Shown here piece by piece: positions 1 through 36,645 of a stretch of 36,645 nt of DNA. Under the pieces are notes generated by a model. It did not search any database and was not told the origin of the DNA. It saw only the letters and a program-made list of their open reading frames with translations. The translations under genes were made by a program, and so were the position numbers. Positions within the stretch are counted from its first letter, which is position 1, and every line of letters begins with the position of its first letter. Source of the stretch: Methanobacteriota archaeon (GTDB taxonomy: Archaea; Thermoplasmatota; Poseidoniia; Poseidoniales; Thalassarchaeaceae); contig PBFP01000024.1 of assembly GCA_002718695.1 (NCBI GenBank), positions 1 through 36,645 of the forward strand, in the 5' to 3' direction.

Positions 1-2
1 AA

Positions 3-185
3 GGAAGCACAGAGGAATTGATTGTCGATTTCAACGAATCTCCTATTCCAGATGGCTTTGATGAGGGCAGGACTATTGCTGTCAGAGGGATGCTAAAGTC
101 GGAACATTCGTCTGATGGGACACTTATCTGGATAATCGAGTCCTTTGAGATTCAAACAGGCTGCCCGTCAAAGTATGAAGCTTGA
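3..185 (+). CDS. ccmE: Cytochrome c maturation heme chaperone CcmE, C-terminal part (5' truncated by window edge)
   Basis: The window opens inside this frame; about 60 C-terminal residues remain. CcmE is a membrane-anchored OB-fold protein that covalently holds heme and passes it to apocytochrome c. The visible part reads as the second half of the OB fold (VDFNESPIPDGFDEG, then GMLKSEHSSDGTLIWIIESF) and ends in TGCPSKYEA. The CPSKY stretch matches the CxxxY heme-attachment motif of the variant archaeal System I CcmE, in place of the bacterial HxxxY. The SRP RNA follows downstream. The rest of the cytochrome c maturation genes would lie upstream, outside the window. Identification rests on a short fragment plus the motif. 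Confidence 0.72.
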   Translation, partial: GSTEELIVDFNESPIPDGFDEGRTIAVRGMLKSEHSSDGTLIWIIESFEIQTGCPSKYEA

Positions 186-227
186 TTGACTGGGCATATT
201 CATAGGTGTCGTCATTGCGCGATAATC

Positions 228-532
228 GGGCTAGAGGGGGAGTTGACGTGCTCTATTTTTCACAAATCGTTGATAATGGTGACTCGAAGTCCGAGGGCGG
301 CGCAAACGAGCCTTTGGGATTACACCAGTTGACTGCGATGTCTCGCCCCCAAGAGATCCAGGTTGGCGGGAGGGGAATCCGAAGGGGTTCTGCAAACGTC
401 TTACGCCCGGGAACCAGGTCAGGCGCGGAAGCGAGCAGCCCGACCGGGGATGCTGGATGCCTTGGGATTGCGGGACGGAGGAAATCAGCGCACTAATCTC
501 ATTTGTTACGAGCGTCCACCGAGGACGTGCCC
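228..532 (+). ncRNA. ffs: Archaeal signal recognition particle (7S) RNA
   Basis: This is the RNA scaffold of SRP, which targets membrane and secreted proteins. Helix 8 of the S domain is clear at about 414-447: GGTCAGGCGC, a GGAA tetraloop, then GCGAGCAGCC. Helix 6 is the adjacent hairpin GAATCC-GAAG-GGGTTC (375-390) with a GNAR loop. Helix 5 strands pair at 340-346 (GTCTCGC) and 470-476 (GCGGGAC). The 5' domain carries GGGCTAG (228) and CGAAGTCCGAGGGC, like other archaeal 7S RNAs. GGGC at 228 can pair with GCCC at 529-532, giving about 305 nt, a normal archaeal size. Both ends are estimates. This accounts for the otherwise gene-free stretch 186-544. Confidence 0.87.
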
Positions 533-544
533 ACTATGGGTATT

Positions 545-1408
545 CTATTGTTCATTGTTGAGCAATTGTTGTACAAGTTCTTCTGTTATACCAAAGAAGT
601 TGTTTTCTGAACAACGAATCAGTAATTCCCTCCAACCTGAATGATTCTTAAGTGCAATACCTGTTAATTCCTTTCCATTTTCTAAATCCCCTCTATTAGC
701 TAGGTTAATACCGGTCCAAAAAGCGATTTCAGGATATTTATCTGCTTGTGATTTATCTAATTCCAATTCATATCCGTTTTTTGTAAACTCAGTATAAATT
801 GAATTTACTTTTAGTAATCTTTCAATTTCCTTTAGAGGTTCAGAGTGGTCATCGACATTAACGTCAACAAGTATTCCTTCCCACTCTTTATCCATGATTT
901 TGGAATCTACAACAAGAACACGTCCAGATTGCATACCTCGTATATCACCACCAGCATCTTGTCCTGCAAATAACGCTGTAAGCAGTCTATCTGCTAAATC
1001 TCCCTTGGAATTTTCAAACGCATCAGCCATTTCTTGAGGCACTGTATCGTTCCACATAAGGTTCGCTTGGCAACAGAAACCTTCGCCCATAACATGGCCC
1101 GCTGCTGGTATAGTAACTGAGCCTGTGTGTGCAGCCACTCTTCCCTTAGAGTCTAACATTGCAACCTGACGAATCTCTGAGTCTGGATCTACAGCCAATC
1201 GTTCCGAAAGCGCCTCGGATGCCGATTTTCCTTCTGCCATTAATTTCAGACCTAATGGTCCATGATCAATTAATGCCATTGCTTGGGTTACTACCGCACC
1301 TACTCCTGCATTAGCCCAGCACGCATTACCTGCCGCGTAAAAATGGGATTGTATACCAACGCCGTATTGACCGGTCTCAGAGCATTTTGCAATTATTGAA
1401 TAGGTCAT
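545..1408 (-). CDS. DUF1028 family protein (putative Ntn-hydrolase fold)
   Basis: A 287-residue protein whose first 200 residues match DUF1028: TYSIIAKCSETGQYGVGIQS at the start, then GVGAVVTQA, DSEIRQVAMLDSKGRVAAHTG, GHVMGEGFCCQANLM, and AGQDAGGDIRGMQS before a VLVVD strand. From general knowledge the family is related to Ntn hydrolases, but its substrate is unknown. The C-terminal 80 residues (HSEPLKEIERLLKVNSIYTE onward) look like a helical extension with a TPR-like tail. The ATG start gives the family's typical N-terminus. It is the last gene before the convergent SRP RNA and follows the EVE-domain gene by about 10 bases, so the two are probably co-transcribed. Confidence 0.85.
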   Translation of the reverse strand: MTYSIIAKCSETGQYGVGIQSHFYAAGNACWANAGVGAVVTQAMALIDHGPLGLKLMAEGKSASEALSERLAVDPDSEIRQVAMLDSKGRVAAHTGSVTIPAAGHVMGEGFCCQANLMWNDTVPQEMADAFENSKGDLADRLLTALFAGQDAGGDIRGMQSGRVLVVDSKIMDKEWEGILVDVNVDDHSEPLKEIERLLKVNSIYTEFTKNGYELELDKSQADKYPEIAFWTGINLANRGDLENGKELTGIALKNHSGWRELLIRCSENNFFGITEELVQQLLNNEQ

Positions 1409-1417
1409 CTTTTCCCT

Positions 1418-1891
1418 CTACAAAGAATTAGAATCTAATCCGCCTATCTGACAGACAATGGCAAAATGCTCCGCAGAAACTGGTTGAACGGAAAGCCTCT
1501 GCCCCCTCATCAACAAAGGCATCCCTTCAAGATCTCCATTTTGTCGTAATTCGGGTAAAGTCACAGGATTGAGCTCCATAATTGGTTCTATGTCCACCAT
1601 CATCCATCTAGGATTTTCGGGTGTGGCTTTGGGATCGAAATATTTCGATCCGGGATCCTGAGCAGTAAAATCTGGATAAGCCTCCTTGCAAACTTTAGCA
1701 ATTCCAGCTACATGGGGTGGTTTGCAGTTCGAATGGTAGAATAGGACCATGTCCCCAACCTTCATCTGATCTCTCATTATGTTCCTGGCCTGATAGTTTC
1801 TGACCCCATCCCAATGGGTCGAACCATCCTTAACTAATTGTGACCATGGGTAAACATGCGGTTCGCTCTTCATCAGCCAGTGGCTTGTCAT
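1418..1891 (-). CDS. EVE domain-containing protein
   Basis: A single-domain protein of 157 residues. Family landmarks are HWLMKSEPHVYPW at the N-terminus, THWDGVRNYQARN, the MKVGDMVLFYHSNCKPPHVAGIAKV core, and SKYFDPKATPENPRWMMVDI. EVE domains belong to the PUA/YTH-like fold that recognises modified bases in nucleic acid; the ligand of this short stand-alone form is not established. The ATG at 1891 is preferred over an upstream in-frame TTG at 1903 because the domain begins within three residues of it. It lies about 10 bases upstream of the DUF1028 gene on the same strand. Confidence 0.88.
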   Translation of the reverse strand: MTSHWLMKSEPHVYPWSQLVKDGSTHWDGVRNYQARNIMRDQMKVGDMVLFYHSNCKPPHVAGIAKVCKEAYPDFTAQDPGSKYFDPKATPENPRWMMVDIEPIMELNPVTLPELRQNGDLEGMPLLMRGQRLSVQPVSAEHFAIVCQIGGLDSNSL

Positions 1892-1963
1892 ATGCTTCGG
1901 CAATAGTTTACAGAAATCAAATTAACGTTAGTGACTAAAAGAATCGCCAAAAAATGATGAATA

Positions 1964-4918
1964 TTACCATGCATCCTCAGTTCTTCCAAAAACTAACGAT
2001 GCATCGATTGTTTCAGAATCGTTGGACATTGGGGCGGTATTCAATCCAGCGGTTTTTGCCATTGCACTCATGCCACCAGTTAATCCAAGGTTCGAAGTAA
2101 CCATGAACGAGTAGATTGCTGGGAGTAATAGTAATGCAGATAGAGCTGCAATTATGAGGAGGATGATTATCACCGTTACGAATGGAGTAATCGCCTCAAT
2201 TGGAATTCCATATGCACAAGTGAGTCCAGCTGCAGTCACAGTCGTAGCCTCGAAAAGACTCATCCCAGTACTAGCGCAGGATGTTCTTATTGCATCAATG
2301 GTCCCTCCCAGCTCTTTTACACGATTTGCAATATGGATAGAGAAATCGATCCCCACTCCCACCAGTATCGAGCCGATCATAACTGTGACCAGAGATAGTG
2401 AAACTCCTCCAGAATCCATAACTAGCCATTGCATTGCAACTGTGAATCCGACTGGCACAGTTGTCAAAAGTGCGTATCTGATGTCTCTGAAAACCAAAGC
2501 CAATGTCAGAATCGTGAAACCTAAAGCAAATGCTAGAGATGTCCATTGGGAATCGACGATAAGATTGTTGACCTCGATCGTTACGGATGCAACACCAATT
2601 AGCCTGTCTCCTAGCACGTCTATTGGATTAGCTGAATCTCCAGCCGCTTTGGCCCAGTTATTTATCTGATTAGCAGTTTCTTCGGTCCCTCTGACATCCA
2701 TAAATGGCATGTCAATGTATATCAGAGTCCTCTGGTAATCCGGCGATATAAACAACTCCCTCATTTCTTCAGTCATGCTGTTATAGAATACATAAAGTAA
2801 GAAATTCTGAACCTGCCTTCCACCGTCGTCTTCCTGAGCATCTAAAGTGTCTAGCAAAGTCCAAAATGAGACATTACCAGATTGCTCCCTGTCGAAAATT
2901 AACTCCGCTACTTCCTTTATTGGTTCTGGTAGGGGGGTATCATCGATAATATCGTTAATCGGTGAGCCTGAAACGTTTACTCCTACGGCTATGGCTTTCA
3001 TCAAGAATACAATAGAAACAGCGGTTGCATTTTCTACATCGTTACATTTTGACTCTAGATTCTCAATCCCCTCTAAGTTTGCGTATGGGTGGTCAGTAGT
3101 AATTGAACCTAAACCTAATTCTGGCTCGGCTCTAATGTCAGCCTCAACCAATAGGAAACCTGGCTGTCCTGCTTCGAATTCTTGTGAATACACGTCCATT
3201 TTCTTTACTGCTTCGACTTCGTTTGGAGCCATTTTCAGCAAGTCGATGTTTTCCTCTACGTTTTGACGATTATATCCTGCTGATATTATCATTAGTATGA
3301 GAAATAAAGTCAAAGTTACTCTGGACCACTTTACAGGCATATTTACAGCAGCTACGAACACTTTAGGAGGTGGGTGTGAAGGCTTCTTCAGATCGAGTAG
3401 GATTGTGAGATTTGGGACCATAACCATTGTCATTATGTATACTACTACTATGCCTCCAGCTAATGCCCATCCAACGGTTTGAATAGGTTTCATTGGAGCA
3501 AAAGTAAGGGAGATGAAGCCGATTATTGTGGTCATCGCAGAAAGGAAAACTGCTCTACCAGTGGAATTCAGGGCTGCATTCATTTTCTCTTGGGGAGTAC
3601 CTTTAGATTCTGCATAACGATTGGTAATGTGTAATCCATAAGAAACACCAAGGGCCAAAACTATCGGCCCTACCAATATTACAGTCATGGTTACCTCATA
3701 GTCCAATAACCCTATCATCCCTAATGTTACCCAAACTGCACAAAGAGTTGGCAACCCAGAGATTATCACCACCTTTACGCCCTGAACGAATCTAATTCTA
3801 CCAGTTTGAAGCAGATCGCAATGGAATATGAATAATCCCAATGCTACAGCAACAACGCCCACTGGGAAGACTTGCCAGAATAGTTTGAACGACTCCTCTG
3901 TTACTGCATTAGTTAAGGGGGCAGGCCCAGTTAATGTCATTCTCAGGCACAAAACATTGTCTTGACCATCACACTTACCTTGATTATCAGGTTGGCCCCA
4001 GTTGTTTTCTACGGCTATCTGATCGATTTTCGCTTGTGTTTCAGTAACAATATCGCCTACTGACTTATCCCCCGTATCATCTGCTATGCCGATAATTATG
4101 ACTGCTCTATTCCATCGAAATGCTTTGTCTTCTGTCGCAGTACCCACGTCTCTAACTAATTTGTCAAGAGCATTTTGTGGCATTTCTTGGAGGATCTGAT
4201 CCACTCGTTGCTGCTCATCCGGTATTGCATAATTTCCGATTAAATCCTGCTGACCATCAATGGTTTCGTTTATTTCATCAGAAAGTTGTTGATTTCCAGT
4301 CGCTTCAGCTAATCCAGAAAAAAATGCTTTTACAACTCTACCACCGCTGGAATTGACCTCTTTAATTACAGTAGAAATTGAAAGGACATATATGACATTA
4401 TCATTAACGCCTCCATCATTGGTCCTGTTGTTGATGTCCCTCTCGACAGCATCTATTTCATCTAAAATATTGATTTGAGTCACATTATAATTGTACGATT
4501 CTACATAAATTACCATAACATTGGTAGTCCAATCTTCCTCTACTTCGGAAATTAGGTTCTTGACACTATATGGGTCATCATCTGTAGGCAGATAAACCTC
4601 CAAATCCCCATTAACATTTAGTGCGGGTTCTTCGTTGCACAAGTCGGGGTTATCAAAACCATCCCGACAGTCCAAAATCCCTGAATGCGGAAGGATGAAT
4701 AATGTAAATAACAGTGAGATTACAACGGCCCAAACTGGGAACATTGTGATCATAGAAGAGCTCTCAGTTTCCCTAAATCTTCTTCTAATCCTATTGGGAA
4801 TTTTTCCTAAAGTTCGCTGAAAATTTCCAATATTAAGAGAATCTGCGCTGCCTTTGGCCTTTTCGACAACAGTATCAAAGGTACGTTCAATCGAACCTAC
4901 AGGGCGGTCTTTCGACAT
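1964..4918 (-). CDS. RND superfamily exporter (MMPL/SSD-type membrane protein)
   Basis: A 984-residue integral membrane protein built as two homologous halves, as in RND and sterol-sensing-domain transporters. Each half has one TM helix (first at about 57-78), a large extracytoplasmic loop of about 250 residues, then a block of five TM helices. The first block begins near residue 345 (LFWQVFPVGVVAVALGLFIF) and contains ILVGPIVLALGVSYGLHITNRY. The second contains MIGSILVGVGIDFSIHIANRV, the usual RND TM4 signature with an Asp-Phe-Ser motif. The cargo (lipid, hydrophobic compound or other) cannot be read from sequence. The N-terminal 55 residues are cytoplasmic and basic. It is transcribed away from valS across a 129-base intergenic region. 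Confidence 0.85.
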   Translation of the reverse strand: MSKDRPVGSIERTFDTVVEKAKGSADSLNIGNFQRTLGKIPNRIRRRFRETESSSMITMFPVWAVVISLLFTLFILPHSGILDCRDGFDNPDLCNEEPALNVNGDLEVYLPTDDDPYSVKNLISEVEEDWTTNVMVIYVESYNYNVTQINILDEIDAVERDINNRTNDGGVNDNVIYVLSISTVIKEVNSSGGRVVKAFFSGLAEATGNQQLSDEINETIDGQQDLIGNYAIPDEQQRVDQILQEMPQNALDKLVRDVGTATEDKAFRWNRAVIIIGIADDTGDKSVGDIVTETQAKIDQIAVENNWGQPDNQGKCDGQDNVLCLRMTLTGPAPLTNAVTEESFKLFWQVFPVGVVAVALGLFIFHCDLLQTGRIRFVQGVKVVIISGLPTLCAVWVTLGMIGLLDYEVTMTVILVGPIVLALGVSYGLHITNRYAESKGTPQEKMNAALNSTGRAVFLSAMTTIIGFISLTFAPMKPIQTVGWALAGGIVVVYIMTMVMVPNLTILLDLKKPSHPPPKVFVAAVNMPVKWSRVTLTLFLILMIISAGYNRQNVEENIDLLKMAPNEVEAVKKMDVYSQEFEAGQPGFLLVEADIRAEPELGLGSITTDHPYANLEGIENLESKCNDVENATAVSIVFLMKAIAVGVNVSGSPINDIIDDTPLPEPIKEVAELIFDREQSGNVSFWTLLDTLDAQEDDGGRQVQNFLLYVFYNSMTEEMRELFISPDYQRTLIYIDMPFMDVRGTEETANQINNWAKAAGDSANPIDVLGDRLIGVASVTIEVNNLIVDSQWTSLAFALGFTILTLALVFRDIRYALLTTVPVGFTVAMQWLVMDSGGVSLSLVTVMIGSILVGVGIDFSIHIANRVKELGGTIDAIRTSCASTGMSLFEATTVTAAGLTCAYGIPIEAITPFVTVIIILLIIAALSALLLLPAIYSFMVTSNLGLTGGMSAMAKTAGLNTAPMSNDSETIDASLVFGRTEDAW

Positions 4919-5047
4919 GACTCTCCAGCAGTGACGTCAACAGACACAACTTCAACCCCTCGGCAATGTTCTCACTTTGCAGACTATTTTCATACTCCAT
5001 GGCAATCGTCAAGAATGGCCATCTTAGCCGACAAGTTGGTGGAATGA

Positions 5048-7528
5048 TTGAACGGTCCCAAGATTTCTGATAAGCGTTGGAGCGTCGATCTCGAAAAACG
5101 CATCCAAGATCAACATTTTAACGATGGAACCTACAATGACAGGTATAGATTCGACCCCAATAGCGATCGGGAGATTTTCATTATCGATACCCCTCCACCT
5201 TATCCCAGTGGGACGTGGCACATTGGTGCAGTGGCTCAATACAGCATGATTGACGTAATTGCCCGTAGTCAGAGACTATTGGGAAAAGAAGTAAGGTTTC
5301 CTTGGGGCGTAGACAGGAACGGAATAAATATTGAATTTACAGTTGAGAAGAAGACTGGCAAAAAAATGCGCAGCTACGAAAGAGCAGAATTCATTGACCT
5401 ATGCAAGGAAACAATTGAAAGCTACACCGAAGAAATGAGAGAGACAGCAAAAAGAGTGGGACTCTCTTGCGATTATGAAAATGAATACCTCACTGATTCT
5501 CCTGATTATAGAGCCGTTTCACAGTCAATTTTTGTTGAATTATTCAAGCGAGGCGACATTATTGAAGATCTTCGACCAAACATATACGATCCGGTAGAGG
5601 GGACTACAATTGCTGACGCCGAGGTGCAACGAATAAACAGAAACACTTTGCTTTGCAATGTAATTTGGACTACAGAGGACGGCGAAGAAATTTCAATTTC
5701 TACCACAAGACCGGAATTAATTTGCGCTTGTGGCGTTGTAGTCGTACACCCCGATGATCACCGATATTCTCATCTCATTGGCAAGAGCGTTAAATTGCCA
5801 CTACCTGTAAGTGGCAGAGATGATTTTGTCCAAATCCAGGCGCATCCTTCTGTAAAGATGGATTTCGGCTCCGGCGTTCTAATGGTTTGCTCATTTGGAG
5901 ATCAAAATGATGTTTCTATTTTCAGGGAGCTTTCAATTAGACCGTTCGTTGCAATTGACTTAGATGGACGAATGACAAATGTCTCTGGTCCACTTTCGGG
6001 CATGAAGGTCGTTGAAGCCCGAAAAAATGCGATTGAAACACTTCAAAAAATCGGCAAGATCGATTCAATTGAGGAAAGAACGCAGGAAATTCCAGTTAGT
6101 GAAAGAGGTGGTAACCCGATTGAAATAATCCTATTGAAGGAATGGTATGTTCGCCAGACCCATGTATTAGGTAGATTATCGGAGCTCTCTGATAAAAGTC
6201 GTTTCATACCCGAGCGGAACCGACAGTTCCTACATGATTGGATGGATGGAGTCTCTATCGACTGGCCCATTAGCAGGAGAAGATGGTACCATACTGAAGT
6301 TCCAATATGGTATTCCGCGGACGGTACAAATATTGTTGTACCGCCAAAAGGAGTTTATGTCCAACCATGGCGTGAGTCCCCTCCAAAAGGATCGGAAGTA
6401 ATTGATAGAGAGACCAAGGAAATCATCGGCGACTATGAAAATCTAAGAGGGCAACTCGGAAATTTAATTGGAGAAGAAAAGGTATTTGATACCTGGATGG
6501 ACTCTTCAAATTCTAATCTTTATGTTTCTGGATATCTAAATCAGCCTGAGCTTTTTGTTAGGGCCTTTCCTACATCAATAAGGCCTCAGGGAAAGGAGAT
6601 TGTTCGAACATGGCTATATTATTCTCTATTAAAGAGCGCATTATTATTGGATAGTCCAGGGTTCCAGAATATTTGGATCGATGGATTGGGCATGGACCCT
6701 TGGGGCCGAAAGATGTCAAAATCACTTGGAAACGGTATTGACGCAGACTCTGTTTTGGAATGCGGTGCAGGAGGAAAGACCGGGTCTTGGAAAATCAAAG
6801 GAGCTAAAGGAAAACAAGTCACACTAAAAGCAAACAAAATTGGCAGTGAGTGTTTTAGGCTTTGGAAGGCATGTGATGCGCAAGTAGGAGACGACTTCCA
6901 CATTAATCCAGAGGAGATTGAAACCAAGTATTATGGAGTTTTGACAAAAATCTTCAATATTGCTAGGTTTGCAAGTCAGTTTGATGCGCCAGACGATCTG
7001 GAAACTCCACCAGTAATAGAAAAAGAGGATGTGTGGATATTATCTGAATTCGAATCAACCCTTGCTACAGTTGAGCAGTCATGGGAAAATATCGATATAT
7101 ATTCTGCCGCCCAATCAATCAAAAATTTCGGAACTGGAATATTTCCGAGTCACTGGATGGAGATGTCGAAAACTAGGCTATACGATGGGAACTCGTCTGC
7201 AACTTGGACAATTCATAGAATTGTGAGGGACCTGTTGAGTGCGTTTTCACCAATATGTCCATTCTTTACACATTATCTTTCTAGTACGTTATATGGTTTC
7301 AGTGCTGTAGATATCAGAGAATTTCCAAGATTGCCAAATGGTTGCGGGAACGATGAATTCGACTCAATGAGATCATTGACAAAAGCGCTGGTCAAATTTA
7401 ATTCAGATATATGGAAGGCAAAGAAAGAAGGAGGGGATTCACTAAAGTCTCCAATCAAGGGGATAGAGATACCGAAAGAGATCGGGCCTTTTCGAGATTC
7501 TCTAACTCAGATGCATAATATTTCTTGA
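5048..7528 (+). CDS. valS: Valyl-tRNA synthetase (archaeal type)
   Basis: A class I synthetase of 826 residues that charges tRNA-Val. Visible blocks are PPPYPSGTWHIGAVA (about residues 49-63, the HIGH-box region, read as HIGA here), the CP1 editing domain with STTRPELICACGVVVVHPDD and GSGVLMVCSFGD, then VFDTWMDSSNSN, IRPQGKEIVRTWLYY, and the KMSKS loop DPWGRKMSKSLGN near residue 555. A helical anticodon-binding domain follows. The IRPQGKEIVRTW block favours Val over Ile or Leu. The start is TTG: an in-frame TGA lies immediately before it, a GGTGG Shine-Dalgarno sits just upstream, and the nearby ATG at 5044 is out of frame. The end is one base from the convergent serA-like gene. Confidence 0.86.
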   Translation: MNGPKISDKRWSVDLEKRIQDQHFNDGTYNDRYRFDPNSDREIFIIDTPPPYPSGTWHIGAVAQYSMIDVIARSQRLLGKEVRFPWGVDRNGINIEFTVEKKTGKKMRSYERAEFIDLCKETIESYTEEMRETAKRVGLSCDYENEYLTDSPDYRAVSQSIFVELFKRGDIIEDLRPNIYDPVEGTTIADAEVQRINRNTLLCNVIWTTEDGEEISISTTRPELICACGVVVVHPDDHRYSHLIGKSVKLPLPVSGRDDFVQIQAHPSVKMDFGSGVLMVCSFGDQNDVSIFRELSIRPFVAIDLDGRMTNVSGPLSGMKVVEARKNAIETLQKIGKIDSIEERTQEIPVSERGGNPIEIILLKEWYVRQTHVLGRLSELSDKSRFIPERNRQFLHDWMDGVSIDWPISRRRWYHTEVPIWYSADGTNIVVPPKGVYVQPWRESPPKGSEVIDRETKEIIGDYENLRGQLGNLIGEEKVFDTWMDSSNSNLYVSGYLNQPELFVRAFPTSIRPQGKEIVRTWLYYSLLKSALLLDSPGFQNIWIDGLGMDPWGRKMSKSLGNGIDADSVLECGAGGKTGSWKIKGAKGKQVTLKANKIGSECFRLWKACDAQVGDDFHINPEEIETKYYGVLTKIFNIARFASQFDAPDDLETPPVIEKEDVWILSEFESTLATVEQSWENIDIYSAAQSIKNFGTGIFPSHWMEMSKTRLYDGNSSATWTIHRIVRDLLSAFSPICPFFTHYLSSTLYGFSAVDIREFPRLPNGCGNDEFDSMRSLTKALVKFNSDIWKAKKEGGDSLKSPIKGIEIPKEIGPFRDSLTQMHNIS

Positions 7529-7529
7529 A

Positions 7530-8504
7530 TTATTGAATATTATTTATTGACGTGCTCGTTACTCCTGTTTCGAAAAATTCCACAAGAAGCGAAGCCATCT
7601 CTAATCCAATTCTTGACTGAGCTTCTATTGTAGAAGCTGAAATATGCGGACTGCCATGAAAACCTTCATGGTCGATTAGACTCCCGTCATAGGGTTCGTT
7701 TTCAAATACGTCAAGTGCTAATGTACGAAGGGCCCCAGATTCCAATGCATGAGCCGCTGCATCCTCGTCAACAATCCCGCCCCTGGCACAACTAACGATA
7801 TGATTGCCACAATTTGAACCATCGAGGCCAATTCCAGGCATCATGGAGATTCTTTTCGAGTTTACCAAGTGTCTGGTTTCTTCCGTTAAATTACAGTGGA
7901 TGGATATATGTGTACATTTTTGGAAAATACCATCAATTTCATCATGCATTTGAATACTTCCTGGAGCTTCTGTAACATATGGGTCATAAACATGAATTTC
8001 CATGCCAAATTCAGTAGCAATGCGTGCTACTTCTCTCGCAATTCTTCCAAAACCGATTAATCCGAGTCTCTTGCCTCCGATCTCAGATCCTTTCAGATCC
8101 TTCTTTGCCCATTCACCTCTTCTTAGTGACCTATCGGCCGAGGAAATATTGTGAGTTGAAGAAAGAAGATGCCCAATAGTCATCTCAACCACGCTCCTTG
8201 TTGAGGATCCAGGAGTATTGCAAACTACAATCCCATGTTCGGTTGCTGCATCGATATCTATGTTATCGACGCCTACTCCTGCACGTCCGATGAAACGAAT
8301 CCCGCCGTCTTTAGTTACCGATGCACTAATCAGTTCTGCACAGAGTTTGGTAGCACTTCGAATAACAACAGCATCGAAAATTGCAAGTGAACCATCCAAT
8401 ATCTCTTCAAAAGTGTGATGTCTGAGCTCTAATTCATGGCCCGCTGACTCAAGAAACGCTATTGTTTTCTCATCCATTCCATCTGTAACAGCTATTCGTC
8501 CCAT
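7530..8504 (-). CDS. serA: D-3-phosphoglycerate dehydrogenase-like D-2-hydroxyacid dehydrogenase (short form)
   Basis: A 324-residue NAD-dependent D-2-hydroxyacid dehydrogenase. Landmarks: RAGVGVDNIDIDAATEHGI and NTPGSSTRSVVEM in the first lobe, the Rossmann glycine motif GLIGFGRIA, the catalytic Arg in SCARGGIVDE, a Glu in DVFENEPY and the catalytic His in GSPHISAST. The sequence is closest to SerA, the first step of serine synthesis. It stops right after the catalytic lobes and lacks the C-terminal ACT (and ASB) domains of the roughly 525-residue SerA proteins, so feedback inhibition by serine through ACT is not expected. Start chosen at ATG 8504, where MGRIAVTDGMD begins the fold; an in-frame ATG at 8531 exists. 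Another hydroxyacid substrate remains possible. Confidence 0.82.
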   Translation of the reverse strand: MGRIAVTDGMDEKTIAFLESAGHELELRHHTFEEILDGSLAIFDAVVIRSATKLCAELISASVTKDGGIRFIGRAGVGVDNIDIDAATEHGIVVCNTPGSSTRSVVEMTIGHLLSSTHNISSADRSLRRGEWAKKDLKGSEIGGKRLGLIGFGRIAREVARIATEFGMEIHVYDPYVTEAPGSIQMHDEIDGIFQKCTHISIHCNLTEETRHLVNSKRISMMPGIGLDGSNCGNHIVSCARGGIVDEDAAAHALESGALRTLALDVFENEPYDGSLIDHEGFHGSPHISASTIEAQSRIGLEMASLLVEFFETGVTSTSINNIQ

Positions 8505-8594
8505 ATTTTCTACCCCTGTATTCAACTGCATGAATATTGTGAATGCTTTGTCCGTAGAATTGAAATCATCTACCCCCTATTGGAGTTCGATAGA

Positions 8595-9188
8595 ATGGGT
8601 CTCGAATTGCCACAACTAAACTATGATTATGATGCCTTGGAGCCGTACATTGATGCCGAAACTATGGAATTACATCACTCAAAGCACCATGCGGCGTATA
8701 CTGCAAAATTGAATGCTGCTATTGATGGCACTGAATTAGATAATTTGACCATCGAGGAGATCATGGTCAACGGGTTTGAAAATGCTGCAGTCAGAAACAA
8801 TGGCGGGGGCTACTGGAACCATTCCCTGTTTTGGAATACTATGAGCCCAAACGGTGGCGGTGAACCAAGTGGCACGCTAGCAAATGCCATTATGGACAAA
8901 TTCGGCTCATTTGAAGGCATGAAAGAAGAGTTCTCCAACGCCGCAATGACTCGGTTCGGTAGTGGTTGGGCTTGGCTATGTGTGTGTGCGGGGGAATTAT
9001 GCATTTGTTCAACTCCGAATCAAGATAACCCATTGATGCTCGGGGAAGGAGTTCCAATATTGGGACTTGATGTATGGGAGCACGCGTACTACAAGAAATT
9101 CGGTCCAGCTAGGTCAGACTACATAGAATCGTGGTGGAATGTAGTTGACTGGGTACGAGTATCGGAGAACTTCGAAAACGCAATTTAA
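8595..9188 (+). CDS. sodA: Superoxide dismutase, Fe/Mn family, Mn-type residues
   Basis: This enzyme dismutates superoxide to oxygen and hydrogen peroxide. The N-terminal helix pair reads LPQLNYDYDALEPYID and TMELHHSKHHAAY (first His ligand). GGYWNHSLFW holds the second His. The C-terminal domain has the ligands Asp and His in LDVWEHAYY, then IESWWNVVDW. The Gly-Gly before WNHSLFW and the Gln in TPNQDNPLM are the pair typical of Mn-dependent rather than Fe-dependent members, although cambialistic use is possible. The ATG at 8595 gives the standard short N-terminus; an in-frame TTG at 8580 would add five residues. GGAG lies nine bases upstream of the ATG. The divergent serA-like gene starts about 90 bases away. 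Its presence indicates an aerobic lifestyle. Confidence 0.93.
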   Translation: MGLELPQLNYDYDALEPYIDAETMELHHSKHHAAYTAKLNAAIDGTELDNLTIEEIMVNGFENAAVRNNGGGYWNHSLFWNTMSPNGGGEPSGTLANAIMDKFGSFEGMKEEFSNAAMTRFGSGWAWLCVCAGELCICSTPNQDNPLMLGEGVPILGLDVWEHAYYKKFGPARSDYIESWWNVVDWVRVSENFENAI

Positions 9189-9246
9189 GCTCATTGAAGT
9201 ATAATATAAACCGCTTAATTATTGGCTATAATCGCTACCCCGTTAC

Positions 9247-10320
9247 GTGGTCGATGACTTCGAGGCAGTACTAACTTCGATCTTGATTCTTGCTTCACCT
9301 GTATTTTTCGCATTGCCTGTATCATTTGCTTGGCGGTGGTGGGTCGGGATAGAACCAGAGCATGAGCACTATAGGGAGAAAGTTCGTAGGGTCTTAGACT
9401 CAGGAATGCCACTCATTAGGTATAGATCGGAACTGGACGCTCAAGCGAGGAAAGTACACCTAACTTCCGATCGTCAAGCGAGGATAGAGTCAGACCTTCT
9501 ACACAAACTTAGATTACAGCATTTTCTACTTTTTCCAAGTTTGATACTATGGCCCTTAGTCGGAATTTTTGCCGCTCTAATCACCATCCCAATGATGCCG
9601 CTTCTTCGACTCCTAGAATGGATTCTTATTGACAAGAAGGTACTTTCGGGTGTCGCATCAATTATCCAAAGGTATACTCGTTGGGAGATTATTGGCATAC
9701 CTAGACTAGATGCCGGGGCAAAAGAGTTCGATAAAGTGCTAGCATCAATACATCGGATGCCAACTACCGTTTTTCTAGGTTTATTTGCTTACCTCATTGT
9801 TTCATATTTTCCAATGAGCTCTTCAAGAGTTCTATTGATGAGTGCATTAGTATACATTATTTTAGTTTCTGCAATTTCAGTAATCAGGGCTGCAACTGAA
9901 AGCACTTTGACATTTGCCGATCCAACAAATAGGACGATCATGCCCATGGACTCATATGTAGATGAGAAGCTTGGTCCGTGGGTAGGAGTGGGGCTTATCT
10001 TCCTTTTATCACGCCAATTAATGTACGGTTCGAAGATTCGCACTGGTGAGTTGCTGATAGATCCTATTCCATTTTCAATCAGTGTCCTGATTGTCCTATA
10101 CACTGCAACAATTATTGGAATCTCTGTAGAAATTGTATTCTTTAGAAATAGGGGAAATTCTGTAAGAAGAACATTCCAATCACAAATGGTTGAAATCTTC
10201 AACCCTATGGTATATCTTTTCAATAGACATCATGGGTCACTGAGGCTTATTCCTCTGATGTCTTTGTCCGAATGGGTAGACTCAGATGAGAATTTCGAAG
10301 TAGCTTTCAGGAATCATTGA
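9247..10320 (+). CDS. Multi-pass membrane protein of unknown function
   Basis: No family is recognised. The 357-residue product has about six hydrophobic segments: one at residues 9-29, a long block near 90-120 (FPSLILWPLVGIFAALITIP), paired segments around 172-210, and two more after an acidic and polar loop (FLLSRQLM and FSISVLIVLYTATIIGIS). A cytoplasmic-looking charged stretch lies between the first two (EHYREKVRRVLDSG). The start is GTG at 9247. No Shine-Dalgarno is evident, but an AT-rich TATA-like element (about 9202-9218) lies 30-45 bases upstream, so the mRNA may be nearly leaderless. The 3' end overlaps the convergent ygfZ-like gene by 14 bases. Confidence 0.7.
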   Translation: MVDDFEAVLTSILILASPVFFALPVSFAWRWWVGIEPEHEHYREKVRRVLDSGMPLIRYRSELDAQARKVHLTSDRQARIESDLLHKLRLQHFLLFPSLILWPLVGIFAALITIPMMPLLRLLEWILIDKKVLSGVASIIQRYTRWEIIGIPRLDAGAKEFDKVLASIHRMPTTVFLGLFAYLIVSYFPMSSSRVLLMSALVYIILVSAISVIRAATESTLTFADPTNRTIMPMDSYVDEKLGPWVGVGLIFLLSRQLMYGSKIRTGELLIDPIPFSISVLIVLYTATIIGISVEIVFFRNRGNSVRRTFQSQMVEIFNPMVYLFNRHHGSLRLIPLMSLSEWVDSDENFEVAFRNH

Positions 10321-11218
10321 TCTTCTCTATTTTTATAGGGGCACCATTTGAAAGTTTAGAATGAATTTTTGATGATTCGAAAATTGGACTAATCCCCAAA
10401 GATAGGTTTACTGAGCCATCGTATTGTGAAGAAGTTAGGTTTATTTTACCTACATCTTCTACATAATGCGCCCCCAATTCTATTGGCGAATTACTAACAA
10501 TTCGAACAATTTGTTTTGTCAATCGGCCACGACTATCGACTCTAGCATGAATTTCCTGGCCAGGATAGCACCCCTTATCCAAACTAACTAACTCCCCTAA
10601 TCCTGACTCATTCGGCAGATTCCCCCTGGCATCTTGAATATCTGATTGCCCCAAACCAATCCTCAAGAATTCCCATCTTTCCTCGCCAATTTTCTCCGAT
10701 CCCATTGAATTTAGTTTGCTCATAATTTTGTCAATCTTTACTATCGGAAGTAGAATTTCGAAAACATTGGCCCCCCCAATTTTCTCTTTTGAAAACAATA
10801 CGTCTTCATTTTCAACTACCTTATCGGGAAGTAAGTCGAAATTTACCAATCCAAAGTGAGAAAGTGGATCAATTTCATCTTTGCAGACCAGTGTGATATG
10901 TGCGATTGCATCATCTCCATTTAGCAAGGAGCAATCTTCATCCCATCCAGCCCCACTAACGATCATCCCCCTAATCTTACTTGAGAATTCGGGACTTGAA
11001 ATAATCAATATTTGCTCATCAATTTTCATCAATCTTGCAATATCTTCTACCCTTCCATTTGCATCGCAAAAAAGAGCTATTTGGGTTCCCATGTTATCCA
11101 AATTGGACAATTTAGTTGATACCATCCTGTCAAGTACAATCTGTGAGTCAACACCTTTCATTACGGAAATGGAAGAAGATCTAACTATATGTTCACATCT
11201 CAAGTTAAGGTAGTCCAC
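10307..11218 (-). CDS. ygfZ: YgfZ/GcvT-like folate-binding protein (Fe-S assembly or repair factor)
   Basis: A 303-residue protein of the GcvT/YgfZ superfamily. The hallmark is KGCYPGQEIHARVDSRGRL, the conserved YgfZ KGCYxGQE loop. YgfZ-type proteins use tetrahydrofolate and support a subset of Fe-S enzymes. The N-terminal part (SISVMKGVDSQIVLDRMVST) resembles the usual ligand-domain opening. The chosen start is GTG at 11218: GGTGG sits six bases upstream, just past the stop of the IscA-like gene, whereas an upstream ATG at 11257 would overlap that gene and add a Trp-rich tail foreign to the family. Co-transcription with the A-type Fe-S carrier upstream fits a shared role in cluster assembly. 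Confidence 0.85.
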   Translation of the reverse strand: MDYLNLRCEHIVRSSSISVMKGVDSQIVLDRMVSTKLSNLDNMGTQIALFCDANGRVEDIARLMKIDEQILIISSPEFSSKIRGMIVSGAGWDEDCSLLNGDDAIAHITLVCKDEIDPLSHFGLVNFDLLPDKVVENEDVLFSKEKIGGANVFEILLPIVKIDKIMSKLNSMGSEKIGEERWEFLRIGLGQSDIQDARGNLPNESGLGELVSLDKGCYPGQEIHARVDSRGRLTKQIVRIVSNSPIELGAHYVEDVGKINLTSSQYDGSVNLSLGISPIFESSKIHSKLSNGAPIKIEKINDS

Positions 11219-11229
11219 AAGGTACCACC

Positions 11230-11664
11230 TCAGCCAAATGACTGCCCACACCCACATGATCGATCGGCATTAGGATTGTTGATTTGGAAACCCCCTCCCA
11301 TTAGAGTATCTTTGTAGTCGACAGTAATTCCTGAAAGTAAGGAGCTATCTTTGTTATGAACTAGGACATTAATGCCATCAACCTGTAATCTTTGGAAACC
11401 CTCATTTCCAGGGTCCTCTACAATCTTCATGTCGTATAGAAATCCAGAGCATCCTCCCGATTGAGCGCTAATAACCAGAACATGTGATTTTTCATCGCCA
11501 TCAATACTCTGTTTTAACGCAACTAAAGCCGAATCGGAGAAATGTAGGTCCACGTCAACGACTTCCGTTTCCGTTACAACAGGCAATGAGAAACCATCGG
11601 CGCCAAGTATTCCCACGTATTGCTGTCGAAATGGTTGTATTTCAACAGTTGCTCTGATGGACAT
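11230..11664 (-). CDS. erpA: A-type Fe-S cluster carrier (IscA/ErpA/HesB family)
   Basis: This small carrier transfers Fe-S clusters to target apoproteins. The three conserved cysteines are present: one in QSGGCSGFLYDMK and two in the C-terminal SCGCGQSFG. Between them are the family strands INVLVHNKDSSLLSGITVDY and LMGGGFQINNPNA. The N-terminus carries about 40 extra residues before the domain starts at VDLHFSDSALVALK. ATG 11664 (MSIRATVEIQPF) is preferred over ATG 11676. It is followed by the ygfZ-like gene with an 11-base spacer. Its gene is divergent from fdhD, separated by about 33 bases. Whether it is IscA, ErpA or SufA cannot be settled from sequence alone. Confidence 0.9.
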   Translation of the reverse strand: MSIRATVEIQPFRQQYVGILGADGFSLPVVTETEVVDVDLHFSDSALVALKQSIDGDEKSHVLVISAQSGGCSGFLYDMKIVEDPGNEGFQRLQVDGINVLVHNKDSSLLSGITVDYKDTLMGGGFQINNPNADRSCGCGQSFG

Positions 11665-11697
11665 CAAACATATCAATAAGTATCCATTCGAAGTAAT

Positions 11698-12516
11698 GTG
11701 GAAGGTTTCGAAACCAGGCCCGCTGCCAGAATAAACAAGGTTAGCCGGAGACGATATGATGATTTTGTCATCTCTGAGGAGGCATTGTCAATATTGGTCA
11801 ATAGTGAGACTCATGGTGAACAGAAATTGGGAGTAACTATGCGAACAAAGGGGAACGATTCAAATCTAGTATTAGGGTTTCTTTTTTCTGAAGGAATTAT
11901 CAATTCTGTAGACGAAGTATTAGGGGTAGAAAACGAATCTGATAAAACAATTATAGTTTTGAGTAGTGAGTCGAACTTTGACCCCTCTCTACATTGTCGG
12001 CCAAGCATAGTTTCATCAGCTTGCGGAATATGTGGTAGAAGCACCATAGATGACGCATTGCATATGCATAGTCCAAAACTCGACGAAACCACAAAAATCT
12101 CGCTATCTTCGATTTCGAGGTCTCTTGAAACTATGGTTTCGAAGCAAACTCTTTTCACGCACACTGGTGGTTCTCATGCATGTGCTAGTATAGATATTAA
12201 TGGCGATATCAAGAGGATTTTCGAAGATGTCGGAAGGCACAATGCAATGGACAAGTTAGTAGGATCATATGTGGCAGAAAGACAAGTCCCCGTCAATGGC
12301 TTGATTTCATTTGTTTCGGGCAGGGCTTCTTTTGAATTAGTGCAAAAATCAATACGTGCCGGTTTTTCAATAATGGTAGCTATAGGGGCACCTAGTAGTT
12401 TAGCTATCGACCTAGCAAACGAGCATGGCCTGACCCTAGTCTGTTTTGCAAAGAATGAATCAATTACAGTATACACTGGCATAAGAAGAATCGTTGATCA
12501 GTCCACTACTTCTTAG
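11698..12516 (+). CDS. fdhD: Formate dehydrogenase accessory sulfurtransferase FdhD
   Basis: FdhD carries sulfur from a cysteine desulfurase to the bis-MGD molybdenum cofactor of formate dehydrogenase-type enzymes. Family landmarks are RRRYDDFVISEEAL near the N-terminus, NLVLGFLFSEGII, the functional cysteine pair in SSACGICGRS (Cys109 and Cys112), THTGGSHACA, and FEDVGRHNAMDKLVG followed by FVSGRASFELVQKS. The start is GTG 11698, the first start in this frame, giving 272 residues, a normal length. About 1 kb downstream lies a molybdopterin oxidoreductase gene on the same strand, its probable client. The last 11 bases overlap the convergent epimerase-like gene. Confidence 0.93.
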   Translation: MEGFETRPAARINKVSRRRYDDFVISEEALSILVNSETHGEQKLGVTMRTKGNDSNLVLGFLFSEGIINSVDEVLGVENESDKTIIVLSSESNFDPSLHCRPSIVSSACGICGRSTIDDALHMHSPKLDETTKISLSSISRSLETMVSKQTLFTHTGGSHACASIDINGDIKRIFEDVGRHNAMDKLVGSYVAERQVPVNGLISFVSGRASFELVQKSIRAGFSIMVAIGAPSSLAIDLANEHGLTLVCFAKNESITVYTGIRRIVDQSTTS

Positions 12517-13444
12517 GATCTCTATATTTCCTTTCTTTCAGGTCATTCTGATATGCCATTCCTAATTGTTGCCCGTTCTTTGAAATCCATTCTGAAAACC
12601 TCACTTCTCCTACAGGCTTATCATCGGTCGCCATAAGCCCTCTCATCAATCCCTTAATCTCGGCTCTAGTAATTACACGATCTCTCATTAGTAACCCAAC
12701 AAATTGGCCGACGACCCAAGCACTGATGGGGGGGACAGGAATTACAACTCTCCTAAGTCCCATTGATCTTGCAATTAATTTGACATATTCTCTGTATTCA
12801 TACTTTTCCGGGCCAGCTACATCCATGATTATGTTCCCAATATTCTCGCCCTGATCTGCTGACACTCTAGCAACGTCAGAAATGTGTATCGGTTGAATAT
12901 GGTATTTCCCCCTTCCAAAAACTCCGAAAATTGGGAATTTCCTGATTAGCCAAGCCATATTATTGATCAAGACGTCCCTCTCTCCTCCGAAAAACACCGT
13001 AGGTCTTAAAATCGCATAAGACAATTCTGATGCCTTCAAAATTTCTTCAACTTCTACCTTTCCTCTGAAATACGTCCAATCCGGAGCCTTTCTAGGATGT
13101 GCAACAGAAAAATGAACCACCCTTCTAACTCTAGCTGACTCTGCTGCTCGGAATAATTTTCTGATGTTTTCTACTGCTAGATCGTGAGCATAATTTCCAT
13201 CCGGGTCTGTATACCTGACCCAATACGTATTGTATAGAACATCTGCCCCTTTCAGAGAATTTACGAGAGATTCGTGATTATCAAAATCTAATGAATGAAC
13301 CTCAATCTTTCCATTAAAAGGATCGTCCCTTCCAACAGCATTGGTTAGAGTTCTAACAGTTCTGCCTCTCGACAGCAACTCCTTCGCTATCCACCTTCCT
13401 GAGTAACCAAAGGCCCCAGTAACAACATGTAAACCGTCACTCAT
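12506..13444 (-). CDS. NAD(P)-dependent epimerase/dehydratase-like protein (extended or atypical SDR)
   Basis: A 312-residue Rossmann-fold protein. The N-terminal nucleotide-binding motif is VVTGAFGYSGRWIAKELLSRG. LDFDNHESLVNSLKGADVLYNTYWVRY and VRRVVHFSVAHPRKAPDWTYFRGKVEVEEIL follow, then LRPTVFFGGERDVLINNMAW. The canonical YxxxK becomes YFRGK (Tyr and Lys present). It resembles NDUFA9/NmrA-like and yeast Coq11-like NAD(P)-binding proteins more than sugar epimerases. The substrate is unknown. It lies antisense between fdhD and the molybdoenzyme, so it is not obviously part of that set. Confidence 0.8.
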   Translation of the reverse strand: MSDGLHVVTGAFGYSGRWIAKELLSRGRTVRTLTNAVGRDDPFNGKIEVHSLDFDNHESLVNSLKGADVLYNTYWVRYTDPDGNYAHDLAVENIRKLFRAAESARVRRVVHFSVAHPRKAPDWTYFRGKVEVEEILKASELSYAILRPTVFFGGERDVLINNMAWLIRKFPIFGVFGRGKYHIQPIHISDVARVSADQGENIGNIIMDVAGPEKYEYREYVKLIARSMGLRRVVIPVPPISAWVVGQFVGLLMRDRVITRAEIKGLMRGLMATDDKPVGEVRFSEWISKNGQQLGMAYQNDLKERKYRDPKK

Positions 13445-13517
13445 GGCCTCCGAGTAATGCTATTGAACATTATCTTACCCTCATTAAATTGAAATGTGAG
13501 ATAGCAGGTTTGTTATC

Positions 13518-15800
13518 GTGCGAAAGACTGTTACGGCCACAACTCCACTCGAAGAAGAACCTCCAAAGAAAGGTCGAACGAGTGATTCTGCAGCCGGAAT
13601 GCCTGCTATTATTTCAACTGTAAAACACGGTATATCAAAAATGGGATTTATTCGTAGTTTCACTAATTTATCAAGGGTGAACAGATTTGGAGGTTTTGAC
13701 TGCCCAGGATGTGCTTGGCCTGATCCTGATGACAAACGAACAATAGCTGAATTCTGCGAAAACGGTGCGAAGGCCGTTGCTGACGAAGCAACTAGGAAGA
13801 GGGCAGATCCTAGTTTCTGGTCCAAGTGGAAGGTTTCCGAGCTTTCAGAAAAATCTGACCAATGGCTCAACGAGCAGGGAAGGTTGACACACCCAATGAT
13901 ACTTGAAGAGGGGTCTGACTATTATGAAGAGGTTTCTTGGCAAGATGCCTTTGACCTAATCGCCTCGAAGCTTTCTGAATTGCAGTCTCCAAATCAGTCA
14001 ATATTCTATACTTCAGGGAGGACCAGCAACGAAGCCGCGTTTCTTTGGCAACTTCTAGCACGGAGATTTGGCACAAACAACCTTCCGGATTGCTCAAATA
14101 TGTGCCATGAGTCTTCGGGGGTTGCTCTCACAGAGTCTATAGGCATAGGTAAAGGAACCGTAAAGTTGGACGACTTTGAAAAGTCTGAATTAATTATTGT
14201 TGTAGGCCAGAATCCCGGATCTAATCATCCAAGAATGCTAACTGCATTAAGGGACGCGAAGAAATCAGGAGCCTCTGTAATAAGTATAAATCCATTAATG
14301 GAAACTGGAATGATAAGATTCAAACACCCCCAAAATCCTCTGGAGGTGCTCGGTTATGGGAATACTATTGCTGACAATCATATCCGAGTCAAAGTTAATG
14401 GGGACCAATCGTTATTTCGTGGGTTTGCTAAAACAATAATCAGTCTGGATAGATGCAATCACCATTTCATCAATGAATATACAAACGCATTTGAACAGTA
14501 TAGAAATATTGTTCAAGAAACCTCATGGGATAAAATTGTAGATTCATCAGGAGTTCCTAAAGAAGAAATTATCAGGATTGGCACTCTGATGTCCCAGGCT
14601 AATTCGATAATTTGTTGCTGGGCAATGGGACTGACTCAACATAAGAACTCGGTTGCTACTATTCAGGAAATTTCGAATGTTATGCTGCTAGGTGGAAATA
14701 TTGGAAGGCCAGGGGCAGGACTTTGTCCAGTAAGGGGCCATTCGAATGTCCAGGGTGACAGGACTGTAGGCATTAATCACGACCCTCCAGAACATTTCTT
14801 GACTGCTTTGTGTGATGAATTTGGATTGGATCGGGTGAAAAACAAGGGCCTGGATGCTGTTGAATCTGTCAAGATGATGAATGAGGGCGCGGCCTCGGTT
14901 TTTCTATCGATGGGCGGCAACTTTCTTTCCGCAATGTCTGATACAAATTCTACTGCAAAGGCCCTGCAGCAATGCGATCTTACAGTACAAATTTCTACTA
15001 AACCAAATAGATCACACCTAGTAACTGGAAAGACAGGATTAATTCTACCATGCTTGGGGAGGACAGAAAGAGATCTAACCAAACACGGACAACAATTCGT
15101 TACCGTTGAGAACTCCATGGGCGTAGTTCACAAATCAACTGGCAGAGCTAAACCTGCTAGTCGCCATATTAGATCTGAACCAAAAATAGTCTGTGGAATT
15201 GCCAGCTCACTCGAATCAATAATCGGAGAATCTGACATAGAATGGAGCGAGATGTCTTCCGACTACGACTTGGTAAGAGATTGCATAGAGAAAACAGTCC
15301 CAGGTTTCGAATCTTACAACCGACGTTGTAGGGACAAAGGAGGATTTTACCTGCCTAACCCCCCTCGTGATGAATTGAAATTCAAAACTTCGACAGGTAA
15401 GGCAAACTTCATTGTAAACCAACTTGACTCGATTAAAACAGATAATGGAAAATTCATCATGATGACCGTGAGATCACATGACCAATACAATACGACAATA
15501 TATGGTAATGATGATCGATACAGAGGTATTTCACGTGGTAGACGGATTGTGATGATGAATAAATTAGATATGGAAGAAAATGGATTTACTGAGTATCATA
15601 ATGTTGCAATTACATCACATTTCAAAGACTCAAAGATTACTTCTGATGGATGGAAGGTCATTGAGTATGATATTCCACGTGGCAATGTTGCAACGTACTT
15701 CCCGGAGTCAAATGTATTGATTCCTCTCGATAGTGTAGCTGACAGAAGCAATACGCCTACGAGTAAGTCTGTTTCCGTATCAATAATCTCCTCTACCTAA
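13518..15800 (+). CDS. FdhF/YdeP-family molybdopterin oxidoreductase
   Basis: A 760-residue bis-MGD enzyme of the formate dehydrogenase alpha-like group. The N-terminus has GGFDCPGCAWPDPDDK and EFCENGAKAVADE, characteristic of the YdeP subgroup, with Cys62, Cys65 and Cys80 as possible cluster ligands rather than the usual four-Cys CxxCxxxC arrangement. In DCSNMCHESSGVALTESIGIG, Cys196 followed by His aligns with the selenocysteine-His of E. coli FDH-H, so the Mo ligand is probably Cys. NPGSNHPRML and GAGLCPVRGHSNVQGDRTVG are cofactor-binding blocks. The C-terminal domain includes TVRSHDQYNTTIYG. The GTG start at 13518 begins a Pro/Lys-rich leader without a Tat motif, suggesting a cytoplasmic enzyme. 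fdhD upstream supports the cofactor type. The reaction in this subfamily is not established. Confidence 0.87.
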   Translation: MRKTVTATTPLEEEPPKKGRTSDSAAGMPAIISTVKHGISKMGFIRSFTNLSRVNRFGGFDCPGCAWPDPDDKRTIAEFCENGAKAVADEATRKRADPSFWSKWKVSELSEKSDQWLNEQGRLTHPMILEEGSDYYEEVSWQDAFDLIASKLSELQSPNQSIFYTSGRTSNEAAFLWQLLARRFGTNNLPDCSNMCHESSGVALTESIGIGKGTVKLDDFEKSELIIVVGQNPGSNHPRMLTALRDAKKSGASVISINPLMETGMIRFKHPQNPLEVLGYGNTIADNHIRVKVNGDQSLFRGFAKTIISLDRCNHHFINEYTNAFEQYRNIVQETSWDKIVDSSGVPKEEIIRIGTLMSQANSIICCWAMGLTQHKNSVATIQEISNVMLLGGNIGRPGAGLCPVRGHSNVQGDRTVGINHDPPEHFLTALCDEFGLDRVKNKGLDAVESVKMMNEGAASVFLSMGGNFLSAMSDTNSTAKALQQCDLTVQISTKPNRSHLVTGKTGLILPCLGRTERDLTKHGQQFVTVENSMGVVHKSTGRAKPASRHIRSEPKIVCGIASSLESIIGESDIEWSEMSSDYDLVRDCIEKTVPGFESYNRRCRDKGGFYLPNPPRDELKFKTSTGKANFIVNQLDSIKTDNGKFIMMTVRSHDQYNTTIYGNDDRYRGISRGRRIVMMNKLDMEENGFTEYHNVAITSHFKDSKITSDGWKVIEYDIPRGNVATYFPESNVLIPLDSVADRSNTPTSKSVSVSIISST

Positions 15801-16983
15801 CGGTCCTTGCTTGCCTTTTGGACTGCTCCCTAGATAGAATGCGGCACCTACTAATTTGCCTTTCACAAAGCTCAACTTCATTTTTGTTTAGGCCCCTATC
15901 AAGTGCTTGGGTAAAGCACTTAATCGCATCATCAAACATTTCTACGGCGGCGTATGACGATGCCATATTGAAAAGCGTCCTACCGGTAACGACATCAGGA
16001 TCCAAATCGATTGCCGCGTGATAAGCAAGTACGCTTTCTGGGTATCTTCCTGAATTGTATAATGCGTTTCCACGACCGTTCTGGGCCTTTATTCGCAACT
16101 CAATCTCATTTTTGGGGCACCCGCCAATAGCTTTCTCGAAACTAGAAATGGCCTCGTCATTTTTCCCTTCGTTCAGTAGGTTTGTCCCCATATTATACCA
16201 TCCAATAGAGTCCTCTAAATCGCCCCTGACATGATTAACAATCTCGGATTTGTTTGACTCAACTGCAGCTGCATTTAGCAAAGCTTCAGTTGCATCAATG
16301 CTCTCTTCAATTGAATCTTCATCTGTATCAGTGGTCTTAGTTTCGGAATCAATATTATCCGCCCTAATTATGCATTGTTTTGCCCTGTCCGAATATCCTG
16401 CTGAAAATAGTGCTTCACCCAATCCCCTCCAAATCTCAGATGAGTTTGGAGACTCTTCTAGTAGTCCCTTCCATATAGAAACAGCTTGAGAATGTTCGCC
16501 GGTAGAAGAAAATGTGTTTGCGCGGGTAATTTTGTCCGATTTGCTCTGTTCTATTTCTTCGGTTGAATCTGATAATTCAACACGCTCTCTTTCAACTGCT
16601 CTCGATTCTACGAATGGGACCCCAGATTTACTTCCCAAATGAAAATCTGCCATGGTCCGCAACTTCTTATTCTCTGGGTAATCGATAAGGGCAGACCTGG
16701 CGTAGTTAGATGCTCTTTCTGGATTCTTTTCCCAAAGTAAATGAGCAAGATTTGCCAATGTAGGGCCGTAATTGGGATAAATTTCATCAGATTTTTCAAA
16801 TGCCTCAATCGCTAATGCATCCGAGTTCGATTTCATGTATAGTAGAGCAACGCTATACCAAGCAGTGGCATTATCAGGATCTAGTGAAATCGCTGATAGA
16901 TAGGATTCTATAGCACGATCGGTATCACCTGAAGTAGAATGTTCGGAAGCCTTTGCCAGATGTTCATCAACGCTAGCAGCCAT
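15793..16983 (-). CDS. TPR-repeat protein
   Basis: A 396-residue soluble protein dominated by tetratricopeptide repeats. Clear units are EHSTSGDTDRAIESYLSAISLDPDNATAW, SDALAIEAFEKSDEIYPNYGPTLA, GEHSQAVSIWKGLLEESPNSSEIWRG, GKNDEAISSFEKAIGGCP and GRYPESVLAYHAAIDLDPDVV, with the last near the C-terminus (FDDAIKCFTQALDRG). A charged, low-complexity linker (residues roughly 135-165 and 220-250) separates two repeat blocks. No enzymatic domain is seen; such proteins are usually scaffolds. ATG 16983 gives MAASVDEHLAKASEH directly before the first repeat; an in-frame ATG at 17055 would add 24 residues unlike TPR. The end overlaps the convergent molybdoenzyme gene by eight bases. Confidence 0.82.
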   Translation of the reverse strand: MAASVDEHLAKASEHSTSGDTDRAIESYLSAISLDPDNATAWYSVALLYMKSNSDALAIEAFEKSDEIYPNYGPTLANLAHLLWEKNPERASNYARSALIDYPENKKLRTMADFHLGSKSGVPFVESRAVERERVELSDSTEEIEQSKSDKITRANTFSSTGEHSQAVSIWKGLLEESPNSSEIWRGLGEALFSAGYSDRAKQCIIRADNIDSETKTTDTDEDSIEESIDATEALLNAAAVESNKSEIVNHVRGDLEDSIGWYNMGTNLLNEGKNDEAISSFEKAIGGCPKNEIELRIKAQNGRGNALYNSGRYPESVLAYHAAIDLDPDVVTGRTLFNMASSYAAVEMFDDAIKCFTQALDRGLNKNEVELCERQISRCRILSREQSKRQARTVR

Positions 16984-17069
16984 GTCATCTCGGCAAAATG
17001 ACACATGAATAAGCATTGGCAAATATTGAACAGACGCATATTTGAAGTCTGACACCCCTTGATGGTGGT

Positions 17070-17615
17070 ATGAGTGGTGAAATTAGGGTGATGGGAATAT
17101 GTGGTACTTATGATTTGGATTCGGCTAATGGTCGGATGCTCGAAATACTTCTAAGTGAGTGCAAAAATCAAGGTGCTGAAACAATAATTTGGGATCATGG
17201 AGAAAAACCTCTCCCTCTTGTAGGAGAAAATGGTTGCTGGGATAACCCTAATGTGAAAGAATTCCAACAGATGGCTATCGAATCTGATGCATTCGTCTTA
17301 TCTAGCCCAGAATATCATGGAACTATGAGTGGGGTAATGAAAAACTCTCTTGACTGGTTATATTCTAAGCATACTTCAGGAAAAGTATTCGGTCTAATGA
17401 GTACATTGGGGGGTCAGGCCAGTAATAATACTCTAAATCACATGAGGATAGCAGCTAGATGGATCCACGGCTGGGTCGCTCCAGAACAGGTTGCTGTTCC
17501 GCGCGTTAAAGAAGCATTTGATGACAACGGCAACCTGGTCAATGAAGAAACTGCTGAGAGGGTTTCCGCTCTCGCTTCTTCTGTAGTTAATAATGCGAGA
17601 AAATTGAGGAGGTAG
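17070..17615 (+). CDS. NADPH-dependent FMN reductase family protein (flavodoxin fold)
   Basis: A 181-residue flavodoxin-like flavoprotein. The fold starts VMGICGTYDLDSANGRMLEILLSEC. The FMN-binding loops are visible in FVLSSPEYHGTMSGVMKNSLDWLY (SSPEYHGT signature) and in VFGLMSTLGGQASNNTLNHMR. These enzymes reduce free flavin, quinones or azo compounds with NAD(P)H, and the exact substrate cannot be told here. GGTGGT precedes the ATG by a few bases. The next two genes begin within two bases or with a one-base overlap, so the three are probably one transcription unit. Confidence 0.88.
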   Translation: MSGEIRVMGICGTYDLDSANGRMLEILLSECKNQGAETIIWDHGEKPLPLVGENGCWDNPNVKEFQQMAIESDAFVLSSPEYHGTMSGVMKNSLDWLYSKHTSGKVFGLMSTLGGQASNNTLNHMRIAARWIHGWVAPEQVAVPRVKEAFDDNGNLVNEETAERVSALASSVVNNARKLRR

Positions 17616-17616
17616 A

Positions 17617-17787
17617 TTGTCCACTCGAATTTTTTCAACCGAGCTTGAGATTGCAATACTAATGATGTCATTATCTGGGGTAATTGCGTGGTGGGCAAAA
17701 AACATCTTCGATAGCATTACTCTTGTTCGAATTTTCGCTATTTTAGGTTCTGCTTCTGCTTTGTTGGCAATGTGGTTGGTATGGTGA
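17617..17787 (+). CDS. Small two-TM membrane protein between FMN reductase and PqqD-like genes
   Basis: This 56-codon frame lies exactly between its neighbours. Its TTG start comes two bases after the FMN reductase stop and is preceded by a strong GAGGAGGT Shine-Dalgarno. Its TGA overlaps the next ATG by one base (TGATG). The product begins with the polar stretch STRIFSTE, then a hydrophobic helix (LEIAILMMSLSGVIAWW), a short charged turn (AKNIFDS), and a second helix (RIFAILGSASALLAMWLVW). No family is recognised. The tight coupling and ribosome site make translation likely. Confidence 0.6.
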   Translation: MSTRIFSTELEIAILMMSLSGVIAWWAKNIFDSITLVRIFAILGSASALLAMWLVW

Positions 17788-18116
17788 TGAGTACATTGGT
17801 GTTCCCGACCAGAACCAATGTCCGCTGGGACAAGAATGAAAATGGTTTAATCACCATTTTTCAGGAAAAAAAATTAGGTTCCTTTGAGAAAAGAATTTCA
17901 AAAATTTTTGGAGCACCGACAGAGGTGAAAAGACCATTGGACGAAATGAACTCTGCTCTTTGGCTACTCATGGATGGAACAAACAATCTATCTCAGATAA
18001 TTGCAATTTTGGATGATTTGTTTGCAGAGAAGATTGCTCCTGCTCCGGAGAGGATATCAAAATCTATAGCCGAATTCCGAAATCTAGGACTTGTTGATCT
18101 TGTCAAACATCCTTAG
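17787..18116 (+). CDS. PqqD-like protein (RRE-type winged helix)
   Basis: A 109-residue protein matching the PqqD superfamily in layout: an opening beta-hairpin (FPTRTNVRWDKNENGLITIFQ), then the helix-turn region NSALWLLMDGTNNLSQIIAIL typical of the '(L/W)..(L/M)DG..(S/T)...I' motif, and a final wing (SIAEFRNLGLVDLVKHP). PqqD proteins bind peptide leaders for radical-SAM enzymes in RiPP pathways, but stand-alone archaeal members have no assigned role. No radical-SAM maturase or precursor peptide is adjacent. The start is the ATG overlapping the stop of the preceding small membrane protein; a GTG at 17772 also exists. It forms an apparent operon with the FMN reductase. Confidence 0.68.
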   Translation: MSTLVFPTRTNVRWDKNENGLITIFQEKKLGSFEKRISKIFGAPTEVKRPLDEMNSALWLLMDGTNNLSQIIAILDDLFAEKIAPAPERISKSIAEFRNLGLVDLVKHP

Positions 18117-18144
18117 AATAAATATAGGAACACAGGGTTTACAA

Positions 18145-18993
18145 CTATTCTTCCTCGGAAGCATTTCTTTTTGACTCATTCAAATTCTCTTTGTATCTTG
18201 CTGAAAAGTATATCATCATGGGTATTACCAATACTAGGAAGAAACACCCAATTAGGGCAGAGAAACTATACACAGTTTCTTGGAATGGATCAAGTTTGAA
18301 CTTTTTGACATCGACAAGATCATGACTTGAGTATTCAGCTCCGGCGATAATGCCAGCACTGGATGATGTCTCTCCAGATTCTTCAATAATTATCTTCCAA
18401 GTAATGACTTTTTTTGCCGAGTCAATTAGTGCCTTAGACTTGTTTTCAGCAGTTTCTGAATCGGAACTTTCCAGAAAACCCTTCCCCTTAATCGGTAATT
18501 CTAATGATACACGGCCCCTGAGAATTCCACTTCCATTGATTAGCTCCATTGAATGAGTTCTACTGTACAGGCAAGTTTCGATAATTGTTGAATAGTCGGA
18601 ATCGGGCTCATTACAAATATAACTCTCGCCATCCAAACCAAGGTTTGGCGAGTGAGACCAGTTAGAACCTTCCGCTTCGACAATTAATACAGAGCCAGGA
18701 GCAGCTCCATCAATGGAAAAGTTGACCCATGTAATTGCATCATTTGTAGTGTAGAACCATTCGGCTAGACCTTCATTTTCAACCCTTAATTCCATTTCTT
18801 CGGAATTGTTTGTGGTTGTGTATTGATAGTATTCTGAGTTCACTGTATTGGAATATACAGCATAGGATAGCAATAGTATCAATGTCATTCCAGTACCCAC
18901 CATTGTACGAAGCATGTTAGGGTTCTTGGAAAGTGATCGCTTCATGACAATTGCAAATGTATTGTATTTTTCAATGCTTGTCGAAGAGGACAT
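18145..18993 (-). CDS. Two-TM membrane protein with large extracytoplasmic domain, unknown function
   Basis: No family is recognised. The 282-residue product has a basic cytoplasmic N-terminus (MKRSLSKNPN), a TM helix at about residues 28-48 (MVGTGMTLILLLSYAVYS), an extracytoplasmic region of about 190 residues, then a second TM helix around 243-263 (YSFSALIGCFFLVLVIPMMIYF) and an acidic/basic cytoplasmic tail. The outer domain looks beta-rich and has several N-x-S/T sequons (NNS, NFS, NWS, NGS), as expected for archaeal surface proteins. Only two cysteines, in ICNEPD and ETCLYS, are visible there, a possible disulfide. The gene is divergent from the ribosomal protein operon; 78 bases separate the two start codons. 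Confidence 0.68.
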   Translation of the reverse strand: MSSSTSIEKYNTFAIVMKRSLSKNPNMLRTMVGTGMTLILLLSYAVYSNTVNSEYYQYTTTNNSEEMELRVENEGLAEWFYTTNDAITWVNFSIDGAAPGSVLIVEAEGSNWSHSPNLGLDGESYICNEPDSDYSTIIETCLYSRTHSMELINGSGILRGRVSLELPIKGKGFLESSDSETAENKSKALIDSAKKVITWKIIIEESGETSSSAGIIAGAEYSSHDLVDVKKFKLDPFQETVYSFSALIGCFFLVLVIPMMIYFSARYKENLNESKRNASEEE

Positions 18994-19013
18994 TTTCTTC
19001 AGTGCCTAGGAAA

Positions 19014-19036
19014 AACCGTGACATCACGGTTAAATA
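19014..19036 (+). promoter_or_regulatory. Palindrome plus TATA-like element upstream of the S19e operon
   Basis: A perfect inverted repeat, AACCGTGA-CA-TCACGGTT (19014-19031), runs directly into TTAAATA (19030-19036), which fits an archaeal TATA box for the ribosomal protein operon. A start site would be expected near 19060, giving a leader of about a dozen bases. The leader carries GGTGAGGG just before the S19e ATG. The palindrome covers the position where TFB would contact the BRE, so a regulator bound there could block initiation. No transcription data are available; the promoter role is inferred from position and composition. Confidence 0.55.
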
Positions 19037-19071
19037 CAGTCTGTAGGACGGCCGTAGCGCACGGTGAGGGT

Positions 19072-19542
19072 ATGACGACGTATTATGACGTTCCAGCGGA
19101 CTTGCTTATATCCACTCTTTCACATAAATTGCAATCTTTCGAAAAAATTAATCCTCCCGAGTGGGCCACACAAGTCAAGACAGGTACCCATAGAGAGAGG
19201 CCCCCTGTACAAGATGACTGGTGGCATACCAGGGCTGCTTCTATTCTTCGCAAGGTTGCCATGATGGGGCCGATTGGAACAAACCGAATCTCCCAAGAAT
19301 TTGGAGGTGCCAAAGATCGCGGAGTGAAGAAAAGCAAAGCGGTATCTGGCTCACGAAATATATCAAGAAAGATTCTCCAGCAACTTGCCGATTCGGGTTT
19401 GGTATCTGACTCGATGAATGTCACTGGAACTGTGAACAGAGGTAAAGTTCTGAGTAGTAAAGGACAAAGCTTGCTTGACGAAGTGGCTCACTCCGTTAGA
19501 GAGGTCGCCGAAGAACGCTACCCCGAGCTGAAGAGGTATTGA
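19072..19542 (+). CDS. rps19e: Ribosomal protein S19e
   Basis: A 156-residue small-subunit protein, shared by archaea and eukaryotes and absent from bacteria. Landmarks: [17 protein letters not shown] at the start, [18 protein letters not shown], the [20 protein letters not shown] block, and the basic winged-helix region [23 protein letters not shown] 19072 follows GGTGAGGG and matches the usual N-terminus; upstream in-frame start 19018 would run through the promoter element. It heads an S19e-L39e-L31e-S17e-TrmJ run, close to the archaeal S19e/L39e/L31e arrangement. Confidence 0.95.
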
Positions 19543-19550
19543 GTGATAAC

Positions 19551-19706
19551 ATGGCACGAAACAAACCCTTTGCTAAGAAGAAGAGGCTGAACAAGGTAAC
19601 TAAGCAGAACAAGAGGGTACCTGTTTGGGTCGTTATGAGGACTAACAGAAAAACAAATACACATCCAAAGAGGCATATGTGGCGAAGATCCAAACTTCAG
19701 AGGTGA
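19551..19706 (+). CDS. rpl39e: Ribosomal protein L39e
   Basis: A 51-residue, extremely basic protein ([20 protein letters not shown], then [20 protein letters not shown] and WRRSKLQR). This is the full-length L39e pattern, including the VPxWVxxRT centre and the RxxWRRxKL end; the protein lines the ribosome exit tunnel. It starts nine bases after the S19e stop and is followed five bases later by L31e. The order S19e-L39e-L31e is typical of archaea. Confidence 0.95.
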
Positions 19707-19711
19707 ATTAG

Positions 19712-19975
19712 GTGGCTGAGATTAAAGAGATGGTTATCCCTCTAAGAGCGGCATGGAATGTTCCTAGAACAAATAGGGCCAAAAGAGCCATGGCTGAAGT
19801 AAAAAACCATGTTGCAAGGCACATGAAAAAAACCGATGATGAAGATATCTGGATAGACGAATCAGTCAATCACGAGATTTGGAGAAGGGGCATGCAACAT
19901 CCGCCTAGAAAAATCAAAGTAATTTGTACACGAGAAGAAGGCTTTCCTTTGGAAGTTAAGTTAATGGAGGAATAA
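19712..19975 (+). CDS. rpl31e: Ribosomal protein L31e
   Basis: An 87-residue large-subunit protein near the exit tunnel. Features: [32 protein letters not shown], then [33 protein letters not shown], which is the conserved 'sVNe.iW.rG...PPrkikV' block of L31e. The start is GTG at 19712, preceded by AGAGGTGA. The stop lies one base before the S17e ATG. Confidence 0.95.
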
Positions 19976-19976
19976 A

Positions 19977-20168
19977 ATGGGCAATATACGACCATCATTC
20001 ATAAAATCTCGAGCACTTAGGCTTGTTGAGGCTTATCCCGATCAATTTACTGATGACTTCGACACCAACAAACACCTTGTTTCAGAATTCTCTGACGTAG
20101 ATAACAAGAGGATGAGAAATTGGATTGCTGGTTACATTACCAGATACAAACAGAGAAGAGTAGACTAG
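19977..20168 (+). CDS. rps17e: Ribosomal protein S17e
   Basis: A 63-residue small-subunit protein with the archaeal S17e pattern: [35 protein letters not shown] and the closing [15 protein letters not shown]. In most archaea seen with an S19e/L39e/L31e cluster the next gene is eIF6 rather than S17e, so this arrangement is slightly unusual. GGAGG eight bases upstream is a clear ribosome site. The TrmJ-like gene follows. Confidence 0.92.
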
Positions 20169-20202
20169 AGTGTTTTTTCAAAACATCCTCTTTCGCCAAA
20201 TA

Positions 20203-20997
20203 ATGGGCGATAGGCGGATCGACGTTTTACCTGGTTTTTCTGAGGAAGTTTGTGTTGTATTAGTTGAGCCGGAGAATGATGGGAACATCGGAGCCGTAGC
20301 TAGAACGATGCTAAATTTCGGCTTCACTGATTTAAGAGTAGTTGGAAGGGACGGCGCATGGTCTGAAGAGACAAAGAGGAGGGCGAAGAATGCGCAAAGA
20401 GTTCTTGAAAACGCTAAGGTTTTCCAGACACTGGAGCAATCCACTACAGACTGTTCCATTGTAGTAGGGACCTCCGGTAAGAGAGAAGAAGGTGACAAGA
20501 TTGCTAGAAGACATTTCTTGCTACCTGAAGAGATACCGAGTAGTCTTGGAAATGCAGAAGGCCGAATTGCTTTAGTTTTCGGCCCTGAAGGCAAAGGGCT
20601 ACTTAATGAACAACTGACATTTTGCGACTTACTGGTTACGATACCGACATGGGAAGGATACCCAATCCTCAATCTAAGTCACGCAGTTTCGATTATATGC
20701 TTCATATGGTATTATCACTCTGACACGTCAAAACCGTCAGGAACTGGAGGTAGACTGCTAAATCCCAAACTAAGACAGCGATTCAGAGAAGAGGTTCGTC
20801 GACTTGTTCAAAACATGCCTACAAAGGAGCATAAACGCAAGGGAATAGAGGAGACGTTATTCAGAGTAATCATGAGGGGGCTACCCAAAGATGACGAAAT
20901 GCACAGATTGCTTGGCGTTATTTCTGACGCTGCCAACTCGTTCGAAAATAAGAAAGAGTCAAAATCGAGCAAACATGGGGCCAAAAATGAAGATTAA
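20203..20997 (+). CDS. trmJ: SpoU-family tRNA/rRNA 2'-O-methyltransferase, TrmJ-like
   Basis: A SPOUT-fold RNA methyltransferase of about 264 residues. The three SpoU motifs are present: NDGNIGAVARTMLNFGF (motif 1), LVFGPEGKGL (motif 2) and YPILNLSHAVSI (motif 3). This pattern and the length match archaeal TrmJ, which methylates C32 of tRNAs. The C-terminal helical tail ends in a Lys/Ser-rich segment. The start is uncertain: ATG 20203 begins close to the domain but lacks a clear ribosome site; in-frame GTG 20170 just after the S17e stop would add 11 residues. The gene is the last of the ribosomal operon. Its 3' end overlaps a convergent small gene by 39 bases. Confidence 0.87.
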   Translation: MGDRRIDVLPGFSEEVCVVLVEPENDGNIGAVARTMLNFGFTDLRVVGRDGAWSEETKRRAKNAQRVLENAKVFQTLEQSTTDCSIVVGTSGKREEGDKIARRHFLLPEEIPSSLGNAEGRIALVFGPEGKGLLNEQLTFCDLLVTIPTWEGYPILNLSHAVSIICFIWYYHSDTSKPSGTGGRLLNPKLRQRFREEVRRLVQNMPTKEHKRKGIEETLFRVIMRGLPKDDEMHRLLGVISDAANSFENKKESKSSKHGAKNED

Positions 20998-21126
20998 TAC
21001 TGCAAGTGCTATTGAGTAGCGAATGATTCTAAGTAATGTTTCCCAGAATGTTGTTTTTGATCTTTCATTTGGCCTCACATCTGCGCCAAAAACGGACAAA
21101 CCAAAAAGATCCCACAGCACTCCCAT
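20959..21126 (-). CDS. Small single-TM protein downstream of SPFH gene
   Basis: A 55-codon frame on the minus strand starting 29 bases after the SPFH-protein stop. The product has an amphipathic start (MGVLWDLFGLSVFGADVRPN), a charged linker, and a hydrophobic helix (SIALAVLIFIFGPMFARF) at the C-terminus. Size and topology recall Sec61-beta-like or other small tail-anchored proteins, but no family signature is recognised. The 3' end overlaps trmJ by 39 bases in antisense. Codon choice looks ordinary and no other gene fills this space, but evidence is limited to position and composition. Confidence 0.5.
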   Translation of the reverse strand: MGVLWDLFGLSVFGADVRPNERSKTTFWETLLRIIRYSIALAVLIFIFGPMFARF

Positions 21127-21155
21127 GAATTATGATTCGTCAATTCGCTAATAAT

Positions 21156-22076
21156 TTAGATGGAGCCAGTGTTAACTACAGGTGTTGTGTCCGTTTCAGA
21201 ACAAAGTACAACAAGCAGGTTACTTACCATGGTAGCCTTCTTTTCTTCGTCCAATTCAATTATCTGCTTTTCACTAAGTTGTTCAAGCGCAAGCTCTACC
21301 ATCCCTACCGCACCATCGACAATTTCCCTTCGAGCTGCAACAACTGCTGCTGCTTGCTGCCTTCGAAGCATTGCTTGAGCAATCTCAGTAGAATAAGCAA
21401 GATAGCTTATTCTGGCCTCCAAGACCTCTATGCCTGCTCTAGCTAGCCTGGACTCTACGGATGCTTCTAGCTCAAGCGCAACTACATCCTGATGACTAGA
21501 CAGGGTGGTTCCACCTATGTCCTTCTGTTCAATGGCATCGTAGGGATATTTTGTAGCCATTTCTCGAAGTGCAGCCTCGCTCTGAATTTGCACGTAATGA
21601 TCGTAATTCTCTACCTCGAAGAGTGCCTCAGCGGCATCATAGACCCTCCAAACAACCACAGCAGCGATATCTATCGGATTCGCATTCACATCGTTGACCT
21701 TCAGTTTATTTGACTCGAAGTTGTTTATGCGCATTGAAACCCTGTTTTTATTGTAAAGTGGGTTAATGAAAAATTGGAAACCCTCCTTCTTGAGGGTGCC
21801 CACGTACTTCCCAAAGAATTGAGCTGCAACAGCCTCGTTTGGGTTCACTACCACATAACTATTCCACATCAATAACCAAAGAGGTCCTGTAATGATAATT
21901 AATATGCCTAGAGGGCCGGAAGCTAATAGGATAATGTTGACAATTGGCAGAATTATGATATGAATAAATAATCCCATGAAACCATTAATCGACCTAACAT
22001 CAATATCCCGGTACATAGGCTCATTTTTATTCGCATTAACTGTATGCTGTATTTCCATGATGTGGCCAGTAATCAT
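21156..22076 (-). CDS. SPFH/Band 7 domain protein
   Basis: A 306-residue membrane-anchored SPFH (stomatin/prohibitin/flotillin/HflK) protein. Hydrophobic segments near residues 33-70 (FMGLFIHIIILPIVNIILLASGPLGILIIITGPLWLLM) form a hairpin anchor. The SPFH domain begins VVNPNEAVAAQFFGKYVGTLKKEGFQFFINPLY and continues through NPIDIAAVVVWRVYDAAEALFEVENYDHYVQIQSEAALR. The tail is an Ala/Glu/Arg-rich helix (RRQQAAAVVAARREIVDGAVG), likely coiled coil. Such proteins organise membrane domains and often regulate proteases; the target here is unknown. A small one-TM protein follows and may be a partner. Start ATG 22076 or ATG 22058. Confidence 0.87.
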   Translation of the reverse strand: MITGHIMEIQHTVNANKNEPMYRDIDVRSINGFMGLFIHIIILPIVNIILLASGPLGILIIITGPLWLLMWNSYVVVNPNEAVAAQFFGKYVGTLKKEGFQFFINPLYNKNRVSMRINNFESNKLKVNDVNANPIDIAAVVVWRVYDAAEALFEVENYDHYVQIQSEAALREMATKYPYDAIEQKDIGGTTLSSHQDVVALELEASVESRLARAGIEVLEARISYLAYSTEIAQAMLRRQQAAAVVAARREIVDGAVGMVELALEQLSEKQIIELDEEKKATMVSNLLVVLCSETDTTPVVNTGSI

Positions 22077-22094
22077 AGACGTAAAGGAGTTACG

Positions 22095-22865
22095 TTATAT
22101 TATCCGTCCCTCCATCCCTCCGGCAATCTCTATGATTTGACCTGTAATGTGTCCCGCAGTAGCATTAGACGAAAGCATTACCACAGCCCTAGCTACATCG
22201 TCGGGTGTTGCAAATTTCTTGAGGGCCATAGTTGATTGCGCTCGTCCGATTGAGGATTCTTTGGGGGGCTCAATTTCCTTCTTCTTTGTGATTGTCCAAC
22301 CAGGGGCAACAGCATTTACACGTACATTTCCAATTTTGGCAACGTCGTTCTTTAGTGTGAGAAGCAGCCCTGATGTAATGGCTCCCTTTGCAGTAGCATA
22401 ATCGGAGTGTCCAGCCTCACCATAAACTCCAGCAGTCGAACCTACAAGAACCAAGGATCCGGATCTTGCTACTGAAGCATGCTCAAGGAAAGCTCTAGAG
22501 GTATTTACGGCCACTCCTAAGTTTGAGGATATGGTCGACTCCCAACGTTCGTCATCAATCTCCCAGAATGACAGTGAACGCGAGGGGTAGTGTCCTGAGT
22601 TTGCAACGCAAATGTCCAAACCTCCAACTTTAGAAACGATATTAGAAATCATTTTCCTTGCCTCTGAAGGAATGCGTAAATCGGCATTAACAGTGAACCC
22701 TCCTATCTCAGAAGCAAGTTTTTCAGCATCATTCTCAGAAGTATGGTAGTGTATTGCAACAATGGCACCTTCTGCTGACAAGTGCCTGCATATTGACTGG
22801 CCTATGCCCCCAGCTCCGCCTGTGACTAGTGCTACCTTACCTTCCATCTCCGTATCCATGAACAT
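22095..22865 (-). CDS. Short-chain dehydrogenase/reductase (FabG-like)
   Basis: A classical SDR of 256 residues. The NAD(P)-binding motif VALVTGGAGGIGQSICRHL is at residues 10-28, NSGHYPS (the NAG-like motif) near 87, catalytic Ser in VGSTAGVYGEAGH, and the YATAK active-site Tyr/Lys. The C-terminal part reads RVNAVAPGWTITKK and SNATAGHITGQIIEIAGGM, close to 3-oxoacyl reductases. The exact substrate is unknown, since archaea lack a standard FAS cycle. Start ATG 22865 or ATG 22859. It sits between queD and the SPFH gene on the same strand, with an intergenic spacer of about 60 bases on the queD side. Confidence 0.88.
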   Translation of the reverse strand: MFMDTEMEGKVALVTGGAGGIGQSICRHLSAEGAIVAIHYHTSENDAEKLASEIGGFTVNADLRIPSEARKMISNIVSKVGGLDICVANSGHYPSRSLSFWEIDDERWESTISSNLGVAVNTSRAFLEHASVARSGSLVLVGSTAGVYGEAGHSDYATAKGAITSGLLLTLKNDVAKIGNVRVNAVAPGWTITKKKEIEPPKESSIGRAQSTMALKKFATPDDVARAVVMLSSNATAGHITGQIIEIAGGMEGRII

Positions 22866-22928
22866 TGAGATCGATCTGTGCTAATAATTGCGTCCTATGA
22901 TCAAATCATTGCATAATATTTCCAAACT

Positions 22929-23378
22929 TTAGGGTTTCCAAGTAGCCCAAGATTTCGGAGTCTCCCTGACATGAAATGCGGAAAGACGTAATGAGTTCCC
23001 ATATGCAGATTTAATGTGCGGACTTACTCGCTCGAAAGCCCATTTAGCTAAATTTTCAGCTGTAGGAATAAATGGAACTAAGACAGTTCTGTGATTATTT
23101 CCTAAATGCGATAGTGCTTCAATAGCAAGGGCATCATTTTCGTAAACTATGAATGCGTGATCTACAACGTCATGGATATGCTTGGTTAGTATTTCGGAAA
23201 CATCTGAGAAATCTATCAACATACCTTCATCAGAAACGTTCGGCTTCTCGACAATATCCCCCTCAATCTCAACTTCCCATCTATATCTGTGTCCATGCAT
23301 ATTCCTACATTTACTCTTGTGATTAGGGACTCTGTGTCCAGTGTCTGTCTCCACCCATCTCCGGATACTAGTCGTCAT
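22929..23378 (-). CDS. queD: 6-carboxytetrahydropterin synthase QueD
   Basis: A 149-residue PTPS-family enzyme that converts 7,8-dihydroneopterin triphosphate to 6-carboxytetrahydropterin, the second step of preQ0 synthesis. The zinc His ligands and catalytic Cys are in TDTGHRVPNHKSKCRNMHGHRYRWEV (CxxxHGH). LIDFSDVSEILTKHIHDVVDHAF and the PTAENLAKWAFERV helix follow. ATG 23378 begins MTTSIRRWVETDTGH, the standard N-terminus, overlapping the 3' end of msrB by 11 bases; the upstream ATG at 23492 lies inside msrB and is unlikely. It is the last gene of the preQ0 operon. Confidence 0.92.
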   Translation of the reverse strand: MTTSIRRWVETDTGHRVPNHKSKCRNMHGHRYRWEVEIEGDIVEKPNVSDEGMLIDFSDVSEILTKHIHDVVDHAFIVYENDALAIEALSHLGNNHRTVLVPFIPTAENLAKWAFERVSPHIKSAYGNSLRLSAFHVRETPKSWATWKP

Positions 23379-23793
23379 TATTTTCCCCCTGTACGAAGTC
23401 AATGCTAGCCGAGTTGATACAATACCTTTCACCGCCAAATTGTAATGGTCCGTCATCGAAAACGTGTCCCAGATGTGCATCACAAGATCCACAACGAACT
23501 TCGACTCTTAGCATTCTGAAAGAATTGTCTTCAAGACGAATAATTCCTGCATCTGGGTGTTCTGTATGAAATGCAGGCCACCCGCAATTTGAATGATATT
23601 TCATTTCTGAAGTAAACAGAATGTTACCACAGCAAATGCATAGGTATTTTCCTTCTCTTTCCTCCATGTAATATATCCCAGAGTTAGGCGGTTCTGTTCC
23701 GGACTCTCTTGTCACATGATACTGTAGTCTAGTTAGCCTTTCTCTCCACTCTCTATCCCTTTCTGGGTTAAATCGGGGCATATTCTCCTTCAT
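23368..23793 (-). CDS. msrB: Peptide-methionine (R)-S-oxide reductase MsrB
   Basis: A 141-residue methionine sulfoxide reductase that repairs the R-epimer in oxidised proteins. The structural zinc is held by CICCGN and CGSCDAH, giving two CxxC pairs. The substrate pocket is in SNCGWPAFH, and the catalytic Cys in GGERYCINSASIDF. The ATG start overlaps the queC stop as ATGA, and the stop overlaps the queD start. It is therefore embedded, and translationally coupled, inside the preQ0 operon, an association with no obvious metabolic basis. Confidence 0.94.
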   Translation of the reverse strand: MKENMPRFNPERDREWRERLTRLQYHVTRESGTEPPNSGIYYMEEREGKYLCICCGNILFTSEMKYHSNCGWPAFHTEHPDAGIIRLEDNSFRMLRVEVRCGSCDAHLGHVFDDGPLQFGGERYCINSASIDFVQGENNDD

Positions 23794-24572
23794 ATTCCTA
23801 CCTCGAAATTTTTCTGTGTTAATATTGCCGAAGAAAGGGCATTCTCCCAGCCCCCTATGTATTCAACAGGATCTACCCGTCCAATAGTATGGAAAGCCAG
23901 TATCCTCTCAACGTCAGCTCCAGATTTACCTGAACTACGTCCTTGGGAATCGGGGTTATACGAAGTGTTAGTGTTTGCAAAAACAATGTCGAATTCTAGA
24001 TCGAGTTTCTTAATTGACTCAATCGCATCAACAAGAATTCTTGATTTATCCCATTGAATAAATGGAAGATGGAATGAAACTTTCTCAGAGCCCCAGTTTC
24101 CGATTGAAAATGCCCTCTCCAGAGATGTGTAGAACTCCGGCCTGCAATCAGGATATATTGCATGATCACCACTATGTACTCCAAGTGCAATAGAGACATT
24201 GGCGGATTCCTTAGAAGAGATGCTTAGTGCCTGGGCGTAAATTATCGAGCTGAAAATTGCGTTTCTGTTCGGAACCACAGTCTGCCTCATTTGATCGGAC
24301 TCATAATGGCCTTCAGGCATATTCATTTCATCGGAAATTAACGCTGAATTGAGAGATTTCATTGCAGGTTTTAGATCAATAACGTGGTGGTCAACTGATA
24401 TTCCATTGTTTTCTAGATACTCAATATTTGCTTTGGCCCTATCTATCTCAATTGAGTGTTTTTGCCCATAATCAAACGTTAGACAAGTGGTTTTGAAATT
24501 TTTACTTAACAACCTCATCAGCAGTGCAGTGCTGTCCATTCCTCCTGAAAGTGACATGACTGCCCTTCTCAT
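23790..24572 (-). CDS. queC: 7-cyano-7-deazaguanine (preQ0) synthase QueC, lacking the zinc-site cysteines
   Basis: A 260-residue PP-loop ATPase that converts 7-carboxy-7-deazaguanine to preQ0. The pyrophosphate-binding SGGMDSTALL lies at residues 9-18; TFDYGQKHSIEIDRAK, VPNRNAIFSSIIYA, and GVHSGDHAIYPDCRPEFY match QueC closely. In typical QueC the C-terminal segment carries four zinc-binding cysteines (CY...CGxCxxC). Here the same spacing reads TSYNPDSQGRSSGKSGAD, with Ser204, Ser214, Ser217 and Asp220 at the four positions. The start ATG 24572 forms an ATGA overlap with the queE stop; the upstream ATG at 24614 would overlap queE by 46 bases. Its place between queE and queD supports a preQ0 role despite the missing site. 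Confidence 0.88.
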   Translation of the reverse strand: MRRAVMSLSGGMDSTALLMRLLSKNFKTTCLTFDYGQKHSIEIDRAKANIEYLENNGISVDHHVIDLKPAMKSLNSALISDEMNMPEGHYESDQMRQTVVPNRNAIFSSIIYAQALSISSKESANVSIALGVHSGDHAIYPDCRPEFYTSLERAFSIGNWGSEKVSFHLPFIQWDKSRILVDAIESIKKLDLEFDIVFANTNTSYNPDSQGRSSGKSGADVERILAFHTIGRVDPVEYIGGWENALSSAILTQKNFEVGI

Positions 24573-25165
24573 AGAATACCCATCCATTTTTGAGTCTGTA
24601 GACTTAGTCTCCATCCGGGATTATTCTTTACCAGTTTCTCAACAATCTTGAATGACGCACCGTTTTCCTCTATCGATTCATTTTCCATGTAGCATGGTTG
24701 GATGTAATGATGCTCAAATCCTAACTTCAATCCGTCGTAGATTGATAAATCTTGACCGCAGTATACAACTTTCAACTCGTCACCAGAACGTTGCTTTATT
24801 GCAACATTGGGGTAAATTTGGTCCTTTGGACTAACACATATCCAGTCAATTATTGGGTCGATTGGAATTGTGCCGTTTGTCTCAATCGATAGGGATATTC
24901 CATGCTGCTTCAATCGTCGTCCTATTGATGACAAGTCCTGTAAAGCAGGCTCTCCACCAGTAAATATCACTCTGTCACAGTCATAAGATAGTACCTTGTC
25001 AACAATTTCATTGATCCCCAACTCTTCGAATGTCATGAATTCTGTATCGCACCATTCACAACGGAGATTACAATTTCCGAATCTAACAAACACATGTGGC
25101 AAGCCAGTGTGAAATCCTTCTCCCTGAACGGAATGGAAAATTTCAACAATTGGATATTTCAGCAT
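24569..25165 (-). CDS. queE: 7-carboxy-7-deazaguanine synthase QueE (radical SAM)
   Basis: A 198-residue radical SAM enzyme that performs the ring contraction of 6-carboxytetrahydropterin. The cluster motif is NCNLRCEWCDTEF (Cys32, Cys36, Cys39; CxxxCxxC). IFHSVQGEGFHTGLPHVFVRFG precedes it, as in all QueE; FTGGEPALQ and SIETNGTIPI are the SAM-binding and substrate loops. The ATG start is preceded by GGTGG. It follows folE by 11 bases and couples to queC through an ATGA overlap. Confidence 0.94.
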   Translation of the reverse strand: MLKYPIVEIFHSVQGEGFHTGLPHVFVRFGNCNLRCEWCDTEFMTFEELGINEIVDKVLSYDCDRVIFTGGEPALQDLSSIGRRLKQHGISLSIETNGTIPIDPIIDWICVSPKDQIYPNVAIKQRSGDELKVVYCGQDLSIYDGLKLGFEHHYIQPCYMENESIEENGASFKIVEKLVKNNPGWRLSLQTQKWMGIL

Positions 25166-25176
25166 TTTTCGCCACC

Positions 25177-25755
25177 TTATTTTTGAGGTCGTATTAATTG
25201 TAAGAGTTCTGCACGGGCTTCTGATTTCTTAAAGAAAACACCCTTCATTGAGCTAGTGGTCATTATTGCTTCCTGTTTCTTTACCCCCCTACACTTCATG
25301 CAGCCATGCTGAGCATCGAGAATTACAGCACACCCTAATGGGTTGAGATTTTCTTCTAGGTCATTTGCAATTGCAATTGTGATTCTCTCTTGATTCTGCA
25401 ACCTCTTTGAATGCATGTCAAGAAGACGAGCAAGTTTGCTGATCCCTACGATTCTGTCAACTGGTATGTATGCAATATGGGCTCGACCAGAAAAGGGCTG
25501 AAGATGGTGCTCACAAGTACTCTGAAACTCAATATCACGTAGTAGTACAATGCCATCATATCCCTCTGCATTGAATGTTGAGTCTAGAATTTCTTTGGCA
25601 TCCATAGAGTAACCAGAGAATATTTCTTCATATGATTCGATGACCCTTTCAGGAGTCTTAACTAGCCCCTCACGCAGTTCGTCATCACAATTCTCGATGT
25701 ATCGAACTATTTGTTCTACGGCCATAATTGCATGTTTTCTACTTACTGTTTTCAT
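25177..25755 (-). CDS. folE: GTP cyclohydrolase I FolE (type IA)
   Basis: A 192-residue enzyme that converts GTP to 7,8-dihydroneopterin triphosphate. Zn ligands lie in STCEHHLQPFSG and HGCMKCRGVKK; GLVKTPERVIESYEEIFSGY and VGISKLARLLDMHSKRLQNQERIT are typical. Most archaea use MptA or the type IB enzyme, so a bacterial-style FolE is a marker of this lineage's borrowed pterin chemistry. It feeds QueD here and could also supply folate, consistent with the folate-linked cyclodeaminase at the end of the window. The ATG is immediately adjacent to the stop of the preceding RHH gene. Confidence 0.94.
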   Translation of the reverse strand: MKTVSRKHAIMAVEQIVRYIENCDDELREGLVKTPERVIESYEEIFSGYSMDAKEILDSTFNAEGYDGIVLLRDIEFQSTCEHHLQPFSGRAHIAYIPVDRIVGISKLARLLDMHSKRLQNQERITIAIANDLEENLNPLGCAVILDAQHGCMKCRGVKKQEAIMTTSSMKGVFFKKSEARAELLQLIRPQK

Positions 25756-25920
25756 TCAGATCCTTCCGTGTCTTGAGTCAATTTCGTCCAGTTGATCTAG
25801 CATTTTCCTGCATGCAGTTCTAATTGCATCCGCCAAACTCACAAACTTTTTGCTATCGCCAACATGACTTTTCAAATCATGAACAATCTCACTTGGCATA
25901 TCAAGGCTAATTTTTGGCAT
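25756..25920 (-). CDS. Ribbon-helix-helix (CopG/Arc-like) small regulator at head of preQ0 operon
   Basis: A 54-residue frame. The start reads PKISLDMPSEIVHDL, the beta-strand plus first helix of a ribbon-helix-helix fold, followed by a KKFVSLADAIRTACRKML second helix with the usual S/A-x-A-I-R pattern. These proteins form dimers that bind short palindromes in the major groove through the strand (here Lys3, Ser5, Asp7). Its stop directly abuts the folE ATG, so it is almost certainly the first gene of the folE-queE-queC-msrB-queD operon and a candidate autoregulator. A palindrome lies 28-47 bases upstream of its ATG. Confidence 0.72.
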   Translation of the reverse strand: MPKISLDMPSEIVHDLKSHVGDSKKFVSLADAIRTACRKMLDQLDEIDSRHGRI

Positions 25921-25947
25921 ATAATGCCGAACAAGTTGTAAAAAATA

Positions 25948-25967
25948 AGTATTACTGTGGTAATACT
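25948..25967. promoter_or_regulatory. Perfect inverted repeat upstream of RHH-preQ0 operon (operator or terminator)
   Basis: AGTATTAC-TGTG-GTAATACT is a perfect 8-base inverted repeat with a 4-base spacer; a third copy of the half-site, AGTATTA, follows at 25970-25976. Reading on the minus strand, the repeat is followed by the T-rich run CTTATTTTTTAC, and the RHH gene begins 28 bases beyond. That position overlaps where the TATA box (TTATTTTTTA) and BRE of the operon would lie. Two readings are possible: operator for the RHH protein, or a terminator hairpin plus U-tract for the 99-residue protein gene that ends at 25974. Confidence 0.55.
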
Positions 25968-25973
25968 GGAGTA

Positions 25974-26273
25974 TTATCTTTTACTTTCCACCATTTTATC
26001 TAGGTCAGGATGGGTGTTATTTAGTGAAATCGCCCTTTGTTTTAGGCTCTGGAACTGCTCATTGGCTTCGTCATCTGATATTCCCTGACTGATCAAGTTT
26101 AGTATCAACGAGAGACCGCCATGTACGGCACCGGCCTCCAAGAATGCATCATTTGTTATATCGCCAGTAGCCCTTAGAACCTCAAGAGTATCACGCAGAT
26201 AATCGATTTCTTCTTGAATAGCATTAGTATTTGAGACTCCTACAGAGTCGAACTTGTCCAACGAACTAATCAT
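25974..26273 (-). CDS. Small helical protein, unknown function
   Basis: A 99-residue protein with no recognised family. Sequence features: EEIDYLRDTLEVLRATGDI (amphipathic helix, possible coiled coil), EAGAVHGGLSLILNLISQG (hydrophobic patch, not long enough for a confident TM), and DDEANEQFQSLKQRA. No cysteines are present. The ATG start at 26273 follows the epimerase stop by 34 bases, so it may end the kae1-to-epimerase unit. Confidence 0.6.
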   Translation of the reverse strand: MISSLDKFDSVGVSNTNAIQEEIDYLRDTLEVLRATGDITNDAFLEAGAVHGGLSLILNLISQGISDDEANEQFQSLKQRAISLNNTHPDLDKMVESKR

Positions 26274-26307
26274 GACAATGCGAATAATGATTCCTTTTTG
26301 ATGGTTA

Positions 26308-26715
26308 TCATGTGATTGATTCTACAAGTTCAATGAGGACCCCACCGCTAGAATAAGGATGGATAAATGCTATTCTATGCCCGCCAGAGCCAATTAGCGG
26401 CTCTTCGTTGATCATTCTTACTCCAATACCAATCAACTCTTCTATTTTAGCTGAAATATCTGTCACATTTATTGCAATCTGCTGTACTCCAGGACCTCTT
26501 TTTGATATGAATCTAGCAATGGGGGAGTCTTCCCCAAGAGGCTCCAATAATTCTATGGCAGGCGCCTCCTTTCCTTTCATGTATCGAATTCTAACTCCCT
26601 GCTCTTCTACCGTGTCATCGTGACTCCTTGAGTAACCCAGTAAGTTCCAAAAATCTTCAGCATTATCTAGTGAATTTGTTGCAATACCGATATGATTGAT
26701 GGATCCAGAAGACAT
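26308..26715 (-). CDS. mce: Methylmalonyl-CoA epimerase (VOC/glyoxalase superfamily)
   Basis: A 135-residue VOC-fold enzyme that interconverts (R)- and (S)-methylmalonyl-CoA in propionate use. Features: INHIGIATNSLDNAEDFWNLLGY (His8, first metal ligand), ELLEPLGEDSPIARFISKRGPG, and VLIELVES with Glu129 as last ligand. The second-half metal ligand region is normally HHIA; here it reads VQQIAINV, with Gln78-Gln79 in place of His-His. The rest of the fold is intact. It starts right after the mutase stop (TGAATG), and this coupling supports the assignment. Confidence 0.86.
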   Translation of the reverse strand: MSSGSINHIGIATNSLDNAEDFWNLLGYSRSHDDTVEEQGVRIRYMKGKEAPAIELLEPLGEDSPIARFISKRGPGVQQIAINVTDISAKIEELIGIGVRMINEEPLIGSGGHRIAFIHPYSSGGVLIELVESIT

Positions 26716-28293
26716 TCAAACACCACTGGGGGCAATCCACGTTCCAAACTCTTCCCTCATTACTTTGTTGACCTCCCCTACTGTAGCATCAACCTTAACA
26801 GCCGAAATTATTGATTCCATTACATTAGTTCCGTCCCTACAGCAATTTCTTAGCCGTGAAAGCGCGTTTTCAATAGATTGCTTATCTCTTGACTCTTTGA
26901 AAGAAGAAAGACTCGAGACAATTTCACGTTCGGCAGTTGGATCCAATACTAAACCTTCGAATTCAGGGGAGTCGTTTTCAACATGTGAGTTTACTCCAAT
27001 TATACGTTCTTCACCACTCTCGACGCTTTTGAGATGCTCCCATGCGCTTTCATGGATCATCTTCTGCTGGAATCCAGATTTTACGCACTCCATAGAGCCC
27101 CCTAGTGAGTCGATTTTTTCAATTAATATATTTGATTCACTAATCATTTCATTTGTTAGCGATTCTATCGATTCGGAACCTCCAAGAGGATCAACAAAAC
27201 GTGAAATTCCGGTTTCCTCAGCAATGATTTGCTGAGTCCTGAGAGCAAGCTCCACTGAGTTTTCAGTAGGCAAACCCAATGCTTCGTCATAGCTATTCGT
27301 GTGTAATGACTGAGTACCTCCAAAAACTGCGGATAATGCTTGGAACGCAACTCTGATAGCATTGTTAATCGGTTGCTGTGCGGTTAATGTTACTCCCGAA
27401 GTCTGCGTGTGAAACCTGAGTTGTGAAGACTTTTTGTTATTGGGGGAGAATTCCCTTTCAACCAACTCGTACCAAAGATGCCTCGCAGCCCTGAATTTTG
27501 CTACTTCTTCAATGAAGTCATTGTGACAGGCGAAGAAGAATGACATCCTTGGTGCGAAATCGTCTATCGACATGCCGCTTTCAATTGCTTTCCGAGTATA
27601 ATATAGTGCATTTGATAGGGTTAAAGCGATCTCTTGCGATGCAGAACAGCCTGCCTCACGCATATGATATCCGCTAACAGAAATAGTGTTCCACTTAGGA
27701 GTGCAATCCTTCGACCACGACATTAGATCTGTAGTTAATCGGATTGAATGTTCGGGCGGATATATATAGAGTCCCCTCGAAATATACTCCTTCAGTATGT
27801 CATTCTGGACCGTACCTGATAAGTCGGCCCTATCAATTCCCTTCTCATCAGAGACAGCCACATATAGGGCCAAAAGTGTAGTTGCCGGGGCATTTATTGT
27901 CATCGATGTTGAAATTTTGCCTAAGTCTATCGAGTCGAATAGCAATCTCATATCTTGTATGGAGTCTATTGCGACTCCAACTTTCCCAACCTCTCCGATC
28001 GATAGCGGGTCGTCTGAGTCAATACCAAGTTGCGTGGGGAGATCGAATGCAACAGAAATTCCTGTCTGACCACTATCCAGGAGTTTTCTAAACCTTTGAT
28101 TTGTCTTTCTTGGCGAGGAAAACCCGGCATATTGCCTCATTGTCCATATTTTATCTTTGTACATCCCAGGATGTATCCCCCTACGATAAGGGGGATTCCC
28201 CGCCGATCCAATGTCACCAATCCAATCAGTGTTTGATTCATTCACCACATGGGTCCCAACAGGTCTCATAAGAAGAACCATTCTCAGATTCAT
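26716..28293 (-). CDS. mcmA: Methylmalonyl-CoA mutase, large catalytic subunit (no B12 domain)
   Basis: A 525-residue acyl-CoA mutase large subunit that binds the CoA ester in a TIM barrel. Landmarks: WTMRQYAGFSSPRKTNQRFRKLL, DSGQTGISVAFDLPTQLGIDSDD, KISTSMTINAPATTLLALYVAV, NTISVSGYHMREAGCSASQEIALTLSNA, RFHTQTSGVTLTAQQP and GGTQSLHTNSYDEALGLPTE. It ends without the roughly 130-residue cobalamin-binding domain, so the B12 subunit must be encoded elsewhere, as in other archaea. It begins by an ATGA overlap with the upstream basic protein gene and abuts the epimerase downstream. Together these suggest propionyl-CoA conversion to succinyl-CoA, for odd-chain or branched amino-acid carbon. Confidence 0.93.
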   Translation of the reverse strand: MNLRMVLLMRPVGTHVVNESNTDWIGDIGSAGNPPYRRGIHPGMYKDKIWTMRQYAGFSSPRKTNQRFRKLLDSGQTGISVAFDLPTQLGIDSDDPLSIGEVGKVGVAIDSIQDMRLLFDSIDLGKISTSMTINAPATTLLALYVAVSDEKGIDRADLSGTVQNDILKEYISRGLYIYPPEHSIRLTTDLMSWSKDCTPKWNTISVSGYHMREAGCSASQEIALTLSNALYYTRKAIESGMSIDDFAPRMSFFFACHNDFIEEVAKFRAARHLWYELVEREFSPNNKKSSQLRFHTQTSGVTLTAQQPINNAIRVAFQALSAVFGGTQSLHTNSYDEALGLPTENSVELALRTQQIIAEETGISRFVDPLGGSESIESLTNEMISESNILIEKIDSLGGSMECVKSGFQQKMIHESAWEHLKSVESGEERIIGVNSHVENDSPEFEGLVLDPTAEREIVSSLSSFKESRDKQSIENALSRLRNCCRDGTNVMESIISAVKVDATVGEVNKVMREEFGTWIAPSGV

Positions 28294-29159
28294 CTTCTAA
28301 TTGTATACTGATCTACAATTTTTTCTAAAGATTCAGTCTGTTTCTCGTCGATTATTCCTTCTGATAGTTTTTCATGAATAAATTCCTTAGCTTCACTACT
28401 TGTTTGTCTTTCGCCTCGAGCCCAAATTGTTGCCAGAATATTCGATCTGTGTTCCTCAGCAACTGAAATCTCTTGTAAAAGGCCCCTCATTTCATACTTG
28501 TACTCCATATGCCTGCTCCGATCTAATCTCTTAGCCCTCGAAGCCGGTTGGTAAGAAGAGACCCTGCTTCTGAACTTCTTTTGGGGGGGCTTCTGTTTTT
28601 CAATGGGTTTTGTTCCTCCGGCTTTCTCTGAATCAACATCAACCTTTGAGATCTTTTGGATAGACTGAGAAGCTTTGATTAGGCTATCTTGAATGATCTG
28701 TCTAGCCTTTTGACTCGTACCTTGTGTTTGATTTTTTTCAATTGGCCTTTCAATTGGTTTAGTTTCCAATCCTAAACCCTTCCTACTTTTCTTATCAGGA
28801 ATAATTTCTTTTGAAGAGACTGTATTTTTCTCAACTGACTGCTGTTCGTCGATAGTCTCAATATTATTAACAGTCAATTCTTCAGAATTTTTTGTTTGAG
28901 CCACTTTAGATTCATCTACTACTTTCACAGAGGAAGTCTTTGATTTAATTGGATCATTCTTTGGTTTTGTTTTGACAACATCTCGTTTTCTGGGCATAGG
29001 TTTTGGTTTCGCGCCGGGAACTGATGGTGGAGCCGCTTGGGGCCTAATTCTCTGAGTATTTTCACGGCGAGCCTTTTTTGGAGAAGAGGATTGTGTCGAA
29101 GATGCGCTGGTTCCGAAAATATTCTTCGGCTCTGCCTTTCTTCTTCTTCTTCTCTGCAC
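28290..29159 (-). CDS. Basic, largely disordered protein with conserved-looking helical C-terminus, unknown function
   Basis: A 289-residue protein. The first 190 residues are low complexity: an Arg run at residues 3-7, then Lys/Pro/Ser-rich stretches (PKPMPRKRDVVKTKPKND), suggesting disorder and nucleic-acid or ribosome contact. The last 80 residues look folded and helical (KRLDRSRHMEYKYEMRGLLQEISVAEEHRSN and KEFIHEKLSEGIIDEKQTESLEKIV). No family is recognised. The start is GTG 29159, since no ATG precedes the Arg run; a Shine-Dalgarno is weak. It lies between kae1 and the mutase gene, overlapping the latter by an ATGA. Confidence 0.65.
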   Translation of the reverse strand: MQRRRRRKAEPKNIFGTSASSTQSSSPKKARRENTQRIRPQAAPPSVPGAKPKPMPRKRDVVKTKPKNDPIKSKTSSVKVVDESKVAQTKNSEELTVNNIETIDEQQSVEKNTVSSKEIIPDKKSRKGLGLETKPIERPIEKNQTQGTSQKARQIIQDSLIKASQSIQKISKVDVDSEKAGGTKPIEKQKPPQKKFRSRVSSYQPASRAKRLDRSRHMEYKYEMRGLLQEISVAEEHRSNILATIWARGERQTSSEAKEFIHEKLSEGIIDEKQTESLEKIVDQYTIRR

Positions 29160-29217
29160 TATCTAATCAATCCTTGAACTTCCGGTCAGAGTGCCTTTCA
29201 TAAGAGTTCGTGAATTA

Positions 29218-30225
29218 TCAATGCCAAATGACTGAAGTATTGTCAGTTCTGAGTCCTGGGTTGATTGCACTGTCTAAGAGTTCGGTGCTGATTCCTGCCT
29301 CAAGCATTCTGCGTCCAAGTTCCGCAATCATAGTTCCATTATCTATGCAATATTGCTTTTCAGGCCAGTGACATGATGAGCCTCTTTCTTCGCACATTAT
29401 TGTGCTCATTTCTCTCAATCTCTCATTGCATGCCACCCCTCCACCTAGTAGTAACTCATTCTTTCCGGTGTGAGCTAATGCTCTTTCAGCGACTTCTACA
29501 CAAGAGGCGAAAGAATGCTCTTGTAGGGACCAGCATACTTCCTCCAATGAGTGGCCATCAGAAATCCTCTGAATTGCGGAAGTTAGAATACCAGAGAATG
29601 CCATATCCATACCATGCACACCATAGGGAAGTAATACAGAATCTAGTGACTTCCACCCTTCACTAGTGAAATTATTTGCTAGCCTTTCTACTTCTGGACC
29701 TCCGGGAAATGCAATGCCGTTATGACGAGCAAATTTATCCAGCATGTTACCTATTCCAATGTCCAGTGTTTCACCCAGAACCCTATATTTGCCATCAGCT
29801 CTAGCAATCACTTGCGTATTGCCTCCACTGACATAGAGCAATACAGGATCATCGCACCCAGTCTGATTTCTTCCTACTTCTATGTGCGCAATACAATGAT
29901 TCACACCAATTAGTGGAACTTGGAGAGATGTGGAGAGAGTTCTTGCTACAGAAGCACCTACCCGTAGACATGGGCCCAGCCCCGGACCTTGGCTAAATGC
30001 GATTGCTACTACTGAGTCCCAACTAAAATATTCAGCATTAGAAACTCTATTTAGTAATTCAGAGGTAACATCAGAATGATGGTCTGCAGCCTCCCTAGGA
30101 TGAATCCCCCCTTCCTCTGGTCTAAACAGTGATGATTGAGAAGGAAATAACACACCATTAGTACTTACAGAGCCAAATGAGAATGTATGTGCGGTGCTTT
30201 CGATACCAATGATAACTCCTTCCAC
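29218..30225 (-). CDS. kae1: tRNA N6-threonylcarbamoyladenosine synthase subunit Kae1/TsaD
   Basis: This is the catalytic subunit of KEOPS that places t6A at position 37 of ANN-decoding tRNAs. Features: IGIESTAHTFSFG at the start, SQGPGLGPCLRVGASVAR, the metal-binding NHCIAHIEVG (HxxxH), VLLYVSGGNTQVIARADGKYRVLGETLDIGIGN, FPGGPEVE, and YCIDNGTMIAELG with the metal-binding Asp. The archaeal Kae1 rather than bacterial TsaD style is evident. It is not fused to a Bud32 kinase. GTG 30225 is preferred: it starts just before VIIGIESTAHT and leaves 50 bases to divergent hutI, whereas the in-frame TTG at 30273 would leave only two. Confidence 0.93.
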   Translation of the reverse strand: MEGVIIGIESTAHTFSFGSVSTNGVLFPSQSSLFRPEEGGIHPREAADHHSDVTSELLNRVSNAEYFSWDSVVAIAFSQGPGLGPCLRVGASVARTLSTSLQVPLIGVNHCIAHIEVGRNQTGCDDPVLLYVSGGNTQVIARADGKYRVLGETLDIGIGNMLDKFARHNGIAFPGGPEVERLANNFTSEGWKSLDSVLLPYGVHGMDMAFSGILTSAIQRISDGHSLEEVCWSLQEHSFASCVEVAERALAHTGKNELLLGGGVACNERLREMSTIMCEERGSSCHWPEKQYCIDNGTMIAELGRRMLEAGISTELLDSAINPGLRTDNTSVIWH

Positions 30226-30275
30226 AGACTCCGCAGGAGCGGGAGTTCTTTCAACTATCGTAACCAGCAGCAAGC

Positions 30276-31568
30276 ATGGCGACCATATTGTTCAACTGTG
30301 GGGAGATAGCACATCTCTCAACTGGAGACGACCAATACCCACTATCTGGCCGTCACTTAATGGAAAGAGAAAATCTTGTTCACTCTGATGGTATGGGCAT
30401 CTTAATCGAAGGAGCCAGAATAGAGAAAATTAGACCAATGGGGGAGATTATTGATGAGTATGCTCCTTGGTATCCCGCACAGACAGAATCAAACGGAACT
30501 AAGGTAATCGATCTTAATGGGATGTCAGTTGTCCCTGGATTCGTTGATTGCCACACCCATCTTGTATGGTCTGGAGATCGATCTAATGAGCTTTCCATGA
30601 GGTTGTCTGGCAATTCTTACAAGGATATATCGAATTCTGGTGGAGGCATACTTCGAACCGTTCACGAAACAAGGAGTTGCCCGCAAAGAAAATTGGTTGA
30701 GGCTGGAATTAGGAGAGTAGAGTCGGCTCAAAATAACGGAACAACTTCTCTTGAAGCAAAAAGTGGATACGGTTTAGACGTCGAATCTGAAGTAAAAATC
30801 CTAGAATGTGTGTCCCTGATTGACAGATCAACATATTGCGAAATCAAGCCAACTTGGCTGGGTGCACATGACTTTCCCCGGGAAATTAGCAAGGATGAAT
30901 ACATTGAACAATTGATTTCTGATCAGCTGCCAGTAATATCCGAGTTATCTCTGGCTAAGTGGGTTGATGTTTTCTGTGAGGAAGGCTGGTATACTAACGA
31001 ACAAACCGAAGAAATTGTGAATGCGGCTAAATCGTATGGGTTGGGTTCTAGGCTTCATGTAGATGAGTTTGTTGATAGTGGTGGTTTAGCTTTAGCAGCC
31101 GAACTTGGTTCAGAAAGTGGAGATCATGTTGCTTGTTCAAATATAGACTCTAGAATAAAAGCTGCAGAAGCAGGAACCGTACAGACATTTCTTCCAGGAA
31201 CCCCTTATGTTTTAGGAAAGAAAATTGACTTGCCCATTAGACAATGTATAGAAGAAGATTGGCCTTTCTCAATTGCTACTGATTTCAATCCAAATTGCCC
31301 TATCACCTCGCTACCTATGATTGGTAGTATTCTTTCACATCGTTTGGGAGTGGATCCAATAGTTGGTCTAATTGCTGCAACTAGGAATCCCGCTTCAACA
31401 ATGTTCGATAATGAGGAAGTCAGAGGCGTCTTATCCGAGGGCGGTCTTGCTGACTTGAATGTGCTTTGGTCTTCTTCCGCAGACTCGTGGTGTCAGACCC
31501 CAGGAAGCACTCCTGTCAGCATTACCATGAAAAATGGCGACATTGTAAATTCAAATATAGTGTATTGA
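30276..31568 (+). CDS. hutI: Imidazolonepropionase HutI
   Basis: A 430-residue amidohydrolase that opens imidazolonepropionate to formiminoglutamate. Metal-binding DCHTHLVWSGDRSNE, the SGGGILRTV loop, and SLEAKSGYGLDVESEVKIL follow the usual order; CEIKPTWLGAHDFPRE, SRLHVDEFVDSGGLALAAELG and SIATDFNPNCPITSLPMIGS are further HutI blocks. ATG 30276 reads MATILFNCGEIAHLSTGD. Its neighbours across the 30-36 kb stretch supply the other steps, but it is transcribed on the opposite strand from hutH and hutU. Confidence 0.94.
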   Translation: MATILFNCGEIAHLSTGDDQYPLSGRHLMERENLVHSDGMGILIEGARIEKIRPMGEIIDEYAPWYPAQTESNGTKVIDLNGMSVVPGFVDCHTHLVWSGDRSNELSMRLSGNSYKDISNSGGGILRTVHETRSCPQRKLVEAGIRRVESAQNNGTTSLEAKSGYGLDVESEVKILECVSLIDRSTYCEIKPTWLGAHDFPREISKDEYIEQLISDQLPVISELSLAKWVDVFCEEGWYTNEQTEEIVNAAKSYGLGSRLHVDEFVDSGGLALAAELGSESGDHVACSNIDSRIKAAEAGTVQTFLPGTPYVLGKKIDLPIRQCIEEDWPFSIATDFNPNCPITSLPMIGSILSHRLGVDPIVGLIAATRNPASTMFDNEEVRGVLSEGGLADLNVLWSSSADSWCQTPGSTPVSITMKNGDIVNSNIVY

Positions 31569-31832
31569 TTCAGTATATATTATTATTTAACATTGAAGCA
31601 TCTCAAATAATTTTTCAATAATTTGTTGGTTTTACAATAATATTTCGAATTCAGCAAAAATTTGTATAAATTTTCCGCGCATATATTTCTGATAACATGG
31701 ATTATCGGAAATATTTGATTTTCATTTTATACAATATTCCTTTCAGTATAACGATTTTTGAAAAATATGCCAATATATTGCTAATACCCCCTATATGGTG
31801 AAATATTTAGCCACATTACTAATCGAAAATTC
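31569..31832. other. AT-rich intergenic region with a 13-bp hairpin
   Basis: No gene is seen in these 264 bases, which are strongly AT-rich, more so than the surroundings. A near-perfect inverted repeat with arms 31683-31695 and 31702-31714 encloses the loop CATGGA. The stem is interrupted only by one G-T (wobble) pair, and TTGATTTTCATTTTA follows. On the plus strand this could be a hutI terminator or a small RNA fold. Near the right end, AT-rich elements such as AAATATTTAG (31801-31810) may be the promoter of the DUF5679-like gene. Confidence 0.5.
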
Positions 31833-31988
31833 ATGGCCGACGAAATTCACGGATTTTGCATGAAGTGTAAGTCCAATGTCAAGATTATTCGCCCAGAAAT
31901 TTTCTCCATGTCTAACGGTAGGAGTAGGGTTGCTGGATCCTGCTCGAGAATTGGATGCGAAGGGCGCATATCGAAAATCGTATCATAG
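31833..31988 (+). CDS. DUF5679-like small zinc-ribbon protein
   Basis: A 51-residue product with HGFCMKCKSNVKII near its start and GRSRVAGSCSRIGCEGRISKI near its end, so four cysteines (9, 12, 37, 42) in a CxxC...CxxxxC layout. Short archaeal proteins annotated as DUF5679 have the same 'xxFCMKCK...NGRxxxxGxCxxCG' pattern, so this is a good fit; the second pair is spaced CxxxxC rather than CxxC. Function is unknown; a zinc-bound structure is inferred. The ATG follows an AT-rich promoter-like region and the gene is 42 bases upstream of tRNA-Val. Confidence 0.7.
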   Translation: MADEIHGFCMKCKSNVKIIRPEIFSMSNGRSRVAGSCSRIGCEGRISKIVS

Positions 31989-32030
31989 CTCTCAGAATGA
32001 TTCTTCAATGGGTTTCATCACGGACAGCCA

Positions 32031-32106
32031 GGGCTCGTGGTCTAGGGGTTATGACGTCGCCTTGACATGGCGAAGATCGCAGGTTCAATTCCTGCCGAGC
32101 CCACCA
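32031..32106 (+). tRNA. tRNA-Val (GAC anticodon), CCA encoded
   Basis: A complete cloverleaf can be drawn. The acceptor strands are GGGCTCG and CGAGCCC, with discriminator A at 32103 and an encoded CCA (32104-32106). The D arm is GTC/GAC with a TAGGGGTTAT loop; the anticodon stem is TCGCC/GGCGA with loop TTGACAT, giving anticodon GAC, which decodes GUC and GUU. The T arm is GCAGG-TTCAATT-CCTGC. No intron is evident. Confidence 0.95.
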
Positions 32107-32130
32107 ATAGAATTAATTCTAATTAATCAA

Positions 32131-32886
32131 TTATTCAAACTCATATGAAATTCTCAATCTACCTTTGCCCTTGTTCTTTTTTCCGGCATACTTGACCTTA
32201 GGTATCATTGATGTGTTTGAAACATGAGTACCAGCACAAGGACATAGATCGACTCCTTCAATTTCCACCACTCTGAGATGAGTAATTACCTCTGGTATCC
32301 TATGCATGAACTTTGTATGCCTCATATTCTCATGTGACATTATCTTCTTACGGCCCCATTCATGAACGTGCACTGAAATTTTTGAGTGAATGGTAGTGTT
32401 TACAGCTTCGATTATTGTATCTGGATCGAAGACGCTCTTATCCTCGAAAAGCAGGTCTACTCTGGATCTTTCTTCTCCAATTTGGTTTCCGACTGTCTCA
32501 GCGCCCCAAATGTCCTCCGATAGTGCAGAAAAAATATGCTGAGCAGTATGCATCATCGTGTGCGAGTTCCTTCGGTCGTTGTCAATGCTACAGAGAATTT
32601 TTTGCCCTTCAGAGAATAATGAAGCATCATCAACAGGATGTATAATCATTTTACCCGGCAGCACCTCTTTCATATTGGATGATATTGACTTAGATGCGGA
32701 ATTATCCATGTTTGACGGGTCATCAATAACGCTGATCTTCCCAGTATCCCCTGGCTGACCCCCTCCCCTAGGGTAACAGGTAGACTCTCTGAGAAAAAGA
32801 GAATTTTCCAATTTTCCTACAACAGTAGTCGTAAACGGAGGAGGGTCTATTCCTGGGTGTTGATTCATATGCAATTTTTCCTGCAT
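32131..32886 (-). CDS. alaX: Alanyl-tRNA editing protein AlaX-like
   Basis: A 251-residue stand-alone editing domain that hydrolyses mischarged Ser- or Gly-tRNA-Ala. The zinc site is seen in HTMMHTAQHIFSALS (HxxxH) and DLCPCAGTHVSNT (CxxxH). The N-terminal YPRGGGQPGDTG motif is shared with AlaRS editing domains. The length and the preserved N-terminal beta domain suggest the AlaX-M class, without the long C-terminal extension of AlaX-L. Start ATG 32886 or ATG 32868. It follows hutH by four bases, so it is likely transcribed with it, although the functions are unrelated. Confidence 0.9.
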   Translation of the reverse strand: MQEKLHMNQHPGIDPPPFTTTVVGKLENSLFLRESTCYPRGGGQPGDTGKISVIDDPSNMDNSASKSISSNMKEVLPGKMIIHPVDDASLFSEGQKILCSIDNDRRNSHTMMHTAQHIFSALSEDIWGAETVGNQIGEERSRVDLLFEDKSVFDPDTIIEAVNTTIHSKISVHVHEWGRKKIMSHENMRHTKFMHRIPEVITHLRVVEIEGVDLCPCAGTHVSNTSMIPKVKYAGKKNKGKGRLRISYEFE

Positions 32887-32890
32887 ATAT

Positions 32891-34414
32891 TCACCCGAAA
32901 ATTCTAGTTAGCCCACCATCAAGAATTGATTTTGATAGTCTTTCAGAATCTTCCGTCAAAGACCTATCGCCATCTAACTTGTCAACATTAGAGCGTACCC
33001 ATTTGACCAGTTTGCGCACACCCTTTCCAGGGGCCTCATCTATTGCCTCTAGAGCTTCTATAGAGCATATGAGCTCATTTGCAATTACCTGGGACAGAAG
33101 AATTGTACATTTCAGAGAGCGAAAAGATCCCGTTGCCCCCATCGAAACATGGTCTTCTTTACCCATGCTAACGGGTACATTGCTTATTGTAGCAGGACTG
33201 GATAGAATGTGTAATTCAGAAATGATTGCTGCTGCAACATACTGCACAATCATCAGGCCGCTTTCCAATCCTTCATTTTCTGCTAGGAATGCTTTCTGGC
33301 CACTCCAATTTGGATCCAGAATTTGGTTTATCCTTCTTTCAGAAATACTGGCAAGCTCGTGGCATGCAATGGCGATGGAATCGCTTGCTAGAGCTAAGTT
33401 CTGTCCGTGGAAATTGCCCCCACTGATTATTTCAACCTCATCATCATCTATGAATACAAGTGGGTTGTCTGTAGCACTATTGACCTCTATCTCAAGAATC
33501 CTCCTCGTCTCTCTTAGAATATCAATCACTGGACCGTGGACTTGTGGGGAGCATCTGAAAGAGTAGGCATCTTGTACTCTATCGCAGTCTTCATGAGAAA
33601 TTGCAATCTCCGATTCTGAAAGTAGCTCAAATATCCTAGCAGCGGATATTGATTGCCCCACCTGTGGCCTTGAGTCGTGTATCCTCCTATCAAAGGGCTT
33701 GTGAGAGCCCTTAATGGCCTCAATTGAACAGGCAACTGAGGCATCTGCTGCAAGGATCAATGCCTCCATGTTGAGTAGGGTTTGAGTGAGGTAAGCACAC
33801 ATCTGGCTTGTTCCATTAATTAGAGATAGGCCCTCCTTTGCTTGTAGTGAAATTGGATTTAGCCCTGCATCTTCCAATGCAACTCTTGCATCTTTGGACA
33901 CCCACTCTCCATCGACTTCAACTACGCATTCGCCTTCTCCCATCATGCCCATTGTCATATGGGAGAGTGGGGCTAGATCTCCTGAAGCCCCCAATGAGCC
34001 TATTCGGGGAATGATTGGCGCTATTCTCGAGTTTACCATTCCCAGAATTAGGTCTACTACCAGGGGCCTGACACCGGAAACTCCCTTCGCAAGGGAGTTA
34101 GCGCGAATCAACATCATCATTAGTACGCTCTCTGGATCCATTCTTTCACCGATCCCACATGCATGGCTTCTCACAAGGTTAGTCTGAAGTGACTCGAGAC
34201 CATCCTGATCTATAGATACTGAAGAAAGGGCCCCGAATCCGGTGTTAATCCCATATACGACTTCTCCAGAATCTATGACCATTTGTACTGCCTTTCTTGA
34301 TTCTTGCATTAGTTCTCGAGAGTTCTCCGAGATAGAAACTTCTAGGGGCCCGAATATTGCGGACTTTATCTCTTCAAGCGTCAGAGAGTGTCCATCGATC
34401 TGAACTCCACTCAT
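32891..34414 (-). CDS. hutH: Histidine ammonia-lyase HutH
   Basis: A 507-residue enzyme that deaminates histidine to urocanate. The Ala-Ser-Gly that cyclises to the MIO prosthetic group is in IGSLGASGDLAPLSHM. VVYGINTGFGALSSV, LVRSHACGIGE, and NPLVFIDDDEVEIISGGNFHGQNLALASDSI are also characteristic. ATG 34414 (MSGVQIDGHSL) is preferred over ATG 34438 because the family begins near here. It is 30 bases downstream of hutU. Confidence 0.95.
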   Translation of the reverse strand: MSGVQIDGHSLTLEEIKSAIFGPLEVSISENSRELMQESRKAVQMVIDSGEVVYGINTGFGALSSVSIDQDGLESLQTNLVRSHACGIGERMDPESVLMMMLIRANSLAKGVSGVRPLVVDLILGMVNSRIAPIIPRIGSLGASGDLAPLSHMTMGMMGEGECVVEVDGEWVSKDARVALEDAGLNPISLQAKEGLSLINGTSQMCAYLTQTLLNMEALILAADASVACSIEAIKGSHKPFDRRIHDSRPQVGQSISAARIFELLSESEIAISHEDCDRVQDAYSFRCSPQVHGPVIDILRETRRILEIEVNSATDNPLVFIDDDEVEIISGGNFHGQNLALASDSIAIACHELASISERRINQILDPNWSGQKAFLAENEGLESGLMIVQYVAAAIISELHILSSPATISNVPVSMGKEDHVSMGATGSFRSLKCTILLSQVIANELICSIEALEAIDEAPGKGVRKLVKWVRSNVDKLDGDRSLTEDSERLSKSILDGGLTRIFG

Positions 34415-34444
34415 GTATCTGGCATACCGGTCAATCAAATAGAG

Positions 34445-36460
34445 TCATCGAGTATCTTCAAACAAGCTATCAAGAATGATGCGGTCTACCAGATTGGGCA
34501 GAGTCACATCCAGTCTATTATCATCTTCCATCGCCCTAATTGTAGCTGAAATTGCCCCAGAATTCCTTGCCCATGACCTCCTAGCAATCCCATTATTTAC
34601 ATCCCATGAAATCATCGACTCAATGTTTCGGGCTGCCATTTCAGAGCCATCTATTACCATGCCGAAACCCCCATTGATCACTTCGCCCCAACCAACTCCT
34701 CCGCCATTATGGAGGCTGACCCAAGTGGCACCTCTGAATGAGTCCCCAACGAAGTTATGGACTGCCATATCGGCTGTGTGCATTGAACCGTCGTAAATAT
34801 TTGCAGTCTCTCTGAATGGGCTGTCAGTACCACCTACGTCATGGTGATCGCGACCAAGGACAATTGGAGCTGAAATCGCTCCTTCAGATATCGCCTCGTT
34901 GAATTGGAGTGCGATTTGCCTTCTTCCCTGCCCATCTGCATACAGAATTCTTGCCTTGCTTCCAACGACTAAGTCATGCCTTTCTGCTTCGGAAATCCAT
35001 TTGATGTTGTCTAAATACTGTGTTCTAATTTCTTCTGGGCATTCCGAAGCAAGATCCTCAAGTACTCCTTTAGCAATTTTATCAGTAATTGATAGGTCTG
35101 CAGAATTTCCAGAAGTGCACACCCACCTAAATGGCCCGAAGCCGTAATCGAAGCACATTGGCCCCATAATATCCTCAACATATGAAGGATATCGGAATGC
35201 TCCATCATCAGATAGCACATCTGCTCCCGCCCTGCTAGATTCTAGTAGGAATGCATTTCCATAGTCCCAAAACCTAGTTCCCAAATCTGCGAGTTTATTT
35301 ATTGCGTTAACATGTCTTTTCAGAGAGGATTTTACTAATGCTCTGAATTGTTCAGGTTCTGAACTCAACAGTGAAAGCCCGTCTTCAAATGAAATGCCAG
35401 CAGGCATGTAGCCACCTAGCCAAGGATTGTGAAGGCTTGTCTGATCACTGGCTAGTTCAGGGGTTAAACCCCTCTCGATCAAATATTCCAGTAGATCAAC
35501 AATGTTTCCCAAATATCCCAACGAGACTGCCTCCTCGTTCGACACGGCTTCCTCTGCTCTAATGCAAAGATTTTCTAGATCCTCGTATAATTCTGTGAGC
35601 CAGCCCTGGGCGTGCCTCTTTCTAGCTGGGACTGGATTGATCTCAGCAACAATGCATACCGCCCCTGCAATTACCGCAGCCTTAGCCTGTGCACCAGACA
35701 TACCCCCCAAACCCGATGTGACGTATAGGGTGCCCCCAAGTCCACTTTCGGAATTCTTCCCAAGGTATTTCCTAGCAGCGTTAAGAATCGTGATTGTAGT
35801 ACCGTGAACTATTCCCTGAGGGCCGATGTACATGTATGAACCTGCGGTCATCTGGCCATATTGTGATACGCCCAACGCATTCATTCGCTCATAGTCTTCC
35901 TGTGAAGAGTAGTTTGGCACAACCATCCCGTTTGTCACTACGACACGGGGGGATTCTGGTGATGAGGGGAAGAGTCCCAATGGATGTCCAGAGTACATCA
36001 CCAATGTCTGGTCATCATCCATGTTGGAAAGATATTCCATAGTGATCAAGTACTGTGCCCAATTTTGGAATACGGCCCCGTTTCCTCCATACGTAATCAT
36101 CTCGTGCGGATACTGTGCGACTTTAGGATCAAGATTATTCTGAATCATCAACATTATCGCTGCTGCGCTCTTGCTTTTCGACTTGTATTCGGTAATTTCC
36201 CTAGAATATATCTCGTAATCTGGCCTGAACCTGTGCATGTATATGTGCCCAAGCGTGTCTAATTCCTCCAAGAATTCCGCAGCGAGTTCCTGGTGCCATT
36301 CCACTGGAAAATATCTAAGGGAGTTCTCGATAGCTAACCTTCTCTCTTTTTCATTGAGCACTTGGGGCCTTATCGGAGCGTGTGGAACCGATGTATCTCT
36401 CTCTTTTTTCGTGGGCAGAGTTTTTGGAATTCCGCTAATTCTTGGGTCCTCGTTTGACAT
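34445..36460 (-). CDS. hutU: Urocanate hydratase HutU
   Basis: A 671-residue NAD-dependent enzyme converting urocanate to imidazolonepropionate. Landmarks: VMYSGHPLGLFPSSPESPRVVVTNG, TAGSYMYIGPQGIVHGTTITI, the NAD-binding region TLYVTSGLGGMSGAQAKAAVIAG, and FGPFRWVCTSG, then GGVGWGEVINGGFGMVIDG. At about 670 residues it is the longer form, similar in size to vertebrate urocanase rather than the roughly 555-residue bacterial HutU. The ATG 36460 start overlaps the stop of the preceding cyclodeaminase gene by one base (TAATG); an in-frame GTG is two codons upstream. Confidence 0.94.
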   Translation of the reverse strand: MSNEDPRISGIPKTLPTKKERDTSVPHAPIRPQVLNEKERRLAIENSLRYFPVEWHQELAAEFLEELDTLGHIYMHRFRPDYEIYSREITEYKSKSKSAAAIMLMIQNNLDPKVAQYPHEMITYGGNGAVFQNWAQYLITMEYLSNMDDDQTLVMYSGHPLGLFPSSPESPRVVVTNGMVVPNYSSQEDYERMNALGVSQYGQMTAGSYMYIGPQGIVHGTTITILNAARKYLGKNSESGLGGTLYVTSGLGGMSGAQAKAAVIAGAVCIVAEINPVPARKRHAQGWLTELYEDLENLCIRAEEAVSNEEAVSLGYLGNIVDLLEYLIERGLTPELASDQTSLHNPWLGGYMPAGISFEDGLSLLSSEPEQFRALVKSSLKRHVNAINKLADLGTRFWDYGNAFLLESSRAGADVLSDDGAFRYPSYVEDIMGPMCFDYGFGPFRWVCTSGNSADLSITDKIAKGVLEDLASECPEEIRTQYLDNIKWISEAERHDLVVGSKARILYADGQGRRQIALQFNEAISEGAISAPIVLGRDHHDVGGTDSPFRETANIYDGSMHTADMAVHNFVGDSFRGATWVSLHNGGGVGWGEVINGGFGMVIDGSEMAARNIESMISWDVNNGIARRSWARNSGAISATIRAMEDDNRLDVTLPNLVDRIILDSLFEDTR

Positions 36461-36645
36461 TACCACTCCAGCCTCTCGTTAACCTTGACTATCACATTAT
36501 TTGCTGAATTTACCGATTCTCTAACGATCTGCTCAATTCGTGAAGCTAGCTTTTCTACATCTTCACCATTGATATATTCCAAGTTAATCTTCACGTTCAT
36601 TGCAGCGATTTTGACGGCTGAGAGAGCCATCTCAGATGCTGAAGC
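36460..36645 (-). CDS. Formiminotetrahydrofolate cyclodeaminase-like protein, C-terminal part (truncated by window edge)
   Basis: Only 61 C-terminal residues are in the window. ASEMALSAVKIAAMNVKINL resembles the C-terminal helix of the cyclodeaminase domain in FtcD/FchA proteins, with 'ALxAxxxNVxINL' as the shared pattern, followed by a helical EKLASRIEQIVRES. The enzyme converts 5-formimino-THF to 5,10-methenyl-THF. As the gene directly upstream of hutU and coupled to it by TAATG overlap, this fits histidine breakdown where the formimino group of formiminoglutamate goes to tetrahydrofolate. A HutG-type hydrolase is not seen in this window. Confidence 0.68.
   Translation of the reverse strand, partial: ASASEMALSAVKIAAMNVKINLEYINGEDVEKLASRIEQIVRESVNSANNVIVKVNERLEW

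Follow-up and report, generated by a model that had tools for sequence, protein, structure and literature searches.

We identified a tandem array of palindromic DNA boxes at the promoter of an operon for the synthesis of preQ0, the precursor of archaeosine, in a Poseidoniales genome. The first gene of this operon encodes a 54-residue ribbon-helix-helix (RHH) protein. From comparison of the sequences, the architecture of the array and its linkage to these genes are firm, and a similar arrangement seems to recur in haloarchaea. We consider it likely that this protein regulates preQ0 synthesis locally and is dedicated to that task, most probably as an autorepressor. The DNA analysed (the window) is a stretch of 36,645 nucleotides. 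An earlier note on it had pointed to the short gene and to an inverted repeat upstream; that observation is real and larger than first described.

The operon, its first protein and the promoter array

The gene order on the minus strand of the window is RHH-folE-queE-queC-msrB-queD (Table 1). The earlier note had described a short gene adjoining folE, and folE indeed starts at the base that follows the RHH open reading frame. We compared 111 RHH loci, a sample that includes the best 80 of 178 loci and holds some genomes twice, from two collections. A folE gene follows on the same strand in all 111 of these loci, queE is present in 108 and queC in 107; msrB was matched in 55 and queD in 62, many loci ending before these genes are reached. 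The msrB gene lies between queC and queD inside the preQ0 operon in many relatives as well. Of 40 genomes searched, the host included, 36 have an archaeosine-type tRNA-guanine transglycosylase above cut-off; together with the operon genes, this indicates that the route from preQ0 to archaeosine is present. One contig labelled Neomarinimicrobiota (SCKS01000100.1) carries an archaeal RHH-folE-queE-queC run and is probably mis-binned or mislabelled.

Table 1. Genes and promoter elements of the preQ0 operon, in window positions.
Feature	Position	Strand	Basis or remark
Upstream 99-aa gene, outside the system	25974..26273	-	without Pfam match; replaced by other genes in many relatives
Box 1, GATAATACT	25970..25978	-	shares bases with the TAA stop codon of the 99-aa gene
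Box 2, AGTATTACC	25959..25967	-	sequence; promoter alignment
Box 3, AGTAATACT	25948..25956	-	merges with BRE/TATA
A/T-rich TATA-like element, 19-28 nt before ATG	25939..25948	-	conserved T/A-rich columns right after box 3; putative role
Small RHH (CopG/MetJ/Arc-like) gene, 54 aa, proposed operon repressor	25756..25920	-	ORF; homologs in relatives
folE, GTP cyclohydrolase I	25177..25755	-	PF01227, E 1.1e-62
queE, 7-carboxy-7-deazaguanine synthase	24569..25165	-	PF04055; top NCBIfam matches are QueE models, below cut-off
queC, preQ0 synthase (listed ORF; start may be internal)	23790..24614	-	PF06508, E 1.5e-41
msrB, methionine sulfoxide reductase B	23368..23793	-	PF01641, E 1.1e-44
queD, 6-carboxytetrahydropterin synthase (listed ORF; start may be internal)	22929..23492	-	PF01242, E 2.1e-27

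Ten residues of the RHH protein (H19, G21, D22, C37, D42, D45, D48, R50, G52 and R53) are invariant in 87 of 87 proteins. The RHH features seen earlier in the protein find some support in its family: four of four haloarchaeal homologs, described below, pass Pfam RHH_1 (22.3-26.7 bits against a cut-off of 20.5), while the window protein itself falls below it. Its own matches, of the DUF2767 and Acb2_Tad1_hairpin type, lie below cut-off, and RHH_1 is not among them. Weak Pfam matches of its relatives (E ≤ 0.1, 51 proteins) are to DUF2767 (39), Acb2_Tad1_hairpin (21) and RHH_1 (3). An AlphaFold monomer model (pLDDT 81) has helices at residues 10-20 and 29-50 and no beta strand, and a fold search with this strandless model gave nothing significant. 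A sequence search against solved structures returned chance jacalin-like matches and nothing else, and a search for viral or phage relatives found none. A second RHH protein, CdrS-like at its N-terminus and extended at its C-terminus, is also encoded by the host and many relatives (L202:1273-1674; G000:C5:78113-78229). Its gene is divergent from a neighbour that looks HD-domain-like by eye.

The inverted repeat upstream of the RHH gene, AGTATTACTGTGGTAATACT, lies at 25948-25967, 28-47 bases before the ATG, and is the sole exact match of AGTATTAC-N(0-12)-GTAATACT in the host assembly (1.36 Mb, 74% complete). The sequence first read as an 8-base inverted repeat is present, but its true unit is a tandem 9-bp palindrome (consensus AGTAWTACT), three of which follow one another at a pitch of 11 bp. 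What had been taken for a third half-site is likewise a further repeat unit, in fact a full third box in exact 11-bp register (box 1 in Table 1). Box 3 merges into the presumed BRE/TATA, in keeping with the overlap suggested earlier, although the promoter role of that element is itself putative. The position of the TATA-like stretch, about 27 nt before the ATG, is the one expected of a leaderless transcript from general archaeal promoter geometry, and suggests such a transcript here.

Removal of 24 duplicates from the 111 loci (the sample with the best 80 of 178) left 87 distinct loci for comparison of upstream DNA; one with too little upstream sequence was dropped, and 86 promoters were aligned. 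The alignment is ungapped by construction, set on the three-box pattern with its 11-bp pitch. At up to one mismatch, RRTAWTAYY matches box 1 in 74 of the 86 promoters, box 2 in 80 and box 3 in 66. Three boxes were counted at this threshold in 49 promoters, four in 11, two in 16 and one in 10. All 86 have the T and A with which the core of box 1 opens, and the array starts exactly 56 nt from the ATG in 55 of them (range 52-59).

The earlier note had proposed looking for the palindrome upstream of RHH-folE-que operons in relatives, and there it is conserved: the three-box pattern occurs at up to three mismatches in 74 of 86 promoters (the worst has eight). Across 4,300 shuffled promoters, which form an independent control, the best three-box match never had fewer than six mismatches. 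Box matches fall in register in 220 of 258 cases and in at most 23 of 258 at other shifts, a control that is anchored on the alignment and depends on it. Since the promoters and genomes are kin, these counts are not independent samples. The array is a specific, repeated element at the RHH gene's own promoter that overlaps the putative core promoter elements, as expected for an autoregulated operon repressor.

Distribution of the RHH gene and of the array

We detected the RHH gene in 53 of 60 genomes (host included), among them all 22 with a completeness of 90% or more and a contamination of 5% or less. A phylum-wide sample yielded it in 107 of 389 genomes, all from the host's order save one, which belongs to another family of the class. 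A search for folE in 25 RHH-less genomes (G401 left out) gave no match in 23; the other two (G004 and G177) have folE at a contig edge, the match starting at contig base 24 and base 7, respectively. None of the 25 therefore had folE with sequenced upstream DNA and yet lacked the RHH gene. Several assemblies break within or beside the operon (G004:C102, G177:C30, G028:C341, G197:C14 and G295:C3) and queC is also absent in 15 of 17 rechecked RHH-less genomes, so apparent absences of the operon may be assembly gaps.

In family f3 of the same class (seven genomes), one genome (G197) has both the RHH gene and queC, one (G062) has queC without the RHH gene, and five have neither. Other Thermoplasmatota have queC in seven of seven genomes tested, each without this RHH gene. 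The queC loci of these genomes (about 3.6 kb, which may miss the operon start) contained no high-scoring array on a matrix scale where haloarchaeal sites reach just 4-23.

At detectable strength, the array is near-unique to the RHH promoter. We ran three patterns over the 60 whole genomes. The first matched 9 sites (5 genomes), the second 70 (43 genomes) and the third 26 (22 genomes); without exception (9/9, 70/70 and 26/26) these sites fall within 100 nt upstream of an RHH gene, and reversed-pattern controls gave 0, 1 and 1 matches. Thus, no other target site was found by the three patterns in the 60 genomes, a result that applies to array-strength sites and not to weaker or single-box targets. 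Phylum-wide (389 genomes), we identified 110 sites in 64 genomes, of which 103 (61 genomes) are at RHH promoters, against four matches of the reversed pattern. Sensitivity is limited, as 46 of the 107 RHH genomes fail this three-box pattern at up to three mismatches.

The seven sites away from RHH promoters fall in three genomes (G078, G125 and G170), each without this RHH gene. The best of them, in G078 (L222:1768-2039), has two mismatches and a matrix score of 38.6, against a median of 37.8 for a set of RHH loci (L002-L031). Its three boxes stand between a TATA-like stretch and the start of a 79-aa gene, the first box adjoining the start codon. The 79-aa protein has an RHH-like look (RHH_1 14.8 bits against a cut-off of 20.5) and is below Pfam cut-offs. 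G078 belongs to another Thermoplasmatota family, and its 79-aa protein is no close relative of the window RHH protein. This case suggests, on the sequence, that AGTAWTACT-type boxes may be read more widely among archaeal RHH autoregulators.

Sites with three mismatches occur in G125 (matrix score 31.8) and G170 (34.3), with no evident RHH gene near either array within the stretches examined. The G125 three-box-like repeat is present on two contigs near their ends (L223, the end of G125:C11, and G125:C268:80-114) and is possibly a repeated element. In G170, an ORF of 121 aa begins about 20 bases downstream of the repeat (L224, around 1951-1981).

Haloarchaeal homologs and boxes

We identified four homologs of the RHH protein by tblastn of plasmids with a consensus query. 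All are haloarchaeal, 63-66% identical to the query and identical to the window protein at 30-32 of 53 residues; these four records alone carried the gene among the plasmid sequences searched. They are annotated merely as 'ribbon-helix-helix domain-containing protein'. Three of the four have queD-queE-queC close by: in Halococcus dombrowskii the homolog stands immediately upstream of queD, and in Halorubrum ezzemoulense and Haloplanus it lies downstream of queC. The fourth has no such genes nearby in the stretch examined. The C-terminal tail (residues 41-53) is the best conserved of four parts compared between the window protein and the haloarchaeal homologs, with 10-11 of 13 residues identical against 5-6 of 13 for residues 28-40. 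H19 and H51 are common to the window protein and all four homologs. C37 is missing from the homologs, so a cysteine-based metal site is unlikely across the family.

The haloarchaeal test set comprised 15 plasmid queD loci of 26 records, the other 11 being Halobacterium with the same 69.0% identity. We scanned 14 of these loci, some of them close kin (L221 was left out as a near-duplicate of L218), with a matrix for a symmetrical box that was built solely from the 86 Poseidoniales/MGIII promoters and applied as two boxes 11 bp apart. Out of about 6,700-10,100 positions per locus, the best site within -45 to +5 of the queD start is top-ranked in 10 of the 14 loci and second in the other four. 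With a three-box matrix, the queD-start site comes first in 11 of 14 loci and among the top three in all 14. A simpler pattern places the queD site first (ties included) in 8 of 15 loci and is weakest in L216, where 106 sites are better. The box includes the ATG in 9 of the 14 sites, a triplet that is fixed for other reasons.

The RHH gene's own start scores less well in haloarchaea, with two-box ranks of 2, 3, 24 and 2. In L206 and L209, the top two two-box sites are at the queD start and then at the start of the RHH gene itself. The RHH gene is absent from the stretch examined in 12 of the 15 haloarchaeal queD loci. The placement of the homologs near queD-queE-queC and the transfer of the matrix to queD starts support the suggestion, first made from the window, that an RHH protein may control preQ0 synthesis.

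Three of the haloarchaeal loci with boxes near the queD start (L213, L215 and L216) are queD-queE-folE-queC clusters beside long genes annotated as 'queuine tRNA-ribosyltransferase'. A fourth (L217), also with boxes near the queD start, has queD alone beside such a gene. We take these clusters to resemble Dpd-type 7-deazaguanine DNA modification.

A putative autorepressor, its alternatives and known systems

Several features of the array would fit repression by the RHH protein. First, each 9-bp AGTAWTACT box may hold one RHH dimer, and a pitch of 11 bp (about one helical turn) would set the dimers side by side on the same face of the DNA. Second, a filled row in Poseidoniales would end in the BRE/TATA and exclude TFB and TBP, and a row in haloarchaea would lie close to the queD and RHH start codons and block initiation. 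Finally, the RHH gene is the first of its operon, so that repression would act as negative feedback by which the output of the operon is set. The LDxLDxIDxRHGR motif, conserved at the C-terminus, is a candidate for contacts between dimers or for the site where an effector, for example preQ0, would be sensed. Under this proposal it would be the 54-aa protein that binds the boxes, binding would repress, transcription would be leaderless and any effector is conjectural. Several counts speak against autorepression: the 10 of 86 promoters with one box, the 46 of 107 genomes that fail the pattern, the arrays of RHH-less G125 and G170, the lower ranks of the RHH gene's own start in haloarchaea, and the 12 of 15 haloarchaeal queD loci with no RHH gene in the stretch examined.

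The RHH protein might instead bind the array and activate the operon from just upstream of the BRE, where boxes 1 and 2 lie. CdrS would be the precedent: according to the accessible text of PMC8406309, it may activate ftsZ1 in Haloferax volcanii, and 15 of 18 sites there are 41-110 nt upstream of the transcription start. We regard activation as unlikely. Box 3 merges with the BRE/TATA in Poseidoniales, and the best sites in the 14 haloarchaeal loci are close to the start codon (nine include it); both positions fit blocked initiation better than recruitment, and repression is favoured for this reason.

It is less probable still that another DNA-binding protein reads the boxes while the 54-aa RHH protein does something else. 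A candidate exists in the second RHH gene with its CdrS-like N-terminus (G000:C5:78113-78229), and the box resembles that reported for aCcr1. Yet nearly every array site found lies at an RHH promoter, and it would be less parsimonious to assume a separate regulator with a single strong target that is itself the gene of a regulator. Moreover, the top two sites of L206 and L209 are queD and the RHH gene itself.

The repeat in the window comes after the upstream stop codon, is foldable and has a U-rich stretch behind it, so the RNA it encodes might be a hairpin or terminator of the upstream gene (z -2.6; 4 of 200 shuffles fold equally well). The earlier note had named this outcome, an element kept solely as a hairpin after the upstream gene, as one that would undo its proposal. 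We rejected it as the main explanation and give it very little credence. The best upstream ORF, chosen mechanically, is divergent in 35 of 84 loci and codirectional in 49 (several different genes), three further loci being too short to judge, and the element is kept where that gene is divergent. The central W base of box 1 varies independently of that of box 2, without the covariation expected of a hairpin stem (table 18, 25, 17, 26; p = 1.0), and the 11-bp pitch and near-fixed spacing to the downstream ATG also argue for a DNA element. A hairpin could add to termination in the host genome.

Bacterial preQ1 and preQ0 genes are often under riboswitches; a riboswitch was rejected here, as the window gave 0 Rfam matches up to E = 1 over 22500-26800. 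An array that positions archaeal chromatin proteins, or a chance A/T-rich repeat, would account for the base composition and the near-helical period but is hardly credible for an element that is near-unique per genome, palindromic in its specificity, beyond the reach of shuffles and able to lend its matrix to Halobacteria.

Beyond repression of the local operon, a broader idea is tentative and, taken whole, rather doubtful: that an ancient minimal RHH family of Poseidoniia and Halobacteria senses preQ0 or an intermediate through the LDxLDxIDxRHGR tail and, by way of tandem 11-bp boxes, gates the genes for the archaeosine precursor, those in 7-deazaguanine clusters on haloarchaeal plasmids among them, as a protein counterpart of the preQ1 riboswitch. 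If repression by the RHH protein holds, a protein of 54-60 aa with a simple, predictable operator would control the pathway in two archaeal classes. The plasmid RHH family would thereby gain a function and a connection to the RHH proteins that regulate cell division in archaea. Since haloarchaea are amenable to culture and modification in the laboratory, RHH control is directly testable.

The literature searched, mainly open-access and as titles and the starts of abstracts, yielded no regulator of archaeosine or preQ0 genes, and control of archaeosine-precursor synthesis in archaea seems not to have been described so far. The RHH protein and the tandem operator are known kinds of part. What appears to be new is the link to synthesis of the archaeosine precursor, an operator of several boxes at 11-bp pitch, and the recurrence in two archaeal classes.

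MetJ and P22 Arc are RHH proteins that occupy promoters as adjacent dimers on repeats, either palindromic boxes or half-sites. MetJ exerts feedback on a biosynthetic pathway and binds SAM, and its met boxes are 8 bp long and end to end, whereas the window array has a pitch of 11 bp and its effector is only conjectural. The window protein has no detectable sequence relation to solved structures. The preQ1 riboswitch provides feedback on genes for 7-deazaguanine synthesis, as we propose for the window RHH protein, but it is an RNA element and the window element behaves as DNA boxes.

Among archaeal proteins, aCcr1 is also a small RHH protein, and its box in Sulfolobales is reportedly A(T/G)G(A)TA(A)TTACN, a 9-bp sequence that resembles AGTATTACN. 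We know of no tandem 11-bp pitch for aCcr1. Its model NF053762 is not among the profile matches of the window protein and scores 17.6-19.8 bits with the haloarchaeal homologs against a cut-off of 60, so membership was rejected. The targets of aCcr1 differ in being cell-cycle genes: the accessible parts of PMC12284271 and PMC12796447 describe it as a cell-cycle repressor of Sulfolobales that represses cdvA.

The nearest named protein model to the window protein is that of CdrS (NF058555), described in the accessible text of PMC7439475 and PMC8406309 as a short haloarchaeal RHH regulator of ftsZ2. Like the window protein, CdrS consists of the RHH alone, is of similar size and is encoded directly upstream of linked genes. 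CdrS precedes ftsZ2, whereas the window RHH gene precedes folE and the que genes (folE in 111 of 111 loci, a sample including the best 80 of 178). Of the 53 residues of the window protein compared, the model aligns with 4-45 and does not reach the terminal RHGR. Membership was rejected at 16.8 bits for the window protein and 29.2-34.2 for the haloarchaeal homologs against a cut-off of 100, and NF058555 was above cut-off in none of 21 genomes searched. SegB, an RHH protein of Sulfolobales, shares with the window protein palindromic sites near its own promoter, and the accessible part of PMC12284271 assigns it to chromosome segregation, with TCTAGA S TCTAGA sites dispersed across the chromosome.
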